This document shows positions 1-64,000 of a stretch of 64,000 nucleotides of DNA, piece by piece. The stretch's first letter is position 1; every line of letters starts with the position of its first letter. Origin of the DNA: Thermonema rossianum DSM 10300 (lineage in GTDB: Bacteria; Bacteroidota; Bacteroidia; Cytophagales; Thermonemataceae). Below the pieces are notes generated by a model. The model was not told the origin of the DNA, ran no database searches, and saw nothing but the letters and a program-made list of their open reading frames with translations. A program made the translations under genes and the position numbers. The stretch is taken from assembly GCF_000426825.1 (NCBI RefSeq), contig NZ_AUGC01000008.1, positions 1 through 64,000 of the forward strand, read 5' to 3'.

Positions 1-77
1 AGCGAGAAATCTCTTTTGCCTTCTTGTGGTTTGGCGTGAAGAGCTCTCTCACTCGCTTCGCTCGTTCGAGATGACAA
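1..77. repeat. Intergenic palindromic repeat, copy A (cut by window start)
   Basis: The left arm reads agcgagaaatctctttt and the right arm ctcactcgcttcgctcgttc followed by gagatgacaa. The arms are near-complementary around a non-conserved centre. The same arms recur at 4487-4579 and 4697-4789. The left end of this copy lies outside the window. The following 250 bases up to the MBL gene carry only a weak open frame, and I see no gene in them. Confidence 0.8.
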
Positions 78-331
78 ATTATGCTCTGCTTCGAAAAGCA
101 CAGAAGCATTATCGCCGTGCTCTCTGCGGTGAACAAAAGGAAAACAGCAGAGTTATGTGGCAAAGCAAAGCGGATGCGTTGCTGTGTTGCGTCCGGCTGT
201 TTTTTGGGCTGCGTCCGGTGCGCACCACACAAACAAAGCATGCACTGCCAAAGGTGCACGCAGGCGCCGGCTGTTCCCCGATGCTTCGAAAATGTGTAGT
301 TTTGTGCCAATGCCAACGGAATACAAACGAT

Positions 332-985
332 ATGACACGCGTTCAGACATTTACTTTTAATCCTTTTTCAGAAAACACCTATGTTATTTATGACGAGCAA
401 AGCCGCGAAGCGGTGATTGTGGACCCGGGTTGTTGGGAGGCAAGCGAACGGCAGGCGTTGCTCGAATACATACGGAAACAGCGGCTGCAGGTAACGGCTG
501 TGTGGAATACCCATTGCCATTTGGACCACGTATTTGGCAACCGCTGGGCAACGGACACCTTCGGCGTGGGCTTGTGGGCACATGCCAAAGAGCAGTTCAA
601 CCTGGACAACATGGCGATGGTGTGCAGCTATTTTGGCATTCCGCCTTTTGACCCGGGCAGCATAGACCACCATCTGGAAGAGGGCACGCGGCTGACAGTG
701 GGTAGTGCCGTCTTTGAAGTGTTCTTTACGCCGGGGCACTCGCCCGGTCATGTGGTCTTTTACAATGCCGCCGAGGGCTATTGCATCAACGGCGATGTGC
801 TCTTCCGCATGAGCATTGGGCGCACCGACCTGCCGGGCGGCGACCATCTCACGCTTTTGCGTTCTATCCGTGAAAAGTTGTTTGTGCTGCCCGATGATAC
901 GGGGGTATATACCGGGCACGGCGAGCCGACGACCATAGGCTTCGAAAAGCGCCATAATCCGTTTTTGAATGGAGCGTATGATTGA
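332..985 (+). CDS. MBL-fold metallo-hydrolase (glyoxalase II-like)
   Basis: A 217-residue metallo-beta-lactamase fold hydrolase. The metal-binding HxHxDH motif is HCHLDH at residues 61-66, with further ligand candidates H136, D155 (in INGDVLF) and H196 (YTGHGEP). The GRTDLPGGD stretch near 163-171 is typical of small glyoxalase II-like proteins that act on thioesters such as S-lactoylglutathione or related adducts. The true substrate cannot be read from sequence. The frame is open further upstream to base 26, but that part crosses a repeat and does not look like protein, so I start at the ATG where homology begins. It is probably cytosolic because no signal peptide is visible. Confidence 0.85.
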   Translation: MTRVQTFTFNPFSENTYVIYDEQSREAVIVDPGCWEASERQALLEYIRKQRLQVTAVWNTHCHLDHVFGNRWATDTFGVGLWAHAKEQFNLDNMAMVCSYFGIPPFDPGSIDHHLEEGTRLTVGSAVFEVFFTPGHSPGHVVFYNAAEGYCINGDVLFRMSIGRTDLPGGDHLTLLRSIREKLFVLPDDTGVYTGHGEPTTIGFEKRHNPFLNGAYD

Positions 986-1045
986 GGCGCCATTAATGTT
1001 TAATCATAGAAAATAACGCCCCCCAACAAACAGGAAAAAGTTATC

Positions 1046-1157
1046 CTCTGTGGTAAAAAGGAAACACTCACCACGGAGGTCACGGAGTAGCACAGAGGAA
1101 AGAATTACACTCTGCGCCCCTCTGTGTCTCTCTGTGGTGAAGAAAAAGAAACACTCA
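1046..1157. repeat. CACCACGGAG/CTCTGTGGTG inverted repeat with flanking direct repeats
   Basis: The inner inverted repeat runs from caccac at 1069 to gtggtg at 1139 and is rich in cacagagg/cctctgtg words. It is framed by two near-copies of a direct repeat: ctctgtggtaaaaagg then aaacactca (1046-1070), and ctctgtggtgaagaaaaag then aaacactca (1130-1157). It lies between the 3' ends of the MBL gene and the UPF0316 gene. Repeats with this 'ccacagag' wording are known in intergenic regions of many unrelated bacteria. No coding capacity is seen. Confidence 0.75.
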
Positions 1158-1162
1158 TAAAA

Positions 1163-1771
1163 CTATTTCCGTTTGGTGAGCCCACGCAAGATGCTGACCA
1201 CCGGGCTGTGGCTTGCCGTGGTGGGAAAGATGCCTTCCTGTGCGGCACGTACCTGCTCTACGGTGTAGAACGCCTTGGGGTGGTAATGACACAGGCGCTC
1301 GATGAAACGGGGCAGGCGTTTGCGTTCTACTACCGAGAAAAGAATTTTCACATTGCCGCGGCTGCCGCGCGCGTCCACCAGCGTATAGCCGAAGCCTTCG
1401 CTGCTGAGCGCAGCCAACAGTTCGGGGCTCAACTCCGGCAAGATGGCACGCACGATGAGCTTGCCCACCGCCAGCTTGCCTTCGATGAGCATGCCCACGA
1501 AGGTGCCCGTAGCATAGCCGCCGGCATAAGCCACATAAGAAATGGGGTTGTCTATGTATTGAAATATTTGCCCGATAGCCAACAGCCATATGAGCGATTC
1601 GAAGAAACCCAGAAAGGTAGCCGTCTTGCGCTTGCCGTTCATGACAAACATGATGCGCACGGTGGCAATGGATACGTCGCTTACCCTTGCCAGGAAAATC
1701 ATGGCAGGCAACACAAACCAACGAAACTGTTCGGGGCTGATGCCGAAGTGTTCGATAAAGAAAGATTCCAT
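1163..1771 (-). CDS. UPF0316/DUF2179-family membrane protein
   Basis: A 202-residue protein with about three hydrophobic segments in the first 110 residues (around 17-37, 48-68 and 72-90). A soluble alpha/beta C-terminal domain of about 80 residues contains the FGYTLVDARGSRG stretch typical of DUF2179. The family is conserved but has no assigned reaction. The ATG at MESFFIEHFG is preferred over an upstream in-frame start because the preceding 37 residues are basic and lack family character. It lies downstream of tdh on the same strand (136 bases) and its 3' end abuts a palindromic repeat. Confidence 0.75.
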   Translation of the reverse strand: MESFFIEHFGISPEQFRWFVLPAMIFLARVSDVSIATVRIMFVMNGKRKTATFLGFFESLIWLLAIGQIFQYIDNPISYVAYAGGYATGTFVGMLIEGKLAVGKLIVRAILPELSPELLAALSSEGFGYTLVDARGSRGNVKILFSVVERKRLPRFIERLCHYHPKAFYTVEQVRAAQEGIFPTTASHSPVVSILRGLTKRK

Positions 1772-1906
1772 GGCAGTCCGCTTGTTTATACTGCAAAGAA
1801 AGGGCTTTTGTGGGGTGATAACAATTTTTTTAACAGCAAAAAGCTGCCATGCCCGGGCACGGCAGCGCTTCTTTGTTTGCATACAAGGAAGCAGGCGGCT
1901 TGGCTG

Positions 1907-2878
1907 TCAAACAATCTCGCCTTTCTCCATGCCTGCTTTTATGTTGGCAAGCATCACTTCGGTCATGCGGTCCAGGTCATATGCAGGCTGCCAGCCCCAG
2001 TCTTGGCGTGCGGCGCTGTCGTCGATGCTTTGAGGCCAAGAGTCGGCGATTGCCTGCCGGAAGTCGGGTTGATATTCTATGGTGAAATCGGGAATGTGTT
2101 TTTGAATGGAAGCCGCTATTTCGCGTGGGCAGAAGCTCATGCCATGCAGGTTATAGCTGGTGCGCACTTTGATTTTGCCGGCATCGGCATGCATCAGCTC
2201 CAGGGTGGCACGCACGGCATCTTCCATATACATCATGGGCAGGTAGGTGTCTTCTTTCAAGAAACAAACAAAATGCTTTTGGAAGAGCGCCTTGTGATAA
2301 ATCTCTACGGCGTAGTCGGTGGTGCCGCCGCCGGGCATCGACTTATAGCCGATAAGCCCCGGATAGCGCAGGCTGCGCACATCCACACCCCAGCGGTTGA
2401 AATAATACTGGCACCAGTTTTCGCCTGCCTGCTTGCTGATGCCGTAAACGGTGGTGGGTTCCATAGAGCAGTGTTGGGGAGTGTTTTGGCGTGGGGTCGT
2501 AGGACCAAATACCGCAATGGAGCTGGGCCAATATACTTTGGCAATGTTGAACTCTATGGCGGCATCCAGCACATTGAGCAGCCCCTGCATGTTCAGCTGC
2601 CAGGCGTGCTTGGGGTGCTTTTCGCCCGTTGCCGACAACATGGCTGCCAAATGATAAACCTGCGTGATTTTGTGTTTTTGAATCACCTCGGCAAGGGCTT
2701 TGGGGTTGAGTACGTCCAGTTTTTCGAAAAGAGGGAACAGCTGCTTGCGTCTTTCGTCGGGGTCGCGCACGTCGGAAGCCACCACGTGGGCTTCGCCGTA
2801 GATGTCCTGCAAGCCGGCCACCAGCTCGGTGCCCAATTGCCCGGCTGCGCCAATCACCAATATATTATCTTGTGCCAT
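1907..2878 (-). CDS. tdh: L-threonine 3-dehydrogenase, short-chain (SDR) type
   Basis: A 323-residue extended SDR/NAD-dependent epimerase-like enzyme. The NAD-binding motif GAAGQLG is at residues 10-16. The catalytic YGISK (Y145, K149) and an upstream SS pair at 119-120 are present. The protein matches the epimerase-like threonine dehydrogenase family rather than the zinc MDR type. It oxidises L-threonine to 2-amino-3-ketobutyrate, the substrate of the ligase encoded divergently at 3184-4383. This neighbour makes the threonine assignment much more likely than a sugar-nucleotide epimerase. No signal peptide, so cytosolic. Confidence 0.88.
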   Translation of the reverse strand: MAQDNILVIGAAGQLGTELVAGLQDIYGEAHVVASDVRDPDERRKQLFPLFEKLDVLNPKALAEVIQKHKITQVYHLAAMLSATGEKHPKHAWQLNMQGLLNVLDAAIEFNIAKVYWPSSIAVFGPTTPRQNTPQHCSMEPTTVYGISKQAGENWCQYYFNRWGVDVRSLRYPGLIGYKSMPGGGTTDYAVEIYHKALFQKHFVCFLKEDTYLPMMYMEDAVRATLELMHADAGKIKVRTSYNLHGMSFCPREIAASIQKHIPDFTIEYQPDFRQAIADSWPQSIDDSAARQDWGWQPAYDLDRMTEVMLANIKAGMEKGEIV

Positions 2879-2917
2879 AGGAGATAGGTTGTCTTAAACA
2901 ATTTCTTTAAGTTTGTG

Positions 2918-2925
2918 CAAAGTTA
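2918..2925 (-). promoter_or_regulatory. Putative -7 box of tdh
   Basis: On the minus strand the sequence is TAACTTTG, which fits the Bacteroidota TAnnTTTG consensus, about 40 bases upstream of the tdh ATG. No clear -33 TTTG is seen at the right distance. Confidence 0.4.
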
Positions 2926-2956
2926 GCATTTTATAAAGTAAAAATTGAGTAATTTC

Positions 2957-3169
2957 ATGGCAGAGACGCAGCCGCTGAGTTTAGAAGAATTTCTGCAAAA
3001 GAAGAAAATAAACGTGGCAGCTTTGCGCAAGCACATGCCGGAGCTGTGGAACGAGTGGCAGGCGCTGTGGCAGGAGATGAGCCCGCAGAGCTTCGATGCC
3101 CAAAAGAAATTTCTGTTCAACCGTTTGCGCCGCCGCTTCCCGCTTTCTGCTTCTGTATCTTCAACATAA
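2957..3169 (+). CDS. Small hypothetical protein upstream of kbl
   Basis: A 70-codon ORF (start MAETQPLSLEEF) ending 14 bases before kbl. It is acidic at the N-terminus and basic at the C-terminus (FNRLRRRFPL), predicted mostly helical, with several tryptophans (WNEW, ALWQ). An in-frame TTG 12 bases upstream is an alternative start. Composition and codon use resemble kbl, and the frame sits cleanly between tdh and kbl, which supports a real gene. I do not recognise the family. It may be co-transcribed with kbl. Confidence 0.6.
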   Translation: MAETQPLSLEEFLQKKKINVAALRKHMPELWNEWQALWQEMSPQSFDAQKKFLFNRLRRRFPLSASVSST

Positions 3170-3183
3170 ACCTACGATAAAAC

Positions 3184-4383
3184 ATGTACGGAAAAATACA
3201 AGAACACCTGCAAAAAGAACTGCAATCGATTCGTGAAGCCGGTCTCTTCAAAGAAGAGCGCATCATCAGTTCGCCCCAAGGCGCCGAAATCACCCTGAAA
3301 GACGGGCGCAAAGTATTGAACTTCTGTGCCAACAACTACTTGGGGCTCTCGTCGCATCCCAAGGTGATAGAAGCCGCCAAGCGGGCTATCGACACCCACG
3401 GCTTCGGCATGTCGTCGGTGCGTTTTATCTGTGGCACCCAAGACATCCACAAAGAGCTGGAAGAAAAGATATCGACTTTCTTGGGCACCGAAGACACCAT
3501 ACTTTATGCCGCCGCCTTCGATGCCAACGGCGGGGTGTTCGAGCCGCTCTTTGGTCCCGAAGATGCCATCATTTCCGACGAGTTGAACCACGCTTCCATC
3601 ATCGATGGCGTGCGTTTGTGCAAGGCGCAGCGCTTCCGCTACAAACACAACGACATGGCGGACTTGGAAGCCAAGCTGCAGGAAGCCCAAAGCGCCCGTT
3701 TTCGTATCATCGTCACCGACGGGGTTTTCTCTATGGACGGCACCATCGCCCAATTGGATAAAATATGTGACTTGGCAGAAAAATACGATGCCCTGGTGAT
3801 GATAGACGAGTGCCATGCCACCGGCTTCATGGGCAAGACCGGACGCGGCACCCACGAGTACCGCAACGTAATGGGGCGCATCGACATCATCACCGGCACC
3901 TTGGGCAAAGCACTGGGCGGTGCTTCCGGCGGCTTTACCTCCGGACGCAAAGAAATCATCGAGATGCTGCGCCAGCGCTCGCGTCCTTACCTCTTCTCCA
4001 ATGCTTTGGCGCCGGCTATCGTGGGGGCTTCCATTGCAGTCTTTGACCTGCTGAGCGAGACTACCGAGCTGCGCGACAAACTGGAGCGCAATACCAAGTA
4101 TTTCCGTGAGAAGATGACCGAAGCCGGCTTCGACATCAAGCCGGGCGAGCACCCCATCGTGCCCATCATGCTTTATGATGCCGTCTTGGCACAAAAGTTT
4201 GCCGACCGCCTTTTGGATAAGGGCATCTATGTGATTGGTTTCTTCTATCCGGTAGTGCCCAAAGGGCAGGCGCGCATCCGCGTGCAGCTGTCGGCAGCCC
4301 ACGAGCAAGAGCACCTCGACAAAGCCATCCGTGCCTTCGTGGAGGTAGGGCAGGAGCTGGGCGTATTGAAAGCTTCCGTTTAA
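3184..4383 (+). CDS. kbl: Glycine C-acetyltransferase (2-amino-3-ketobutyrate CoA ligase)
   Basis: A 399-residue fold-type I PLP enzyme of the alpha-oxoamine synthase family, the usual length for Kbl. The PLP lysine is K242 in [10 protein letters not shown]. Further active-site residues are H136 (LNHASII), D208 and H211 (IDECHATGF). It cleaves 2-amino-3-ketobutyrate with CoA into glycine and acetyl-CoA, the second step of threonine degradation after Tdh. Related family members (8-amino-7-oxononanoate synthase, serine palmitoyltransferase) are possible by fold, but the adjacent tdh argues for Kbl. It ends in a strong terminator. Confidence 0.93.
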
Positions 4384-4406
4384 GTTTTGTTTTTAAGCAT
4401 AACAAC

Positions 4407-4443
4407 AAAAGGAAGAGCTTTCCCGGCTCTTCCTTTTATTTTT
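4407..4443 (+). terminator. Rho-independent terminator of kbl
   Basis: A 12-bp perfect stem (aaaaggaagagc / gctcttcctttt) with a 7-base loop, followed by a T-rich tract (ttttattttttt), 24 bases after the kbl stop. Confidence 0.9.
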
Positions 4444-4486
4444 TTCTCTTTTGAGTGTATTGCTCTTTGCCATTTCGAGCTTTTTT

Positions 4487-4579
4487 TGTCATTTTGAGCG
4501 TAAGCGAGAAATCTCTTTTGGTTTTTGTAATTTGGTTTAATGGAGATCTCTCACTCGCTTCGCTCGTTCGAGATGACAA
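4487..4579. repeat. Intergenic palindromic repeat, copy B
   Basis: The left arm (tgtcattttgagcgtaagcg then agaaatctcttt) and right arm (gagatctctcactcgcttcg then ctcgttcgagatgacaa) pair with each other. Shorter fragments of the same words occur at 4471-4480 and around 4655-4685. The 4384-4875 gap between kbl and the GNAT gene is made mostly of this material and contains no gene. Confidence 0.85.
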
Positions 4580-4696
4580 GCTGCGTGAACAGCGACATGA
4601 CAAACTGTGTTTGTGTAGCCGCTTTTTATGCTTTGTTATTGAGCGTCCTTTTGCCACTTCGGGCGTCCCTTTTATTATTTCGAGCATCCCCTTTTT

Positions 4697-4818
4697 TGTC
4701 ATTTCGAGCGATAGCGAGAAATCTCTTGGCTTTTTGCAGCTTGATTTGATTAGATTTCTCACTTCACTTTGTTCCGTTCGAAATGACAATATACGCTTGC
4801 ACTTCGTTCGGGATGACA
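4697..4818. repeat. Intergenic palindromic repeat, copy C plus an extra half arm
   Basis: The left arm (tgtcatttcgagcgatagcg then agaaatctctt) and right arm (gatttctcacttcactttgt then tccgttcgaaatgacaa) form the same element as copies A and B, with a short insertion in the right arm. A further right half-arm, cacttcgttcgggatgacag, follows at 4799-4818. This suggests tandem or nested copying. Confidence 0.85.
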
Positions 4819-4875
4819 GCATTGCCATTTATGTGTACCCAAAGGGCAACGCCCATAGTCTGCTTATAGACGGTT

Positions 4876-5370
4876 TCAGGGCATCCACTCGAACAGGCGG
4901 TAGTGCCCGTCGTCCATGCCCAACGAACGGTAGGTGGCTATGGCTGCTTCGTTGTTTTGTTCTACATAGAGGCGTATGCCGCAGAACTGGCTACTTTCGG
5001 CCACTTGCTTTTGGGTGAAGGCATAGAACTGGCGGAACACCCCGCGCCGGCGGTATTCGGGCTTTACATACACCGATTGAATCCATATAACGTAGGCATT
5101 GCGCCAGTCGCTCCATTCATAGGTGTGCATCATGCAGCCCACGACCTCGTCGCCGTGCAGGGCAATGTAGTATTTGCCTTTGGCAGGGTTCTCCAAAACG
5201 GCTTTGATGCCTTCATACAGTGTTTTTTGCAAAAGCTCCATGCCTTCGCTTTCCTTTGCCATTGCCTGCTGAAAGGCAACGAGCAGGTCCAAATGCTCGG
5301 GCAAAGCCGTTTGAATGCGGCATTTAATCGCCGGTGGGGTCTCCCTTCTCATCGGTTGGTTTGGAGTCAT
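4876..5370 (-). CDS. GNAT-family N-acetyltransferase
   Basis: A 164-residue GNAT domain. The acetyl-CoA binding loop YRRRGVFRQ follows the strand IQSVYVKPE, and the C-terminal half has the family pattern GIRLYVEQNNEAAIATYRSLGM. The acceptor cannot be predicted. The start overlaps the end of the upstream coiled-coil gene by 47 bases. The second ATG (MRRETPP, 18 bases downstream) would shorten the overlap to 29 bases. It is the last gene of the long minus-strand run that begins with mreB. Confidence 0.85.
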   Translation of the reverse strand: MTPNQPMRRETPPAIKCRIQTALPEHLDLLVAFQQAMAKESEGMELLQKTLYEGIKAVLENPAKGKYYIALHGDEVVGCMMHTYEWSDWRNAYVIWIQSVYVKPEYRRRGVFRQFYAFTQKQVAESSQFCGIRLYVEQNNEAAIATYRSLGMDDGHYRLFEWMP

Positions 5371-5851
5371 TCGTCTGTGGTTTTTTGGCGGTTTGAAAAA
5401 TGCCTATAAGAACTTCTTGCAGGGTATTTTGCAGTTCTTCCTGCAGCTGACGCAGCTCTTCTACCGGGTGGGTAGGTCTTGTTTGTTTGTGCCCGGGCCG
5501 GCGGAAGGCTTCTTCTATAAAGTCTTTTAAGTGAGGCAGCTTTTTGGCTATCAGCTCTTCCAGGTCGAAGGTGATTTCCATATTGATTTCCTGTGCCTCC
5601 GTATCTTCTTTTACTTTTTGCCGGGCCTGTTCATACAGCTTCTCTTTGGCTTCGCGTATGGCTTCTTCTTGCAGCGCCGTAAGTTTTTCATGCTCTTTGG
5701 CATAGCGCTTGGCCAGCCGTTTGGCAGCGGCTTTTACTTCTTCTTTCAACTGCCCGGCTATGTAGTCGTTTTCTTGGGCAAGCACTTCCAACATGGCGTC
5801 TTCGAGCTTCTTGCGCAGGGCTTTCTTTTTTTCTTTCATTGAGTTGTCCAT
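5324..5851 (-). CDS. Hypothetical charged coiled-coil protein
   Basis: A 175-residue protein, almost entirely helical and charged (many K, E, A, L), with heptad-like spacing over about residues 5-90 and 125-150 and a disordered acidic tail (TNDSKPTDEKGDPTGD). No signal peptide, membrane segment or enzymatic motif. Composition is like an adaptor or structural coiled-coil. It lies 14 bases after the CNNM-type gene and overlaps the GNAT gene, so it is probably translated in the same operon. Function unknown. Confidence 0.7.
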   Translation of the reverse strand: MDNSMKEKKKALRKKLEDAMLEVLAQENDYIAGQLKEEVKAAAKRLAKRYAKEHEKLTALQEEAIREAKEKLYEQARQKVKEDTEAQEINMEITFDLEELIAKKLPHLKDFIEEAFRRPGHKQTRPTHPVEELRQLQEELQNTLQEVLIGIFQTAKKPQTNDSKPTDEKGDPTGD

Positions 5852-5865
5852 GATACAGTTGTTTT

Positions 5866-6933
5866 TTAGGTTTCAGGTGGTGGGGGCGTAGTGTCCCGGA
5901 TACCGAAACGGGCGGCACGCTGCTCCCAGCTTTTGCGTGCCCACTGCTGAAGGTCTTCTATGTTGTCCAGCTCGTCCATGATTTCGGTGCCCAGGAGGGT
6001 CTCCACGCAATCCTCCATGGTAACAAGGCCGGCCACACCGCCGTACTCGTCCACTACGATGGCGATGTGTTCCCGCTCTTGCATAAATTTGTTAAATACC
6101 TCGGGTAAGGTTAGCGTATCATGGATGAAAATGATCTCCCTTTTCAGCGAAGCCAAAGGTTCATTGCCTTTTTGCCGGATGAGGTGTTCGAGCATTTCGG
6201 TTTTCAATACATAACCGGTGATGTTGTCTATGTTTTCATGAAAGACGGGAATGCGCGAGAAGCGCAGCTTGGGGTGTTTGTCGTAAAAGTCTTGAATGGA
6301 AGTGCTTTCGTCGGCAGCCACCATCACCGTGCGTGGGGTCATGATGTCGGACACGCGAATGCTGTTGAGATGCAGCAGGTTTTTGATGATTTGAAACTCT
6401 TCCTTACGGAAAATGCCTTCTTTGGCGCCCACCTGCGTCATGGCAAAAAACTCTGCCCGGCTAAATACACTTTGTTGCTTGTTGCGTTTGAGCAGGCGGG
6501 TAATGAAACCGCTCATCCAGACCAGCGGCGACATGAGCAAGGTAATGACACGGATGGCTCCCACGGCAAAAGCGGCTATGTGCTGTGCATAGCTGGCGCC
6601 GATGGTTTTGGGTATGATTTCCGAAAACACGAGGATGGCGATGGTGAGGCCGCCCGAAAAAATAAGGGGCGACACCTCGGGAAAGAGCACATTGGCTTGC
6701 ACGCCCACACCGGATGCCCCAATGGTGTTGGCAATGGTGTTGAGCGAAAGAATGGCAGCCAAGGGGCGGTCTATGTCCGTTTTCATGGCTTTCAGATGAC
6801 GGGCATAGGCTTTGCCTTCTTGCAGCTTCATTTCTACGAATGATTCGGGAACGCTCAAAAGAGAAGCTTCCAGCAAAGAGCAAAGGAATGAAGTGAGCAA
6901 GGTGAATAAGGCGTAAAATATCAACAGTTCCAT
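5866..6933 (-). CDS. CNNM/HlyC-type membrane protein with CBS pair
   Basis: A 355-residue protein. The N-terminal DUF21 (CNNM) membrane domain spans about residues 1-150 with four hydrophobic segments. Two CBS domains lie between about 195 and 310 (SDIMTPRTVMV; VVDEYGGVAGLVTMEDCVE). Proteins of this family act in Mg2+/Co2+ export or homeostasis. The usual C-terminal CorC_HlyC domain of about 80 residues is missing: the protein stops about 40 residues after the second CBS motif with a proline-rich tail. It lies 21 bases after rnhA. Confidence 0.85.
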   Translation of the reverse strand: MELLIFYALFTLLTSFLCSLLEASLLSVPESFVEMKLQEGKAYARHLKAMKTDIDRPLAAILSLNTIANTIGASGVGVQANVLFPEVSPLIFSGGLTIAILVFSEIIPKTIGASYAQHIAAFAVGAIRVITLLMSPLVWMSGFITRLLKRNKQQSVFSRAEFFAMTQVGAKEGIFRKEEFQIIKNLLHLNSIRVSDIMTPRTVMVAADESTSIQDFYDKHPKLRFSRIPVFHENIDNITGYVLKTEMLEHLIRQKGNEPLASLKREIIFIHDTLTLPEVFNKFMQEREHIAIVVDEYGGVAGLVTMEDCVETLLGTEIMDELDNIEDLQQWARKSWEQRAARFGIRDTTPPPPET

Positions 6934-6954
6934 AGTGTATATTGGTATCCGTTT

Positions 6955-7437
6955 TTAAGCATTTTGGTTATTGAGGCTGTCTTCATAGGCTTGGTCTATA
7001 TGGAGGCTGCTGTTGCGGGCAGCCTCCACGGCCAGGTGGTCGCAGCGCTCGTTTTCGGGGTGGCCTGCATGCCCTTTGACCCACACAAAGCGCACCCGGT
7101 GCTTTTGCAAAAGGGGCAGCAGCTGCTTCCACAGGTCGGCATTGGCGGTGTTTTTGAACCCGCGCTGTTGCCATTTCTTTAACCACCCTTTTTCTATGGC
7201 ATTGACTACATATTGCGAGTCAGAGTAAACAACCACTTGCCAGCCGCTGCCTTTGATTTGCTTGAGGGCATCGATGACAGCCAGCAGTTCCATGCGGTTG
7301 TTGGTGGTAAGACGGAAGCCCTTGGCCAGCTCCTTCTCGTGCTGCTTATAGCGCATCACGATGCCGTAGCCCCCGGGTCCCGGGTTGCCCAAAGACGCCC
7401 CGTCGGTGTAAATTTCTATGATTCCTTGTGGTGACAT
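6955..7437 (-). CDS. rnhA: Ribonuclease HI
   Basis: A 160-residue RNase HI of normal bacterial length. The catalytic set is present: D12 (YTDGASLGNPG), E50 (NRMELLAV), D73 (YSDSQYVVN), H123 (KGHAGHPENE) and D133 (RCDHLA). It cleaves RNA in RNA-DNA hybrids. The frame is open 46 codons further upstream into marC, but homology starts at MSPQGIIEIY, so this ATG is used. It is separated from marC by only 5 bases. Confidence 0.95.
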   Translation of the reverse strand: MSPQGIIEIYTDGASLGNPGPGGYGIVMRYKQHEKELAKGFRLTTNNRMELLAVIDALKQIKGSGWQVVVYSDSQYVVNAIEKGWLKKWQQRGFKNTANADLWKQLLPLLQKHRVRFVWVKGHAGHPENERCDHLAVEAARNSSLHIDQAYEDSLNNQNA

Positions 7438-7442
7438 GTGTT

Positions 7443-8036
7443 TTAAGAGGCTTGTGCGGGAATAAAGTAATGTATGTTGCTTTTGAATATTTTGATGGCA
7501 ATGGCTAAGAGCAATATACCAAATACTTTCCGGAGAATGTTGGCACCGGCTACGCCCAGGCGCTTTTCGAGCCATCCCGAGGCTTTCAGCACGATATATA
7601 CCAACGCAAGATTCACAACAATACCTATGAGAATGACTACCCGTTCATATTCGGCACGTAAGGAGATGAGGGTGGTCATGGTGCCGGCCCCGGCAATCAG
7701 CGGAAAAGCCAAAGGCACTATAGCCGACGTTTTGGCATCGCCGGTGTCCTTGAAGAAATGCGCCCCCAGCACCATCTCCATGCCTATTAAAAAGATGATG
7801 ATGGAACCGGCAATGGAGAACGACTGAATGTCCACGCCCAGGAAGTGCAGCAAAATGTCGCCGTAATAGAGGAATACGACCATAATCAAGCCGGCTACGA
7901 GAGTGGCTTTGGCAGCATGCAGCTCGCCGGCTTTTTTGCGCAGGTCAATGATGATGGGAATTGAACCTAAGATGTCAATGACGGAGAACAGAACCAAAGA
8001 GACGGTGACTACATCTTTCCAGTGAATGTGTTCCAT
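7443..8036 (-). CDS. MarC-family (UPF0056) integral membrane protein
   Basis: A 197-residue protein with six hydrophobic segments and the MarC-family pattern of a LVLFSVIDILGSIPI segment near the N-terminus and a LAFPLIAGAGTMTTLI motif near residue 108. Role unknown; E. coli MarC is not a proven drug exporter. Start chosen at MEHIHWKDVV, where the family begins; the upstream open stretch is not conserved in character. It lies between the aminotransferase (37 bases) and rnhA (5 bases). Confidence 0.85.
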   Translation of the reverse strand: MEHIHWKDVVTVSLVLFSVIDILGSIPIIIDLRKKAGELHAAKATLVAGLIMVVFLYYGDILLHFLGVDIQSFSIAGSIIIFLIGMEMVLGAHFFKDTGDAKTSAIVPLAFPLIAGAGTMTTLISLRAEYERVVILIGIVVNLALVYIVLKASGWLEKRLGVAGANILRKVFGILLLAIAIKIFKSNIHYFIPAQAS

Positions 8037-8073
8037 AGCTGTTGTATTCGTGTTTTGAGGATAAAAGGTTGGT

Positions 8074-9147
8074 TTAAGCTGTTTGAAAGGTAGAAAAAAC
8101 TTCTGATAGCTGCTGAAAATGGGCGTCGGGAATAGCCGGAAAATTGGCAATACGGAAGCTGCCGGCTTTCCATGGTCCGTAGCCGTTGCCTATGTGTATG
8201 CCCTGTGCAAGTGCATGTTGTTTGAAGGCTTGTATTTGCTGCGGCGAGCCCTGTACGCCCAACACACTTACCGAACGGTTGTCTGCCCGTTGCACCAGCG
8301 GTTGCCATTGGGGGTGCTCTTCCAAAAAGCGGTACCACTCTTTAGCCCGTTGGCGCAGCCGCAGGTCAATTTCCACAATATGCGGAATGTACTCGAGCAC
8401 ACGCATCAGCAAGTATATATTCAGCACATTGGGGGTGTAGGTGGTTTGGTTGTTTTCCATTTTCTCAAGCAGGTAGGAGAGGCTGTTATAGCGCCCCCGC
8501 TCGCCAATTTGCCGCACGCGCTCGACCGCTTGGGGCGACAAACACATTACGCCCAGGCCGGCGGGCAGGCCAAAGCATTTTTGCACCGAGGCATACCATA
8601 TGTCTGCCTGCTGCCAGGGGAGCAACACGCCCCCCATCGAAGAGGTGGCATCGACCGAAATGAGCGCTTCGGGGAAAGTGCGGCGCACCTTTTCCAAAAA
8701 AGATGTGGGCAGGGCGGTTGTGTTCGATGTTTCGTTGTGGGTCAGCGCAATCAGTTCGCTTTCGGCAGGGATGGCATCCAGCAGGGTGCCCGGGTCTTGG
8801 TCAATGCCGAAAGACAAGCCCGTTGCTTGGGGGTGCAGATGCCGGGTGTAGGTAAAACAGCGCTCGCCAAAAGCGCCGCTGAACAGGTGGGTGCTGTGTG
8901 CTCGTATGAGCGACTGCGCGATGACTTCCCACGCTTCTGTAGCCGACGACAGAAACAACAGACGGTAGCCGGACGGCAGGTCAAGCTTTTGTTGCATCAG
9001 TTGCCGGCAACGAACCACTATGGCTTCGAAGTCTTTGCTGCGGTGAGGCAAGCTCAAAATGCCCTGCCTGTAGGCATCTTGTAGTGCCTCGTGCAGAAAA
9101 TCATAGACCTGTGCGGGTCCCGGGTTGAAAGTAATGGGGGGCGTCAT
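8074..9147 (-). CDS. Class V aminotransferase (SerC/AGT-like)
   Basis: A 357-residue fold-type I PLP enzyme. The PLP lysine is K190 (YASVQKCFGLPAG) and the ring-binding aspartate D166 (SVDATSSMGG). The N-terminal FNPGPA and the SLPHRSKDF stretch near 32-40 resemble phosphoserine aminotransferase, and the length agrees with SerC (about 355-360). Several SerC features are only loosely kept, so alanine-glyoxylate aminotransferase-type activity is an alternative. The neighbouring genes do not point to serine synthesis. Confidence 0.75.
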   Translation of the reverse strand: MTPPITFNPGPAQVYDFLHEALQDAYRQGILSLPHRSKDFEAIVVRCRQLMQQKLDLPSGYRLLFLSSATEAWEVIAQSLIRAHSTHLFSGAFGERCFTYTRHLHPQATGLSFGIDQDPGTLLDAIPAESELIALTHNETSNTTALPTSFLEKVRRTFPEALISVDATSSMGGVLLPWQQADIWYASVQKCFGLPAGLGVMCLSPQAVERVRQIGERGRYNSLSYLLEKMENNQTTYTPNVLNIYLLMRVLEYIPHIVEIDLRLRQRAKEWYRFLEEHPQWQPLVQRADNRSVSVLGVQGSPQQIQAFKQHALAQGIHIGNGYGPWKAGSFRIANFPAIPDAHFQQLSEVFSTFQTA

Positions 9148-9182
9148 AGGGAGTGCTGTTTCAATGTTTTTGGGGGCTTAAT

Positions 9183-9908
9183 CTAAAATTTTGCACGAAT
9201 GATGGTAATATCGTCCGTAGGAACACAGTGATATTCATCGGCCAGTTGGGCAAATTTACGCTGAAGCATGGTAGGCATGTAATCATAGGTGTTGTCTATG
9301 AACAAATAGTGAATGATGTCGAAGGCATCGCTTTCGAAGCCCAGTTGGGGCGATGAAATGGTTTCTATGCCATTGGTAGAAATGGTAATGTCTTGCGGTT
9401 TGTCTATCTTGAAGCGGTAGGTGTGGCGGTCATACCACTTGTCAAAGGAGAAGCGGGACAAGTGATAAGCCAGATAGTCCATCTCTGACTGCGCTTCTAT
9501 TTCAGTGATTTCGCCATCTATACACAGCACGCCATTGCCGGAAACCAGCAAAAAAGCTTCGTGGAGCTCTTCGCTGTAAAACATCAATACAAAAGTGGCC
9601 AGCAGTTCGTTTATTTCCAGTTGAAGCCGTTTTTGTATCGACTTCAGTTCCTTTACAAACTGTGTCATCACTTCGCGCACGTACTGCTCTGTTTGCCGGT
9701 GCTCTGCCTGGCCGAAGGGGATGGTTTTTACCACCTTTCGCAGCAGTTTGCCATAAAGGGCAGCACTGAACTGGCTGTCATAGCCCGAAGAGCAGCCGTC
9801 GATGACGGCGCCAAAATAAAAGGAGCGCCCCAGGGGGAGGTCCAACAAAAAGTCTTCGCAATAGTTGGGGTGTTCACTGCCTTTCTGTATGAACTTGTAT
9901 ATTTTCAT
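9183..9908 (-). CDS. PP2C-like serine/threonine phosphatase domain protein
   Basis: A 241-residue protein with the motif order of PP2C/SpoIIE phosphatases: NYCEDF (N15-F20), AVIDGCSSG (D37-G38), VSGNGVLCID (123-131), ISTNG (176-180) and TDDITII (231-237). The usual S/T-D-G motif reads T-N-G, so one expected metal ligand is Asn179 (codon aat). Activity may therefore be reduced or altered. No transmembrane or sensory domain. Its ATG overlaps the stop of the EEP gene by 4 bases, implying translational coupling at the distal end of the mre-rod operon. Confidence 0.7.
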   Translation of the reverse strand: MKIYKFIQKGSEHPNYCEDFLLDLPLGRSFYFGAVIDGCSSGYDSQFSAALYGKLLRKVVKTIPFGQAEHRQTEQYVREVMTQFVKELKSIQKRLQLEINELLATFVLMFYSEELHEAFLLVSGNGVLCIDGEITEIEAQSEMDYLAYHLSRFSFDKWYDRHTYRFKIDKPQDITISTNGIETISSPQLGFESDAFDIIHYLFIDNTYDYMPTMLQRKFAQLADEYHCVPTDDITIIRAKF

Positions 9909-10984
9909 GGAGTCGTTTGCACTTGTTCAAGAATAATGTACACGGGGAAATGGTCGCTGTATCCGCCCAAATACTTATCGCCAGCATAGGTGCGTAGCGG
10001 GTAGCCCTGATATTCCCCGGTTTTTTCACGCATATAATCAGGGTTGAAGATGCGGGCGCTGCCTATCTTGTAATGCAGACGGTTGCCCGGGTTCACCAAG
10101 GGGGGCGACAATATGATTTGGTCGAGCATTTGCCAGTTGCCCCGGTAGCAATAGCTGCCTTCTTGCAGGTAATCGAGCACGCCCATGGCGTTGTAGAGCT
10201 CATCGCTTGCCAGGTCGAAAGAGTGGGGGCGTGCCTTCAGTCCGTCCCATATGCTGGCGTCGGTGGGCTCATCGTTGAAGTCGCCCATCACTACTATGTT
10301 GGCATCGGGGTCACCGGCACGAATCGCCTCTATGATTAAGCGCACGGTGCGGGCGGCTTCCATGCGTTTGGGGGCACTTGCTTCCAAACCACCACTGCGG
10401 GATGGAAAATGACACACCAAAACATGCAGAGTGTCTTTTCCGCCCAATATGCCGGAAACCAGCAGTATGTCGCGTGTCTTGTCGCCGGCTATATTGACCG
10501 GATAAGCCTTGGTGACCAAGGGCTTGAAAGCATAGCGCTTGTATAAGAGTGCCACGTCGATGCCCCGCTCATCGGGCGAGTCATAATGGGCGATGCCATA
10601 GTCTTTGAACCGCAGGTAGTCGGTGTTTACCAGGTCTTCGAGCACCTGTTTGTTTTCTATCTCACAAAGCCCCAGTATGTCGGGAGCATAGCTTTCTATA
10701 CGGGAAATAATGGTCGATATATTTTTCAGTTTGGTTTGATAACGCTCTTTTGTCCACTGCAAGCGTCCGCCGGGAGTGAAGTCATCGTCTTGGGTGGCGG
10801 GGTCGTTATAAATGTCAAACAGGTTCTCTACATTGTAAAAAGCCAGTACGTACTGCTTCCCCGCAGCTGCTTTTCCTTTGCCAAAAGGCAGTTGTTGGGC
10901 AATGCTTGTATTTGCAAAAAAGAAGAATGACAAAAGCCAATGAGTGAAAATAAAACAGAGCGATGCTTGTATGCGTCGTTTCAT
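9905..10984 (-). CDS. Exported endonuclease/exonuclease/phosphatase family protein
   Basis: A 359-residue protein with an N-terminal signal peptide (hydrophobic residues 9-26, cleavage near Ala-Gln 29-30). It has the EEP fold motifs in order: FYNVENLFD, GLCEIENKQV, GIDVALLYK, VMGDFNDEPTD and the terminal GYSDHFPVY catalytic Asp-His. Family members cut nucleic acids or phosphodiesters, or dephosphorylate inositol phosphates and lipids. The signal peptide places this one in the periplasm or outside. It overlaps rodA by 4 bases at its start and the PP2C-like gene by 4 bases at its end. Confidence 0.85.
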   Translation of the reverse strand: MKRRIQASLCFIFTHWLLSFFFFANTSIAQQLPFGKGKAAAGKQYVLAFYNVENLFDIYNDPATQDDDFTPGGRLQWTKERYQTKLKNISTIISRIESYAPDILGLCEIENKQVLEDLVNTDYLRFKDYGIAHYDSPDERGIDVALLYKRYAFKPLVTKAYPVNIAGDKTRDILLVSGILGGKDTLHVLVCHFPSRSGGLEASAPKRMEAARTVRLIIEAIRAGDPDANIVVMGDFNDEPTDASIWDGLKARPHSFDLASDELYNAMGVLDYLQEGSYCYRGNWQMLDQIILSPPLVNPGNRLHYKIGSARIFNPDYMREKTGEYQGYPLRTYAGDKYLGGYSDHFPVYIILEQVQTTP

Positions 10985-12273
10985 GTCCAGAAGATTTGAT
11001 TTCTATGAGCGTCTAATTTAAGCAAGATAAACAATAACGTACTAAAAGCCCACAAGGAAGAGCCACCATAAGAAATAAATGGCAGGGGAATGCCTACTAC
11101 CGGGAATAAGCCCATGGTCATGGCGAGGTTGAGGGTAAAGTGCATAAACAGAATAGAAGCCACACAATAGCCATAGATGCGGGCAAAACGCAGCTTTTGG
11201 CGTTCGGCTATGTACACGATGCGCGACATGAGTGCCACAAAAAGGGTGATGAGGGTCATGCTGCCCAGCCATCCAAACTCTTCGCCAATGGTACAAAATA
11301 TGAAGTCGGTTTGTTGTTCCGGCACGAAGTTGAACTTGGTTTGGGTACCTTGCAGGTAGCCTTTGCCGGCAAAACCCCCGGAGCCAATGGCTATTTTCGA
11401 CTGCTGCAGGTTGTAACGTGAGCGCCGCGCCTCTTTGTCAATGTTTTCGTCAATCAATACCAAAATACGTTCTTTTTGGTGCGGCTTCAATATCTTATCT
11501 GACTGAAAGATGGTGTCAACACTGGCGGCAAAGCCCATAAGAATGAGCGTGGGAATGCCAACCACCAAAAGCAGCTTAAAAGAAAAGCCTTTGTTGAGGT
11601 AGCTCAACAGGGCGATGAGTAGTGCGGCTAAAACCAAAAAAGCAAACAAAAGGTAACTGATGGGCTGTATGACCAGTGCCAATACAAAAGTGAGCCCAAA
11701 CAAAGCGGGAATAATGAGAAAGAGCGGCGAAAGCCCCTCGCGAAACATAACCAACACAAAGGCAGCAAAGACGAGTGTGGAGCCGGCATCCGGCTGTAAC
11801 AAGATGAGCAGCGCCGGCAATCCTATGATGCCGAAGGCAATCAACAGGTCGCGCCAGCGGTTAAGCCTCACCTCTTTGTTGCTCAGATATTTGGCTAAAG
11901 CCAAGGAGGTGAACACTTTCGCAAACTCAGCCGGCTGCAGGCGAATGCCCCCGAAGTCGAACCATGCCCTTGCCCCGCCAATTTTGACACCAAAGACCAA
12001 TACCAGTGCCAGCAGCAGCACCCCCACGCCATAGGCTATGTAGCCCAAAGACTCGAACAAACGATAATCCATAAAGAAAATAACCGTGATAATGAGCAAA
12101 GTGCCCCCAATCCATAGCAGCTGCTTGCCGGCTGCATGCGTGAGTGAGTAAATAGGTTTGGGGTCCTGTGGGGCATATACCGCCGAGTAGATACTCAACA
12201 AGCCTATGAGTACCAAGGCCGCATATAAAAATACGGTGAGCCAGTCAATATATCGCAGCGTTTGGTTTCTCAC
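10981..12273 (-). CDS. rodA: Rod-shape SEDS glycosyltransferase RodA
   Basis: A 430-residue polytopic SEDS-family protein with about ten hydrophobic segments. The conserved LLQPDAGSTLVF carries the essential Asp of the family, and the C-terminal GIPLPFISYGGSS is a family signature. RodA polymerises lipid II during cell elongation together with the class B PBP encoded 2 bases upstream. Assignment as RodA rather than FtsW rests on the mreBCD-mrdA context. A linker of about 75 residues between membrane segments (SVDTIFQSDKILKPHQKERI region) is normal for Bacteroidota. Confidence 0.95.
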   Translation of the reverse strand: MRNQTLRYIDWLTVFLYAALVLIGLLSIYSAVYAPQDPKPIYSLTHAAGKQLLWIGGTLLIITVIFFMDYRLFESLGYIAYGVGVLLLALVLVFGVKIGGARAWFDFGGIRLQPAEFAKVFTSLALAKYLSNKEVRLNRWRDLLIAFGIIGLPALLILLQPDAGSTLVFAAFVLVMFREGLSPLFLIIPALFGLTFVLALVIQPISYLLFAFLVLAALLIALLSYLNKGFSFKLLLVVGIPTLILMGFAASVDTIFQSDKILKPHQKERILVLIDENIDKEARRSRYNLQQSKIAIGSGGFAGKGYLQGTQTKFNFVPEQQTDFIFCTIGEEFGWLGSMTLITLFVALMSRIVYIAERQKLRFARIYGYCVASILFMHFTLNLAMTMGLFPVVGIPLPFISYGGSSLWAFSTLLFILLKLDAHRNQIFWT

Positions 12274-12275
12274 GG

Positions 12276-14096
12276 TTATGGATGCTTTTTGGGTGAAAAG
12301 GTTTTTTGAATCGTTGTTTTTTCCAGCTCTTTACGGCTTACTTCGCCGGTCAGATATTTTTCTATCATCAAGCTGGCGATGGTTGCCGCCCATACGCCAC
12401 CGAAACCTGCATTTTCTACATACACTGCAATGGCTATTTGGGGCTTTTCCTTGGGGGCAAAGGCTATGAAGGTGGCGTGGTCTTCGCCGTGGGGGTTTTG
12501 CACGGTGCCTGTCTTGCCGCAAATGACTATGTGCTGCTTGTCCGGGGGCAAGTGCGCCTGCCATGATACGGTCCCTGCTTTGAATGCCATTTCCATGCCC
12601 TCGATAATGGGGGTAAAGTAAGACGTATCGACGGGAACGGTTTGTTTTTGCCTGTAGGCAGGCAAGGGGCCGCCCAGCTCGCGCACTTCTTTTATTAGAT
12701 GCGGCGGGTAGTAGTAGCCCCGGTTGGCAATAATGGCGGCCAAGTTGGCCATTTGGAGCGGGGTAACGCCTATTTCGCCTTGCCCTATACTCAAAGAATA
12801 AATGTTGGAGAAGCCCCAGCGCCCTTCGCCATACATGCGGTTGAAGTAGCCTATATCAGGGATGTAGCCTTTGCCTTCGTTGGCAATGTCTATGCCCAGA
12901 CGCCTGCCAAAGCCGAAGCGTTCCACGTATTGCCGCCATTGATTGTAGTTTTTAACAATGGTTTCAAAGTCATCGCCGCCTTGAAGTATCACGCGGCGGA
13001 AAGCCAAGTAGTAAAAGGGGTTGCAGGAGTGGCGAATAGAGCTCACTACATTGGTGGGCGAGGGGTGCCCGTGGCAGCCCACCAAGCTTTGGTTGCAAGG
13101 CAGGTAATCGTAAAGGTGCAAGGCACCGGTTTGAAGCCCTATGAGTGCCTGCACGGTTTTAAAAGTGGAGCCCGGCGGATAGCGTGACTGTATGGCCCGG
13201 TTGTAGAGGGGTTTGCGCGGGTCGCGCAGCAGCTCGGCGAAGTGGGTCGACAGCTTGGGACCACTGAGCAGATTAGGGTCGTAAGAAGGGGCTGAAATCA
13301 AAGCCAGCACTTCGCCCGTGGCCGGTTCAATAGCCACAATGGCGCCCGTTTTGTTGCTCATAAGCAACTCGCCATAGGCTTGCAAATCCAAGTCTATGGA
13401 AGCTACCAGCTCGCTGCCGGCACGAGGGGCCTTGTCCAATGCCCCTTCTTTATAAGAGCCGACAATTTGGTTGAAGTTGTTTTTTACTACATAGCGTATG
13501 CCTTTCTCGCCTCGTAAGTACGGCTCATAAAAAGCCTCTATGCCGCTTTTGCCCACGTAGTCCCCTTGTTGATAGTAACCGGCGGTGTCTTTTTCCAGCT
13601 CCCGCGGGCTGATTTCGGCAATATACCCCAACGCATTGGCAAGGCTTTGATGAGGGTACACACGCACCGAGCGCGCCTGCACATATATTCCTTTGTATTC
13701 GGATAAAAGCTCTTGCAGGCGTGCATATTCCCGGCGGCTCAGCTGAGGAATGATTACGCCCCCTTTGCGTGGGTTGGGTATTTTGCGAATACGCTTGATC
13801 AACTCCGCCTTCGATAAGCCGGTAAGCCGGCAAAAAGAGGCGGTATCCACCCCCTTGAAGTCATAAGGAATCAGCATGAGGTCATAGACCGGCTCGTTGT
13901 ACACAATCAGCTTGCCGTTGCGGTCGTAGATGAGTCCCCGGTGGGGCTGTTCAATCAAACGTTCCACCACATTGCGGTTGGCCGCTTCTTTGTAAGAATC
14001 ATCGACCAGTTGCAGAAAAAAAAGCCGCACGGCAAACACCAAGCCTGTCAAAACAAAAAGCGTATAAAACAAATATTTCCGTCCCTCTAATTGCAT
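12276..14096 (-). CDS. mrdA: Penicillin-binding protein 2 (elongation transpeptidase)
   Basis: A 606-residue class B PBP. There is one N-terminal membrane anchor (residues 9-29), a PBP dimerisation/pedestal region, then the transpeptidase with S310-T-F-K313, S357-C-N359 and K528-T-G530 motifs. It cross-links peptidoglycan in the periplasm as partner of RodA. It lies 3 bases after mreD and 2 bases before rodA, the conserved elongasome order. Confidence 0.95.
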   Translation of the reverse strand: MQLEGRKYLFYTLFVLTGLVFAVRLFFLQLVDDSYKEAANRNVVERLIEQPHRGLIYDRNGKLIVYNEPVYDLMLIPYDFKGVDTASFCRLTGLSKAELIKRIRKIPNPRKGGVIIPQLSRREYARLQELLSEYKGIYVQARSVRVYPHQSLANALGYIAEISPRELEKDTAGYYQQGDYVGKSGIEAFYEPYLRGEKGIRYVVKNNFNQIVGSYKEGALDKAPRAGSELVASIDLDLQAYGELLMSNKTGAIVAIEPATGEVLALISAPSYDPNLLSGPKLSTHFAELLRDPRKPLYNRAIQSRYPPGSTFKTVQALIGLQTGALHLYDYLPCNQSLVGCHGHPSPTNVVSSIRHSCNPFYYLAFRRVILQGGDDFETIVKNYNQWRQYVERFGFGRRLGIDIANEGKGYIPDIGYFNRMYGEGRWGFSNIYSLSIGQGEIGVTPLQMANLAAIIANRGYYYPPHLIKEVRELGGPLPAYRQKQTVPVDTSYFTPIIEGMEMAFKAGTVSWQAHLPPDKQHIVICGKTGTVQNPHGEDHATFIAFAPKEKPQIAIAVYVENAGFGGVWAATIASLMIEKYLTGEVSRKELEKTTIQKTFSPKKHP

Positions 14097-14099
14097 ATG

Positions 14100-14618
14100 T
14101 CAGCCTGTTTTAGAAGCAGCCATGCGCCCGAATAAGTAAACAACCGTTGCGGTAAAGAAAGTGCTTGCCGCAGCACGCAACAGAATGAACCACCACGACA
14201 ACTCACTGCCTGCCCCTTCCAGCATAAACAACACCAGATGATGGATAAACAGCAGCAGAAGAGCATATGCCAAGAGTGGGAGCGTGCCGGTAAGTTGCGG
14301 ACTCAGGCGTTCGATACTTTCCGTTTCATTACCGCTACTCGATGCCAGCAGCCGGAGCGCCTGCGGTTGAATAAATGCCAGCAGGGTGGTGGCTGCTGTG
14401 TGAATGCCATTGGTTTCATAGTGCCAGTCCATGAGTACACCCATCAAAAAACCGGTCAATAGGGTATCGATTGGGCGGCGGTGCCCCAACAATATCCAAT
14501 AGCCGGCATAAGCAAAACAGGCGGCCTGTTCGAACAACAGCAGGCGGCTGCCTATGAACCATTGAAAAAAAAGGAAGCCTGTAAACAGCAGTATATCTTT
14601 GATGGTATTGTTTCCCAT
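14100..14618 (-). CDS. mreD: Rod shape-determining protein MreD
   Basis: A 172-residue hydrophobic protein with about five membrane segments, weakly conserved as usual for MreD. The assignment rests on size, topology and its place between mreC (6-base gap) and mrdA (3-base gap). It would be part of the inner-membrane MreBCD complex. Confidence 0.85.
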   Translation of the reverse strand: MGNNTIKDILLFTGFLFFQWFIGSRLLLFEQAACFAYAGYWILLGHRRPIDTLLTGFLMGVLMDWHYETNGIHTAATTLLAFIQPQALRLLASSSGNETESIERLSPQLTGTLPLLAYALLLLFIHHLVLFMLEGAGSELSWWFILLRAAASTFFTATVVYLFGRMAASKTG

Positions 14619-14624
14619 AAATGC

Positions 14625-15461
14625 CTAAAAGTTGATACCTTCGGTGAGGCTGTCTATTTCTTCTTTGTCTGTTTCTTTGAGTACATACACATAGCGCAAC
14701 TGCCGGAAATCGGTGCTTAGCTTCACTATCACATCGCGGTAGGTGCTGCCCGGAATGTCCTTCACTTCCGTGACGATGCCTATCAAGAGACCTTCCGGAA
14801 AAAGGCGGCTAAAGTTGGACGTGAACACGCTGTCGCCCCGGACCACCTTCACCGGCTTGGGCACGTCTTTGAGAGCGGCATAGCGTGCATTTTTACCATC
14901 CCAGCGCACATAGCTTTCATGCCCCAAACGAGGCAGATAGGCAGAAACACCAAAGTTGGTACTCAAGAGGGAAAGTACCACCGAATAATGAGGGCTGCAT
15001 TTTACCACTTTCCCTGCCACGCCCTGCGGGCCGATAACGCCCATGCCCGGTGCAATGCCGGCTTGGCTGCCCTTGTTTATAAGAAAATAGTTGTTGCTTA
15101 AATGGGTTTGATTGCCTACTACTTGGGCATCGACCAGCTCGTAACGATCGCGCAACAAACTATCGGCAGGGGTGTGACGGAGGGCTTTTAGGTGGTTGAG
15201 TTGGGCATAGGCATGCCATAAGTCTTGACGCAGCCGGCTGTTCTCCTGCAGAAGTACTTGGTGGTCTTCCCGTAAATGAAAGTAGGCATACACACCGGCG
15301 ACCTGTGTTTGCACAAAGCCGCTGAATTCACGCGCCCACTGTCTCAATACATAAGAATGATAGCTATTGCCTTGACTCATCCAGACAATAGCTATCGCTT
15401 CTAAAAGTATGAACAATAAAAAGACACGAATACGATACAAAAAAGCAAACAATGCTTGCAT
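14625..15461 (-). CDS. mreC: Rod shape-determining protein MreC
   Basis: A 278-residue protein with one N-terminal membrane segment (about residues 10-30), a coiled coil around 68-95 (HLREDHQVLLQENSRLRQDL) and a periplasmic beta-rich domain containing the family GPQGVAGKV motif near residue 154. It scaffolds PBP2/RodA. It lies 46 bases after mreB. Confidence 0.92.
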   Translation of the reverse strand: MQALFAFLYRIRVFLLFILLEAIAIVWMSQGNSYHSYVLRQWAREFSGFVQTQVAGVYAYFHLREDHQVLLQENSRLRQDLWHAYAQLNHLKALRHTPADSLLRDRYELVDAQVVGNQTHLSNNYFLINKGSQAGIAPGMGVIGPQGVAGKVVKCSPHYSVVLSLLSTNFGVSAYLPRLGHESYVRWDGKNARYAALKDVPKPVKVVRGDSVFTSNFSRLFPEGLLIGIVTEVKDIPGSTYRDVIVKLSTDFRQLRYVYVLKETDKEEIDSLTEGINF

Positions 15462-15507
15462 AGCAACACAAGAGCTTGATGAGGGGCAGAGGGCCCCCCG
15501 CTGTTAT

Positions 15508-16536
15508 TTAAGAGGTCATCAATACAGGACGGTAGTGCTCAAGATTCTTAAGCGCAATGCCGGTGCCGCGCACCACGGCACGTAAGGGGTCTTCTGCCAC
15601 ATGAATCGGCAGCTTGGTTTTCATGTGCAGGCGCTTATCAAGGCCACGCAACAGCGCCCCGCCACCGGTCAAATGAATACCGTTTTTATAAATATCGGAA
15701 GACAACTCCGGCGGCGACATTTCCAGCGCCTTCAGCACGGCATCTTCGATTTTGATAATGGATTTATCCAGGCAGAAAGCAATTTCCGAATAACTCACTT
15801 TGATGACTTTCGGAATGCCGGTCATCAGGTCACGCCCACGCACTTCATAGTCATCGGGTGGGTTGTCCAGTTCAGCCAAGGCCGAACCTACCTCTATTTT
15901 GATTTGCTCGGCGGTGCGCTCACCAATGAGCAGGTTGTGTTGGCGGCGCATGTAGTCCAGAATGTCGCGGGTGAATACGTCGCCTGCCGTACGTATGGAC
16001 TGCTCGCACACAATGCCGGACAAGGCAATGACTGCAATTTCGGTGGTTCCGCCGCCTATATCCACAATCATGGAGCCTTCGGGCTGCTCTATGTCAATGC
16101 CAATGCCAATGGCGGCGGCAATGGGCTCATGAATCATATAAACCTCTTTGGCACCGGCATGCTCGCAGGAGTCCTTTACTGCACGCTTTTCTACTTCCGT
16201 TACACCGGAGGGAATGCAAACCACCATGCGATAAGAAGGCTGAAACAAACGCCGCCCCGTGTCTATCATCTTAATCATGCCGCGAATCATCAGCTCGGCA
16301 GCCGTAAAGTCGGCAATCACGCCGTCTTTTAGGGGGCGTATGGTCTTGATGTTGCTGTGTGCCTTTTCGTGCATCTGCATGGCTGTGCGTCCTACAGCCA
16401 GCACTTTATTGGTAGGGCGGTCGATGGCAATGATAGAAGGCTCATCTACAACAATTTTGTCTTTGTAAATAATCAGGGTGTTGGCGGTGCCCAGGTCAAT
16501 GGCGATATCGGCAATAAACAGGTCTCTTAATCCCAT
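15508..16536 (-). CDS. mreB: Actin-like cell shape protein MreB
   Basis: A 342-residue actin fold protein. The phosphate-1 motif is IAIDLGTANT at the N-terminus, phosphate-2 is MIVDIGGGTTEIAVIAL, and the adenosine motif is HLTGGGALLRGLD. It forms membrane-bound filaments that organise the elongasome. Start set at MGLRDLFIADIA; an in-frame extension of 19 codons upstream is unlike MreB. First gene of the minus-strand run that continues to 4876. Confidence 0.97.
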   Translation of the reverse strand: MGLRDLFIADIAIDLGTANTLIIYKDKIVVDEPSIIAIDRPTNKVLAVGRTAMQMHEKAHSNIKTIRPLKDGVIADFTAAELMIRGMIKMIDTGRRLFQPSYRMVVCIPSGVTEVEKRAVKDSCEHAGAKEVYMIHEPIAAAIGIGIDIEQPEGSMIVDIGGGTTEIAVIALSGIVCEQSIRTAGDVFTRDILDYMRRQHNLLIGERTAEQIKIEVGSALAELDNPPDDYEVRGRDLMTGIPKVIKVSYSEIAFCLDKSIIKIEDAVLKALEMSPPELSSDIYKNGIHLTGGGALLRGLDKRLHMKTKLPIHVAEDPLRAVVRGTGIALKNLEHYRPVLMTS

Positions 16537-16560
16537 AGTTAAATGCGTGATTTTAGGCGT

Positions 16561-16568
16561 CAAAGATA
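16561..16568 (-). promoter_or_regulatory. Putative -7 box of mreB
   Basis: Minus strand TATCTTTG fits TAnnTTTG, 25 bases upstream of the mreB ATG. A small hairpin (gcacttt / aaagtgc, 16590-16609) lies just upstream. No good -33 box is visible. Confidence 0.4.
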
Positions 16569-16632
16569 TAAAAAAAAGCAATGGTAATAGCACTTTTACG
16601 AGAAAGTGCCAAAAAAGTAGGGCTAAATTTAG

Positions 16633-16664
16633 TAAAAAAATAAGAGTGCCGCAGAGGGCACTCT
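16633..16664 (-). terminator. Terminator downstream of purH
   Basis: An 8-bp stem agagtgcc/ggcactct (16643-16650 and 16657-16664) followed on the minus strand by a T-rich tract (16633-16641). A second hairpin (aaaagcg/cgctttt, 16678-16700) with its own minus-strand T run lies between it and the purH stop, so termination may be tandem. It separates purH from mreB. Confidence 0.8.
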
Positions 16665-16699
16665 CACTTTGGCGAAAAAAAGCGCCTCGCGGCCGCTTT

Positions 16700-18238
16700 T
16701 TAGTGTTTGAAATGCCGGTATCCCGTAAAGACCATGCTCATGTTGTGGGCATCACAGAAATCAATGGATTCTTGATCGCGGACAGAACCGCCGGGCTGAA
16801 TAACGGCACGGATGCCTGCCTGCCAGGCTATCTCCACGCAGTCGGGGAAGGGGAAGAAGGCATCCGAAGCCATCACTGCCCCCTGCAAGTCGAAGCCAAA
16901 GTGGTTGGCTTTGGCGATGGCTTGCTTGAGGGCATCTACCCGTGAGGTTTGCCCTACGCCGCTTGCCAACAGCTGCTCGTTTTTTGCAAGCACTATGGCG
17001 TTGGATTTGGTGTGTTTTACCAGCTTATTGGCGAAAAGCAGGTCTTTGATTTCAGCCTCGGAGGGTTGGAGCCGGGTGACTGTTTTCAAGTCAGCGGCGG
17101 TTTCTACTTGTGCGTCGCGCTCTTGGCGTATGATGCCGTTCAGTACGGTGCGCACTTGCCATTGTGGCAGCTCTTGATGCTTTTGACGGAGCAAAATGCG
17201 GTTTTTCTTGCTTTTAAGCAGTTGCAGCGCCTCTTCTTCGAAAGCCGGCGCTATGAGCACCTCTACAAACAGCTCGTTGATTTTTTCGGCTGCCGCTAAG
17301 TCGATAGGGTGGGTGCAGATAAGCACACCACCGAATGCCGACACAGGGTCGCCGGCCAGGGCGCGCTCATAGGCTTCGGCAACCGAGCGCCCGTAAGCAG
17401 CGCCGCAGGCATTGTTGTGTTTCAAGATGGCAAAGAAAGGGCGCGGGTCTTGGGCAAAATCGGCAGCCAGCTGGACGGCAGCGTCTATGTCAATCAAGTT
17501 GTTGTAGCTGAGCTCTTTGCCATGCAGCTGCTCGAGCATGTCTTGCAGCTTGCCGTGGAAGAAGCCTTTTTGATGAGGGTTTTCGCCATAGCGCAATGCC
17601 TTGCTTTCGCGTATGCTTATCTTTAGGCTGTCGCTGTTTTGTGTAGAACGGTTGAAGTAATGGAAAATGGCGGTGTCGTAGTGCGAGCTGATGTCGAAGG
17701 CTATGGTAGCCAGTTGTTTGCGCTGCTCCAGGGTGGTGTGCCCCTCTTGTTCAAGCAATAGGCGATACACGGTCTCGTATTGTGCTTGTGAGGGCACGAT
17801 GACCACGTCGCGAAAGTTTTTGGCAGCTGCCCGAATCAGCGAAATGCCGCCGATGTCTATTTTTTCAATGATATCGGCTTCACTTGCCCCGGAGGCAACC
17901 GTTGCTTCAAAGGGATACAAGTCCACCACCACCATATCGAAGGTGGGAATGTCATGCTTGTTCAGGTCTTGGCGGTCTGCTTCCAGATGGGTGCGGGCCA
18001 AAATACCACCAAACACCTTGGGATGCAGAGTTTTGACGCGCCCCCCCAAAATAGAAGGATAGCCCGTAAGGTCTTCTACCTTCTGCACAGGCAAGCCCAG
18101 CGATTCGATGTAAGCGCAGGTGCCACCGGTGGAATAAAGCTGCACGCCTTGCCGGTGCAACAGCCGCAGCAGGTCTTCCAAGCCTTCTTTGTGATAAACG
18201 GAAATAAGGGCGGTTTGAACTTTCTTTTTGAGTTCCAT
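16700..18238 (-). CDS. purH: Bifunctional AICAR formyltransferase/IMP cyclohydrolase
   Basis: A 512-residue PurH. The N-terminal IMP cyclohydrolase domain (about 1-195) starts KKKVQTALISVYHKEGL. The AICAR transformylase domain follows, with the NNACGAA motif and the C-terminal PGGSVRDQESIDFCD stretch. It does the last two steps of IMP synthesis. A TTG codon 9 bases upstream is in frame, but the ATG is preferred. It lies 48 bases after purN on the same strand. Confidence 0.96.
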   Translation of the reverse strand: MELKKKVQTALISVYHKEGLEDLLRLLHRQGVQLYSTGGTCAYIESLGLPVQKVEDLTGYPSILGGRVKTLHPKVFGGILARTHLEADRQDLNKHDIPTFDMVVVDLYPFEATVASGASEADIIEKIDIGGISLIRAAAKNFRDVVIVPSQAQYETVYRLLLEQEGHTTLEQRKQLATIAFDISSHYDTAIFHYFNRSTQNSDSLKISIRESKALRYGENPHQKGFFHGKLQDMLEQLHGKELSYNNLIDIDAAVQLAADFAQDPRPFFAILKHNNACGAAYGRSVAEAYERALAGDPVSAFGGVLICTHPIDLAAAEKINELFVEVLIAPAFEEEALQLLKSKKNRILLRQKHQELPQWQVRTVLNGIIRQERDAQVETAADLKTVTRLQPSEAEIKDLLFANKLVKHTKSNAIVLAKNEQLLASGVGQTSRVDALKQAIAKANHFGFDLQGAVMASDAFFPFPDCVEIAWQAGIRAVIQPGGSVRDQESIDFCDAHNMSMVFTGYRHFKH

Positions 18239-18286
18239 GGCGTTCAATCTATCTTTTTTCGTTGAGAGTTAGAAATACGTACGATA

Positions 18287-18883
18287 CTAAGCATGAGCAG
18301 CAGGAAGGCGGCGCAACAACGCTTCTACTACTTGGGGGTAGTGCCGGTGCTCCAAAGCATGAATTTGCTCGGCCAGCTGCTCCGGGGTGGTGCCTTCGGC
18401 AATGGGCAGGCGTGCTTGAAAGATGTGCTGCCCTTCGTCGTAGTGCTCGTTTACATAGTGAATGGTAATGCCCGACTCTTTCTCACGGTTGGCTATGACT
18501 GCACGGTGCACATGCATGCCATACATGCCCTTGCCGCCATAGCGCGGCAGCAGGGCAGGGTGTATATTTACGATGCGCTGCGGATAGGGTTCGATGAGTG
18601 CCGGCGGAATGAGCCATAAAAAGCCTGCCAATACAATAAAGTCTATTTCGTGTTGTTTGAGCATGGCGATCAGCTCGTCGGTTCGCTCATAAAGCAACTC
18701 ACGGTCAATAAGCAAAAAAGGAACGTTCCACTTTTTGGCACGTTCCAGCACATAAGCATCCGGTTTGTTGCAAACGATGAGCGCTACTTCGCCTACGTCG
18801 GCGGCTTGCTCTTTGAAATGGCGAATCAACTGCTCGGCATTGCTTCCACTGCCCGATGCAAAAACAGCTATTCGATGCGTCAT
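18287..18883 (-). CDS. purN: Phosphoribosylglycinamide formyltransferase PurN
   Basis: A 198-residue folate-dependent GAR transformylase. The phosphate loop is FASGSGSNAEQ (8-18). The catalytic N106 and H108 (NIHPALLPRYGGKG) and D149 (HYDEG) are in place. It performs the third step of purine synthesis. Co-directional with purH, probably one transcript. Confidence 0.95.
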   Translation of the reverse strand: MTHRIAVFASGSGSNAEQLIRHFKEQAADVGEVALIVCNKPDAYVLERAKKWNVPFLLIDRELLYERTDELIAMLKQHEIDFIVLAGFLWLIPPALIEPYPQRIVNIHPALLPRYGGKGMYGMHVHRAVIANREKESGITIHYVNEHYDEGQHIFQARLPIAEGTTPEQLAEQIHALEHRHYPQVVEALLRRLPAAHA

Positions 18884-18921
18884 GATGAATGGGGCTTTTG
18901 AGTCTGTAGAATTTTGTTTTG

Positions 18922-18929
18922 CAAAAGTA
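18922..18929 (-). promoter_or_regulatory. Putative -7 box of purN-purH
   Basis: Minus strand TACTTTTG fits TAnnTTTG, about 39 bases upstream of the purN ATG. No matching -33 element is clear. Confidence 0.4.
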
Positions 18930-18995
18930 TCAAAAAAATGTCAGCTCCATGACTTTCCGTCAATATATTTTGCGTGATATTGAACCAAAAAAACG

Positions 18996-19685
18996 ATGAA
19001 ACACACACGGATACTTATCTTGATGGTTTTGGCTTTGCTGTGGACACATGGCAGCTACGGACAGTACTTGAACAAGCAACTGTGGGGGAGTGTTTCCCTT
19101 GCGGCAGGGGCGCAGCAATGGAGCGCCGATGCGGCAATTTTCAAAATGCATCCATTGTTTGGCACCTCTTGGCTGGAGGCAGGCTATGGTTTGCGTGCCA
19201 CTTTCTTTTCAGGGAAAGAACGCTACTTTGAAACAGCGGATGCCTCCCTGCGTCAGGACGCCGCCAATATTGACTCCTTGTATATCGAAAGCGCTTCGGT
19301 GGGTGCACTCAATGCTTTTGTGCTCATAGAAGCCCGCCCGCTTGAGAAATGGCGCGTAGGCTTCAATATAGACCTTGGCGGGTTTAGCGTGGGCGGCCGG
19401 CGCAATGCTGCTTACCGCGCACAAGGAAGTAACCAAACGGTGCCTGTCAGTGCAAGCCCTACGGCATTCAATATTTTATTGGTGGGCGACAGGGATATAG
19501 GCACCTTGAATTCAAACTTTTACGTAACTTATGATATTGCCGGGCAGTGGCGTCTGAGGGCTGCTTATCAATATCTGTTTGTGGAATACACCACCGAAGC
19601 CCCACTCCGCAATGACAACGACCGTTTCCGTTACAAGGCTTCCATGGTAAGTGTGGCTGTCATCAAGCGGCTGTCTAAAAACTAA
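18996..19685 (+). CDS. Exported hypothetical protein, probable outer-membrane beta-barrel
   Basis: A 229-residue protein with a signal peptide (hydrophobic 6-18, cleavage near Gly-Gln 22-23). The rest has alternating hydrophobic and polar residues with aromatic girdle patterns (WLEAGYGLRATFF, WRVGFNIDLGGFSVGG, WRLRAAYQYLFVEYTT), as in small outer-membrane barrels. No named family recognised. It ends 5 bases before yceI, so the two are probably co-transcribed. Confidence 0.65.
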   Translation: MKHTRILILMVLALLWTHGSYGQYLNKQLWGSVSLAAGAQQWSADAAIFKMHPLFGTSWLEAGYGLRATFFSGKERYFETADASLRQDAANIDSLYIESASVGALNAFVLIEARPLEKWRVGFNIDLGGFSVGGRRNAAYRAQGSNQTVPVSASPTAFNILLVGDRDIGTLNSNFYVTYDIAGQWRLRAAYQYLFVEYTTEAPLRNDNDRFRYKASMVSVAVIKRLSKN

Positions 19686-19690
19686 AAACT

Positions 19691-20230
19691 ATGAAACCAC
19701 TATTCAAAAAATATGGACTGTACTGCCTGTTGTTGTGCCTGCCTGCTTGGGCATGGGCACAGCCGGGTTGGAAGGTAGAAGACTACAGCATACACTTCAA
19801 GATAAAAAACGCCGGTTTTTATGTGGACGGCACGCTGAACGATTTGGAGGCATCCATCGCTTTCGACCCCGCCACACTGAAGGGAAAAATAGAAGCGAGT
19901 GTGGGCGTGGCCACCATCAATACCGACAACCGGACCAGAGACAAGCATTTGCTTTCTGCCGACTACTTCGATGCGACGCGTTTTCCGCGCATCTATATGA
20001 AGTCCTACGATTTCAAGCGTGCCAAGAGTGGCAACTACATCGGCTATTTCTACCTGACCATCAAAGACGTGACGCGTCAGGTAACCGTGCCTTTTAAATT
20101 TGACGGAAAGACCTTCGACGGTTACCTGGAAATCAACCGCCGGGACTTTGGCGTAGGCGATAAAAGCTGGATATTAAGCGACATGGTAAAAGTATTTATC
20201 CGGGTCGATGTTTCAAGATTAAAAAATTAA
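19691..20230 (+). CDS. YceI-family periplasmic lipid-binding protein
   Basis: A 179-residue protein with a signal peptide (cleavage near Ala-Gln 23-24). It has the YceI lipocalin-like pattern: VEDYSIHFKIKNAG, an inner acidic FDPATLKGKIEASV, DYFDATRFPRIYMKS and a YFYLTIKDVTRQVTVPF strand pair. YceI proteins bind isoprenoid or amphiphilic lipids in the periplasm. The C-terminus is shorter and more basic than in many family members. Confidence 0.85.
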   Translation: MKPLFKKYGLYCLLLCLPAWAWAQPGWKVEDYSIHFKIKNAGFYVDGTLNDLEASIAFDPATLKGKIEASVGVATINTDNRTRDKHLLSADYFDATRFPRIYMKSYDFKRAKSGNYIGYFYLTIKDVTRQVTVPFKFDGKTFDGYLEINRRDFGVGDKSWILSDMVKVFIRVDVSRLKN

Positions 20231-20286
20231 ATGCTTAATTTAATGAAGAAATAAAGTTTTGTTCACTGAAACGAATGTTTTGATTT

Positions 20287-20808
20287 ATGGTAAAATCGCC
20301 TTTACCGCAGCATTTGCCTTTGTTGATTGCCGAAACACTGCAGGAATTGTCGGCGGTGTTGAAACAACTGCCTTCCGGGTTTTACGGGCAGTCACTTCCA
20401 CTATTGGAAGGCAACAGCGTGGGCATGCATGTGCGTCATATGATTGAGTTTTTTGAATGTCTGATAAAACAAGTCCCTGAAGGAAATATAGACTACGACT
20501 TGCGCGAAAGACAAAAGCATATAGAAGAGGACCGGCAGATGGCTTTGGCAGCCATCGAAAACATACGCACCCATCTGATGGGCATCACGGAAGACAAGCC
20601 CTTGCAGCTGAAAGCGCTGGTGCTGCCGGATGTGGAGAAAATAACGGTGCCAAGCACACTATTCCGGGAGCTTGTTTACAATCTGGAGCATGTCATTCAC
20701 CATGCGGCTTTGATAAGGGTGGCTATTCTGCACTACTGCCCCGAAGTCAGCCTGCCTGCACATTTTGGCTTGGCGCCTTCCACTCTCAAGTCCCGGCAAT
20801 ATTCGTAA
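20287..20808 (+). CDS. DinB-family protein
   Basis: A 173-residue four-helix DinB/YfiT-like protein. The expected metal-binding histidines are visible: H48/H51 in MHVRHMIEFFE and the late pair in NLEHVIHHAALI. Members include thiol-dependent transferases and stress proteins of unknown reaction. This is not the DinB polymerase. Followed after 18 bases by the WD40 gene. Confidence 0.8.
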   Translation: MVKSPLPQHLPLLIAETLQELSAVLKQLPSGFYGQSLPLLEGNSVGMHVRHMIEFFECLIKQVPEGNIDYDLRERQKHIEEDRQMALAAIENIRTHLMGITEDKPLQLKALVLPDVEKITVPSTLFRELVYNLEHVIHHAALIRVAILHYCPEVSLPAHFGLAPSTLKSRQYS

Positions 20809-20826
20809 ATTGCCGGAAAAACAGCT

Positions 20827-21741
20827 ATGCGTTTAGATGTACGTTTGTTGAACACCTTTGAAGGGCACAAAAGCAGTATTTATGCGCTGGCAGAAGAGGC
20901 CGGTGGCGTCTTTTTTTCTGCCGGCGGCGATGGCATCGTGGCACAGTGGAATGTGCATGATCATGAGCGGGCAGTGATGCTGGCACGTGTGCAAAACCCC
21001 GTCTTTGCCATGTATGTACATCCACAAGCCCGCCAACTGGTGGTAGCCGAAAATCATGAAGGCTTGCACTGGATTGACCTGGCACAAAAAAAGGAAATTG
21101 CATCACTGGCGTTAAGCAAAAAACGTTTTTTCGATATACAACCGCTCGATGAACACCATCTGTTGGTGGCAGGCGAGGAAGGCGTGCTTTTTGTGGTGAA
21201 CAGTGAAACCTTCCGTTGCGTTGAAAAAATACAACTCTCACAAGACCGTCTGCGCAGCATCGCCGTGCACCCCCAACAGTCAGTCGTTGCCGTAGGGGGC
21301 AGCGAAGGCGTGGTGTTTTTACTCGATAAAGCAAGCTTACAGCTAAAACAACGCTTTGAAGCCCACAGCGCTTCTATCTTTACCCTGCGCTTTCATCCTG
21401 CCGGCACTTATCTGCTCAGCGGTGGGCGTGATGCCCGTTTGAAAGTATGGGATGCAACCGCAGATTTTGCTTTAAAACAGGAAATACCGGCTCATTATTA
21501 CACACTGAATACTTTGGCTTTCCATCATCAAGGGGGCGATTTTGTAACCGGCAGCATGGACAAAACCATTAAGTGGTGGGACGGCGACACCCTGCGCCTC
21601 TTGAAAGTCATCGACAGGCAACGTTATCAAGGGCACAATTCCTCGGTGAATACCCTGATTTGGATGAAATACAAAAACTTGATTCTTTCTGCCGGCGACG
21701 ACAGAACCGTGAAAGCATGGAAGATAGAAAGCCACGAATGA
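20827..21741 (+). CDS. WD40-repeat beta-propeller protein
   Basis: A 304-residue protein made of WD40 repeats. The clearest are at the N-terminus (EGHKSSIYALAEEAGG...VAQWNV), near 178-213 (EAHSASIFTLRFHPAG...LKVWDA), near 221-256 (PAHYYTLNTLAFHH...IKWWDG) and at the C-terminus (QGHNSSVNTLIW...VKAWKI). About seven blades fit the length. No signal peptide, so a cytosolic scaffold. No catalytic domain. Confidence 0.88.
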   Translation: MRLDVRLLNTFEGHKSSIYALAEEAGGVFFSAGGDGIVAQWNVHDHERAVMLARVQNPVFAMYVHPQARQLVVAENHEGLHWIDLAQKKEIASLALSKKRFFDIQPLDEHHLLVAGEEGVLFVVNSETFRCVEKIQLSQDRLRSIAVHPQQSVVAVGGSEGVVFLLDKASLQLKQRFEAHSASIFTLRFHPAGTYLLSGGRDARLKVWDATADFALKQEIPAHYYTLNTLAFHHQGGDFVTGSMDKTIKWWDGDTLRLLKVIDRQRYQGHNSSVNTLIWMKYKNLILSAGDDRTVKAWKIESHE

Positions 21742-21771
21742 GGAATGTTTTCAAACAAAAAGCATCTACAC

Positions 21772-21803
21772 TTGATTAGCTATCCGATTTATTGATATAT
21801 TTG
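21772..21803 (+). promoter_or_regulatory. Promoter of nqrF
   Basis: TTG (21772-21774), a 21-base spacer and TATATTTG (21796-21803) match the Bacteroidota -33/-7 consensus. The ATG of nqrF lies 34 bases downstream. Confidence 0.7.
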
Positions 21804-21837
21804 CGCAGTATTGAAACCATCCTAAAAAGAAACAATA

Positions 21838-23151
21838 ATGTCTATAGCTGTTATTGTCGCTTCCGTTGCAGCATTTACAGTGGTTATTTTGCTACTGGTA
21901 TTTTTGCTGCTGTTTGCCCAGTCCAAACTGGTGCCTCAAGGAAAAGTGAAAATCATCATCAACGGGGACAAAGAGCATCCCTTGGAAGTATCGCCCGGAC
22001 AGTCGTTGCTGACCGCCCTGGCCACTTCGGAGAAAAAAATCTTCTTGCCTTCTGCCTGTGGCGGCGGGGGAACGTGTGCCATGTGTAAGTGCCAAGTATT
22101 GAGTGGAGGCGGGGAGCTGCTGCCCACCGAAGAGCCTCATATCAACCGCAAACAGCGCGAAGAGCACTACCGCCTGGCTTGTCAGGTGAAAGTGCGCCAA
22201 GACATGGAAATACGCATTCCCGAAGAAATTTTCGGTATCAAGAAGTGGGAGTGCGAAGTGGTGTCGAACTACAACGTGGCTACCTTCATTAAAGAATTTG
22301 TGGTGAAGCTGCCCGAAGGTGAAACCCTCGACTTTAAACCCGGCGGCTATGTGCAGATAGACGTGCCCCCGATTGTGGTAGATTTCAAAGATATTGATAT
22401 TCGTCCGCATCCGGACGACCCTGCCGGGCCCGATAAGTTCCGCCCCGAGTGGGACAAATACAACATGTGGTCGCTCAAGATGGTCAACAAAGAGCCGCAA
22501 TTCCGTGCTTATTCCATGGCCAACCACCCGGCAGAAGGTAACATCATCATGCTGAACGTGCGTATTGCCACCCCACCATGGGATAGAAAGAAAGGGGCTT
22601 TCATGGATGTGAACCCCGGTGTATGCTCTTCTTACATCTTCTCGCGCAAACCCGGCGATAAGGTAACCGTATCCGGTCCTTATGGTGAGTTCTTCATCAA
22701 CCCCACTGACCGCGAAATGATTTACATCGGTGGTGGTGCCGGTATGGCGCCCTTGCGCTCGCATATCTTCCACTTGTTCCATACCGAGCGCACCAAACGC
22801 AAAGTATCTTACTGGTATGGTGGGCGTTCGCGTCGCGAGCTCTTCTATATTGACCACTTCCGTAAGATAGAAAAAGAGTTTCCCAACTTCCGCTTCTATG
22901 TGGCGCTTTCCGAACCGCTGCCCGAAGACAACTGGAAGGTGAAGAAAAACATAGATGACCCGGAAGGCGAAGGTTTTGTGGGCTTCATCCATCAGGTGTT
23001 GTATGAGCAATACTTGAAAGACCACCCTGAGCCGGACGAAGTGGAATACTACCTCTGCGGTCCGCCCCCCATGCTGGCAGCCGTTACCAACATGTTGCGT
23101 GACTTGGGTGTGCCCGAAGAGAACGTACGCTACGACGACTTCGGAAGCTGA
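21838..23151 (+). CDS. nqrF: Na+-translocating NADH:quinone reductase subunit F
   Basis: A 437-residue NqrF. There is one N-terminal membrane helix (about 4-27), a [2Fe-2S] ferredoxin domain with C74, C80, C83 and C115 ([21 protein letters not shown]), an FAD-binding domain with RAYSMANHP, and an NADH domain with [13 protein letters not shown] and YLCGPPPM. It is the electron entry subunit of the Na+-NQR complex in the inner membrane. Normally it ends the nqrABCDEF operon. Here it stands alone between WD40 and arginase-like genes with its own promoter and terminator. Confidence 0.95.
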
Positions 23152-23178
23152 TAAAATACAAGCTGTTGCCTCTTGTTG

Positions 23179-23213
23179 CATCCCTTGTGCCTTGGGTACA
23201 AGGGATGTTTTTT
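23179..23213 (+). terminator. Terminator of nqrF
   Basis: A 10-bp perfect stem (catcccttgt / acaagggatg) with a 9-base loop followed by tttttta, 28 bases after the nqrF stop. Confidence 0.9.
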
Positions 23214-23247
23214 ATATATTCAGAAAGGAAAACCAACCAAGTCCGTT

Positions 23248-24429
23248 ATGCAACCTATCAACTTCGAACCTTCTTTGTGGTGCACGCCCGTGCCCGGGGC
23301 ACTGCTGCAGCACACCTATGAATTCGACGACCTTTTTCATAAGTTACATATTCATGGACGGGAGCACCCGGACCACCACCAAGTAGAACAAAGCGACATA
23401 GCGATTATAGGCGTGGGAGAGTACAGAGGCGGCTGCGCCGGCAGTGAAGGCATACAACAGGCAGTAGACACATGGCGTAAGTACTTTTATCGCTTGAAAG
23501 CCCATCGTAGCGACTACCGCATAGTGGATTTGGGTAATTTGATTCCCGGCGACACACTCGATGACACCTATACCCACCTGCAGATGGTCTGCGAGCAGCT
23601 GCTGCGCATGAATACACTGCCGTTGATAGTGGGCGGCACCCACGATTTGCTGTATGGTCAGTTCCGTGCTTTCGAAAGGGTCGAGCAAATGATTACCCTT
23701 GCCAACATAGATGCCGTGGTAGATTTGGGCGAAGAAAAAGAAGCACCCTGCAAACAGCACCTTTATAAGGTGTTGATGCATCAACCCAATTACATTTTCG
23801 ATTTTGTACAATTGGGGCATCAGGCCTATTTGAATGGCGCCAAAACACTGGAAGCACTGGAAAAACTGAACTTTTCGTTATTGAGCCTCGGACAAATGCG
23901 TAACGACTGGCTGGAAGTAGAACCATTTATTCGTGCTGCCCATCTGGTAGCCTTCGACTTGAAAGCCATGAGTACTCTGGCAGCGCCGGGGCACGGAGCG
24001 GGGCATCTGTTCGGTCTTAGCGGTGAAGAAGCTTGCCACTTGGCTTGGTTTGCCGGCTTAAGCCCGCTCAACCGTTCGGTGGGCTTCTATGAGTTCAATC
24101 CGCAAAAAGACCCCTCGGGACAAACAGCCTTTTTGTTGGCAACCATGACTTGGTATTTTATTGACGGCTTCTATCGCCGGCGCCCTGTGGACTTCCAAAA
24201 CGATGACTTTTTGCACTATCGTGTGCCTATTGGCAAGGGCAAGCATGCCTATGAGCTGCACTTCTACAAACAGCAAACCACAGATATGTGGTGGGTGGAA
24301 GTGCCCTATAGCCGGAATGATATATTTACCGAGCCACACTATTTGCCTTGCTCTTATAAAGATTATTTGCGCGCTTTGGAAGGCGAAGTGCCCGAGCGTT
24401 GGATTCAGGCTTCGGCAAAATTGCTATAG
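23248..24429 (+). CDS. Arginase/formimidoylglutamase-like protein, altered metal site
   Basis: A 393-residue ureohydrolase-fold protein. The usual GGDHS, DAHxD and SxDxD metal motifs read GGTHD (129-133), DAVVD (155-159) and FDLKA (236-240). H132, D155, D159 and D237 are kept, but the expected His is V157 and the last Asp is K239. Similar proteins in Bacteroidota are usually named formimidoylglutamase (histidine degradation), but activity is uncertain with this site. No hut genes are nearby. Start at MQPINFEPSLW; upstream codons overlap the nqrF terminator. Confidence 0.75.
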   Translation: MQPINFEPSLWCTPVPGALLQHTYEFDDLFHKLHIHGREHPDHHQVEQSDIAIIGVGEYRGGCAGSEGIQQAVDTWRKYFYRLKAHRSDYRIVDLGNLIPGDTLDDTYTHLQMVCEQLLRMNTLPLIVGGTHDLLYGQFRAFERVEQMITLANIDAVVDLGEEKEAPCKQHLYKVLMHQPNYIFDFVQLGHQAYLNGAKTLEALEKLNFSLLSLGQMRNDWLEVEPFIRAAHLVAFDLKAMSTLAAPGHGAGHLFGLSGEEACHLAWFAGLSPLNRSVGFYEFNPQKDPSGQTAFLLATMTWYFIDGFYRRRPVDFQNDDFLHYRVPIGKGKHAYELHFYKQQTTDMWWVEVPYSRNDIFTEPHYLPCSYKDYLRALEGEVPERWIQASAKLL

Positions 24430-24435
24430 TCACTT

Positions 24436-26940
24436 TTAAGCAGGGTCCACATCAACTACTACCACCACCCGCCGGTAGTCTTTTTGAAGTGTCAGCTGCT
24501 GTATGCAGTAGGCTATATACTTCTTGACGGCAGAAAGGTTGATACCCTGCCGTTCTATCTTTACCAATATGTTGCGCAGGTAGTAGTTTCTGACTTTATC
24601 GACCAATGGGACGTCGGGCCCCAATACACGGGCTTTGCCCAGTTTTTTCTGCAGCAGTTCTACCAAGTCATGAGCGGCCGCATGGGCGAGCTCTTCTTTG
24701 GTATGTTTTACTTGCAGCCCGATAAGGCGCACAAAAGGAGGGTAGTTGTAGGTACGCCTTTCTTGCAGCTCTCTGTTTACCAACTGCTCATAGGCTTGTT
24801 GCTGCACGTCCAGCAGCACGGGGTGCTCGGGGTGGCGGCTTTGAATAATTACCTCACCGGCTGCTTCTTTCCTGCCGGCGCGTCCACTCACTTGTGTAAG
24901 CAATTGATAGGCGCGCTCATGAGCCCGGAAATCAGGAAAGTAAAGCAGCTGGTCGGCATCTACGATGCCCACAAGTGTTACTTTTTCAAAGTCCAGCCCT
25001 TTAGTAAGCATTTGCGTGCCTACCAGTATATCGATGTCGTGGGCTTCAAAACGGTCAATCAGTTTTTGGTAGGCGTCTTTGCCCCGTGTGGTGTCTAAGT
25101 CCATGCGCGCCACCCGGGCTTCGGGAAACAGCAGTTTGAGCTCGTCTTCTATCTTTTCAGTGCCGATGCCCACATTCTTCACCCGGCTGGAGCCACAAGC
25201 CCGGCAGGTGCCTTTTACTCCTTGTTGGTGCCCGCAATAATGGCAGCGCAACAGACGCTCATGCATATGGTAGGTAAGGCTTACATTGCAGAAGCGGCAT
25301 TTGGGAATCCAACCGCAATCTTCACAGCACAAATAGGGGGCATAGCCCCTCCGGTTTTGAAATAAGATGACTTGCTCCTGCCGTTCGAGCCGCCGGTAAA
25401 TGGCTTCATACAATTCGGGGGCGAAGGAATACCGCAATCGGTTTTTCTTTTGTGCGGCGCGTAAATCGCTGATGATGACGCGGGGCAGGCGGGCATTTCC
25501 GTAGCGTTGTTGCAAAGACACATAACCATAGCGCCCTTGTTGAGCATGGTAAAAAGTCTCTAAGGCAGGGGTGGCCGACCCCAAAAGCACCTTGGCGTAA
25601 TGCAGCTTGCCCAGCATCATGGCTACGTCGCGGGCATGATAGCGCGGTGCGGGCTCGTGTTGCTTGTAGGAGGCTTCGTGCTCTTCGTCAACGATGATGA
25701 GCGACAGGTTGTCGAAGGGCAGGAAAACGGCCGAGCGCACACCCACCACAAAGCTAAAACGCCCCGACTGCACCCCCCGCCATACTTCCACGCGCTCATT
25801 GTCGGAGAAGCGCGAATGATAAACGCCCATCTTGTCGCCAAAGATCTTGCGCAGGCGCTGCACGATTTGCGTGGTCAAAGCTATTTCCGGCAGCAAATAC
25901 AAGACCTGTGAGCCACTGTCCAGTGCCTGTTGAATGAAATGAATATAAATTTCTGTTTTGCCACTGCCGGTAACGCCATGTAAGAGGGCAATGTCTTTCT
26001 TTTCTTCAAAAAAAGCATGCATGATTTGCCGGAAGGCTTCTTGTTGAGCCGGGCTTAGGGCAGGGAGGGGCTGTAGCTTGTGAGGGTCTATGGCAGCAAA
26101 GCGGGAAACTTCTACTTCAAACTCTTCAAATATCCCTTTTTTTACCAGCGCCTGAATGGCTGCCGGCTTGATGCGGGCATCGTTGGCATGCAGCGCCTGT
26201 TTTTCTACACCGGCTTGGTTGCGTGTCCAGTCCCGTAAAATACCGGAGGTCTCGATGTATTTGAGCAAGGCGTACCACTGCTGTGGGGCTTTCTTTTCTA
26301 AAGAAACCAGCAAATCGTTGAGCGCTTCTTTGTCGTTCAGCCAGCGCTCGGCCAGCCGCACTTTGCGTTGCCGTTTGGGCGTATAGCGTTCTTTGGCTTT
26401 TTCGAAAATATCTATCAGTCCTTTGTCTTGCAGCTCTTTTAAGAGTGAATAGAGCCGGCCGTTGCGTACTTTGCGGCTTAGCTCTTCATACCGCAGGGTG
26501 CCGTGCTCTTGAACAAGCTTTACAATACGGTGCTCTTCTTCGCTGAGCGAATGCGATTCAGGGCGAACGCCCGGCACAAGACTGATAAAAGACTGCGTGC
26601 TGATTTTAAGGGCAGAAGGAAGGGCGGCTTGTATGACCTCGCCCGGGGTGCACATGTAATAATCTGCCATCCAAGAAAAAAGAGACAGCTGCAGCTCATT
26701 GACAGTGGGGGTGTCGTCCAGTACTTCCAAGATAGGCTTGGGCGTATAGTGTTCCGGTGCTTTGTGGTGCAGATGGTGTACAATGGCCGTAAGCGTTTTT
26801 TGCTTGCCGAAAGACACAACCACCCGGCAGCCTGCCTGCAAGCGCGCCCGCTGCTCTTCGGGTACTTGGTAGGTATAAAGCTGCGGAAGAGGCAGAGGAA
26901 TAATGACATCTGCATACAAAGCTTGTGTGTGGTTGCCCAT
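24436..26940 (-). CDS. priA: Primosomal replication restart helicase PriA
   Basis: An 834-residue PriA. The N-terminal 3' DNA-binding domain begins DVIIPLPLPQLYTYQVP. The helicase core has Walker A GVTGSGKTEIY and a DEEHE box. A zinc-binding insert has paired cysteines CCEDCGWIPKCRFC and CHYCGHQQGVKGTCRACG, and helicase motifs follow to IVDADQLLYFPDFRA. It reloads the replisome at stalled forks. Convergent with the arginase-like gene, 6 bases apart. Confidence 0.95.
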   Translation of the reverse strand: MGNHTQALYADVIIPLPLPQLYTYQVPEEQRARLQAGCRVVVSFGKQKTLTAIVHHLHHKAPEHYTPKPILEVLDDTPTVNELQLSLFSWMADYYMCTPGEVIQAALPSALKISTQSFISLVPGVRPESHSLSEEEHRIVKLVQEHGTLRYEELSRKVRNGRLYSLLKELQDKGLIDIFEKAKERYTPKRQRKVRLAERWLNDKEALNDLLVSLEKKAPQQWYALLKYIETSGILRDWTRNQAGVEKQALHANDARIKPAAIQALVKKGIFEEFEVEVSRFAAIDPHKLQPLPALSPAQQEAFRQIMHAFFEEKKDIALLHGVTGSGKTEIYIHFIQQALDSGSQVLYLLPEIALTTQIVQRLRKIFGDKMGVYHSRFSDNERVEVWRGVQSGRFSFVVGVRSAVFLPFDNLSLIIVDEEHEASYKQHEPAPRYHARDVAMMLGKLHYAKVLLGSATPALETFYHAQQGRYGYVSLQQRYGNARLPRVIISDLRAAQKKNRLRYSFAPELYEAIYRRLERQEQVILFQNRRGYAPYLCCEDCGWIPKCRFCNVSLTYHMHERLLRCHYCGHQQGVKGTCRACGSSRVKNVGIGTEKIEDELKLLFPEARVARMDLDTTRGKDAYQKLIDRFEAHDIDILVGTQMLTKGLDFEKVTLVGIVDADQLLYFPDFRAHERAYQLLTQVSGRAGRKEAAGEVIIQSRHPEHPVLLDVQQQAYEQLVNRELQERRTYNYPPFVRLIGLQVKHTKEELAHAAAHDLVELLQKKLGKARVLGPDVPLVDKVRNYYLRNILVKIERQGINLSAVKKYIAYCIQQLTLQKDYRRVVVVVDVDPA

Positions 26941-26964
26941 AGCCTCTTCCGTGCTTTTGGTTTT

Positions 26965-27891
26965 TTAGTTTTCCAACTCTATTTCGAACTGCACCAAATC
27001 TACAAACTCCTGTACACGTTCCTGTACTTCTTGTGGCGTGAGTTGCTCGAGGCGTTCGGTGCCAAATTTCTCTACACACAAAGAAGCCATGGCAGAACCA
27101 TAGATAACTGCCCGCTTCATGTTATCGAAAGAAATATCATCACTTTCGGCCAGATAGCCGATGAAACCGCCGGCAAAAGTATCGCCGGCACCCGTGGGGT
27201 CAAACACTTCTTCGAGTGGAAGTGCCGGTGCAAAGAATACTTGGTTTTCGCGGAAGAGTAAGGCGCCATGTTCGCCTTTTTTGATAATAAGCGTATGAGG
27301 ACCCATGGAGAGGATTTTTTTCGCTGCCTTCACCAATGAGTATTCTTGAGTCATTTGGCGGGCTTCTTCATCGTTGATAGACAGCACGTCCACCAGCTTA
27401 AGCGTTTTTTGCAATTCCTCCCAGGCGGTTTCCATCCAGAAATTCATGGTGTCCATAACAATCAGCTTGGGGCGCTTTTTCAACTGCTCTATGACTTGCC
27501 GCTGAACCACCGGCGACAGGTTGCCCAGCATCACATACTCGCAGTCTTGATAACTGTCAGGCACAACAGGCTGAAAGTCAGCCAGCACATTCAGCTCGGT
27601 GGTGAGTGTGTCGCGCGAGTTCATGTCGATATGGTAGCGCCCTGCCCAGAAAAACGACTTTTCATTTTCTTTGACTTGCAAGCCTTCGGTTGCTACGCCG
27701 CGCTGCTGAAGCATGGCTATTTTGTCTTTGGGAAAATCGCCGCCTACCACCGATACCAACTTGATGGGACGATGAAAGAAAGAAGCCGAAAGAGAGATAT
27801 AAGTAGCTGCCCCACCGATGATTTTATCGGTCTTGCCAAAAGGGGTTTCTATGGCATCGAAAGCAACAGAACCAACAACTAATAAAGACAT
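26965..27891 (-). CDS. PfkB-family carbohydrate kinase
   Basis: A 308-residue ribokinase-like kinase. The N-terminal glycine motif (IIGGAATYISLSAS) and the C-terminal anion-hole/catalytic motif DPTGAGDTFAGGF (231-243, catalytic D237) are intact. Substrate specificity cannot be read; adenosine kinase-like or sugar kinase are both possible. It lies between the GNAT-like gene (11 bases) and priA (24 bases), a likely operon. Confidence 0.88.
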   Translation of the reverse strand: MSLLVVGSVAFDAIETPFGKTDKIIGGAATYISLSASFFHRPIKLVSVVGGDFPKDKIAMLQQRGVATEGLQVKENEKSFFWAGRYHIDMNSRDTLTTELNVLADFQPVVPDSYQDCEYVMLGNLSPVVQRQVIEQLKKRPKLIVMDTMNFWMETAWEELQKTLKLVDVLSINDEEARQMTQEYSLVKAAKKILSMGPHTLIIKKGEHGALLFRENQVFFAPALPLEEVFDPTGAGDTFAGGFIGYLAESDDISFDNMKRAVIYGSAMASLCVEKFGTERLEQLTPQEVQERVQEFVDLVQFEIELEN

Positions 27892-27902
27892 AATTTCGCT
27901 TT

Positions 27903-29108
27903 TTATTTTTTGTTTGAGGAATTTCGACGTTCAAAAGTACGAATTGGATGGCGTTCGAATGGAATATTGGGGTCAAAAATTTTACGATAGGTGATGTGTT
28001 TTTTATGCACCTTGAAGTCCATGTCTTCCACAATACGACGCATGGGTGGGTTGAAATCGCCAATCCAGTTCAATTCTACCCACTCATAAGGAAAAGTTGG
28101 TTTTAAGGCTTCCGATTCAATGCAGGAGATGAGTGCCGCATCGATGCCCCGTCCTTGAAAGCGGGGCACTATGCCGAATACCAGGCCGGTCATGCGCTTA
28201 CAATAGCGGCGCATATTCATTTTGTAATACATAAACTTGAGTTTTGCCCAGAAGTTGAACTTGCCATGTAAGTGCTTGAACAGCTCATTCACTTCGGGCA
28301 GCATCACCATCATGCCAATGGGGGTATCCCGGTAAAAAGCAAACCACACCAGGCGCTCGTCTATGATGGGCATGATGCTGCGCATCAGGGTGTAGGTTTC
28401 TGCCTCGCTAAGGGGGGGCACGTCTTCAATTACGGCAAACGATTGATTATACACTTGCGTAAACGCGTGTACATAACTGTCGAGTTTCTTTTTGTTGAGC
28501 TTTTCGAAGCGGTAGGCTTCGTTGGAAAAAATGCGGTTGGCACGCGCATGCAAGGCGTCGTTTACGCTGCCTACCGGGCGGCCATAGGTGTACTGTTCAA
28601 AATAATTCTGAAAGCCGTAAGCTTCAAACAATCGTCGGTAGTAGGGGGGATTATAGTTTTGCTGATAATTGGGCGGATGAAAGCCTTCTACCAAAAGTCC
28701 CCACCAGCGGTCCCGTTCGCCGAAGTTAATAGGCCCATCCATGGCCTGTATGCCCCGGGCTTCGAGCCACCGGCGGCAGGTGTCGAACAGACAATTGGCA
28801 GCCTCTTGGTTGTCAATGCAGTCAAAAAAGCCTAAACCGCCCGTGGCTTGTTTGTTGCTTAGCCATTTGGTGTGTTCATTGACAAAAGCAGCGACCCGCC
28901 CTATGGGCTTGCCCGTGTCATCTAAAAGCACCCAGCGTGTGCACTCTCCGTGGCTATGTGCCGGGTTTTGCTTGGGGTCGAATACTGCTTCTATGTCTTT
29001 GTCCAAAGGACAAATCCAGTTGGGGTCTTGTTGATTGATGAGCTTGTGCGCGTCTAAAAATAATTTGACCAGCCGCTTGTCTTGAGGCTTTACCTCTAAA
29101 ATTGTCAT
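27903..29108 (-). CDS. GNAT-like protein, large (about 400 aa)
   Basis: A 401-residue protein found widely in Bacteroidota as an uncharacterised acetyltransferase-like family. The C-terminal region shows GNAT-like strands and an RFQGRGIDAALISCIE acetyl-CoA loop (about residues 320-335). The middle has conserved INFGERDRWWGLLVEGF and an aromatic-rich NYNPPYYRRLFEAYGF. The substrate is unknown. Start at MTILEVKPQDKR; the open frame continues 165 codons upstream but that stretch is basic, low in homology and overlaps murF-alr, so it is rejected. Confidence 0.75.
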   Translation of the reverse strand: MTILEVKPQDKRLVKLFLDAHKLINQQDPNWICPLDKDIEAVFDPKQNPAHSHGECTRWVLLDDTGKPIGRVAAFVNEHTKWLSNKQATGGLGFFDCIDNQEAANCLFDTCRRWLEARGIQAMDGPINFGERDRWWGLLVEGFHPPNYQQNYNPPYYRRLFEAYGFQNYFEQYTYGRPVGSVNDALHARANRIFSNEAYRFEKLNKKKLDSYVHAFTQVYNQSFAVIEDVPPLSEAETYTLMRSIMPIIDERLVWFAFYRDTPIGMMVMLPEVNELFKHLHGKFNFWAKLKFMYYKMNMRRYCKRMTGLVFGIVPRFQGRGIDAALISCIESEALKPTFPYEWVELNWIGDFNPPMRRIVEDMDFKVHKKHITYRKIFDPNIPFERHPIRTFERRNSSNKK

Positions 29109-29484
29109 AAAAAAATACTTATTTAATTTTGCTTCGATAATATACGAAATAACTCTTGCATAAACTAAGTAAATAACAACAAAAACTGCAAGAGCGCCTG
29201 ATATGTGTTGATTGATGGGGTGGGGGTAAAAGCAGCGTTTTGTTTTTTTTCGTGAAAGAATATGAAATTTATTGAAAATATTGGCAATAAATTGCTTGTG
29301 GTTTGTACGACGCCTGTGAGCTGCTGCTAACAAAGGCAATAGATAATGACACAAACAAATGCCTGCCGTAAAAATATAATACCTTTGTTCTACGGGCAGA
29401 TATTCCCTAACTTCTTGTTCCAATAAAGCATCTACACCATAACTTGCATAGTCTGTGAATACACTTACCGGTAAAAACCACGCG
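29109..29484. other. Intergenic region between the GNAT-like gene and murF-alr
   Basis: A 376-base AT-rich divergent region with no convincing gene. A -7 like TACCTTTG on the plus strand (29380-29387) lies between imperfect inverted arms cctgccgta (29362-29370) and tacgggcag (29391-29399). This could be the murF-alr promoter with an operator-like palindrome. Confidence 0.45.
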
Positions 29485-31974
29485 ATGATAGAGTGGACCT
29501 CCGCCGAGGTGCACAAAGTATTTGAACCGCTTTTGGTATCACCGGCCAAGCTTGGCTTGCCCGGCGCGGCTGTCCAACAGCTGCTTACCGATACCCGTAG
29601 CATTCAAAAAGCAGCCAATACAGTTTTTTTTGCCATTCCCGGTAAACATTATGACGGGCACCGTTTCATCCCGGAAGCCTATGCGAAAGGCGTGCGCCAT
29701 TTTGTTGTGCAAAAAGAGTGGACGTATGACTATGCCGATGTGAATGTGTGGCAGGTGCGTGATACCGTGGCTGCTCTGCAAGCGCTGGCAGCGGCGCACC
29801 GTAGCCGCTTTGCCATTCCGGTCGTAGGCATTACGGGCAGCAACGGCAAGACCATAGTAAAAGAGTGGTTGTTTGCTTTGTTGGCACAAGAGTACTCCAT
29901 TGTGCGCAGCCCTAAAAGTTTTAACTCGCAAATAGGCGTGCCTTTGTCTGTTTGGCAAATGCAGCCCTATCATCAGCTGGCTTTGTTTGAAGCCGGCATT
30001 TCGCAAAGTGGCGAAATGGAGCGCCTTGCGGCTGTCATTCGTCCTACAATTGGCATTTTAACCAACCTGGGGGCGGCTCATGACCGTGGCTTTCCCAACC
30101 GGCTGGCGAAATTGCGGGAAAAGTTGAAGTTATTTACTCATGCCCGTTGCCTTATCTACCCCAAAAAGCTGGAAGAGCTGTACCCCAAAGCATGGGAAAG
30201 CCTGCCGCAAGAGGTGTACCGGCTGTCGTGGGGAACACAAGCTACTGCAAATGTGCGCTACAAGCTATTGGAAGAGCGGAGCCAAGGGGTGCTGTTGTCT
30301 GTTTGCTATCAAGACTACGGCTTTCGCTTGTTCCTTCCTTTTATAGACGAGGCTTCCATAGAAAATGCTCTTTCGGCTGTTGCCTTTATGCTTTACATGG
30401 GATATAGTCCGCAGGTTATTGAAGCGCGGGTGCAGCGCCTGCGCCCCCTTTCCATGCGTATGGAAATGAAACAAGGCATACGCCACAACATCCTGATAGA
30501 CGACTCCTACAGCAATGACATCGAAAGCTTGCATGTGGCTTTGTCGGTCTTGCAACAGCAGGCACAAGAGCGCCGCAAAGTGGTGATTCTTTCCGATATG
30601 CTGGAAACGGGCTTGCCCCATGCCGTGCTCTACCACCGGATTGCAGAGATGCTCGAAAGTGCCGGCGTACACACTTTTATTGGGGTGGGTGAGGGCATGT
30701 GTTTGCACACTTCCTTTTTCTCGAGCCTGCCGGAGGTGCACTGTTTGCCTTCTACACAGGCTTTGTTGAACAGCGACTTGTTGGAACAGCTGCACCACAG
30801 TCATATCCTGATAAAGGGGGCACGGAAATTTGCTTTTGAACAGGTGGTGCAACGGTTAGAACAACACCTGCACCGCACCGTGTTGGAAGTGAATCTCGAC
30901 AAGCTCATGCACAACTATCATTGTGTGCGCCGCCGCCTGCACCCTGCCACACGCTTGATGGTGATGGTCAAAGCCTTTGCTTATGGCAGTGGCATAGAAG
31001 AAGTAGCCCGTATGCTTTCTTTTTTGCGTGCCGATTATCTGGCTGTGGCTTACACCGATGAAGGCATCCGTTTGCGGCAGCAGGGCATCACCTTGCCTAT
31101 CATGGTCATGAATCCTGAACCCGGTGCCTTTGAGGCTTTGGTAGAATACCGCCTGGAACCTGAATTGTACAATTACCACGTATTGGAGAGCTTTCAGCGC
31201 CTCATAGAAGCCCGGGGCGAAAACAACTATCCGGTGCATATTAAAATAGATACCGGCATGCGGCGTTTGGGATTTGAACAAGACGAATGGAAGGCACTGG
31301 CTCAGTACTTGGCAGGGCAACAAGTATTGAAGGTGTGTTCGGTTTTCAGTCATCTGGCAGCTGCCGACGAAGCCGGACAAGATGCCTTTACCCGCCGTCA
31401 GTTGCAACTCTTCGAAGAGGCCTGCAGCTATTTTCAACAAGCGCTGAACTACCCCTTCCTTCGTCATATCTTGAATTCGGCGGGCATAGCCCGCTTCCCG
31501 GAGGCGCAGTACGACATGGTGCGCTTGGGAATTGCTTTGTATGGCATAGACCCTTCCGGCACATTGCAGGAAGAGTTAGAGTTGGCTGCTCGCTTAAGTA
31601 CCAATATTGCACAGGTCAAGCACATTCAGCCGGGCGAGAGCGTGGGGTATGGGCGTCGTTTTGTAGCCCGAAAAGCCATGCGCATTGCTACCATCAATAT
31701 CGGCTATGCCGATGGCTTCCGCAGGGCATTGTCCAATGGCAAGGGGGTAGTGTATGTGCATGGAAAAGCCGCTCCGGTTGTAGGCAACATATGTATGGAT
31801 ATGTGCATGATTGATATAAGTGATATTCCGGAAGCCAAAGAAGGGGACAGGGTGGTGGTTTTCGAAAACCTAAGCCAACTGAATGAGCTGAGCAGACGCT
31901 TGGAAACCATCCCTTACGAAGTGTTGACGGGCATAGGAAGCCGTGTCAAAAGAATCTTCTACACAGATGCCTGA
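29485..31974 (+). CDS. murF-alr: Bifunctional MurF ligase / alanine racemase
   Basis: An 829-residue fusion. The N-terminal MurF (UDP-MurNAc-tripeptide:D-Ala-D-Ala ligase, about 1-450) has the ATP loop GITGSNGKT (115-123). The C-terminal alanine racemase (about 462-829) has PLP lysine K496 in MVMVKAFAYGSG, the INIGYADGF tyrosine motif and a C-terminal EVLTGIGSRVKRIF. It makes D-Ala and joins D-Ala-D-Ala to the peptidoglycan precursor in one polypeptide, an arrangement well known in Bacteroidota. An in-frame GTG 30 bases upstream is a less likely start. Confidence 0.95.
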   Translation: MIEWTSAEVHKVFEPLLVSPAKLGLPGAAVQQLLTDTRSIQKAANTVFFAIPGKHYDGHRFIPEAYAKGVRHFVVQKEWTYDYADVNVWQVRDTVAALQALAAAHRSRFAIPVVGITGSNGKTIVKEWLFALLAQEYSIVRSPKSFNSQIGVPLSVWQMQPYHQLALFEAGISQSGEMERLAAVIRPTIGILTNLGAAHDRGFPNRLAKLREKLKLFTHARCLIYPKKLEELYPKAWESLPQEVYRLSWGTQATANVRYKLLEERSQGVLLSVCYQDYGFRLFLPFIDEASIENALSAVAFMLYMGYSPQVIEARVQRLRPLSMRMEMKQGIRHNILIDDSYSNDIESLHVALSVLQQQAQERRKVVILSDMLETGLPHAVLYHRIAEMLESAGVHTFIGVGEGMCLHTSFFSSLPEVHCLPSTQALLNSDLLEQLHHSHILIKGARKFAFEQVVQRLEQHLHRTVLEVNLDKLMHNYHCVRRRLHPATRLMVMVKAFAYGSGIEEVARMLSFLRADYLAVAYTDEGIRLRQQGITLPIMVMNPEPGAFEALVEYRLEPELYNYHVLESFQRLIEARGENNYPVHIKIDTGMRRLGFEQDEWKALAQYLAGQQVLKVCSVFSHLAAADEAGQDAFTRRQLQLFEEACSYFQQALNYPFLRHILNSAGIARFPEAQYDMVRLGIALYGIDPSGTLQEELELAARLSTNIAQVKHIQPGESVGYGRRFVARKAMRIATINIGYADGFRRALSNGKGVVYVHGKAAPVVGNICMDMCMIDISDIPEAKEGDRVVVFENLSQLNELSRRLETIPYEVLTGIGSRVKRIFYTDA

Positions 31975-32004
31975 ATAAGGGCACGCTTCGTTTTGAGGCA
32001 CAAT

Positions 32005-32041
32005 AAAAAACCAAGCCTGCTTGTTTGCATGCAGGCTTGGT
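32005..32041 (-). terminator. Terminator for tRNA-Gly(CCC), possibly bidirectional
   Basis: An 11-bp stem accaagcctgc/gcaggcttggt (32010-32020, 32031-32041) with T residues on the minus strand (32005-32010), just after the tRNA 3' end. It also lies 35 bases after the murF-alr stop and may serve both directions. Confidence 0.8.
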
Positions 32042-32053
32042 GATGGATACAAG

Positions 32054-32126
32054 AGCGCGAGACGGGATTCGAACCCGCGGCCCTCAGCTTGGGAAGCTGA
32101 TGCTCTACCAACTGAGCTACTCGCGC
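32054..32126 (-). tRNA. tRNA-Gly (anticodon CCC)
   Basis: A 73-nt cloverleaf: acceptor GCGCGAG/CTCGCGC, D-loop GCTCAGTTGGTAGAGC, anticodon loop TTCCCAA between TCAGC and GCTGA, T-arm GCGGGTTCGAATCCCGT. No encoded CCA. It shares its acceptor and T-arm with the adjacent tRNA-Gly(GCC), so the pair probably arose by duplication. Confidence 0.95.
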
Positions 32127-32195
32127 TTGAACTAAGCGCAACTTAATCAAAAAAACCCACTTAGTAAAGATACTAAGCAGGTTATTTTTACTTGG

Positions 32196-32268
32196 AGCGC
32201 GAGACGGGATTCGAACCCGCGACCTCAACCTTGGCAAGGTTGCGCTCTACCAACTGAGCTACTCGCGC
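32196..32268 (-). tRNA. tRNA-Gly (anticodon GCC)
   Basis: A 73-nt cloverleaf with acceptor GCGCGAG/CTCGCGC and anticodon loop TTGCCAA between CAACC and GGTTG. It lies 69 bases upstream of tRNA-Gly(CCC) on the same strand. No encoded CCA. Confidence 0.96.
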
Positions 32269-32294
32269 TTGCCTTTTGTCCTTGATTGACGATG

Positions 32295-32327
32295 CAAATA
32301 TAGCACAAGCTTTATGAATCGTGCAAA
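32295..32327 (-). promoter_or_regulatory. Promoter of the tRNA-Gly pair
   Basis: On the minus strand TTTG (32327-32324), a 21-base spacer and TATATTTG (32302-32295) lie 27 bases upstream of tRNA-Gly(GCC). The -7 box and following bases are identical to those before tRNA-Asp. Confidence 0.75.
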
Positions 32328-32497
32328 TATTTTTTAAAAAATTTTTTACCGCTTAGTTATTACTGCTTGTTAGTCAAGTGGTTTTGTGTTAAAAAAATGA
32401 TTGCTTTTTTTGAAGGTTGAGGGAGGAAGGGTTGGTAGAGATATGGCGGCTTATTAAGCTAAGCGTTCAAATGGGGCAATGCAAGGCAAGAAGGATG

Positions 32498-32534
32498 AAA
32501 AAATAAAAGGGAAGCTTCGCGAAGCTTCCCTTTT
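32498..32534 (-). terminator. Terminator of tRNA-Asp
   Basis: A perfect palindrome with a 13-bp stem (aaaagggaagctt with cgcg centre, 32505-32534) followed on the minus strand by T-rich sequence, 4 bases after the tRNA 3' end. Confidence 0.85.
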
Positions 32535-32537
32535 GAG

Positions 32538-32611
<74 letters not shown>

Positions 32612-32633
32612 GGCTTGTCGTTGATTGACGATG

Positions 32634-32664
32634 CAAATATAGAAAGCCTTTTCATACTGTGCAA
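32634..32664 (-). promoter_or_regulatory. Promoter of tRNA-Asp
   Basis: Minus strand TTG (32664-32662), a 20-base spacer and TATATTTG (32641-32634), 23 bases upstream of the tRNA. Confidence 0.7.
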
Positions 32665-32755
32665 GCCTTGAATTGTTTTTTTATCGGGGTAAATGTGTAA
32701 TGATTTGAAACATAGAATACTACCATTGGTGGTTACAAAAAAGTGAGAAAAAAGT

Positions 32756-32786
32756 TTTGATTTTTTATTTCCACTCGCTATGTTTG
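32756..32786 (+). promoter_or_regulatory. Promoter of tRNA-Cys
   Basis: TTTG (32756-32759), a 19-base spacer and TATGTTTG (32779-32786) match the Bacteroidota consensus, 20 bases upstream of the tRNA. Confidence 0.75.
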
Positions 32787-32806
32787 CAGTCGCAAAGGCA
32801 AGCAAT

Positions 32807-32880
32807 GGTGGCGTGGCCGAGCGGTTAGGCAGGGGTCTGCAAAACCCCGTACGGCGGTTCGAATCCGCCCGCTACCTCCA
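32807..32880 (+). tRNA. tRNA-Cys (anticodon GCA), CCA encoded
   Basis: A cloverleaf with acceptor GGTGGCG/CGCTACC, anticodon loop CTGCAAA between GGGGT and ACCCC, T-arm GGCGGTTCGAATCCGCC, and discriminator T (32877). The CCA end is encoded at 32878-32880, unlike the other four tRNAs in the window. Confidence 0.96.
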
Positions 32881-33065
32881 GAGATACTTGTTAGGTGTCT
32901 TTAGTCTATTTCGTGCATTCGTGTCTTACAGGCATGGATGCACTATTTTTTTCTTGCCATTGCATACTTTGTTTTGCCTTTTGCTTTGCATGGCTTTCGC
33001 TTAGTTTGCAGTGCAGGGCACAACCACCCTGAAGGTTTTTCAGAAAACTCAGGCAAATAGAAATG

Positions 33066-33090
33066 AAAAAAGCGGGCATAATTGCCCGCT
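33066..33090 (-). terminator. Terminator of purL
   Basis: An 8-bp stem agcgggca/tgcccgct with a 4-base loop (33071-33090), followed on the minus strand by TTTTT (33066-33070), 30 bases after the purL stop. Confidence 0.8.
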
Positions 33091-33119
33091 GCCGTGTGAA
33101 AAGTATAGGAGTTGTGTAC

Positions 33120-35345
33120 TTAGCCCTGCTCCATGTACCGGGGCAGCGCTCCTTCGTATAATTCTTGCGCTTCGTGCACTTCCATCCACTTGTCTTTATC
33201 CACGATGAAGTGCTCCTTGATTACCTCACCTATAAGTCTGTATTCAACTCCTTTGCCCTCCATGAATTTTTCAAATTTCTTTTGATGAGTTGGCTTCACG
33301 CTAACTACCACGCGGCTTTGGCTTTCGCCAAAGAGATAAGCATCGCGGCGGAAGCGCTTGTCGGTGCGAATGCGGAAGCCCAAGCCTCGTGGCATAGCCG
33401 ACTCAGCCAAGGTAACGAACAAGCCACCGTCCGAAACATCATGGGCAGAGCGCAGCAAGCCGGCGCGAATCAATTGTTTGATTACCTGCTGCACTTCCCA
33501 CTCTTCATCTAAATGGAAGAAGGGGGCAGGCGAGGCCTCTACGCCATGATAAGCATAGAGGTATTCCGAAGAGGAAATACAGTTTTTGGGCGAGCCTATG
33601 AGATAAATCAAGTCACCGGCTTTTTTGAAGTCTAAGGTCATTTGCCACGCGCGGTTTTCAAGCAGCCCCAGCATGCCGATGGTCGGTGTGGGGAATACAG
33701 GTCCCTCTTCCGATTGGTTATAGAAGCTGACGTTGCCACCCGTGACGGGGGTTTCAAAGCGCTCACAGGCTTTTTTCATGCCCAAGATAGCATGCACAAA
33801 CTGCCAGTACACTTCCGGGTTATAAGGGTTGCCAAAGTTGAGGCAGTTGGTAATGGCAATGGGCTCGCCGCCTGAACAAACAATATTGCGTGCGGCTTCG
33901 GCTACGGCAATGGCTGTGCCTTGCTCGGGGTCGGCATGCACATAGCGGCTGTTGCAATCGACCGTAATGACAATAGACTTGTCGGTTTCTTTGACAGCCA
34001 CTACCGCTGCATCCGAAGGAGCATTGGTCGATTGGTTGGCAGTGCCTACCATCGAATCGTACTGCTCATATACCCAGCGCTTCGAGGCAATATTGGGTTG
34101 CTGCAGTAAGAAACGCGCTACTTTTTTCAGGTTACGCGGCTCTTTGACTTGCGATATGTGAAACTTCTTGTACTCTTGAAAATAAGCGGGCTCTTTGTAT
34201 TCGCGATAATAAACCGGGGCGCCGCCACCCAACACCAGACTTTCAGCGGGCATTTTAGCGACCACATCGCCTTTCATGAAGAAGCGCAGCTCTTTGCTGT
34301 CGGTTACTTCGCCTATTTTGGCATAGGCCACGTCCCACTTGTCAAATATTTTTTCTATTTCTTTCTCTTTGCCCTTTTTTACCACCATGAGCATACGCTC
34401 TTGCGATTCGGAAATCAGGATTTCGAAGGGCTGCATGCCTTCTTGCCGGGTGGGTACTTTGTCCAAGTGAATATCCATGCCACTCTCGCCGCGGGCACTC
34501 ATTTCGGCCGTGGAGCAAATCACGCCGGCCGCCCCCATATCTTGCACCCCTATCACATGACCGGTGGCAATGGCTTCCAGCGTGGCTTCCAGTAATAGTT
34601 TTTCCATGAAAGGGTCGCCTACCTGCACAGCAGGCAGGTCCTTTTCCGAGTCTTTGGTAATTTCTTTGGAGGCAAAAGAAGCCCCATGAATGCCGTCACG
34701 CCCTGTGGCAGAGCCAAAAATGTAAACGGGGTTGCCTTTGCCCTTGGCAATGGCTTTGGCTACACGGTCGGTACGCACGACGCCGGCCGAGAAGGCATTG
34801 ACCAACGGATTGGTTTGATAGCATTTGTCGAAAAAGATTTCGCCTCCTACCGTAGGTATGCCGAAAGCGTTGCCGTAGTCGCCAATGCCCTTGACCACAC
34901 CACGCAACAGACGTTGGGTTTTGGGGGTGCTGATATCGCCAAAACGTAATGAGTTGAGCTGTGCTATGGGGCGTGCCCCCATAGAGAACACATCACGGTT
35001 GATGCCGCCCACACCGGTGGCAGCGCCTTGGTAAGGCTCAATGGCAGAGGGGTGGTTGTGCGATTCTATTTTGAAGCTGACCGCCCAGCCGCCGCCAATA
35101 TCTACCAAGCCGGCATTTTCCTCACCGGCTTTTGCCAGCATGCGGGGCGAGTCTTTGGGAAGTTTCTTCAGCCACACAATAGAGTTCTTGTAGGAGCAGT
35201 GCTCCGACCACATGGCAGCATAGCAGCTCAGTTCCGTGAAGTTGGGCTTGCGTCCTAATATCTCTACAATGCGGTGATACTCTTCCTCGAGCAAACCTAA
35301 TTGAAGGGCTATGTTGAGTAACTTATCTTCGGTTTGGGTGGCCAT
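33120..35345 (-). CDS. purL: Phosphoribosylformylglycinamidine synthase II (small PurL)
   Basis: A 741-residue PurL of the short type, which needs separate PurQ and PurS subunits. Conserved stretches are WSEHCSYKNS, FKIESHNHPSAIEP with GAATGVGG, GGEIFFD, QDMGAAGV and SDGGLFVTLAESAM. It catalyses ATP-dependent FGAR to FGAM conversion in purine synthesis. Start at MATQTEDKLLN; 17 upstream in-frame codons are not PurL-like. Last gene of a minus-strand series after the ctlX-like gene. Confidence 0.96.
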   Translation of the reverse strand: MATQTEDKLLNIALQLGLLEEEYHRIVEILGRKPNFTELSCYAAMWSEHCSYKNSIVWLKKLPKDSPRMLAKAGEENAGLVDIGGGWAVSFKIESHNHPSAIEPYQGAATGVGGINRDVFSMGARPIAQLNSLRFGDISTPKTQRLLRGVVKGIGDYGNAFGIPTVGGEIFFDKCYQTNPLVNAFSAGVVRTDRVAKAIAKGKGNPVYIFGSATGRDGIHGASFASKEITKDSEKDLPAVQVGDPFMEKLLLEATLEAIATGHVIGVQDMGAAGVICSTAEMSARGESGMDIHLDKVPTRQEGMQPFEILISESQERMLMVVKKGKEKEIEKIFDKWDVAYAKIGEVTDSKELRFFMKGDVVAKMPAESLVLGGGAPVYYREYKEPAYFQEYKKFHISQVKEPRNLKKVARFLLQQPNIASKRWVYEQYDSMVGTANQSTNAPSDAAVVAVKETDKSIVITVDCNSRYVHADPEQGTAIAVAEAARNIVCSGGEPIAITNCLNFGNPYNPEVYWQFVHAILGMKKACERFETPVTGGNVSFYNQSEEGPVFPTPTIGMLGLLENRAWQMTLDFKKAGDLIYLIGSPKNCISSSEYLYAYHGVEASPAPFFHLDEEWEVQQVIKQLIRAGLLRSAHDVSDGGLFVTLAESAMPRGLGFRIRTDKRFRRDAYLFGESQSRVVVSVKPTHQKKFEKFMEGKGVEYRLIGEVIKEHFIVDKDKWMEVHEAQELYEGALPRYMEQG

Positions 35346-35428
35346 GGTGTCTTTCTGATTTTGTTTTGGCAAAAATAGGGAAAGCCTTTTGACCAAACAG
35401 CATTTTTCCCTAAAAACTTACCATTGCT

Positions 35429-36343
35429 TTAGAGCGTTGGCAGGTGAATCTCTGTGAGCATGGAACGGACGCTGCCTTTGCCATACTGCTCTATGGTGTC
35501 AAGCGGTGTGTGCAAAATCTTGGCGTAGCGCTCCAAGCGGTGTTTTTGTTCGTCGGTCAAGGTTTTATATGCCCGGGACGACATGACCAGGTAGTAAATG
35601 CCGGTGTTGCTCATAACCTCCAGCACATTGCAGCAATAGCTGCCTACTTGCTCATGACTCACCTCTATTACTTCTTTTTGAGATTTCTTGAATTCTTGGC
35701 GCAATACTTCCCGGTCGAAGTCCAAAGTGACGGCATCCATGCAAAAAATGACGTATTTGGTGCCGATGCTCATGATGGCGTCGGTGTGCCGTATCGGTTT
35801 TTTGTGGGCATCTACCGCTTGGAACGTGACCGTGCGGTATTGTAGCAGGCTGCCGAAGTTGCTCAATACCTGCGGGTGGGTACAAGGTGAAAGGCAGGCA
35901 TACGCTACTTTTTGGGTGCGGTCGAGCGCCATGCTGCCGGTGCCCTCAAGGAAGCGCCCTTTGGCTTCGTGATGGGTGAGGTCTATAATATTTCGCAAAA
36001 TAAATTGCTTCTTGAGATGCTCCAGAATGTCTTTTCGACGCTCTTTGCGCCGGTTGGGGGCTTCCAGCGGGTAAAGCACCGCGCTGCCATTGCTGTGGAA
36101 CGACACCCAGTCGCTTGGAAATAAGGCGTCGGGCGAAGGGTCTTCTTTTACGTCTTCAAATACAAGTACGTTGATATCATGTTCACGAAGCAGTTGCACC
36201 AGGCCGTCGAATTCTTTCAATGCTTGCTCATGGATGGCATCTAAGTTCAGGGCATCCATGTCAAGCACTTCCTGCTCGATGGTTTGTGGGTTGGGACCGA
36301 ATCGGGCAGGGCGAATCATCATCACATAAGAGGTTGCTTGCAT
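35429..36343 (-). CDS. CtlX-like citrulline hydrolase homologue lacking the catalytic Cys
   Basis: A 304-residue protein of the arginine deiminase/amidinotransferase fold, closest to the citrulline utilisation hydrolase CtlX. It keeps MIRPARFGPN, FPSDWVSFHSNG, LEGTGSMALDR (E133) and IRHTDAIM (H186). The family's C-terminal GGGSxRCM motif reads KGSVRSM, with Ser294 (codon tcc) where I expect the catalytic Cys. The enzyme may be inactive or changed in chemistry. It is in frame and full length, so it does not look like a decaying gene. Start at MQATSYVMM. Confidence 0.75.
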   Translation of the reverse strand: MQATSYVMMIRPARFGPNPQTIEQEVLDMDALNLDAIHEQALKEFDGLVQLLREHDINVLVFEDVKEDPSPDALFPSDWVSFHSNGSAVLYPLEAPNRRKERRKDILEHLKKQFILRNIIDLTHHEAKGRFLEGTGSMALDRTQKVAYACLSPCTHPQVLSNFGSLLQYRTVTFQAVDAHKKPIRHTDAIMSIGTKYVIFCMDAVTLDFDREVLRQEFKKSQKEVIEVSHEQVGSYCCNVLEVMSNTGIYYLVMSSRAYKTLTDEQKHRLERYAKILHTPLDTIEQYGKGSVRSMLTEIHLPTL

Positions 36344-36428
36344 AGGTGTTTTCCATTTTTTATCAACCTTTAAATAAGCTTTTTTTTGACAATGATTCAA
36401 CCCCGCCCGCTGATTTCCTCTTTCTTTT

Positions 36429-36965
36429 TTACTCTTCTAATGCCTGCACGGCTTCCTGATAGAGACGGTAATTTTCATCGTCGAAGCAGCAGAATATAAC
36501 CTTTTCAGGTAGTGTATGCTGTCTTAGGTAGTCTGTGACTGCCTGAAGTGCCACCTGTGCAGCTTCGCGCTTGGGGTAACCGTAAACACCTGTACTGATA
36601 TTGGGAAAAGCCACGGTGCGCAAGTGGTGTTCGGAAGCCAGCTGCAAGCTGTTGGTGTAGGCTTGCGCCAACAGTTGTGCCTCGCCTTGGGTGCCTCCGT
36701 GCCATACCGGACCTACCGTGTGAATGACATATGAGGCAGGCAGGTTGCCGCCGGTGGTAATGACCGCCTTCCCTGTGTCGAGCCGTCCGATCTTTTTTAT
36801 AATTTCTTTGCACTCCTCCAAAATTTGAGGACCGCCGGCGCGGTGAATGGCCCCATCCACGCCACCACCGCCCATCAAAGAAGGGTTGGCTGCATTGACA
36901 ATGGCATCTACTTTCAGGCGTGTAATATCGCCTTGTATCACTTCCATTCTGTCTTTCAACTTCAT
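36429..36965 (-). CDS. Macrodomain O-acetyl-ADP-ribose deacetylase
   Basis: A 178-residue stand-alone macrodomain of the YmdB/MacroD type. It has [26 protein letters not shown] split by the expected ADP-ribose loops, and the second loop [19 protein letters not shown]. It removes acetyl from O-acetyl-ADP-ribose or hydrolyses ADP-ribose from proteins. It follows the flippase-like gene by 24 bases. Confidence 0.92.
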
Positions 36966-36989
36966 AGCTTTACCGTTTTTTTAAAAAAA

Positions 36990-38024
36990 CTACTTGTGCG
37001 TTTTTAGTTTCTGTTGGGTGCGCCGCAACCACATGGGCAAAATAAAGATGCCTATGAGCAGATAAGGATAGTAGGTAAGCAGGCGCCAGAGGATGCCTAC
37101 CGTGCCACTGAAGCTGCCCAAAAATTCGGAGTATAGTTCTGTGAAGAAATACTCGGCAGTGCCGGTGCTGCCGGGCGTGGGTGATATGAGCATACTGATC
37201 CAGAGCACAACCTGTCTGCCGAAAACAAGCAAATGGTCTTGAAACGACAAGTCAATGAACGTTTCCATTAAAAAGTTGAGAGTGGCATAGCGGGCAATCC
37301 AGATGAACAGGGTGAAGCCGGCTGCTTGTAGCCAGTAACGCCAGGGTTTTCCTTTGATTTCCCGTGAAGCAAGGATAATGTCATTGCCTGTTTGATAGGC
37401 TGCCTTGCGCCAGCGCTTGAACCACCGGAAGGTGGTAGCTTTCATGAGCAGCCACTTCACCAAACGTGGACGCGCCAATAGCCCGAATGCCATGAAGAAA
37501 GTGTATAGGGCTATGAGCGCATAGCTTAGCAGAAAAGTCCAGCGCATGGTTTCGTTGAAGCTGCCTACAAACACTTCACCCTTGGAAAACCAGATAGAAA
37601 GCGGAGCCGCAAGAATAAAAAAGGCATTGTCGAGCACTGCTGTAAGCAATACATAGGCAAGGGCTTTGCCGAAGCGAATGCCTTCGCGGTTGAGTATAAA
37701 AATGGCAACGGCTGTTCCGCCCACTACCGAGGGCGTGACCGCTGAAGCAAATTCCCAAAGCAAGATGCTGTAAAGGCTTCCTTGCCAACTAAGTTCTTTC
37801 TGAGACAAATAACGAATGCGGGCAGTGTAACCGCCATCGCGTATGAGCAACACCATGATGGCGCCCAACAGGGCCGGCAAGGAAGCCTCGCGAAAATATT
37901 GCCACTGCGAAGGCTCATACGTCCAGTAAAAAATAGCCACTGCTGCAAGTAAACCAATCAATAAAGGAATGAAGGTGCGCTTGGGACTTAGTTTGTGCAG
38001 AATATCTTTTTCCTGAATATTCAT
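36990..38024 (-). CDS. Lysylphosphatidylglycerol synthase/flippase-like membrane protein (UPF0104)
   Basis: A 344-residue polytopic protein with about eight hydrophobic segments. It carries the family-typical SVVGGTAVAIFILNREG stretch in the middle and a SPTPGSTGTAEYFF motif in the C-terminal half. Family members are integral to the inner membrane and some move lipids. The soluble synthetase domain of MprF is absent, so lysine transfer is not implied. Start at MNIQEKDILHKL. Confidence 0.8.
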   Translation of the reverse strand: MNIQEKDILHKLSPKRTFIPLLIGLLAAVAIFYWTYEPSQWQYFREASLPALLGAIMVLLIRDGGYTARIRYLSQKELSWQGSLYSILLWEFASAVTPSVVGGTAVAIFILNREGIRFGKALAYVLLTAVLDNAFFILAAPLSIWFSKGEVFVGSFNETMRWTFLLSYALIALYTFFMAFGLLARPRLVKWLLMKATTFRWFKRWRKAAYQTGNDIILASREIKGKPWRYWLQAAGFTLFIWIARYATLNFLMETFIDLSFQDHLLVFGRQVVLWISMLISPTPGSTGTAEYFFTELYSEFLGSFSGTVGILWRLLTYYPYLLIGIFILPMWLRRTQQKLKTHK

Positions 38025-38050
38025 AAAGCAAAGGCTTGACAGCTCGGCTG

Positions 38051-38058
38051 CAAAGGTA
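38051..38058 (-). promoter_or_regulatory. Putative -7 box of the flippase-like gene
   Basis: Minus strand TACCTTTG, 27 bases upstream of the ATG. No -33 element recognised. Confidence 0.4.
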
Positions 38059-38109
38059 CGAAGTTTCACAGAAAGCAGCCGCCGGGCAATGTCTCTCTTA
38101 ACAAATGCT

Positions 38110-38117
38110 TAAGTTTG
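38110..38117 (+). promoter_or_regulatory. Putative -7 box of the BaiN-like gene
   Basis: TAAGTTTG ends 13 bases before the ATG at 38131, which would give a very short or nearly absent leader. No -33 element recognised. Confidence 0.35.
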
Positions 38118-38130
38118 CCTTTAAAAACAG

Positions 38131-39351
38131 ATGGACAAACAAGTGCTTGTTGTCGGGGGAGGCGCCGCCGGTTTCTTTGCGGCTATCCATATTGCAGAGG
38201 CCGGCTTGCCCGTGACCATTCTTGAAAAAAGCCCCAAACTGTTAAGTAAGGTGCGTATTTCGGGAGGCGGGCGCTGCAATGTGCTGCCTGCCTGCTATGA
38301 CATAGAGCAGCTGTACCGGCACTATCCCCGGGGTGGGCGTTTTTTGCGCAAGCTGTTCTACGAATTTGGCGCACGGGAAGCCTATGATTGGTTTTCGCAT
38401 CGTGGAGTGGTGCTCAAAACAGAAGCCGACGGGCGGGTTTTCCCTGTTTCCGATAGCTCTGAAACCATTGTGCAATGCCTGATGCAGGCGGCACAAAAAG
38501 CAGGCGCGCAGATACGCACGCGTGCCGAAGTGGTGACGCTCAAGCCGCAAAACGACGGACAGTGGGCGGTTGCGCTTGCTTCCGGGGAAGTGCTGCAGGC
38601 GGCAGCGGTGGTAGTGACTACGGGGGGCGGCAACAAGCCCAAGCATTATGCATGGCTCGAAACACTTGGCTTGTCCATTGTACCGCCGGTTCCGTCTTTG
38701 TTTTCTTTCAACATAGGAGATGAGTCCTTGAGGGCGCTGCAGGGCATTAGTGTGCCGGTAGCCATGGTAAGCCTGCCCCGGTGGAAGATGACGGAAACAG
38801 GACCGCTCTTGATTACGCACTGGGGGGTGAGTGGTCCCGCCGTATTGCGCTTGTCTGCGTGGGGAGCACGGCTGTTGCATGAGGTCAATTATCGAACGAA
38901 AGTGCGAATCAATTGGACCGGTGCCTCACATCCTGCTACCGAAGCCCGGTTGCAGGAGCTAATTACATCTTTTCCCGGGAAAAAACTGAAAAACACACCG
39001 GTGCAACTGCCCAAACGCCTTTGGGAGTATTTGTGTCAAAGGGCAAAGTTATCACAAGATGTTACATGGAAAGAGTTGTCGGGCAGGCAGTTAAATGCCT
39101 TGCTGCATGTGCTTTGTGCCGATGAGTACGAAATAGTTGGAAAAACGACTTTTAAAGAAGAGTTTGTGACTTGTGGAGGAGTGGATTTGCGCGAAGTATC
39201 TGCCAAGAGCATGATGAGTAAGAAGCTGCCGGGGCTGTTTTTTGCCGGCGAAGTACTCGACATAGATGGCATCACCGGTGGTTTTAACTTTCAAGCGGCA
39301 TGGACGACCGCCTACACGGCTGCACAAGGGGTTAAAGACTTTTTACTTTAA
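38131..39351 (+). CDS. BaiN/HI0933-family flavoprotein
   Basis: A 406-residue FAD-dependent oxidoreductase of the HI0933/RdsA family. The Rossmann motif VVGGGAAGFFAA is at 7-18, the family signature KVRISGGGRCNV at about 45-56, and the C-terminal FAD motif is LFFAGEVLDIDGITGGFNFQAA. Proteins of this family are conserved but their reaction is mostly unknown. Cytosolic, no signal peptide. Divergent from the flippase-like gene. Confidence 0.85.
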   Translation: MDKQVLVVGGGAAGFFAAIHIAEAGLPVTILEKSPKLLSKVRISGGGRCNVLPACYDIEQLYRHYPRGGRFLRKLFYEFGAREAYDWFSHRGVVLKTEADGRVFPVSDSSETIVQCLMQAAQKAGAQIRTRAEVVTLKPQNDGQWAVALASGEVLQAAAVVVTTGGGNKPKHYAWLETLGLSIVPPVPSLFSFNIGDESLRALQGISVPVAMVSLPRWKMTETGPLLITHWGVSGPAVLRLSAWGARLLHEVNYRTKVRINWTGASHPATEARLQELITSFPGKKLKNTPVQLPKRLWEYLCQRAKLSQDVTWKELSGRQLNALLHVLCADEYEIVGKTTFKEEFVTCGGVDLREVSAKSMMSKKLPGLFFAGEVLDIDGITGGFNFQAAWTTAYTAAQGVKDFLL

Positions 39352-39504
39352 TTTTTTGTATAAAGGTTATAATATATTGTGTGTTTTTGTGGTTTTGTAA
39401 AATTTTTGTAAAAAAATATTGCTTGATAACGAAACTTTTTATAAGATTGCAGCGTACTACGGTACATCATGCTTATTAAAAGTTTAACCAAAAATTACGT
39501 TCTT

Positions 39505-40770
39505 ATGAACAAGCGTAACATTTTCACCGCGGCCGGCTTGGCTGCATTTTTGGCAGCTTCTTGCTTGACAGGCTGCAAACAGCAGGAGGAAACCATGACG
39601 CCTGCTGCCACCCCCGATGTTCAACAAGTAGTGGAGAGTGGCGATGCCTACGAAGGGCGCTACATTGTAGTCTTTAAAGACGAGGCAGCTGCCTCTTTCC
39701 GCAGCCGCATTCCGGCAGCGCCTGCCCGTCGTGAAGGCAAGCTGGAGTATGCTCGCCGCGTAGAAGAGTTGGCGCGTGAAGAAGTAAGCCGCTTACTGGC
39801 AGAGGTGGGCATTCAACGCGACAAATCGACCCTCGACAACGTGTATGGGCATGTGTTCTTGGGCTTTGCCGACCAGCTTTCTGCCGAGGAGTTGCGCATC
39901 TTGCGCCAAGACAGCCGCGTGGCTATCGTAGAGCCTGACCGTCCGGTTTTCTTGGAGCCCGTAGAGGTGAAAGAAAGCACCAATGCGGCACAAAGCACAC
40001 CTTGGGGAATCACCCGTGTAGGTGGTGCGGTAGAATCTACCGGGCTGTCTCGTTGGGCTTTCGTCATTGACTCGGGCATTGATTTGGACCACCCCGACTT
40101 GAACGTGAACACTCAATACAGCCGCTCTTTTGTAGGTGGCTCTGCCGATGATGCCAACGGACACGGCACCCACGTGGCAGGTACCATCGCCGCCAAAAAC
40201 AACTCTTATGGTGTAGTAGGGGTGGCTGCCGGTGCTACCGTGGTGTCGGTGCGTGTATTTGGTGCCAGTGGACAAAGCTCTAATGCAACCATCATCAACG
40301 GTGTGGACTATACTGCCGGGGTAGTATTGCAAGGCGATGTAGTGAACATGAGCTTGGGCGGTGGTGCTTCTACCTCCATTGACAATGCTGTGAAAAACTT
40401 GGCTTCCAAAGGGGTGTATGTGGCAGTGGCAGCCGGCAACGATGCCGCTAACTCTAACTACTATTCACCTGCCCGCGTGAACTATTACAACTCCTCGAAT
40501 GGCGGTAAGGTATTGACCGTATCGGCAATGGACAGCCAGGATCGTTATGCCAGCTTCTCGAACTATGCCAATCCGCCTATTGATGTATGTGCGCCCGGCG
40601 TATCTATCTATTCGACTTACAAAGGTGGTGGATACGCTACCTTAAGCGGAACTTCTATGGCTACGCCTCATATTGCCGGCATCATGTTGGTGAACAACGG
40701 GAAAGTGTATATCGACGGCTACGTGAAGAATGACCCTGACGGCAAAGCCGATCCTATTGGACGCCGTTAA
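39505..40770 (+). CDS. Subtilase (S8) lipoprotein
   Basis: A 421-residue serine protease precursor. Lipoprotein signal with lipobox LTGC (C24), then an inhibitor I9-type propeptide (YIVVFKDEAAASF, about 50-150), then the S8 catalytic domain with D189 (VIDSGID), H220 (NGHGTHVAG), oxyanion N312 (AAGND) and S384 (SGTSMATPH). The class is close to proteinase K-like subtilases (GITRVGG start). It should be anchored at the cell surface or periplasm. Start at MNKRNIFTAAG; 12 codons upstream would spoil the signal peptide. Confidence 0.93.
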   Translation: MNKRNIFTAAGLAAFLAASCLTGCKQQEETMTPAATPDVQQVVESGDAYEGRYIVVFKDEAAASFRSRIPAAPARREGKLEYARRVEELAREEVSRLLAEVGIQRDKSTLDNVYGHVFLGFADQLSAEELRILRQDSRVAIVEPDRPVFLEPVEVKESTNAAQSTPWGITRVGGAVESTGLSRWAFVIDSGIDLDHPDLNVNTQYSRSFVGGSADDANGHGTHVAGTIAAKNNSYGVVGVAAGATVVSVRVFGASGQSSNATIINGVDYTAGVVLQGDVVNMSLGGGASTSIDNAVKNLASKGVYVAVAAGNDAANSNYYSPARVNYYNSSNGGKVLTVSAMDSQDRYASFSNYANPPIDVCAPGVSIYSTYKGGGYATLSGTSMATPHIAGIMLVNNGKVYIDGYVKNDPDGKADPIGRR

Positions 40771-40793
40771 TAAAAAGATTATTTCAGAACAGA

Positions 40794-40829
40794 AACGGGG
40801 CACCCATAGGGCGCCCCGTTCTTTATTTT
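40794..40829 (+). terminator. Terminator of the subtilase gene
   Basis: Stem aacggggc/gccccgtt (40794-40801, 40813-40820) with additional ccc/ggg pairing in the loop, followed by ctttatttt, 23 bases after the stop. Confidence 0.75.
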
Positions 40830-40852
40830 GCATGTAAGTACTGTCTTTCATA

Positions 40853-41893
40853 CTATCCATGATTTAGCGGGAAAAAAGCTGTGAATACACTGCCTTTCGG
40901 CGAGCTTTCAACCAGTTCAATATCGCCACCTATTTCATTGAGCATTTTTTTACAAAGTGCCAGGCCAATCCCCGTGCCTTTTTCGTTTTTGGTACCATAA
41001 GTACTTTTCTTGATACTTAAATCAAAAAGCGTAGGAAGCACTTCTTCTGAAATGCCGCCGCCTTCATCCTTAACACTAACTGCCGCCTTGCCGGGCGCTG
41101 CCAAACCGCTTTGCACATATACCTTCCCACCTTCCGGTGTGAACTTGATGGCGTTATGCAGCAAGTTTCTGATGACAAATTTAGTAATGTGTATATCGGA
41201 GCGCAGTTCTATGTCTTCCGGGCTTGCCCGGTATTCTATTTGAATATTTTTGTGCTCAGCCATTGCGCTTAATAGCTGAATGCTGTGTGTAATGGCCTCG
41301 TGGAGTGAAAAAACGCTTTCTATACTCTCTTCCTTCACCATTTTGGTGAGCCAGTCATTGAGTGCATTCCACAGCTCTACCAGGTACTGTATGTTGTGCT
41401 GCATTTCATGCAGCATGCTTGGGGGAACCAAAGCTTTGATTTCGTCGAGATGCTCCACCAGTTGAATGAATGCCGCAAATGAATTGAGCGGCGACTTCAT
41501 GTCGTGATTGATGGCTCGAAGCAACGTATAAATGTTGTCGAGCTTTTCCTCGGCAGTTTTGGGGTGTTTGGCAGCTCCATTCATAGCATAACTCAGTTGC
41601 AGAGAACGGCGCGTCAATATGCGCTCTATGATTTCTCTTTTTTCTTTCAATATAAGATCCAGCCTCTGTAAAATCAAATTCTCTGCCTCCTCTATAATGC
41701 GGATGGCATTGGTGCTACGAATAGGCTTGTTTCTGTTTCCCCCAAGCACCTGCTTTACGTAAACGTACTGTAGGCCAAGCCTGTCTGCAATATCTTTTTG
41801 GTCACCGCTTTCCAGCAGTGCGCGTACCCATAAGGCATAGCCGGGATCTACTTCGTAACGTTTGGGAGGTATGTTATCAAGACGTTTTTGCAT
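40853..41893 (-). CDS. Cytosolic histidine kinase with N-terminal HTH domain
   Basis: A 346-residue protein. Residues about 20-60 look like a helix-turn-helix (DQKDIADRLGLQYVYVKQVLGG), followed by a helical linker. The histidine kinase core then has H130 (INHDMKSPLNS), N-box N247 (IRNLLHNAIKF), G1 VKDEGGG and G2 GTGIGLAL. There is no membrane segment, no PAS or GAF domain and no receiver domain. DNA binding and kinase activity in one soluble protein are unusual. No response regulator is adjacent; a divergent XRE gene lies 221 bases away. Confidence 0.8.
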   Translation of the reverse strand: MQKRLDNIPPKRYEVDPGYALWVRALLESGDQKDIADRLGLQYVYVKQVLGGNRNKPIRSTNAIRIIEEAENLILQRLDLILKEKREIIERILTRRSLQLSYAMNGAAKHPKTAEEKLDNIYTLLRAINHDMKSPLNSFAAFIQLVEHLDEIKALVPPSMLHEMQHNIQYLVELWNALNDWLTKMVKEESIESVFSLHEAITHSIQLLSAMAEHKNIQIEYRASPEDIELRSDIHITKFVIRNLLHNAIKFTPEGGKVYVQSGLAAPGKAAVSVKDEGGGISEEVLPTLFDLSIKKSTYGTKNEKGTGIGLALCKKMLNEIGGDIELVESSPKGSVFTAFFPLNHG

Positions 41894-42114
41894 AAGGTGA
41901 ATAAGTTTCGTAATGGTGCGCTTTCAGCACTATTTTTAATTGACAAATATTTTTTTACATTTGCATACTAAATAAACCCTAAGATATGCAGTGTTGGTAA
42001 TGATTTGTTTTATTCTCAAAGGTAATAACTGGTATCCAAATTTATTGGAAAATAAGTAAAAAAACAATCTTTTAAAACTATTCGGCAATTTTTGGGAGTA
42101 ACATCACTATTAAA

Positions 42115-42456
42115 ATGGGAAATCGTATGTTTTATTTAGGCAAAAACATTCGCTTTTTGAGAAAAAGAAAAGGTTGGACACAAGAAGAGCTCGCCAACCG
42201 AATCGGAAAAAAGAAAAGCATCATCGGCAATTATGAAAAAGGTGTCACTGAGCCCAACTTGGGCATTTTGATGCGCTTAGGCGAACTGTTTGGGGTGTAT
42301 TGGGCACACTTGGTTGATTGCGATCTGACAGGGGAGCAAGACTCGCCTTTTGTGTCTGACGAAATTCAGCAGCAAATAGGAGTATATCGCCGGCAGATTG
42401 AAAAACTGGAGCAAGAAAAACGTCATTTGGAAGAACAGCTACGTCAATTGAAGTAG
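42115..42456 (+). CDS. XRE-family regulator with C-terminal coiled coil
   Basis: A 113-residue protein. The Cro/C1-type HTH spans about 9-63 (LGKNIRFLRKRKGWTQEELA; IGNYEKGVTEPNLGILMRL). A C-terminal helix (about 85-113, QIEKLEQEKRHLEEQLRQLK) should form a coiled coil for dimerisation. The last 18 bases overlap the 3' end of lpxK on the other strand. Divergent from the HTH-kinase gene, which suggests a shared control region. Confidence 0.88.
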   Translation: MGNRMFYLGKNIRFLRKRKGWTQEELANRIGKKKSIIGNYEKGVTEPNLGILMRLGELFGVYWAHLVDCDLTGEQDSPFVSDEIQQQIGVYRRQIEKLEQEKRHLEEQLRQLK

Positions 42457-43497
42457 CTGCCGCACCGGCTCAACAGGGGAGGCGCCAAGCCAGCGTATTT
42501 CGAGCGGGAGGTAATAGCAGCCGGTGCCCTGCAGTTCTTGTTTCCATAAAGGTAGATTCTTGATTTTGGCAAAATCTTTTTCTGTGGTAAGCAACGAGGT
42601 CGCCCCATGCTTTTTTAAGCTGTGAAGCACTTTCCGGAGTGCCGCTTCATCGTAATGATGATGGTCGGGGAAGGCGATATGCTCTTTTACCAAAAAGCCA
42701 CAATCTATTGCTGCTTTTTCGAAAAGCCCGGGCGTGGCAATGCCTGAGAGAAGGACTACCGGGGGACCACACGGAAGGTCTGTTTGCCAGATAGCCCTTG
42801 CCGGACCATAAGCATAGGTAGAAAAAAACACCGGCTTACCGGGGGCATAGCGCCTTATCTGCTGTTTTATGTATGTTTGTTCTTGCACTGAAAGGTGAGC
42901 CGGACACTTGCTGACAACCACGAGGTGAGCCCTTTCGGCTTGACTGCGTAAATCGCGCAGATTGCCTGCCGGAAGCAAATAATCTTTGTAAAAGGGACGA
43001 TAATAATCACACAAAAGTACATACACATCGGCTTTAAGGGCGCGATGTTGAAAGGCATCGTCAAGTATGACGAGCCCGGTTTCCGGATGTGCCCGGAGCA
43101 GTGCCCGGATGGCTTGCACCCGCCGGCTGCCCACACTCAATCCGCTTATTTTTTTTTGATATTTCATCCATATTTGATAAGGCTCGTCACCTATCTCTTC
43201 GGCCGTGGTGGCGGCATGGGCTACTACTATCCCCCGGCTTTGGCGCTTATATCCCCGGCTTACCACCCCTACCCGGTACTGCCGGCTGAATGTTTCTATA
43301 AAGTACTCTGTATGAGGCGTTTTCCCTGTGCCACCCACCGTAAGGTTGCCAATACATAAAGTAGGAACCGGTGCTTTTTCGCTTTTCAATAAATGCCGGT
43401 CATATAATTGATGGCGTAGCCATACTGCGAGGCCATACAAAGGCACAAATAACCAGCCAACGGTGCGGCGTAACCAATAAACAAGCGGGTGTGTCAT
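42439..43497 (-). CDS. lpxK: Tetraacyldisaccharide 4'-kinase LpxK
   Basis: A 352-residue lipid A kinase. N-terminal membrane anchor (about 7-28), P-loop GNLTVGGTGKTP (50-61), then DDAFQHRALKAD and KCPAHLS-type motifs of the family. It phosphorylates the 4' position of the lipid A disaccharide at the inner membrane. The ATG lies directly after the stop of the M50 gene; a TTG 12 bases upstream is in frame but less likely. Its 3' end overlaps the XRE gene tail to tail. Confidence 0.94.
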   Translation of the reverse strand: MTHPLVYWLRRTVGWLFVPLYGLAVWLRHQLYDRHLLKSEKAPVPTLCIGNLTVGGTGKTPHTEYFIETFSRQYRVGVVSRGYKRQSRGIVVAHAATTAEEIGDEPYQIWMKYQKKISGLSVGSRRVQAIRALLRAHPETGLVILDDAFQHRALKADVYVLLCDYYRPFYKDYLLPAGNLRDLRSQAERAHLVVVSKCPAHLSVQEQTYIKQQIRRYAPGKPVFFSTYAYGPARAIWQTDLPCGPPVVLLSGIATPGLFEKAAIDCGFLVKEHIAFPDHHHYDEAALRKVLHSLKKHGATSLLTTEKDFAKIKNLPLWKQELQGTGCYYLPLEIRWLGASPVEPVRQLLQLT

Positions 43498-43498
43498 C

Positions 43499-44689
43499 TT
43501 ATGAACCAATTACTTCTATTTGGAAAGGGGCGGGCAAAAAACACAATACCAGAATCAGCAGGCTAAGCCAGCCCAGCAGCTGCCTTCCTGTGCCTATGGG
43601 GGCTTCTACGCGTGCCGTGGGGTGGTATATCCCCAAAAAGCGTCCTAAAATAAAAATGAAAATCAACCATCCGTTATAGCCTTGGGCTTGTGGAAAAAGC
43701 CAAAGAGTAGCAAATTGCAGAAATACTATCGACAGGGCCAGTGTGAGCCTGTGACTTGGCAAGGGCGCAGCTGAGTAGAAGCATAAATACAGGAAATAAA
43801 CATACAAGCCCAAGTGAATAAATAAACGAGGAAAGGGAGTATAAGGGCTGACCAGCCCCAGACCTGCATAATACAAAAAGCCATAAAACAGAATGAGCGC
43901 TATGCGGTTGAATACTTTGGGTCCTAGCAGCCCATACAGGATATGGCCGCCGTCGAGTTGGCCGATGGGTACCAAATTAAGTGCCGTGAAGAGCATGACG
44001 ATGTAGGCAGCCAGAAGGTAAGGATAATGCATCATTTCTCGTGGGTCCGGAATGCGGCTATTGTCTTCTACCCAATAGTGCTCTGCCAACATGAACAACA
44101 AAGGCTTCTGTAAGCTCACCAGCAACTTGGGCGTTCCGCTGCTGTCAGCTTGGTAGGCATACTTGCTGTAGTCGTCACCATACACTTGGTATCCCGGCAT
44201 AGTCTTATATTCCGGGTGTATTTCCAGCACATAAGAGCGGGGGGGGAGGTGCGTGTAGCCATAGTACAAAATGCCCAAGCCCACGACAAAACCGGCCAAT
44301 GGACCGGCAATGCCCACATCGAAGAACTGCTTGCGGCTTCGCATGCGCTCTTTTATCCGGATAAAAGCACCCATGGTGCCAATACTGCTGCTGAAGTCGA
44401 AAAACCAAAAAGGGAGATAGTAAGGGAGTGTAACCCGGATATGATAATACCGAGCGGTGAAATAATGCCCGAACTCATGAAAGCTAAGCGCCAGCAACAG
44501 AGGAAGCGAATAATGCAAGCCGCTGCCAATGGTGCGGCTATTGACCCATTCGGCCAGACTGCCTTTGCTCCAGTCGATGAGCGGCTTGCCATGTATCCAT
44601 TCAGCGCCGGCAATGGTGGTAGTAATAAATGTCAGTACAAACAAAAGCAAATGTATGCTTCCTTTTGTCTTACGATTTCTGTATTTCAT
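43499..44689 (-). CDS. Site-2 protease (M50) family membrane metalloprotease
   Basis: A 396-residue polytopic protein. Zinc motif H71-E-F-G-H75 lies in a hydrophobic segment, and the second motif NLVPIGQLDGGHILY (about residue 250) carries the third ligand Asp. Six to eight membrane helices, no PDZ domain. Such enzymes cut transmembrane substrates such as anti-sigma factors. It overlaps the HAD gene by 20 bases and precedes lpxK directly, so the three genes probably form one operon. Confidence 0.9.
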   Translation of the reverse strand: MKYRNRKTKGSIHLLLFVLTFITTTIAGAEWIHGKPLIDWSKGSLAEWVNSRTIGSGLHYSLPLLLALSFHEFGHYFTARYYHIRVTLPYYLPFWFFDFSSSIGTMGAFIRIKERMRSRKQFFDVGIAGPLAGFVVGLGILYYGYTHLPPRSYVLEIHPEYKTMPGYQVYGDDYSKYAYQADSSGTPKLLVSLQKPLLFMLAEHYWVEDNSRIPDPREMMHYPYLLAAYIVMLFTALNLVPIGQLDGGHILYGLLGPKVFNRIALILFYGFLYYAGLGLVSPYTPFPRLFIHLGLYVYFLYLCFYSAAPLPSHRLTLALSIVFLQFATLWLFPQAQGYNGWLIFIFILGRFLGIYHPTARVEAPIGTGRQLLGWLSLLILVLCFLPAPFQIEVIGS

Positions 44690-45314
44690 AGGCTGAAAAC
44701 TTGGCTATATCCAATTGGTTTTGTGGTACAAGATAAGTATGCATGCCCACTTGGGCTGCCGCTTCTGTATTGGCTGCGCTGTCATCAATAAAAAGGATAT
44801 CATTTGCTTGCGCCTTGCTTTTATCGAGCACATATTGAAATGCCCGGCTATCCGGCTTGGTGTAGCCTATTTCATAGGAGAAAAACAAGTCGTCGAACAG
44901 CTTGTAAAAGGAAGTGGCATGAAGCCGGTTGAACATCGCTTCTATACGTTCGATATGCGCAGGATTGGTGTTGCTCAACAGCATCAGGCGGTAGCCGGCG
45001 GTGCGCAATCTTTGCAACAACCGTACACGCCCGGCAGGGATGTCGAGCAGCAGAGCCATCCAGGCATTTTCTATTTCTTCAATAGAAACCCCCGGACGCA
45101 TATACTGTTTTAGATGCGAATAAAAAGTAGGCGTATCTATTTGGCCACATTCGTAATCATGAAAGAAAGGGCGTTGCGCCAAATCATTCCACGATTGCAG
45201 CTGTGGTTGGTATTCGGGCAGCAAGAGGGGGTAGAAAGCTTGCATGCTGCGTTCAAAATCAATATTGATAATCACCCCGCCCAAGTCAAAAAGTAAATAC
45301 GAAGGTAGTTGCAC
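44670..45314 (-). CDS. HAD-superfamily hydrolase (YihX-like)
   Basis: A 214-residue HAD-IA hydrolase. Motif I is FDLGGVIINID with D10 as nucleophile, and Gly in place of the usual second Asp, as in the YihX subgroup. Motif II is LLSNTN, motif III lies around GYTKPD (K), and motif IV is LFIDDSAAN. Probably a sugar-phosphate phosphatase; substrate not predictable. First gene of the HAD-M50-lpxK set. Confidence 0.9.
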   Translation of the reverse strand: MQLPSYLLFDLGGVIINIDFERSMQAFYPLLLPEYQPQLQSWNDLAQRPFFHDYECGQIDTPTFYSHLKQYMRPGVSIEEIENAWMALLLDIPAGRVRLLQRLRTAGYRLMLLSNTNPAHIERIEAMFNRLHATSFYKLFDDLFFSYEIGYTKPDSRAFQYVLDKSKAQANDILFIDDSAANTEAAAQVGMHTYLVPQNQLDIAKFSAYEIQKS

Positions 45315-45530
45315 GTCCGTTTTCTTTTATTTGTGTCTTGCAAATATCTAAAACAATGCTTGTATTTGCTAATATATAGCTGTGCCGGCTTTTATCTATT
45401 TTTTCGCGCTTTAAACGCTTGATATACCGATTTTTAAATGCATATGGTATTATTTTTTTGCTGCTATTGTTGCAAGTTCAGACAGGAATGCGTAAAATTG
45501 CAATCGAAATCGCGCAACGAAGTGCGATGC

Positions 45531-45604
45531 GGACCCTTAGCTCAGCTGGTTAGAGCACCTGACTCATAATCAGGGGGTCGCTGGTTCGAGCCCAGCAGGG
45601 TCCA
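45531..45604 (+). tRNA. tRNA-Ile2 (anticodon CAT, lysidine type)
   Basis: A 74-nt cloverleaf: acceptor GGACCCT/AGGGTCC, anticodon loop CTCATAA between CCTGA and TCAGG, T-arm GCTGGTTCGAGCCCAGC. With anticodon CAT it could be called Met, but the body (CCCTTAGCTCAG, ACTCATAATC, GGTCGCTGGTTC) matches the tRNA-Ile2 class whose C34 is changed to lysidine by TilS. No encoded CCA. Confidence 0.88.
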
Positions 45605-45606
45605 CA

Positions 45607-45641
45607 AAAAGCCACCTTTCATGGGGTGGCTTTTGTTTTTT
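45607..45641 (+). terminator. Terminator of tRNA-Ile2
   Basis: A 10-bp stem aaaagccacc/ggtggctttt with an 8-base loop, then gttttttt, two bases after the tRNA. Confidence 0.9.
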
Positions 45642-45665
45642 TGTCCATTTAGCACCTTGTAGAAT

Positions 45666-45699
45666 GAAAAAAAAGAGAAGCTGCCGGTGAGCTTCTCTT
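45666..45699 (-). terminator. Terminator of dps
   Basis: A 9-10 bp stem agagaagct/agcttctct (45673-45699) with a 7-base loop, followed on the minus strand by a run of eight T, 31 bases after the dps stop. Confidence 0.85.
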
Positions 45700-45729
45700 C
45701 TGCATAAGCCGAAAGGAATAAGTAAATGC

Positions 45730-46215
45730 TTACTGCCGTTTGAGGAAAGCACGCAGCATCCACAAGTCTTTTTCTTTGGCTTTGATGTCGCCGGCCAACA
45801 TGTCGATGGTCCCTTCGTCTTCGGCTTCTTCAGCTGCTTTAAGTGTTTCCCGTTCAAGAGCTACCAAAGCCTGTATGTTTTCAATGAGCGTAGATACAGA
45901 CTCTTTGTCACTGCGCACATTTTTAGCCGCTTGAATGGTGGCATGTTCCATATAATCGGCAAAAGTGTGGAGCGGAGTGCCGCCCAATGTCAAAATGCGC
46001 TCGGCAATGGTATCAATCATCGCCTGTGCGCCGGTGTAAAGCTCTTCAAACTTGGCATGTAAAGTGAAGAAGTTTTCGCCTTCTATGTTCCAATGAAAGC
46101 CACGCAGGTTTTGGTAATAAACTTGATAAGTGGCAAGTAGTGTGTTCAGTTTTTCAATAACAGCCGTAGTTGCTTCGTTTGCCAGTCCGATATTGTTTTC
46201 CAATACTTTTTCCAT
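45730..46215 (-). CDS. dps: Dps-family ferritin-like DNA protection protein
   Basis: A 161-residue four-helix protein. The inter-subunit ferroxidase ligands are in place: H41 (GFHWN), H53, D68 and E72 (MIDTIAER). It forms a 12-mer that oxidises and stores iron using H2O2. The N-terminus is short, without the basic DNA-binding tail of E. coli Dps. Confidence 0.93.
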   Translation of the reverse strand: MEKVLENNIGLANEATTAVIEKLNTLLATYQVYYQNLRGFHWNIEGENFFTLHAKFEELYTGAQAMIDTIAERILTLGGTPLHTFADYMEHATIQAAKNVRSDKESVSTLIENIQALVALERETLKAAEEAEDEGTIDMLAGDIKAKEKDLWMLRAFLKRQ

Positions 46216-46265
46216 AGTGATAATTGATTTTTAGGGTGAAACATGTAAACTGTTTGCTTATATGG

Positions 46266-46273
46266 CAAATATA
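46266..46273 (-). promoter_or_regulatory. Putative -7 box of dps
   Basis: Minus strand TATATTTG, 50 bases upstream of the dps ATG. No clear -33 TTTG. Confidence 0.4.
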
Positions 46274-46317
46274 GTAAAAATTTCTTAATAAGAAAAGTTC
46301 CTTATTGCTTTACCTTT

Positions 46318-46920
46318 TTACATAAACTGAAAAAAGATGTAAAGGTAAAGCCAAATTCCCCCTATAAAATGCCAATAGACCACCAATAAGCGCAGAAAAA
46401 GGCGGTTGGGAGGATTCATGGCGTAAATAAAGGCGTCCACGTAGTTGAGTTTAAGCAGTGAAATGCCAAAAAAATAAAGCAAGACCAAGCCACCTATGCC
46501 CACATGTGCCAAATGCAGCAACACCATCACAAAGAACAGGCTATGCAGGGGCGTGCTGCGCATGAGTTCAAGGTTTTGTTGGTAAAGACTTTCCCAGCCG
46601 ATCCATTGACAGACGCCAAAAGCCATTGCCAGCAAAAAGGTGGTGCCCAGCAGATAGCGATAGGCAAAATAAGCATCTTGTAAAAAGGCCTTGTATGCCT
46701 GTTGCAGTGTAAGGCTGCTGCAAAGAATAACAAAGGTGCTTATGCCCAACAGGCGTGGTACTTCAAAAGGAAGCGTCGGCAGGGCAAGGCGGTATTTCAA
46801 AAAAATGGCGCTAAGAAATACGAACATGATGGAAATGCCAATGAGTCCCAACCATAGCATGAAACTGAGTGGTTCGCGCCTTTGGCTTATTTTTTCTACA
46901 AAAGAGCGTTTGTTTTCCAT
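46318..46920 (-). CDS. Heme-copper oxidase subunit III-like protein
   Basis: A 200-residue protein with five hydrophobic segments and the subunit III pattern LHLAHVGIGG near residue 137 and RLLVVYWHFIGGIWLYLY at the C-terminus. It would belong to a cytochrome c or quinol oxidase in the inner membrane. No catalytic subunit I or II is nearby, so it is an orphan here. Start at MENKRSFVEK, four codons inside the longest frame. Confidence 0.8.
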   Translation of the reverse strand: MENKRSFVEKISQRREPLSFMLWLGLIGISIMFVFLSAIFLKYRLALPTLPFEVPRLLGISTFVILCSSLTLQQAYKAFLQDAYFAYRYLLGTTFLLAMAFGVCQWIGWESLYQQNLELMRSTPLHSLFFVMVLLHLAHVGIGGLVLLYFFGISLLKLNYVDAFIYAMNPPNRLFLRLLVVYWHFIGGIWLYLYIFFQFM

Positions 46921-47001
46921 TGAATCCGGCACTTTTGTGCGTTTTTTTGCTTTCTCTTTTTAGAGAACAAAAAAATAGCCATTGGGTTCGAAATAAACTA
47001 A

Positions 47002-47036
47002 AAAGAAAAGGGCAAGCCGGAGGAAGGCTGCCCTTT
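47002..47036 (-). terminator. Terminator of the imelysin gene
   Basis: A hairpin aaagggcaagcc/ggctgcccttt with one bulge (47007-47036), followed on the minus strand by TTTTCTTTTT-like sequence, 29 bases after the stop. Confidence 0.75.
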
Positions 47037-47064
47037 AAAGAAATGAAAATACTGAAAAGGCATT

Positions 47065-48183
47065 TTAATCACCGTCGCCACTGTCGTAGGTGATATACAG
47101 CCCCAACAAGGAACTCATGTCACTTTTGAAATAGCGCGTATGCTTGAGCATTTCGTTGTGGAGCGCTTCTACAGCTTGATACTGTGTGTTGATGAGTGTG
47201 GAGAGTCTTGTTTGCTTGTCCAGTGCATCCAGCTTTTGATAAATAATTGACAGTTGCGCTTCGGTATTGTCCGACAACTCTTTGCCGCCCGGTACAGCCA
47301 GCAGGTAGTCCTGAAAGCCCAAGCCGTCTTGCCCGTCGGCGCCTACGCCCCGCCAAATATTCTCTATGGCTTTCATGTTGGCACGAATCATATCCAGCGA
47401 TATGCCGCTGTAGTATGCCTCTACGTACATAGGTGCGGGTGAGGTTAGTGGGGCTCTTTTTCCCAATGGAATGCCCAGTTTGAAGTTTTTGATGCGTTCA
47501 TAGCCCAGGTTGAATTGATTGAACAGGAGAGTAAGGGAACTGCCGGCATCCGTGCCGTCGTTGGCAATGAACGAGGCTTTGGCTTCGAGCCATCGGTTAC
47601 GGCTCTGCTCTATCTTAGCCAGCAGGTGGTCTGCTACTGCTTTTAAGTACAAGCCACGCTTGTTGTCATTGGTAAAAGCATCAACAATGGCTTGTTGGTT
47701 GCCGTCGGTGCGAAAGAGCAGGTAGTCCATTGCCAAAAAGCCACGTGTATCCCGGTTGAAGTTGGCAAAGCTGTAATCCCCTTGACTGATGTATTGCTCA
47801 ATCAGTGCACTATCTACCGGAAATGCGCCTATTTCTTCGAATAAACTTTTATCGAGTGTATTGGGCTCAATCAGAAATTCGAAGTTATACATGTTGGCAG
47901 ACTGCCACGTGGTGTAGGTTTGTATCCATTGCGTTTGCAAGGCTTCGAGTGTGCCAAGCGAGGGCGCATTCACAAAGTTTTGTGTAGCGGCTTGCAACGC
48001 TTTGGCTTCGCTATGCAGGCTGTCAAAAGCAGGGCTTATCAAATTGTTGGCCACATTTTCCAGCAAGCCCCGCCGGTCAAAATTCTGCGGACTGTTCTCT
48101 TTTTTCGAATTGCAGGCAGTAAGTCCAAGCAAGTAGGCAAGCACTATGATTGCGAGGCTTATTTGTTGGGGAAACTTTTTCAT
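47065..48183 (-). CDS. Imelysin-family lipoprotein
   Basis: A 372-residue lipoprotein (lipobox LTAC, Cys24) of the imelysin-like COG3489 group, mostly helical. The conserved family region here reads GFLAMDYLLFRTD (about 130-142) in place of GxHxxEyLL, so the presumed metal site is altered. Related proteins are linked to iron uptake, often beside TonB receptors. Preceded by the DUF4856 gene, 109 bases apart with an intervening hairpin. Confidence 0.82.
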   Translation of the reverse strand: MKKFPQQISLAIIVLAYLLGLTACNSKKENSPQNFDRRGLLENVANNLISPAFDSLHSEAKALQAATQNFVNAPSLGTLEALQTQWIQTYTTWQSANMYNFEFLIEPNTLDKSLFEEIGAFPVDSALIEQYISQGDYSFANFNRDTRGFLAMDYLLFRTDGNQQAIVDAFTNDNKRGLYLKAVADHLLAKIEQSRNRWLEAKASFIANDGTDAGSSLTLLFNQFNLGYERIKNFKLGIPLGKRAPLTSPAPMYVEAYYSGISLDMIRANMKAIENIWRGVGADGQDGLGFQDYLLAVPGGKELSDNTEAQLSIIYQKLDALDKQTRLSTLINTQYQAVEALHNEMLKHTRYFKSDMSSLLGLYITYDSGDGD

Positions 48184-48236
48184 GAGCAGGTCGTTTTATT
48201 CGTCTTTAAGGCAAAGATATGTAAAATCAAAATGCA

Positions 48237-48266
48237 CCAAAGGCATGCTATAAAGCACGCCTTTGG
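48237..48266 (-). terminator. Hairpin between DUF4856 and imelysin genes
   Basis: A 13-bp stem with one mismatch (ccaaaggcatgct / agcacgcctttgg) and a 4-base loop. The T tract after it on the minus strand is weak (tgcatttt), so it may be an attenuator or processing site rather than a full terminator. Confidence 0.5.
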
Positions 48267-48292
48267 CAAGCGGTGAAAAAGAGCGGAGAAAA

Positions 48293-49414
48293 CTATCTGC
48301 CTTGCTCTGCCACCCAGTCTTTTTTGAAGTCTTCCAAGTCTGCATCGGTGAAGCCATATACTTCTTTTACTTTGTTGATGGCTTCGGTCAGCTTGCCTAC
48401 CTGGTTAAAGGTGTCGGTTACAAAGAGGTAAGCCGAAGCTTCGCCCTGTGCAGGTGCTTTCAATATGTTCAATATTTCATCAATTTGCGCATCGGTAATG
48501 GTGCGTGCATCTTGAGGCAATTGGCGCCATCCGTGCAAGAAACCAACTGCTTCGGCATAAGAGTGAAGGGCACTTGCCAAGTCACTGTCCGAAGGATTGG
48601 TGGCAGTCAGCTTGCTTTGCGCGCTGTACAGGTAGTTGATGACAGTGGCTGCACAAGATTTTTCCCAGTTGGTCAAATAAACTTTCAGGGCTGCACGCAA
48701 CTCCGCATCATACGCTTTGCCTGCTTTTACAGCCGCTTGGGCAGTTAACAAAGCATTTTTAATGTTGGTATAGAAACCATTGCCGTCGTTTTTGTCACGC
48801 TTGGCAGCGTACTTGGCAGCATAGCTGTCAGGGTGCTCGTGTTTGCTTCCGTCACTGCTATTGGGGAAAGAAGGATGGGCGCCAAAAATGGCTACCAGAC
48901 GGTCAATATCGGCAGCAGTCAGTTCGGTTTTTTGGGTGATACTGTAAGCATGGTTGAAAAGCGCTGCTTCAAACAGACCTTTTTCAATCAGTTCTATCAA
49001 TTCCAAACCACCTTCTTCAAACAGACGTCCACCGAAGAAACCGCCTTTGCCATTCTGAGCTTTGCCTTCTGTTTTCATGTCGTAGGCGCCCCCTGTACTG
49101 GCATCTGCCACTTCTTTCAAGTAGTTGAGCACTTGTGTGTTGTAGTAAGCAGAGGTAGCCGCCTGTAAATCACTTCCTTCATAAATAGCTTTTAAGCTTG
49201 CTTCATCTAATGGATTGCTTTCCGAAGCAGCTTTGATGGCTGCTTTCAGGGCATCCAAGTCTTCCAAGATGGCTTTTTCGGCAGCCACATTGGCGTCGTA
49301 ATTGGCAGACTCATAAGTAGAGGGCACGTTCAAAGGCGCCTTCTCATCGTCCTTTTTATTACATGCGCTCAATCCCAAAACTGTGATGCTTGCGGCAAGG
49401 AGAACCTTTCTCAT
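48293..49414 (-). CDS. DUF4856-family lipoprotein
   Basis: A 373-residue lipoprotein (lipobox LSAC, Cys18). Helical, with family-typical stretches VPSTYESANYD, FNHAYSI and GFLHGWRQLP. DUF4856 proteins often sit next to imelysin-like lipoproteins and TonB-dependent receptors in Bacteroidota, which suggests a role in metal or iron acquisition. No receptor gene follows here. Confidence 0.85.
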   Translation of the reverse strand: MRKVLLAASITVLGLSACNKKDDEKAPLNVPSTYESANYDANVAAEKAILEDLDALKAAIKAASESNPLDEASLKAIYEGSDLQAATSAYYNTQVLNYLKEVADASTGGAYDMKTEGKAQNGKGGFFGGRLFEEGGLELIELIEKGLFEAALFNHAYSITQKTELTAADIDRLVAIFGAHPSFPNSSDGSKHEHPDSYAAKYAAKRDKNDGNGFYTNIKNALLTAQAAVKAGKAYDAELRAALKVYLTNWEKSCAATVINYLYSAQSKLTATNPSDSDLASALHSYAEAVGFLHGWRQLPQDARTITDAQIDEILNILKAPAQGEASAYLFVTDTFNQVGKLTEAINKVKEVYGFTDADLEDFKKDWVAEQGR

Positions 49415-49563
49415 AGATATTGTTGTTTTAATTTAGACTTGTTTTAGATAACGCCACAAAGTAAATGTTTATTTAGAATAAATACAAATAACTTGAAGCT
49501 AAATTTGCAAGGTAGCGTCAAAAAGAAGAAATTTGCCTTTGTAAATCAGATGATTGTGCCTTT

Positions 49564-50214
49564 ATGAAAAGAGTCCTTATTGAACCGCATTATTTTCCGT
49601 CCGTTGCGTTTTGGGTGTTGTACATGCAGGCAGAAGAGGTGGTGCTGGATATTCATGCTCATTATGAAAAACAATCTTACCGTAACCGCTGTGAGATACT
49701 GACCGATAAAGGTGTGTGGAGCTTGTCGGTGCCGGTGTGTAAACCGTGGAAGCGCCCTTTGCATACTATAGAAATAGACAACCGCCACGCATGGCAAAAA
49801 GACCATATACGTGCCATAGAGGCAGCCTATAGAAAAGCCCCTTTCTTTGAATACTTTGCCCCCGAAATACTGACAATTTTGGAGAAACCCATGACAACTT
49901 TGCTGCAGCTGCAGCAGGAAATTCTGACAACTTGTCTCAAACTTTTACAGCTGCCCAATCGTTTTACATACAGCACAGCCTATTATGATGGGCAGCAAGT
50001 TGCTGATTTAGAACTCGTTGATATGAGAAATGTGTTTCATCCCAAGAAAAAACAGCATTTAAACATCACTTGTGAGCCTTATACGCAAAACTTTGGTGCT
50101 AAATTTGTACCAAATTTAAGTATCTTAGATGTACTCTTTTGTATGGGACCCGCCGCCAGGTTGTACCTGCGGCAAGGGGTGCAGCTACCGCTCAGCGAAA
50201 GAGTAGCTTTTTAA
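49564..50214 (+). CDS. WbqC-family protein
   Basis: A 216-residue WbqC-like protein. It starts with the family motif LIEPHYFPSVAFW and continues with SYRNRCEIL and KPWKRPLHTIEIDN. The family is found in polysaccharide clusters and elsewhere and has no firm reaction. It lies 61 bases before clpC on the same strand, but no operon link is obvious. Confidence 0.85.
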   Translation: MKRVLIEPHYFPSVAFWVLYMQAEEVVLDIHAHYEKQSYRNRCEILTDKGVWSLSVPVCKPWKRPLHTIEIDNRHAWQKDHIRAIEAAYRKAPFFEYFAPEILTILEKPMTTLLQLQQEILTTCLKLLQLPNRFTYSTAYYDGQQVADLELVDMRNVFHPKKKQHLNITCEPYTQNFGAKFVPNLSILDVLFCMGPAARLYLRQGVQLPLSERVAF

Positions 50215-50262
50215 TTTGATAAATTGGACGTGAAAACGTATATTACAACATTAAATTGTTCC

Positions 50263-50267
50263 GGAGG
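50263..50267 (+). promoter_or_regulatory. Shine-Dalgarno sequence of clpC
   Basis: A perfect GGAGG lies 8 bases before the clpC ATG. Most genes in this window lack such a sequence, so it is notable and confirms the start. Confidence 0.7.
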
Positions 50268-50275
50268 ACAAGCAC

Positions 50276-52780
50276 ATGGAAGCAAAATTTTCAAATCGAG
50301 TAAAAGAGGTCATTTCCCTAAGCCGCGAAGAAGCATTGCGCTTGGGGCACGACTATATAGGCACGGAACACCTGTTGCTGGGTTTGATTCGTGAAGGCGA
50401 AGGCGTAGCCATTAGCATATTGAAAAAACTGGGTGTTCCGTTGGACGAGCTGCGTGCTACCATCGAACGGGCTACCCGTGGTACCGCAGTAAACAACGTG
50501 AAGAATATTGCCAATATTCCCTTTACCCGTGCTTCGGAGAAGGTGTTGAAAATCACTTATCTCGAAGCCAAAATTTTTAAAACCAACATTATAGGCACCG
50601 AGCATCTGCTGTTGTCTATTTTGCGCGATGAAGACACTTTGGCAAGCCAGGTGCTGCATCAGTTCAACGTCACTTATGAGATAGTAAGAGAAATGCTTGA
50701 ATACCAAAATCAACCCAAGGCATCCTTGGAATCGGATGATCCTGAAGAAGAAGGCCGCATGTTTGGCGGAGGGCGCGAGTCCAAAGGCGGGGAAAAATCC
50801 AAAACCCCCGTATTGGATAACTTTGGGCGCGACCTGACCAAAATGGCCGAGCAAGGCAAGCTGGACCCCATCATTGGGCGGGAAAAGGAAATAGAGCGTG
50901 TGGCACAAATACTCAGCCGCCGCAAAAAGAACAACCCCTTGCTTATTGGTGAGCCCGGGGTAGGTAAGACAGCCATTGCCGAAGGCTTGGCTTTGCGCAT
51001 CGTGCAGCGCAAAGTGTCGCGTGTGCTTTTCAATAAGCGTATCGTAACACTGGACCTGGCTTCGCTGGTGGCAGGCACCAAATACCGTGGCCAGTTCGAA
51101 GAGCGCATGAAAGCCGTCATGAACGAACTGGAAAAATCGCCCGATGTGATTTTGTTCATCGACGAATTGCATACCATTGTTGGTGCCGGTGGTGCCTCAG
51201 GTTCGCTCGACGCTTCGAACATGTTCAAGCCCGCGCTGGCACGGGGCGACATCCAATGCATCGGCGCAACTACCTTGGATGAATACCGCCAATACATTGA
51301 AAAAGACGGTGCCTTGGCGCGTCGTTTCCAAGTGGTAATGGTTGACCCGCCCACGCCGGAAGAGACCTTGCAGATATTGAACAATATCAAAGAGCACTAC
51401 GAAGAGCATCACAACGTGATTTATACGCCCGAGGCAATAGAGGCATGTGTGAAGTTGTCGGATCGCTACATTACCGACCGCTTCCTGCCCGACAAAGCCA
51501 TTGACGTGCTCGATGAGGTAGGTGCACGGGTGCATATCACCAACATTCACGTGCCCGAGCACATTTTGAAGTTGGAAGAAGAGATAGAAAAGGTAAAAGA
51601 AGAGAAAAACCGCGTGGTGAAAAGCCAAAAATATGAAGAGGCGGCTCAACTGCGCGACAAAGAGAAAAAGCTGATTCAGCAGCTTGAAAAAGCCAAGATT
51701 GCTTGGGAAGAAGAAGCCAAGCGCAAGCGCTACACCGTAACCGAAGAGCATGTGGCCGAGGTGGTAGCGATGATGACGGGCATCCCGGTGACCCGTGTGG
51801 CACAAGCCGAAAGCCAGAAGTTGTTGCATATGGCTGATGAATTGAAAAAACGAGTCGTAGGGCAAGATGCGGCTATAGACAAGCTGGTGCGTGCCATCCG
51901 CCGTACGCGTGTAGGCTTGAAAGACCCCAAACGTCCTATCGGTTCGTTCATCTTCTTGGGTCCTACCGGGGTAGGTAAAACCGAATTAGCCAAGGCTTTG
52001 GCCGAATATCTCTTCGACCGTGAAGATGCGCTCATCCGCATCGACATGAGCGAATACATGGAGAAATTCTCGGTAAGCCGTTTGATTGGTGCGCCTCCCG
52101 GCTATGTGGGCTATGAAGAAGGTGGTCAGTTGACCGAACAGGTACGCCGCAAGCCCTATTCGGTAGTGCTGCTCGATGAAATCGAAAAAGCACACCCCGA
52201 TGTATTTAACATCTTGTTGCAAGTACTCGATGACGGGGTGCTCACCGACGGCTTGGGACGCCGTGTGGATTTCAAAAACACCATCATCATCATGACTTCC
52301 AACATTGGGGTGCGTGACCTGAAAGATTTCGGTACAGGCATTGGCTTTACTACCAAGGCAAAAGCCGAAAGCATGGACGAAATCATGAAGTCCACCATTC
52401 AAAGTGCCTTGAAGAAAGCCTTCTCGCCTGAGTTCTTGAACCGCCTGGATGATGTGATTGTGTTCAACTCTTTGGAAAGAGAGCACATCCATCAAATCAT
52501 CGATATTGTATTGAAGGATGTCTTCAAGCGTATCGAAGAGCTGGGATACCACATAGAGCTTACCGAAGCTGCCAAAGACTTCCTCAGCGAAAAAGGCTAC
52601 GACCCGCAATATGGGGCACGCCCGTTGAAACGAGCCATTCAGAAATACCTGGAAGATCCTATTGCTGAGGAAATACTGAAAGGCGAAATAGAAGAAGGCG
52701 ATACCTTAGTGGCAGACTATAAAGGAGAAGGAGACGAATTGGAGCTCTCTATCCGCAAACAAGAAAAAGCCGATTCATAA
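50276..52780 (+). CDS. clpC: Clp protease ATPase subunit ClpC
   Basis: An 834-residue AAA+ unfoldase. Double Clp_N domain (about 1-145), AAA-1 with Walker A GEPGVGKT (225-232), a UVR/coiled middle region ([17 protein letters not shown], about 440-470), AAA-2 with GPTGVGKT (562-569), and a C-terminal D2-small domain. It feeds proteins to ClpP in protein quality control. Monocistronic, with its own terminator. Confidence 0.97.
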
Positions 52781-52801
52781 GGTATTGATTAAGTATGAAC
52801 C

Positions 52802-52839
52802 ATAGGGCTGCTTCCAAGAGGCAGCCCTATTTTTTTTTT
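52802..52839 (+). terminator. Terminator of clpC
   Basis: A 10-bp perfect stem atagggctgc/gcagccctat with a 9-base loop followed by ten T, 21 bases after the clpC stop. Confidence 0.93.
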
Positions 52840-52892
52840 CTGCCCGGCTAAGCAACGGGAACAGTTATTTTATACAGGACGTTTTAAAATGG

Positions 52893-52900
52893 TATTTTTG
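52893..52900 (+). promoter_or_regulatory. Putative -7 box of mnmA
   Basis: TATTTTTG fits TAnnTTTG, 38 bases upstream of the mnmA ATG. The -33 region is not clear. Confidence 0.45.
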
Positions 52901-52938
52901 CATTGTAGAACCACCATAAACCATCATCAGAAAGAACT

Positions 52939-54114
52939 ATGGCAAGAATCGTAGTGGGCATGTCGGGCGGTGTAGATTCCAGTGTGGCGGCTTACTTGCT
53001 TGCGCAAGAAGGGCATGAAGTCATTGGTATGTTCATGCGCAACTGGCATGACGAGAGCGTAACCCTGCACGACGAGTGCCCTTGGGTAGAAGACAGCAAC
53101 GACGCTTTGTTGGTTGCCGAAGCTTTGGGCATTCCTTTCCATGTGATAGACCTGAGTGCCGAGTATAAAAAGCGCATCGTGGATTATATGTTTGCCGAGT
53201 ATGAGCGGGGGCGCACGCCCAATCCCGATGTGTTGTGTAACCGGGAAATCAAGTTCGATGTTTTTCTTCAAGCCGCCATGCGGCTGGGCGCCGATTTTGT
53301 GGCAACAGGGCACTATTGTCAAAAAGATAGCATCGAAAAAGACGGAAAAACCATCTATCGCCTGCTGGCGGGGGCCGATCCCAACAAGGACCAAAGCTAC
53401 TTCTTGTGTCAGCTCGATCAGGAACAGCTAAGTAAGGCTTTGTTTCCCATTGGGCATCTGCAAAAGAAAGAAGTGCGCGCCATTGCCGAACGGGAAGGGT
53501 TCGTAACTGCCAAGAAAAAAGACTCGCAGGGCTTGTGCTTTGTCGGAAAAATAAAACTGCCGGAGTTCCTTCAGCAAAAACTTCAACCTAAAAAAGGTAA
53601 GGTGATAGAAATTCCGGCCGGTGCCCCTGCGTTTGCCACCAACGGACAAGCAACTGCGCTTGATGTCCTTTGTGCCCCTTATGTCTTCTCAGAAGAGATG
53701 GGCGAGCCTGTAGGTGAGCACATAGGCGCCCACTACTTCACCGTAGGGCAGCGCAAGGGTTTGGGTATAGGCGGAAAGGAAAAGCCTTTGTTTGTACTCT
53801 CTGTTGATACGGAAAAGAACATCGTATATGTAGGGCAAGGCGACGACCATCCGGGTTTGCACCGCAAAGGCTTATTTGTACGCGCCGATGAGGTGCATTG
53901 GCTGCGTGAAGACTTGCGCATGCAGCCGGGCGAGTCGCGAAGCTATATGGCGCGCATTCGCTATCGCCAGCCTTTGATGCCCGCACAGCTGCACATGCGC
54001 GAAGAGGGCTTGTATGTTACTTTCGAAAAACCGGTGCGTGGTATCACGCCCGGGCAGTTTGTGGCATGGTATGAAGGCAATGAGCTGCTGGGTTCCGGAG
54101 TCATCCATGCGTAA
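52939..54114 (+). CDS. mnmA: tRNA-specific 2-thiouridylase MnmA
   Basis: A 391-residue tRNA thiolase. PP-loop GMSGGVDSS (7-15), catalytic cysteines C100 ([11 protein letters not shown]) and C200 (SQGLCFVGK), and C-terminal beta-barrel domains. It makes 2-thiouridine at the wobble base of tRNA-Lys, -Glu and -Gln. Confidence 0.96.
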
Positions 54115-54144
54115 AACCTGCCTGAATGAACTTTGTTTTTAGGA

Positions 54145-54183
54145 TGCTGCCGCTCCTCCTGAATGAGTGAGGAAGCGGCAGCA
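54145..54183. terminator. Hairpin between convergent mnmA and TPR genes
   Basis: A 14-bp stem with one bulge (tgctgccgctcctc / gaggaagcggcagca). T runs on either side are weak. It probably ends both transcripts. Confidence 0.6.
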
Positions 54184-54198
54184 AATCCCTCTTTGCTT

Positions 54199-56454
54199 TT
54201 AGTTTTGAGAGGCGCTCGACAGGCGCCGGTTGGTGCCCATCGCTTCTTCTATTTTTCGTTGCAACTCATGAATATCTTTGACATTTAACTGCTTTGTGAG
54301 CTTTTTTGCCTTTTGCAAAAACTCTTCTGATTTGCGGTATTCGCCCTTTGCTTGGTGCCATAAGCCCATATGATAACAGTAGTTCGCATAGTCGTAGCTG
54401 CCGGTTCCTATTTCTTCTTCAATGATTTGATAGGCGGAAGCATAACAGCGTCCGGCTTCGTCAAGCTTGCCCCATGCCAGAAAATTTTCGCCTGCTTTCA
54501 ACAGCACTTCCACATATTTCGATTCCGGAGTGTTGAGCGAGTCTAAAAGTGTAATTGCCTTTTGATAGCACCGGAAGCTTGCTTCATAGTCCTGCTCTTG
54601 AGTGTGTATGTTGCCCAACAGAAGGTATGGGGTGACATAGTAATAGTCCGGGGTGGGGGTGTCTTCACCTTTTAAAGGGTGTTTATTGAGGTATTCTATG
54701 ACATTCAGGGCGTACTCTTTGGCGGCTGGCAGCTCGCCGTTTTCGAGGTAAACCTTTGCCAATTCCAAGTAGCTTTCCGGTATTGCTATATTGTTGTTCC
54801 AGCCGCTTTGCTCTTGGTGTTGCTCATAAAAGTCCAAAATACGTTTCCGGTATTCTATCATTGCCTGTTGCCGCTCTTCATTATGCATGTAAATGGCAAG
54901 CTGTCTCAATACGTTCAAGTAGTCATTATCGGAAACAAACCTTGGTGCCTCCGGGCTGAGGTTGTAGGCTCTTTCATAGACCTTGAGTGCTTGTTTGGCA
55001 AGCCGGATGGCTTTTTTCTTCTGCTGATTCAGAAGGAAGTAAAGCAAGACACTTTGCTCATATAAGCAGTCGGCGTATTTGGGATGTTGTTTGCCATAAT
55101 ATTTTGCAGTGAAACGAGTCGCTTCTTTTATGCTGTGCAGGGCTATATCATTATTTCCCGCTTCTATGCCGGTATGGTAAAGTTCCATGAGTATGTCGAG
55201 GTGCGTTTTATAATAGAAGCCCTCGTAGGAGCTGAAGTTTTCTTTTTTCCGAAGAAAGTATCTGGCGTTTTTGCCCATCAATGGAATCCCCGTTTCCAGC
55301 ACTTTCATTTCGGCTTTTTGGATTTCTTTTGGGTTGGGGCGGTCCAAGGGCATGCTTGCTTCGGATACCTTTAAAGCTTGTTGCGTGTATTTTAGTGCAA
55401 GTTCATAGTTCCCTTGTTTCCGGTAATTGGAGCCTTTGCGGGCAAGAAAGTAAGCGTAAGAGTGACTGGGTGGGTTGGCGCGAAAAACAACAACTGCTTT
55501 TTCTTCGTACAAGGCGGCTTGTGTTGCGTTGTTGATATCTTCACTGGCATACCACTCACTCAGGTTTAAGTACACCTCGCCCAGGGCGACGGGGGGATTG
55601 GCGGGGAAATCTTGTTGTATCAGCGCAGCCATTAAATGCCAAGAGACAAGATTGGCAGGCGCCACCGCCGGCGAGGCTATGTAGCGCCCCGTCCGGTCCC
55701 TGGCAAGGGTATAGTCTGTTTTAATAGACAAAGCATATTCATAGGGGGATTGATACAAATTATACACCCGGCTTGCCAATTTAGGATATATTTCCTGTGC
55801 CCGCTCATACTGCCCTTCTGCTTCATACAATATGGCCTGCGCTATCTGTTGGTTAATTTGCAGTTTATAGAGCACTTCGGGCTCGCTATTCCATGACTCC
55901 ATGGTAATGCCTTGCAGTAGAGAATCTGCTTCTTGCACCAGAGTCTTCGCCAAGTCGAAATTGCCGGACTTCAGCGCGCCTTGTATGGTATAGAGGCTTG
56001 TGCTCAGGTACTCATAATTGCTTTTGCCATAGAGCCGTGCATACGAGTCAAGGCTGTGCAGCAATGGGGGCAATGCCGACTCATACAACAAAAGGTTGCA
56101 ATACAAATAGCCGGTATTTTCACTCAGTACGGCGCAATCGATTGTGTACTCCCCGAGGTGTTGATGGCATGCTTGCAAGCCTTCCTCTAAGACCTCAATG
56201 GCTTTTTCGTACTCTTTTAGCAGGTAGTAAAATTCCCCGAGTTTGTGGTAGGCTTCAATGAGCACCTCCGGCGAGGCATCGGTATCTTGTTTGAGCAGGG
56301 GCAGTGCCTGCTCCATGTAAAAAACGGCAGAATCGTAGCGCTCTTCTGTTGCATGGGCATATGCTTTGTCGATAAATTCCTCATATGCCTTTTGGGCAAA
56401 GACTTGGGGGCTGCAAATCACGAGCAGCCACATATACAGCAGGCTTTTTTTCAT
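54199..56454 (-). CDS. Exported TPR-repeat protein
   Basis: A 751-residue protein with a signal peptide (cleavage near Ala-Gln 20-21). It consists of tetratricopeptide repeats throughout: typical YDSAVFYMEQALPLL, YEKAIEVLEEGLQAC, YELALKYTQQALKVSE, YEASFRCYQKAITLL and LDEAGRCYASAYQII. The ends lack any CHAT, kinase or caspase domain that often follows such repeats. It is likely a periplasmic or surface scaffold; function unknown. Confidence 0.85.
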   Translation of the reverse strand: MKKSLLYMWLLVICSPQVFAQKAYEEFIDKAYAHATEERYDSAVFYMEQALPLLKQDTDASPEVLIEAYHKLGEFYYLLKEYEKAIEVLEEGLQACHQHLGEYTIDCAVLSENTGYLYCNLLLYESALPPLLHSLDSYARLYGKSNYEYLSTSLYTIQGALKSGNFDLAKTLVQEADSLLQGITMESWNSEPEVLYKLQINQQIAQAILYEAEGQYERAQEIYPKLASRVYNLYQSPYEYALSIKTDYTLARDRTGRYIASPAVAPANLVSWHLMAALIQQDFPANPPVALGEVYLNLSEWYASEDINNATQAALYEEKAVVVFRANPPSHSYAYFLARKGSNYRKQGNYELALKYTQQALKVSEASMPLDRPNPKEIQKAEMKVLETGIPLMGKNARYFLRKKENFSSYEGFYYKTHLDILMELYHTGIEAGNNDIALHSIKEATRFTAKYYGKQHPKYADCLYEQSVLLYFLLNQQKKKAIRLAKQALKVYERAYNLSPEAPRFVSDNDYLNVLRQLAIYMHNEERQQAMIEYRKRILDFYEQHQEQSGWNNNIAIPESYLELAKVYLENGELPAAKEYALNVIEYLNKHPLKGEDTPTPDYYYVTPYLLLGNIHTQEQDYEASFRCYQKAITLLDSLNTPESKYVEVLLKAGENFLAWGKLDEAGRCYASAYQIIEEEIGTGSYDYANYCYHMGLWHQAKGEYRKSEEFLQKAKKLTKQLNVKDIHELQRKIEEAMGTNRRLSSASQN

Positions 56455-56625
56455 GGCGTAAAGAGTTTTAATGCTTTGATTATCAGCGGCAACTTAACTA
56501 AAGTTAAACTTGGGTGGTGGTTTTTACAAGCTTGCAGCAGGCAAATGCCCGTACTTTTCTCTGTTTGTAGCTAAACCATTGTATCTTTACAGCTGTTTTG
56601 AATGTTGAATAAAGGAGTGGCTTTC

Positions 56626-57132
56626 ATGGCAAAGCAAAAGAAAAAAACAGAAGGGGAGGAGTTTGTCAATCCCATCAATCCCGACCATATCACAGACAGA
56701 CCGGGTACCTTGCCTTATGCCCATACACGGGGTGGGGTGGTCATCAAGCCCGAAGACAAAGGCAAGCTGAAAGGGCGTGCCTTGGCGGCTATGTATGACC
56801 AAACCGAACGGCAGATGCAGCAAATCTATGAGCAGGTAGAAGTGCTGTTGCGCCAAGCCAAAGCCTTGCAAGTGCGCAAACGTATATCGGAATTGATTTA
56901 TACTGCAGAAATGGGCTTCGAGCCCATCGTAGGCAAGGAATATCATCTGTACCGTCGCAGCGGTGAGCAATATGTTTTATCCTTGATTGCGCCGGAAGAG
57001 TGGGGCAAAAGCATCCCTTACGAAGCCTACTGCGCCACGGCACGCTTGCTTTCAGATCACACTTGGGAAGTCCTGAAGGCAACCGATGACTTCGAAGAGG
57101 TAATAAAAGACATTGAAGCGGATGAAGAATAG
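56626..57132 (+). CDS. DUF2452-family protein
   Basis: A 168-residue cytosolic protein. The family signature is INPDHITDRPGTLPYAHTRG followed by GVVIKP near the N-terminus, and the C-terminal half is helical (ERQMQQIYEQVEVLLRQA). No assigned function. An ATG eight codons upstream is an alternative; the later ATG is preferred because MAKQKKK is a natural start and a ggag lies 10 bases ahead. Its stop overlaps the start of the pseudouridine synthase gene, so translation is probably coupled. Confidence 0.75.
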   Translation: MAKQKKKTEGEEFVNPINPDHITDRPGTLPYAHTRGGVVIKPEDKGKLKGRALAAMYDQTERQMQQIYEQVEVLLRQAKALQVRKRISELIYTAEMGFEPIVGKEYHLYRRSGEQYVLSLIAPEEWGKSIPYEAYCATARLLSDHTWEVLKATDDFEEVIKDIEADEE

Positions 57133-57778
57133 CCGGGGGCAGTTCTATTATTTTGTGGTGTACAAGCCATACGGGGTACTTAGCCAATTCACAGCCGAGC
57201 AGGAGGGAGATCTCACCCTGGCATGCCTGTATGACTTTCCGCCGGATGTTTACCCGGTCGGACGCCTGGATAAAGACAGCGAAGGACTGCTGTTGCTTAC
57301 CAACGACAACTTTTTGAAGAGCCGTTTGCTCTCGCCCCGCTTCAAGGTAGAGAAAACGTATTGGGTACAGGTGGAAGGCATCGTAACGGACGAAGCTATT
57401 GAGCAGTTAAAACAGGGGGTAAGCATTCGCTTGAAAGGCAAGCCTTATCAAACGCTGCCTGCCCGTGTGGCGCGCATCGAAGCACCGGACTTGCCCGAAC
57501 GTGTGCCCCCCATACGCTTTCGCAAGTCGGTGCCTACTTCGTGGTTGTCTATTGGCTTGCATGAAGGCAAAAACCGGCAAGTGCGCCGTATGACCGCCGC
57601 CGTGGGCTTCCCTACGCTTCGCTTGGTGCGGGCAGCCGTCGGCAGCTTGTCTTTGTCCTGTCTGCAAATGAAGGAAGCCGGCGAGGTGCGCCTGCTAAGC
57701 AGGCAGGAGATATACCGGGCGGTGGGTGTGCCGTTGCCCGGCAAGCATAAAACAACAAACAAAGGCTTCCGCTCTTAG
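57122..57778 (+). CDS. Large-subunit-type pseudouridine synthase (RluE/RsuA family)
   Basis: A 218-residue RsuA/RluB/E/F-family enzyme without the N-terminal S4 domain. The catalytic motif is GRLDKDSEGLLLLTND with D50. The C-terminal IGLHEGKNRQVRRMTAAVG is the other family signature. It isomerises uridine in rRNA, most like RluE. An earlier TTG in frame is rejected in favour of the ATG that overlaps the preceding stop. Confidence 0.92.
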   Translation: MKNSRGQFYYFVVYKPYGVLSQFTAEQEGDLTLACLYDFPPDVYPVGRLDKDSEGLLLLTNDNFLKSRLLSPRFKVEKTYWVQVEGIVTDEAIEQLKQGVSIRLKGKPYQTLPARVARIEAPDLPERVPPIRFRKSVPTSWLSIGLHEGKNRQVRRMTAAVGFPTLRLVRAAVGSLSLSCLQMKEAGEVRLLSRQEIYRAVGVPLPGKHKTTNKGFRS

Positions 57779-57843
57779 CCTCATCTCTTTCATGATAGAC
57801 GTTTATTTTTCTTAACTTTTCGAAAAAACAAATTCAATCAAGC

Positions 57844-58839
57844 ATGAAAGCCATTTTTTTATCTTCCGAAAAGAAAGACATTGTTTTTACCGAGCGCCCC
57901 AAGCCTACGCCCAAAGCAGGTGAAGCTTTGGTAAAAGTAGCGGCTGCCGCGCTCAACCACCGCGACCAATGGATTCGTGTGGCGCTTTATCCGGGCATGA
58001 CCTATGATTGCATTTTGGGCTCGGATGCCTGTGGTACGGTGGAAGCAGTGGGCAGCCCGCAGGATGAAGCATGGATAGGAAAAGAGGTGGTGATTAACCC
58101 TAATCAAAATTGGGGCGACCATCCTGAATATCAATCGGAGCGATATACCATTTTGGGCATGCCTTCCGATGGCACTTTGGCTGAATATGTGTGTGTGCCC
58201 GTTGACCGTTTGCACCCCAAGCCTGCACACCTCAACCACGAAGAAGCTGCTGCTTTGCCCTTAGCCGGATTGACAGCCTACAGGGCGGTGCGTCGCAAAG
58301 GAGGAGTGCAAAAAGGGCATCGCGTGTTGGTAACGGGCATTGGCGGGGGCGTGGCACAGTTTGCCTGCCAGTTTGCCCTTGCCTTGGGCGCAGAGGTGTA
58401 TGTTACTTCGGGTAGCGATGCCAAAATTGAAAAGATGAAGAGCTTGGGCGTAGCCGGCGGGGTGAACTACAAACAAGAAGGATGGCACAAAGCGCTTTTA
58501 AAGATGTCCGGCGGCTTCGACGTAATTATTGACAGCGCCGGGGGCGATGGTTTTAACCTGCTGTTAAAAACAATGAAGCCGGCTGCTACGCTGGTGTTCT
58601 ACGGGGCTACCTTGGGCAGCCCTTCCAAGCTGGATATGCCGCGTATCTTCTTCGGGCAATATACCATCAAAGGCACCACCATGGGTAACGATGAAGAGTT
58701 TAAAGAAATGCTTCAATTCGTAGAGCAACATGGCATTCATCCCATCATTGACTCGGTGCGCCCTCTTGCCGAAGGCATTGCCGCTTTCAATGATATGCGC
58801 GACGGAAAAATATTCGGAAAAGTTGTGTTAAAGCCCTAA
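57844..58839 (+). CDS. MDR-family zinc-independent oxidoreductase
   Basis: A 331-residue medium-chain dehydrogenase/reductase of the quinone oxidoreductase type. GroES-like N-terminal domain (AALNHRDQWIR), then a Rossmann domain with VTGIGGGVAQFACQFA (about 162-177). No zinc-binding cysteine cluster. NADPH-dependent reduction of quinones or enals is typical; the substrate is unknown. It is followed after 4 bases by the TraB gene. Confidence 0.9.
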   Translation: MKAIFLSSEKKDIVFTERPKPTPKAGEALVKVAAAALNHRDQWIRVALYPGMTYDCILGSDACGTVEAVGSPQDEAWIGKEVVINPNQNWGDHPEYQSERYTILGMPSDGTLAEYVCVPVDRLHPKPAHLNHEEAAALPLAGLTAYRAVRRKGGVQKGHRVLVTGIGGGVAQFACQFALALGAEVYVTSGSDAKIEKMKSLGVAGGVNYKQEGWHKALLKMSGGFDVIIDSAGGDGFNLLLKTMKPAATLVFYGATLGSPSKLDMPRIFFGQYTIKGTTMGNDEEFKEMLQFVEQHGIHPIIDSVRPLAEGIAAFNDMRDGKIFGKVVLKP

Positions 58840-58843
58840 AGCT

Positions 58844-59767
58844 ATGATAATGAAACGTACAACCTTCTGGTGGCTCGGCTGTGTTTTCGTGTGGATTACC
58901 CTGTGGACACAGGTAGCACAGGCACAAGTATTTTGGAAAATTACGGGCAAAGGACTGCAGCAGCCTTCTTACTTATTGGGCTCAATGCATGTATATGACG
59001 GCAGTCGTCTGCTTGAGCAGGCAGCCGTGAAACAGGCTTTTGACAGCAGTAGCGTGTTTGTAGGTGAGCTGGAAATGAACTCGTCTGCCATGTTTGAGTT
59101 GTTTGCCGAGATGGTCATGCCCGGCGATACTACTTTACAAGACTTGCTGTCGCAGGAAGAGTATCAACGTGTTGACCGCTACATGCAGGAAAAAATGGGC
59201 GTTGGCTTGGGCTTTTTTGGACGCATGCGCCCCATCTTTCTTTATTTCCTGTTTACTACCATAGACGAAGCCGAACGCATGCAAGCACAAGGCGATTCTT
59301 CTTTTTCAAGCATGAATGTGGATGGGCTCATGGATGTGTACTTGCAACGGACAGCCCGTGAGGCAGGCAAAGAAGTGCGGGCACTGGAGACCGTCAGAGA
59401 GCAGATACAAGCGCTTACCGGCAGCATGTCGTTGCAAGAGCAAGCCCGCACACTGGCCGATTACGTGAAGAATGGCAGTACACAAAAGAGCGACAAGCAA
59501 AAAGCGCTTCAACTCGTAGAAGCCTACAAAAAACAAGATCTTAAACGCATGGCAAAGCTTTTACGTGAAAACTTCGATGAACAACAATACCGTTTGTTGA
59601 TAGTGGAGCGCAACCGCCGCTGGCTGCCGAAAATGGAAGCCATCATGCAGAAAGCGCCTGCTTTTTTTGTGGTAGGTGCCGGACATTTGGTCGGCGAAGA
59701 AGGGCTTTTAGTGCAATTGCAGCGTTTGGGGTACCGTTTGGAACCACTGCCACTGAAGCTGGAATAA
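58844..59767 (+). CDS. TraB/GumN-family protein
   Basis: A 307-residue protein with a signal peptide (hydrophobic 8-24, cleavage near AQAQ 28) and the TraB/GumN pattern: LLGSMHVYDGS near the N-terminus, a FVGELEMNSS stretch, and the C-terminal VVGAGHLVGEEGLL. The paired histidines and the glutamate are expected metal or catalytic residues of this putative hydrolase family. An alternative ATG lies two codons downstream. Confidence 0.9.
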   Translation: MIMKRTTFWWLGCVFVWITLWTQVAQAQVFWKITGKGLQQPSYLLGSMHVYDGSRLLEQAAVKQAFDSSSVFVGELEMNSSAMFELFAEMVMPGDTTLQDLLSQEEYQRVDRYMQEKMGVGLGFFGRMRPIFLYFLFTTIDEAERMQAQGDSSFSSMNVDGLMDVYLQRTAREAGKEVRALETVREQIQALTGSMSLQEQARTLADYVKNGSTQKSDKQKALQLVEAYKKQDLKRMAKLLRENFDEQQYRLLIVERNRRWLPKMEAIMQKAPAFFVVGAGHLVGEEGLLVQLQRLGYRLEPLPLKLE

Positions 59768-59790
59768 AAAACGAAAAGCCATTCCCTGCT

Positions 59791-59820
59791 TTTGCTTACG
59801 CTGCGATATACCTATATTTG
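59791..59820 (+). promoter_or_regulatory. Promoter of pheS
   Basis: TTTG (59791-59794), an 18-base spacer and TATATTTG (59813-59820) match the Bacteroidota consensus; the pheS ATG is 40 bases downstream. Confidence 0.75.
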
Positions 59821-59860
59821 GCATTTCATTGAAACTGTAACAACACAACCTCAAAGCCTC

Positions 59861-60895
59861 ATGCAAACCATGGCATACGAAAATATAGAAGCACTAAAAA
59901 AAGAAGTAGAAGCCTTCGAAATCACCAATGAAACGACACTGGAGCAGTTTCGTCAACAATATCTTAGCAAAAAAGGAGCGATTCCTGCCCTCATGGGCAA
60001 GATTAAGGACATTGCCCCTGAGGAGCGCCGCAATTATGGGGCAGCCGTCAATGCACTGAAGCAGCTGGCAGAAGAGAAATGGCGCAGCCATAAGGAACGC
60101 CTCGAGCAAGTGCCCGAAGTGGTAGAGCCCCCCATTGATCTTACCTTGCCTCCGCTCACCGAACCGATGGGCGGCGTGCACCCGCTTACCATCGTGCGGC
60201 GTCAGATAGTGCAGGTTCTGGAGCGTATGGGCTTTTGCCAGGCGGACGGACCCGAAATAGAAGACGATTTTCATAACTTCACCGGACTGAACTTCCCGGC
60301 TGACCACCCGGCACGGGAGATGCAAGACACTTTCTTTATTGAGCGTGACCCCGATATTTTGCTGCGCACCCACACCTCGTCGGTGCAAATACGCGTGATG
60401 GAAAACACACAACCGCCCATGCGTATGTTTTCCATTGGCAGGGTGTATCGCAATGAAGCCATTTCGGCACGCGCCCATTGTATTTTTCATCAAGTTGAAG
60501 GCTTCTTTATAGACAAGGCGGTAAGCTTCGTTGATTTAAAACAAACGCTTTATCATTTTGCCAAAGAGTTGTTTGGTAAAGACACCCAAATACGCCTGCG
60601 CCCTTCTTACTTCCCATTTACGGAGCCAAGTGCCGAGCTGGATATCTCATGCAATATATGCAAAGGCAAAGGATGTAACATATGTAAATATACCGGCTGG
60701 GTAGAAATCGGCGGGGCAGGCATGATTCACCCCAACGTGCTGAAGAATTGCGGAATAGATCCGGAGCAATACACCGGCTTTGCCTTTGGAATGGGCTTGG
60801 AGCGCATTACCATGCTCAAATATCAAATCAAAGACCTGCGCTTATTCACTGAAAACGACTGGCGTTTTCTCGAGCAGTTTGAGGGCTTGTCTTAA
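59861..60895 (+). CDS. pheS: Phenylalanyl-tRNA synthetase alpha subunit
   Basis: A 344-residue PheS. N-terminal coiled coil, class II motif 2 RVYRNEAISARAHCIFHQVEG, motif 3 AFGMGLERITMLKYQI. A CxxC-x4-CxxC knuckle (CNICKGKGCNIC, about residues 266-277) sits before the GGAGMIHPNVL motif, as in several bacterial phyla. It charges tRNA-Phe together with PheT, which is not in the window. Start at MQTMAYENIE; the promoter lies inside the longer open frame, which supports this choice. Confidence 0.96.
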   Translation: MQTMAYENIEALKKEVEAFEITNETTLEQFRQQYLSKKGAIPALMGKIKDIAPEERRNYGAAVNALKQLAEEKWRSHKERLEQVPEVVEPPIDLTLPPLTEPMGGVHPLTIVRRQIVQVLERMGFCQADGPEIEDDFHNFTGLNFPADHPAREMQDTFFIERDPDILLRTHTSSVQIRVMENTQPPMRMFSIGRVYRNEAISARAHCIFHQVEGFFIDKAVSFVDLKQTLYHFAKELFGKDTQIRLRPSYFPFTEPSAELDISCNICKGKGCNICKYTGWVEIGGAGMIHPNVLKNCGIDPEQYTGFAFGMGLERITMLKYQIKDLRLFTENDWRFLEQFEGLS

Positions 60896-60910
60896 CACCC
60901 CGCAGTTTTG

Positions 60911-60957
60911 CAGGAGCGTGCAGTTGTCAGGCAGCTGCGCGCTCTTGTGTGTTTTTT
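60911..60957 (+). terminator. Terminator of pheS
   Basis: A 16-bp stem with three G-U pairs (caggagcgtgcagttg / cagctgcgcgctcttg, 60911-60926 and 60932-60947) and a 5-base loop, then tgtgtttttt. Confidence 0.9.
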
Positions 60958-61133
60958 AAAAAAACAGCTCAAACACCACCTTATCGCTTCGATGCTTTTT
61001 CTGCCACCCTTTCAATAATACACCAAGTATGGTTTAAGCAAGCATCTCTGCTTTTCAAAAAGCAACACTTTCTTTGCATTGTAGTAATATTTTTTTGATT
61101 TTTGAGTTAAAAGAAATAAAAACGAATTCTTTT

Positions 61134-63059
61134 ATGAGAAGACTCACCGCATTGTTTGTGCTCATGGTTTTGCATTTGGCAGCTTGGGCGCAAATCAAAA
61201 ACCAACAGCCTAAGTTCGACAAACTGTTCGACTTTAGAGCCACGCCTTATCGCTCGGCGTCGGGATTTCCCGGACCGGAATACTGGCAGAACCGTGCCGA
61301 TTACCGCATTGAAGCCGAGCTGCTTACCGACAAGCACCGTCTGGAAGGCAAGGTAACCATCGATTACACCAACAACAGCCCCGATGCTCTGCCTTTCGTG
61401 TGGCTGCAATTAGACCAAAATAAATTCAAAGCCGACTCACGTGGCACTGCCACCATGCCCGTGGAAGGGGGGCGTCATATAGGAAGCATCACCAATGGCT
61501 ATGAGTTGAAGTCAGTGAAAGTAAATGGCAAAGATGCACAATACATAGTGTCTGACACGCGCATGCGTATTGACTTGGCTGCCCCGCTTGCCCCTAAGGG
61601 AGGAAAAACCACCATTACCATAGAGTATGCTTTCGACATACCCGAGTATGGTGCCGACCGTATGGGACGCAAGAAGTTTGAACACGGATGGGTGTATGAA
61701 ATGGCGCAGTGGTATCCGCGTATGTGTGTGTATGATGACATTAGCGGGTGGAATGTGGAGCCTTACTTGGGTGCCGGCGAGTTTTACCTCGAATACGGCG
61801 ACTTCGATTATAAAATCACGGCACCTGCCGGCGTAGTGGTGATTGGTTCAGGTGAACTGCAAAACCCCAAAGAGGTATATTCTGCCGAAGAGCTGAAAGC
61901 TTGGGAGAAAGCCAAAAACAGCGACAAAACGGTAACCATCATTTCTGCCAAAGATGTAGAGAAGAAAATCAAAATGCTGGAGCGTGCACGTCGTGGTAAG
62001 GTTACCTGGCATTATGTAATGAAAAATGCGCGCGATGTGGCTTTTGGCGCTTCGCAGGCGTTCATTGTGGATGCTGCCCGCATCAACTTGCCCAGTGGGC
62101 GCAAAGCCTTGGCTATTTCATGCTATCCGCACGAAAGCATGAAGGGCTGGCAACGCTCTACTGAATACACCAAGGCATCCATTGAGCACTACTCTACGAT
62201 GTGGTATGAATACCCTTACCCTACGGCGGTGAATGTGGCCGGTATTGTTGCCGGCATGGAATACCCGGGGGTGAGCTTCTGTAAGTGGTCGGATGAAGGC
62301 GATGATTTATGGGGCGTAACAGACCACGAATTTGGGCACAACTGGTTCCCTATGATTGTGGGCAACAACGAGCGTCTCTATCCTTGGATGGACGAAGGCT
62401 TCAATACCTTTATCAATCATTACAGCACCATAGCTTTCAACAACGGGGAATATAAACAATCGGACTACTTGCAATATGCCTCGCGCTTGGCAGGATACAT
62501 TTTCCTTTCGCCTAACCGTGAGCCCATAGCCACCTATCCTGATGTGGTAAATGACAGCAACTTGGGCATTACAGCTTACTTCAAACCCGGCTATGGTTTG
62601 TTTTTGCTACGTGAAGTGATTTTGGGTCCCGAGCGCTTCGACCGTGCTTTCCGTGCCTACATAAACGCTTGGGCTTATAAGCATCCTACACCCATTGACT
62701 TTTTCAATACCATAGAAAATGTGGCCGGCGAAGAGCTGGATTGGTTTTGGCGGGGCTGGTTCTATGAAACTTGGGCACTGGACCAGGCAGTAAGTAAAGT
62801 AAAATATGTGGACGACGACCCTGCCAAAGGGGCTATTGTGGCGCTTGAAAACAAAGGCGAACTGCTGATGCCGGTGGTGATGGAAGTAAAAGAGGAAAAC
62901 GGCAAGGTGCACCGCCTGCAGTTCTCTGTGGAAATATGGATGAAAGGGAATACCAAGGAATTGCGTTTGCCTACAACCTCGCGTATTAGTGCCATTACTT
63001 TGGATCCGGACAAACTGATGATGGATATAAATTATGGCAATAATACTTGGACGCCGTAA
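61134..63059 (+). CDS. M1-family aminopeptidase, exported
   Basis: A 641-residue gluzincin with a signal peptide (cleavage near AWAQ 19). N-terminal beta domain, then the catalytic domain with H398-E-F-G-H402 and E421 (WMDEGF) as zinc ligands (HExxH-x18-E). The upstream substrate motif is AGMEYPGVS instead of GxMEN. It is predicted to trim peptides in the periplasm or outside the cell. The leader-rich start at MRRLTALFVLMVLH is preferred to a non-signal upstream extension. Confidence 0.93.
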   Translation: MRRLTALFVLMVLHLAAWAQIKNQQPKFDKLFDFRATPYRSASGFPGPEYWQNRADYRIEAELLTDKHRLEGKVTIDYTNNSPDALPFVWLQLDQNKFKADSRGTATMPVEGGRHIGSITNGYELKSVKVNGKDAQYIVSDTRMRIDLAAPLAPKGGKTTITIEYAFDIPEYGADRMGRKKFEHGWVYEMAQWYPRMCVYDDISGWNVEPYLGAGEFYLEYGDFDYKITAPAGVVVIGSGELQNPKEVYSAEELKAWEKAKNSDKTVTIISAKDVEKKIKMLERARRGKVTWHYVMKNARDVAFGASQAFIVDAARINLPSGRKALAISCYPHESMKGWQRSTEYTKASIEHYSTMWYEYPYPTAVNVAGIVAGMEYPGVSFCKWSDEGDDLWGVTDHEFGHNWFPMIVGNNERLYPWMDEGFNTFINHYSTIAFNNGEYKQSDYLQYASRLAGYIFLSPNREPIATYPDVVNDSNLGITAYFKPGYGLFLLREVILGPERFDRAFRAYINAWAYKHPTPIDFFNTIENVAGEELDWFWRGWFYETWALDQAVSKVKYVDDDPAKGAIVALENKGELLMPVVMEVKEENGKVHRLQFSVEIWMKGNTKELRLPTTSRISAITLDPDKLMMDINYGNNTWTP

Positions 63060-63082
63060 TTGTAAGGCTGCATAAAGATAAC

Positions 63083-63127
63083 CAAGGGCGTTGAAGGTTT
63101 ACTTCAGCGCCCTTGCTGTTTCTTTTT
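63083..63127 (+). terminator. Terminator of the M1 peptidase gene
   Basis: A 14-bp stem with one wobble (caagggcgttgaag / cttcagcgcccttg) and a 5-base loop, then ctgtttcttttt, 23 bases after the stop. Confidence 0.9.
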
Positions 63128-63306
63128 GGCAGGATATTTGCCTGCATTACATTGAAATTTGTTTTTTCAATAGGACCACTGCCTGTTTTATTGCTTTTTT
63201 ACCTTTAAAAAACTATCTTGTAATAAGAAACGTCGGTTTCGATGTGAATGAACACCTTGTCAAGCAAGCTTGTGGCTTATTAGGCTTATTAAGAATAGTA
63301 AAGGGG

Positions 63307-64000
63307 ATGAGTATAAAAAGAAGTTTTATAGATGAAGGCTTAACAACTGTCCTTTTTCAACTCTTTACGTGCGTAGCGTTTTTTTGTCCCGAATGGGGAC
63401 AGGCCCAACACTATGCCTTTCGTAGCTATGGCGTGGAAGTGGGCTTGCCACAGTCACAAATAGAAGATTTGCTGGAAGACCGTTATGGCCGTCTGTGGGC
63501 GGCTACTTTAGGGGGCTTGGTGCGTTGGAACGGCCATCAGTTTGAAGTGTGGGATGAGCGCAAAGGATTGGTCAATAACCGCGTGCACCGGCTGCTGCTC
63601 ACCACCGACAATTACCTTTGGTGCATTACAGAGCGGGGCGTGTCCCGCTTCGATGGGCAACGCTTTACTTCCTTTTCGCAAAAGGAAGGGTTCCCTCATG
63701 GCGTTGCCTTCAAAGTGTGGTTGGGCAAAAGTGGAAAAGACTGGTGGGCGTGGGTGCGCACCGAGTACGGCGAAGTGAAATTGATTCACTATGAAAACGG
63801 ACGTTTTCAAGAGAAAAAGTTGCCCTTGGGCTTGTACTCTGTTTCCGGCTACTTGCCTGACTTGCTCATGGATGCCCGGCAACATCTATGGATAAGCAAT
63901 GTTCACGGTTTATTTTATAGTGCTCCGGAGAGTGGGCGGTCAGATACCGTGTGGCTGGCGCCCAAGCCAAAAGACGGTAAAGAAGTTTTTCCGCTTGTGA
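63307..64000 (+). CDS. Two-component-regulator propeller sensor (start only, cut by window end)
   Basis: An open frame without stop to the last base (231 codons seen). It begins with a hydrophobic segment (FQLFTCVAFFCPEWGQAQ), a likely signal peptide. Then come Reg_prop beta-propeller repeats: SQIEDLLEDRYGRLWAATLG with GLVRWNG, and VHRLLLTTDNYLWCITERGV with SRFDGQ. In Bacteroidota such propellers precede a Y_Y_Y domain and a histidine kinase, hybrid kinase or LuxR-type output in the same chain. The output domain lies beyond the window. The frame is open upstream to 63076, so an earlier GTG start is possible. Confidence 0.85.
   Translation, partial: MSIKRSFIDEGLTTVLFQLFTCVAFFCPEWGQAQHYAFRSYGVEVGLPQSQIEDLLEDRYGRLWAATLGGLVRWNGHQFEVWDERKGLVNNRVHRLLLTTDNYLWCITERGVSRFDGQRFTSFSQKEGFPHGVAFKVWLGKSGKDWWAWVRTEYGEVKLIHYENGRFQEKKLPLGLYSVSGYLPDLLMDARQHLWISNVHGLFYSAPESGRSDTVWLAPKPKDGKEVFPLV

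Follow-up and report, generated by a model that had tools for sequence, protein, structure and literature searches.

The decision circuit of phage Mu is built around the genes c and ner, which are divergent and under mutual control; ner starts the early transcript, and both genes gate the decision (PMC3820752 and PMC11310862). The master repressor of the Bacteroides hankyphage was demonstrated to be RepC-HP, whose silencing induces the phage (PMC12135933), and the Flavobacterium transposable prophage fF4 has a putative repressor, short ORFs of unassigned function and then a transposase (PMC7761591). The locus described here lies in the window (the whole stretch of DNA analysed, 64,000 nucleotides of Thermonema rossianum DSM 10300) and is, with a probability of roughly 60%, a captured c/ner-type lysis/lysogeny switch of Mu-like phages, the helix-turn-helix (HTH) arm of which was fused to a histidine kinase. 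It has in common with the Mu switch the divergent genes for a repressor and a small HTH, predicted facing control elements in one common region, and a small HTH in the first early position. It differs from Mu in the fusion of the HTH arm to a histidine kinase, in the HTH itself, which has no Pfam match and was not recovered as a member of the Ner family, and in its gene content: the divergent layout of a transposable-phage switch is present, and transposase A/B downstream is absent.

In hankyphage p00 (BK010646), itself transposable, the repressor gene occupies positions 1010-1429 (minus strand), a 66-aa HTH gene follows at 1876-2076 (plus strand), and MuA begins at 2303. RepC-HP resembles the XRE protein of the window, both having a coiled-coil-like tail, and the 66-aa HTH, encoded between repC and MuA, is a hit of the small-HTH profile (9.4e-7; six proteins searched). 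The predicted early -7 element of p00 has a palindrome immediately next to it. Unlike the window locus, p00 is a complete phage, its HTH is unfused, and an extra 63-aa ORF and a tRNA-Arg gene separate repC from the HTH gene. The tRNA-Arg (CCT) was detected by ARAGORN at 1767-1850 (L098); the features of the record have no entry there.

The two divergent ORFs of the window are spaced by exactly 221 bp (Table 1). The sequence-only reading had described a divergent XRE gene with a coiled coil across a 221-base region, and the ORFs, their spacing and a coiled-coil-like tail were all confirmed. It had paired the two genes from their position only; an HTH/XRE pair with a candidate palindromic operator is also kept in a different genus. 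It missed what we consider the best reading of the pair, a repressor and counter-repressor of a transposable phage. The subtilase and LpxK genes that flank the pair are kept around it in a second species of the genus (G001), and no transposase adjoins the pair in either genome, the neighbouring gene being the subtilase. The XRE and LpxK genes overlap tail-to-tail by 18 bp (42439-42456), likewise in G001 (L012). Elsewhere in the window, translations inspected by eye place a Dps-like ORF (45730-46215) near two tandem imelysin-like lipoprotein ORFs (47065-49414).

Table 1. Positions in the window of the features of the HTH-kinase/XRE locus.
Feature	Positions	Strand	Basis
HTH-histidine kinase fusion gene	40853..41893	-	ORF, ATG start, 346 aa; Pfam HATPase_c; orthologue in G001
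Catalytic ATP-binding domain, residues 191-346	40856..41323	-	N and G boxes intact
Dimerisation/phosphoacceptor (HisKA-like) domain, residues 112-190, H130	41324..41560	-	72/79 identical to G001
Long helix and linker, residues 61-111	41561..41713	-	AlphaFold2 helix 60-105; same stretch is the C-terminus of the stand-alone 107-aa homologue (alignment with L013)
HTH, residues 16-60; recognition helix about 43-50 (YVYVKQ)	41714..41848	-	Recognition helix identical in G000, G001 and G003
Intergenic control region common to both genes, 221 bp	41894..42114	none	
TACATTTG, predicted -7 element of XRE promoter, facing the kinase promoter	41956..41963	+	Kept in G001
Palindrome TCCAAATTTATTGGA, proposed operator	42035..42049	none	Identical in G001; one change in G003
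TAAATTTG, predicted -7 element of kinase promoter, within the palindrome	42037..42044	-	TAnnTTTG consensus
XRE repressor-like protein, coiled-coil-like tail	42115..42456	+	ORF, 113 aa; Pfam HTH_3 1.3e-14; resembles RepC-HP of hankyphage

The kinase core is complete, as the sequence-only reading had stated from H130, N247 and the GTGIGLAL motif. The H-box HDMKSPL, holding H130, is identical in G001, and the N-box NLLHNAIKF with N247, the D276-x-G-x-G box (DEGGG) and the G2 box GTGIGLAL are intact in both species. Pfam HATPase_c matches at E 8.7e-21 (74.9 bits, cut-off 26.4), HisKA is below threshold (15.8 bits, cut-off 26.9), and Pfam finds no sensor domain, again in agreement with the sequence-only reading. 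The kinase and its G001 orthologue are identical in 276 of 346 residues (80%), with dN/dS of about 0.07 overall and 0.04 in the HTH, values that are rough because dS is high; the phosphoacceptor domain is the most conserved part of the protein and the slowest to change. Being conserved under purifying selection in a second species, this is not a chance ORF. A response regulator next to the kinase had been reported missing, and indeed none adjoins it: the 18 receiver domains of the genome (2.95 Mb, 24 contigs), several of them parts of short ORFs, all lie outside this 162-kb contig. A Shinella plasmid match covering 93% of the kinase was rejected, as it has no related HTH. A role in known anti-phage defence found no support either, since PADLOC gave 0 families for the kinase and generic-looking HTH models only for the XRE protein.

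A HisKA/HATPase core with no adjacent response regulator is also what orphan cytoplasmic HisKA kinases have; here, unlike in those, an N-terminal HTH replaces the sensor, and the gene has its own candidate operator and a repressor partner. The hybrid two-component systems of Bacteroides combine a periplasmic sensor with a receiver and a C-terminal AraC-type HTH. They likewise unite kinase and DNA-binding domain in one protein, whereas the window protein has an N-terminal phage-type HTH and no receiver. A mostly surface-level screen of the open full-text literature found no histidine kinase fused to a phage Ner-type HTH.

Residues 20-60 of the kinase had been read as an HTH of the Cro/C1 kind; the HTH stands, and its assignment to Cro/C1 does not. 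A single-sequence AlphaFold2 model of residues 1-106 has helices at 17-29, 32-39 and 43-50 and a long helix at 60-105; with pLDDT of only about 47-64 in the HTH part, and a mean of 36 for a model of the whole kinase, it is good for helix boundaries alone. PDB matches of the modelled HTH were not significant (best E 0.70). Because of this and the low confidence, the HTH claim does not rest on the model as such; that the N-terminus is an HTH, nearer to the LacI type than to Cro/C1, is supported by the predicted helices taken together with profile similarity and small stand-alone homologues. In hhalign the N-terminus aligned with LacI-type HTHs at a probability of 94.5 (at most 0.4 for five column-shuffled controls), a supportive rather than independent value since the LacI-type set was itself recruited by profile search, and with XRE alignments at 0.6 and 35. 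With E allowed up to 5, the N-terminus on its own matched 0 Pfam families; PHROGs offered nothing better than E 0.007, in matches of unassigned function, and these searches did not place the domain in the Mu Ner family. The helix breaks near residues 106-111, at a proline in NGAAKHPK, which makes a rigid coil from the HTH to the kinase unlikely.

We searched for the N-terminal domain in 59 genomes, those of the window (G000) and its relatives. The full HTH-kinase fusion with a divergent XRE gene and the same neighbours is present in G001. In another genus of the same family (G003) the domain makes up a whole 107-aa protein (48% identity over 83 residues), and the divergent gene beside it encodes an XRE protein of 126 aa; in another family (G052) the domain also stands alone and divergent from an XRE gene, with a Mu-type transposase directly after it. 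The pair conserved in G001 and G003, together with the palindrome, rules out that kinase and XRE genes lie side by side by chance. The matches in G004, G005 and G007 were to other kinases and covered just their helix and phosphoacceptor part. Past G003 and G052, single-genome searches pick up small-HTH relatives only weakly (E about 1e-3 to 1e-8). Profile searches were extended to 390 genomes of the order, 395 of the phylum (run twice with the same sampling settings), 395 of the class, and 145 and 147 genomes related to two other centres, these two sets being largely the same; since genomes recur between searches, the counts cannot be summed. Among the best 30 loci of each search, and within its sensitivity, there was no other HTH-kinase fusion. 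In the genomes examined the fusion is seen only in two species of this genus, and the kinase is a genus-specific addition to the pair, the nearest other genus having the HTH alone. Of the conservation that the sequence-only reading had asked about, that of the gene pair extends from G001 to another genus (G003) and that of the fusion does not.

A scan of viral contigs gave no close relatives, the HTH of G003 had no tblastn match in a named phage collection, and a broader genome-contig search returned only kinases without the N-terminal domain. LacI-family matches of the profile searches were rejected as relatives, as were the 88-96 aa HTHs of L033, L034, L036 and L040, which adjoin a DUF2007/USP-like gene. 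These four loci have a conserved GIH-EPGPDGGLV-DDTT tail, a neighbour that reads as DUF2007/universal-stress-like, and no linked XRE gene.

The intergenic regions of G000, G001 and G003 have in common the sequence TCCAAAT[T/A]TATTGGAAAA. The -7 element of Bacteroidota promoters is TAnnTTTG. The conserved palindrome overlaps a predicted -7 element in all three genomes; as this TAnnTTTG is on the minus strand, the palindrome is placed on the predicted kinase/HTH promoter, which in the window has ATTG 20 bases upstream, as read from the sequence. The -7 element of the XRE promoter has no perfect match in G003. Both kinds of -7 element occur together in 4-6% of shuffles, so that the reading of two facing promoters is suggestive only. 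The motif TCCAA-N5-TTGGA has one occurrence in the window (0.11 expected), two in the complete genome and three in G001, and only this site is placed identically in both. G003 has 35 such sites and 16 of a reversed-pattern control, so the motif is not specific in this AT-rich genome. A regulon was rejected for the window genome, where the palindrome occurs only twice; this rejection does not extend to G003. The recognition segments of the HTH and XRE proteins are the same in G000, G001 and G003, except for one conservative change in the XRE protein of G003; in G052 both segments differ, and so does the palindrome. Such joint variation is the pattern expected if the two proteins read the operator. 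The sequence-only suggestion of a DNA-binding kinase that acts on its own control region is in keeping with these observations, and the kinase probably does so.

The XRE protein belongs to the Cro/C1 (XRE) class (Pfam HTH_3, 54.4 bits, cut-off 23). RepC-HP matches the profile of the window XRE protein and its relatives at E 5.3e-18 in a search of six hankyphage p00 proteins, and the two proteins are identical in 32 of 97 positions (33%, z about 20-22). S24 peptidase domains are found on the phage-linked repressors L106, L115 and L117, and on L107; none was shown on the solitary-pair repressors of G000 and of genus g7.

The HTHs of G000, G001, G003 and G052 are similar to transposase-linked HTHs in profile-profile comparison (probability 97.5, E 6.9e-12). 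In several genomes, a small HTH that fits this profile is flanked by a divergent XRE gene on one side and a DDE transposase on the other. The genes downstream of small HTHs match Pfam rve or DDE_2 (Mu transposase) below curated cut-offs, and a tblastn search with one of them matched 160 phage records, among them many that carry the annotation transposase or transposase A. The 28 small-HTH loci include 18 with a divergent XRE gene, 12 with a downstream Mu-type transposase and 11 with both, counts in which the members used to build the transposase and XRE profiles match by construction; outside the building set are L014 (G052), L039, L106, L115 and L117 for the transposase profile, and L025, L105, L106, L107, L115, L117 and, from the second set, L120 for the XRE profile. 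No divergent XRE gene is present in the other 10 (L026, which has a transposase, L032, L033, L034, L036, L040, L043, L047, L104 and L110). Fourteen long-ORF loci were first set aside as a control; a divergent XRE gene was counted in 3, all of them HTH-PAS fusions (L109, L111 and L112), and in none of the remaining 11. A second set of long-ORF, mostly LacI-type matches from the same type of search had none in 24. In L025 (843-1352), a Mu-like element has an antirepressor-like ORF and a small ORF between the XRE and small-HTH genes.

The HTH-PAS fusion was seen in three of the four genomes of genus g7 covered, G045 (L109), G030 (L111) and G010 (L112), and not in G097. The proteins are 446-478 aa long, begin with a weakly matching small HTH (E 1.6e-4 to 4.9e-4 per genome) and continue into PAS domains (PAS_4, E 1e-16 to 2e-18). 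Their genes are divergent from that of a 125-aa XRE/coiled-coil-like protein, which over its length has 27-34 of about 107 positions identical to the window XRE protein and RepC-HP (z 13-19). The palindrome between the two genes is TTGTTCC-N7-GGGAACAA or near it in two genomes and degenerate in the third. As in the window, the g7 pairs combine an N-terminal small HTH, a divergent XRE protein with a coiled-coil-like tail and a conserved palindrome, with no transposase seen; unlike in the window, they have PAS in place of the kinase and a different operator sequence. In them, the same small-HTH arm seems to have been joined to a signalling module a second time, independently. In L105, an XRE-like repressor (735-1370, minus strand) has a PAS match (6.1e-6) and is divergent from a 62-aa small HTH (1474-1662, plus strand). 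In this locus the repressor seems to carry the sensor. The solitary pairs look as if their input module had shifted to the HTH arm.

We propose that the XRE protein is the repressor arm of a captured switch, and that the other arm is the small HTH in the position of Ner, which in phages stands alone ahead of the transposase and here would be joined through its C-terminal helix to the kinase core. A dimer of the HTH-kinase, of the XRE protein, or both would bind the palindrome that overlaps the kinase promoter, and, with the two promoters facing one another, each protein would regulate the expression of its own gene and of its partner's. A cytoplasmic signal may set the switch, the state of the switch may set the phosphorylation of a response regulator encoded elsewhere, or both. 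The fusion would allow such coupling because kinase domains change conformation with ATP, partner and phosphorylation state. The window pair has no visible phage gene next to it, so the suggested phage origin rests on homology and layout. Capture from phage to cell is favoured by the many phage-linked and few solitary forms; phages could also have taken the pair from cells. More tentatively, with odds somewhat short of even, cells of this phylum may have captured the transposable-phage switch repeatedly and attached signalling modules to its counter-repressor arm, a kinase here and PAS in g7, with L105 carrying PAS on the repressor arm.

The locus could instead hold a chromosomal kinase whose HTH only autoregulates its gene, the XRE protein being an ordinary local repressor with neither phage ancestry nor switching. 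Such a kinase would suit a locus that keeps its chromosomal position and its neighbours (subtilase, LpxK) in both species, lacks a transposase and has a palindrome effectively unique to it. We nevertheless regard this explanation as unlikely, given what the locus has in common with the stand-alone HTH/XRE pair and with the phage pairs: the layout, similar profiles, and a palindrome on or next to the predicted early promoter.

Two further explanations concern what the kinase core does. The HTH might be a docking device that holds the kinase at a single DNA site; occupancy of the DNA would then be the signal that governs kinase activity, and an unlinked response regulator would deliver the output. 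A complete core with no sensor domain, the 18 receiver domains elsewhere in the genome, several of them in short ORFs, and the phosphoacceptor domain as the best conserved part are compatible with this; with essentially one palindrome per genome, however, few kinase molecules would be bound at once, and no partner is known, so that we judge the idea improbable. Still less probable is a core that serves only as an ATP/ADP-responsive or partner-binding dimeriser, tuning DNA binding and phosphorylating no regulator. The missing linked regulator agrees with it, and so does the HTH arm of g7, which carries PAS and no kinase, the common trait of the fusions being an input module on the DNA-binding arm; but all catalytic motifs and the phosphoacceptor histidine are kept in both species, and the phosphoacceptor domain is the slowest to change.

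If the reading as a captured switch is correct, a phage decision circuit has been rewired to become part of the two-component signalling of a bacterium. The small HTH can be compared in its stand-alone, kinase-fused and PAS-fused forms, and two genes with one operator make a compact system for asking if a histidine kinase may control its own DNA binding or be controlled by it. The locus also lets one ask whether captured phage switches remain bistable. Repeated capture, if true, would provide heritable on/off switches under signal control, with a kinase that has phage-type DNA binding as its input or its output.
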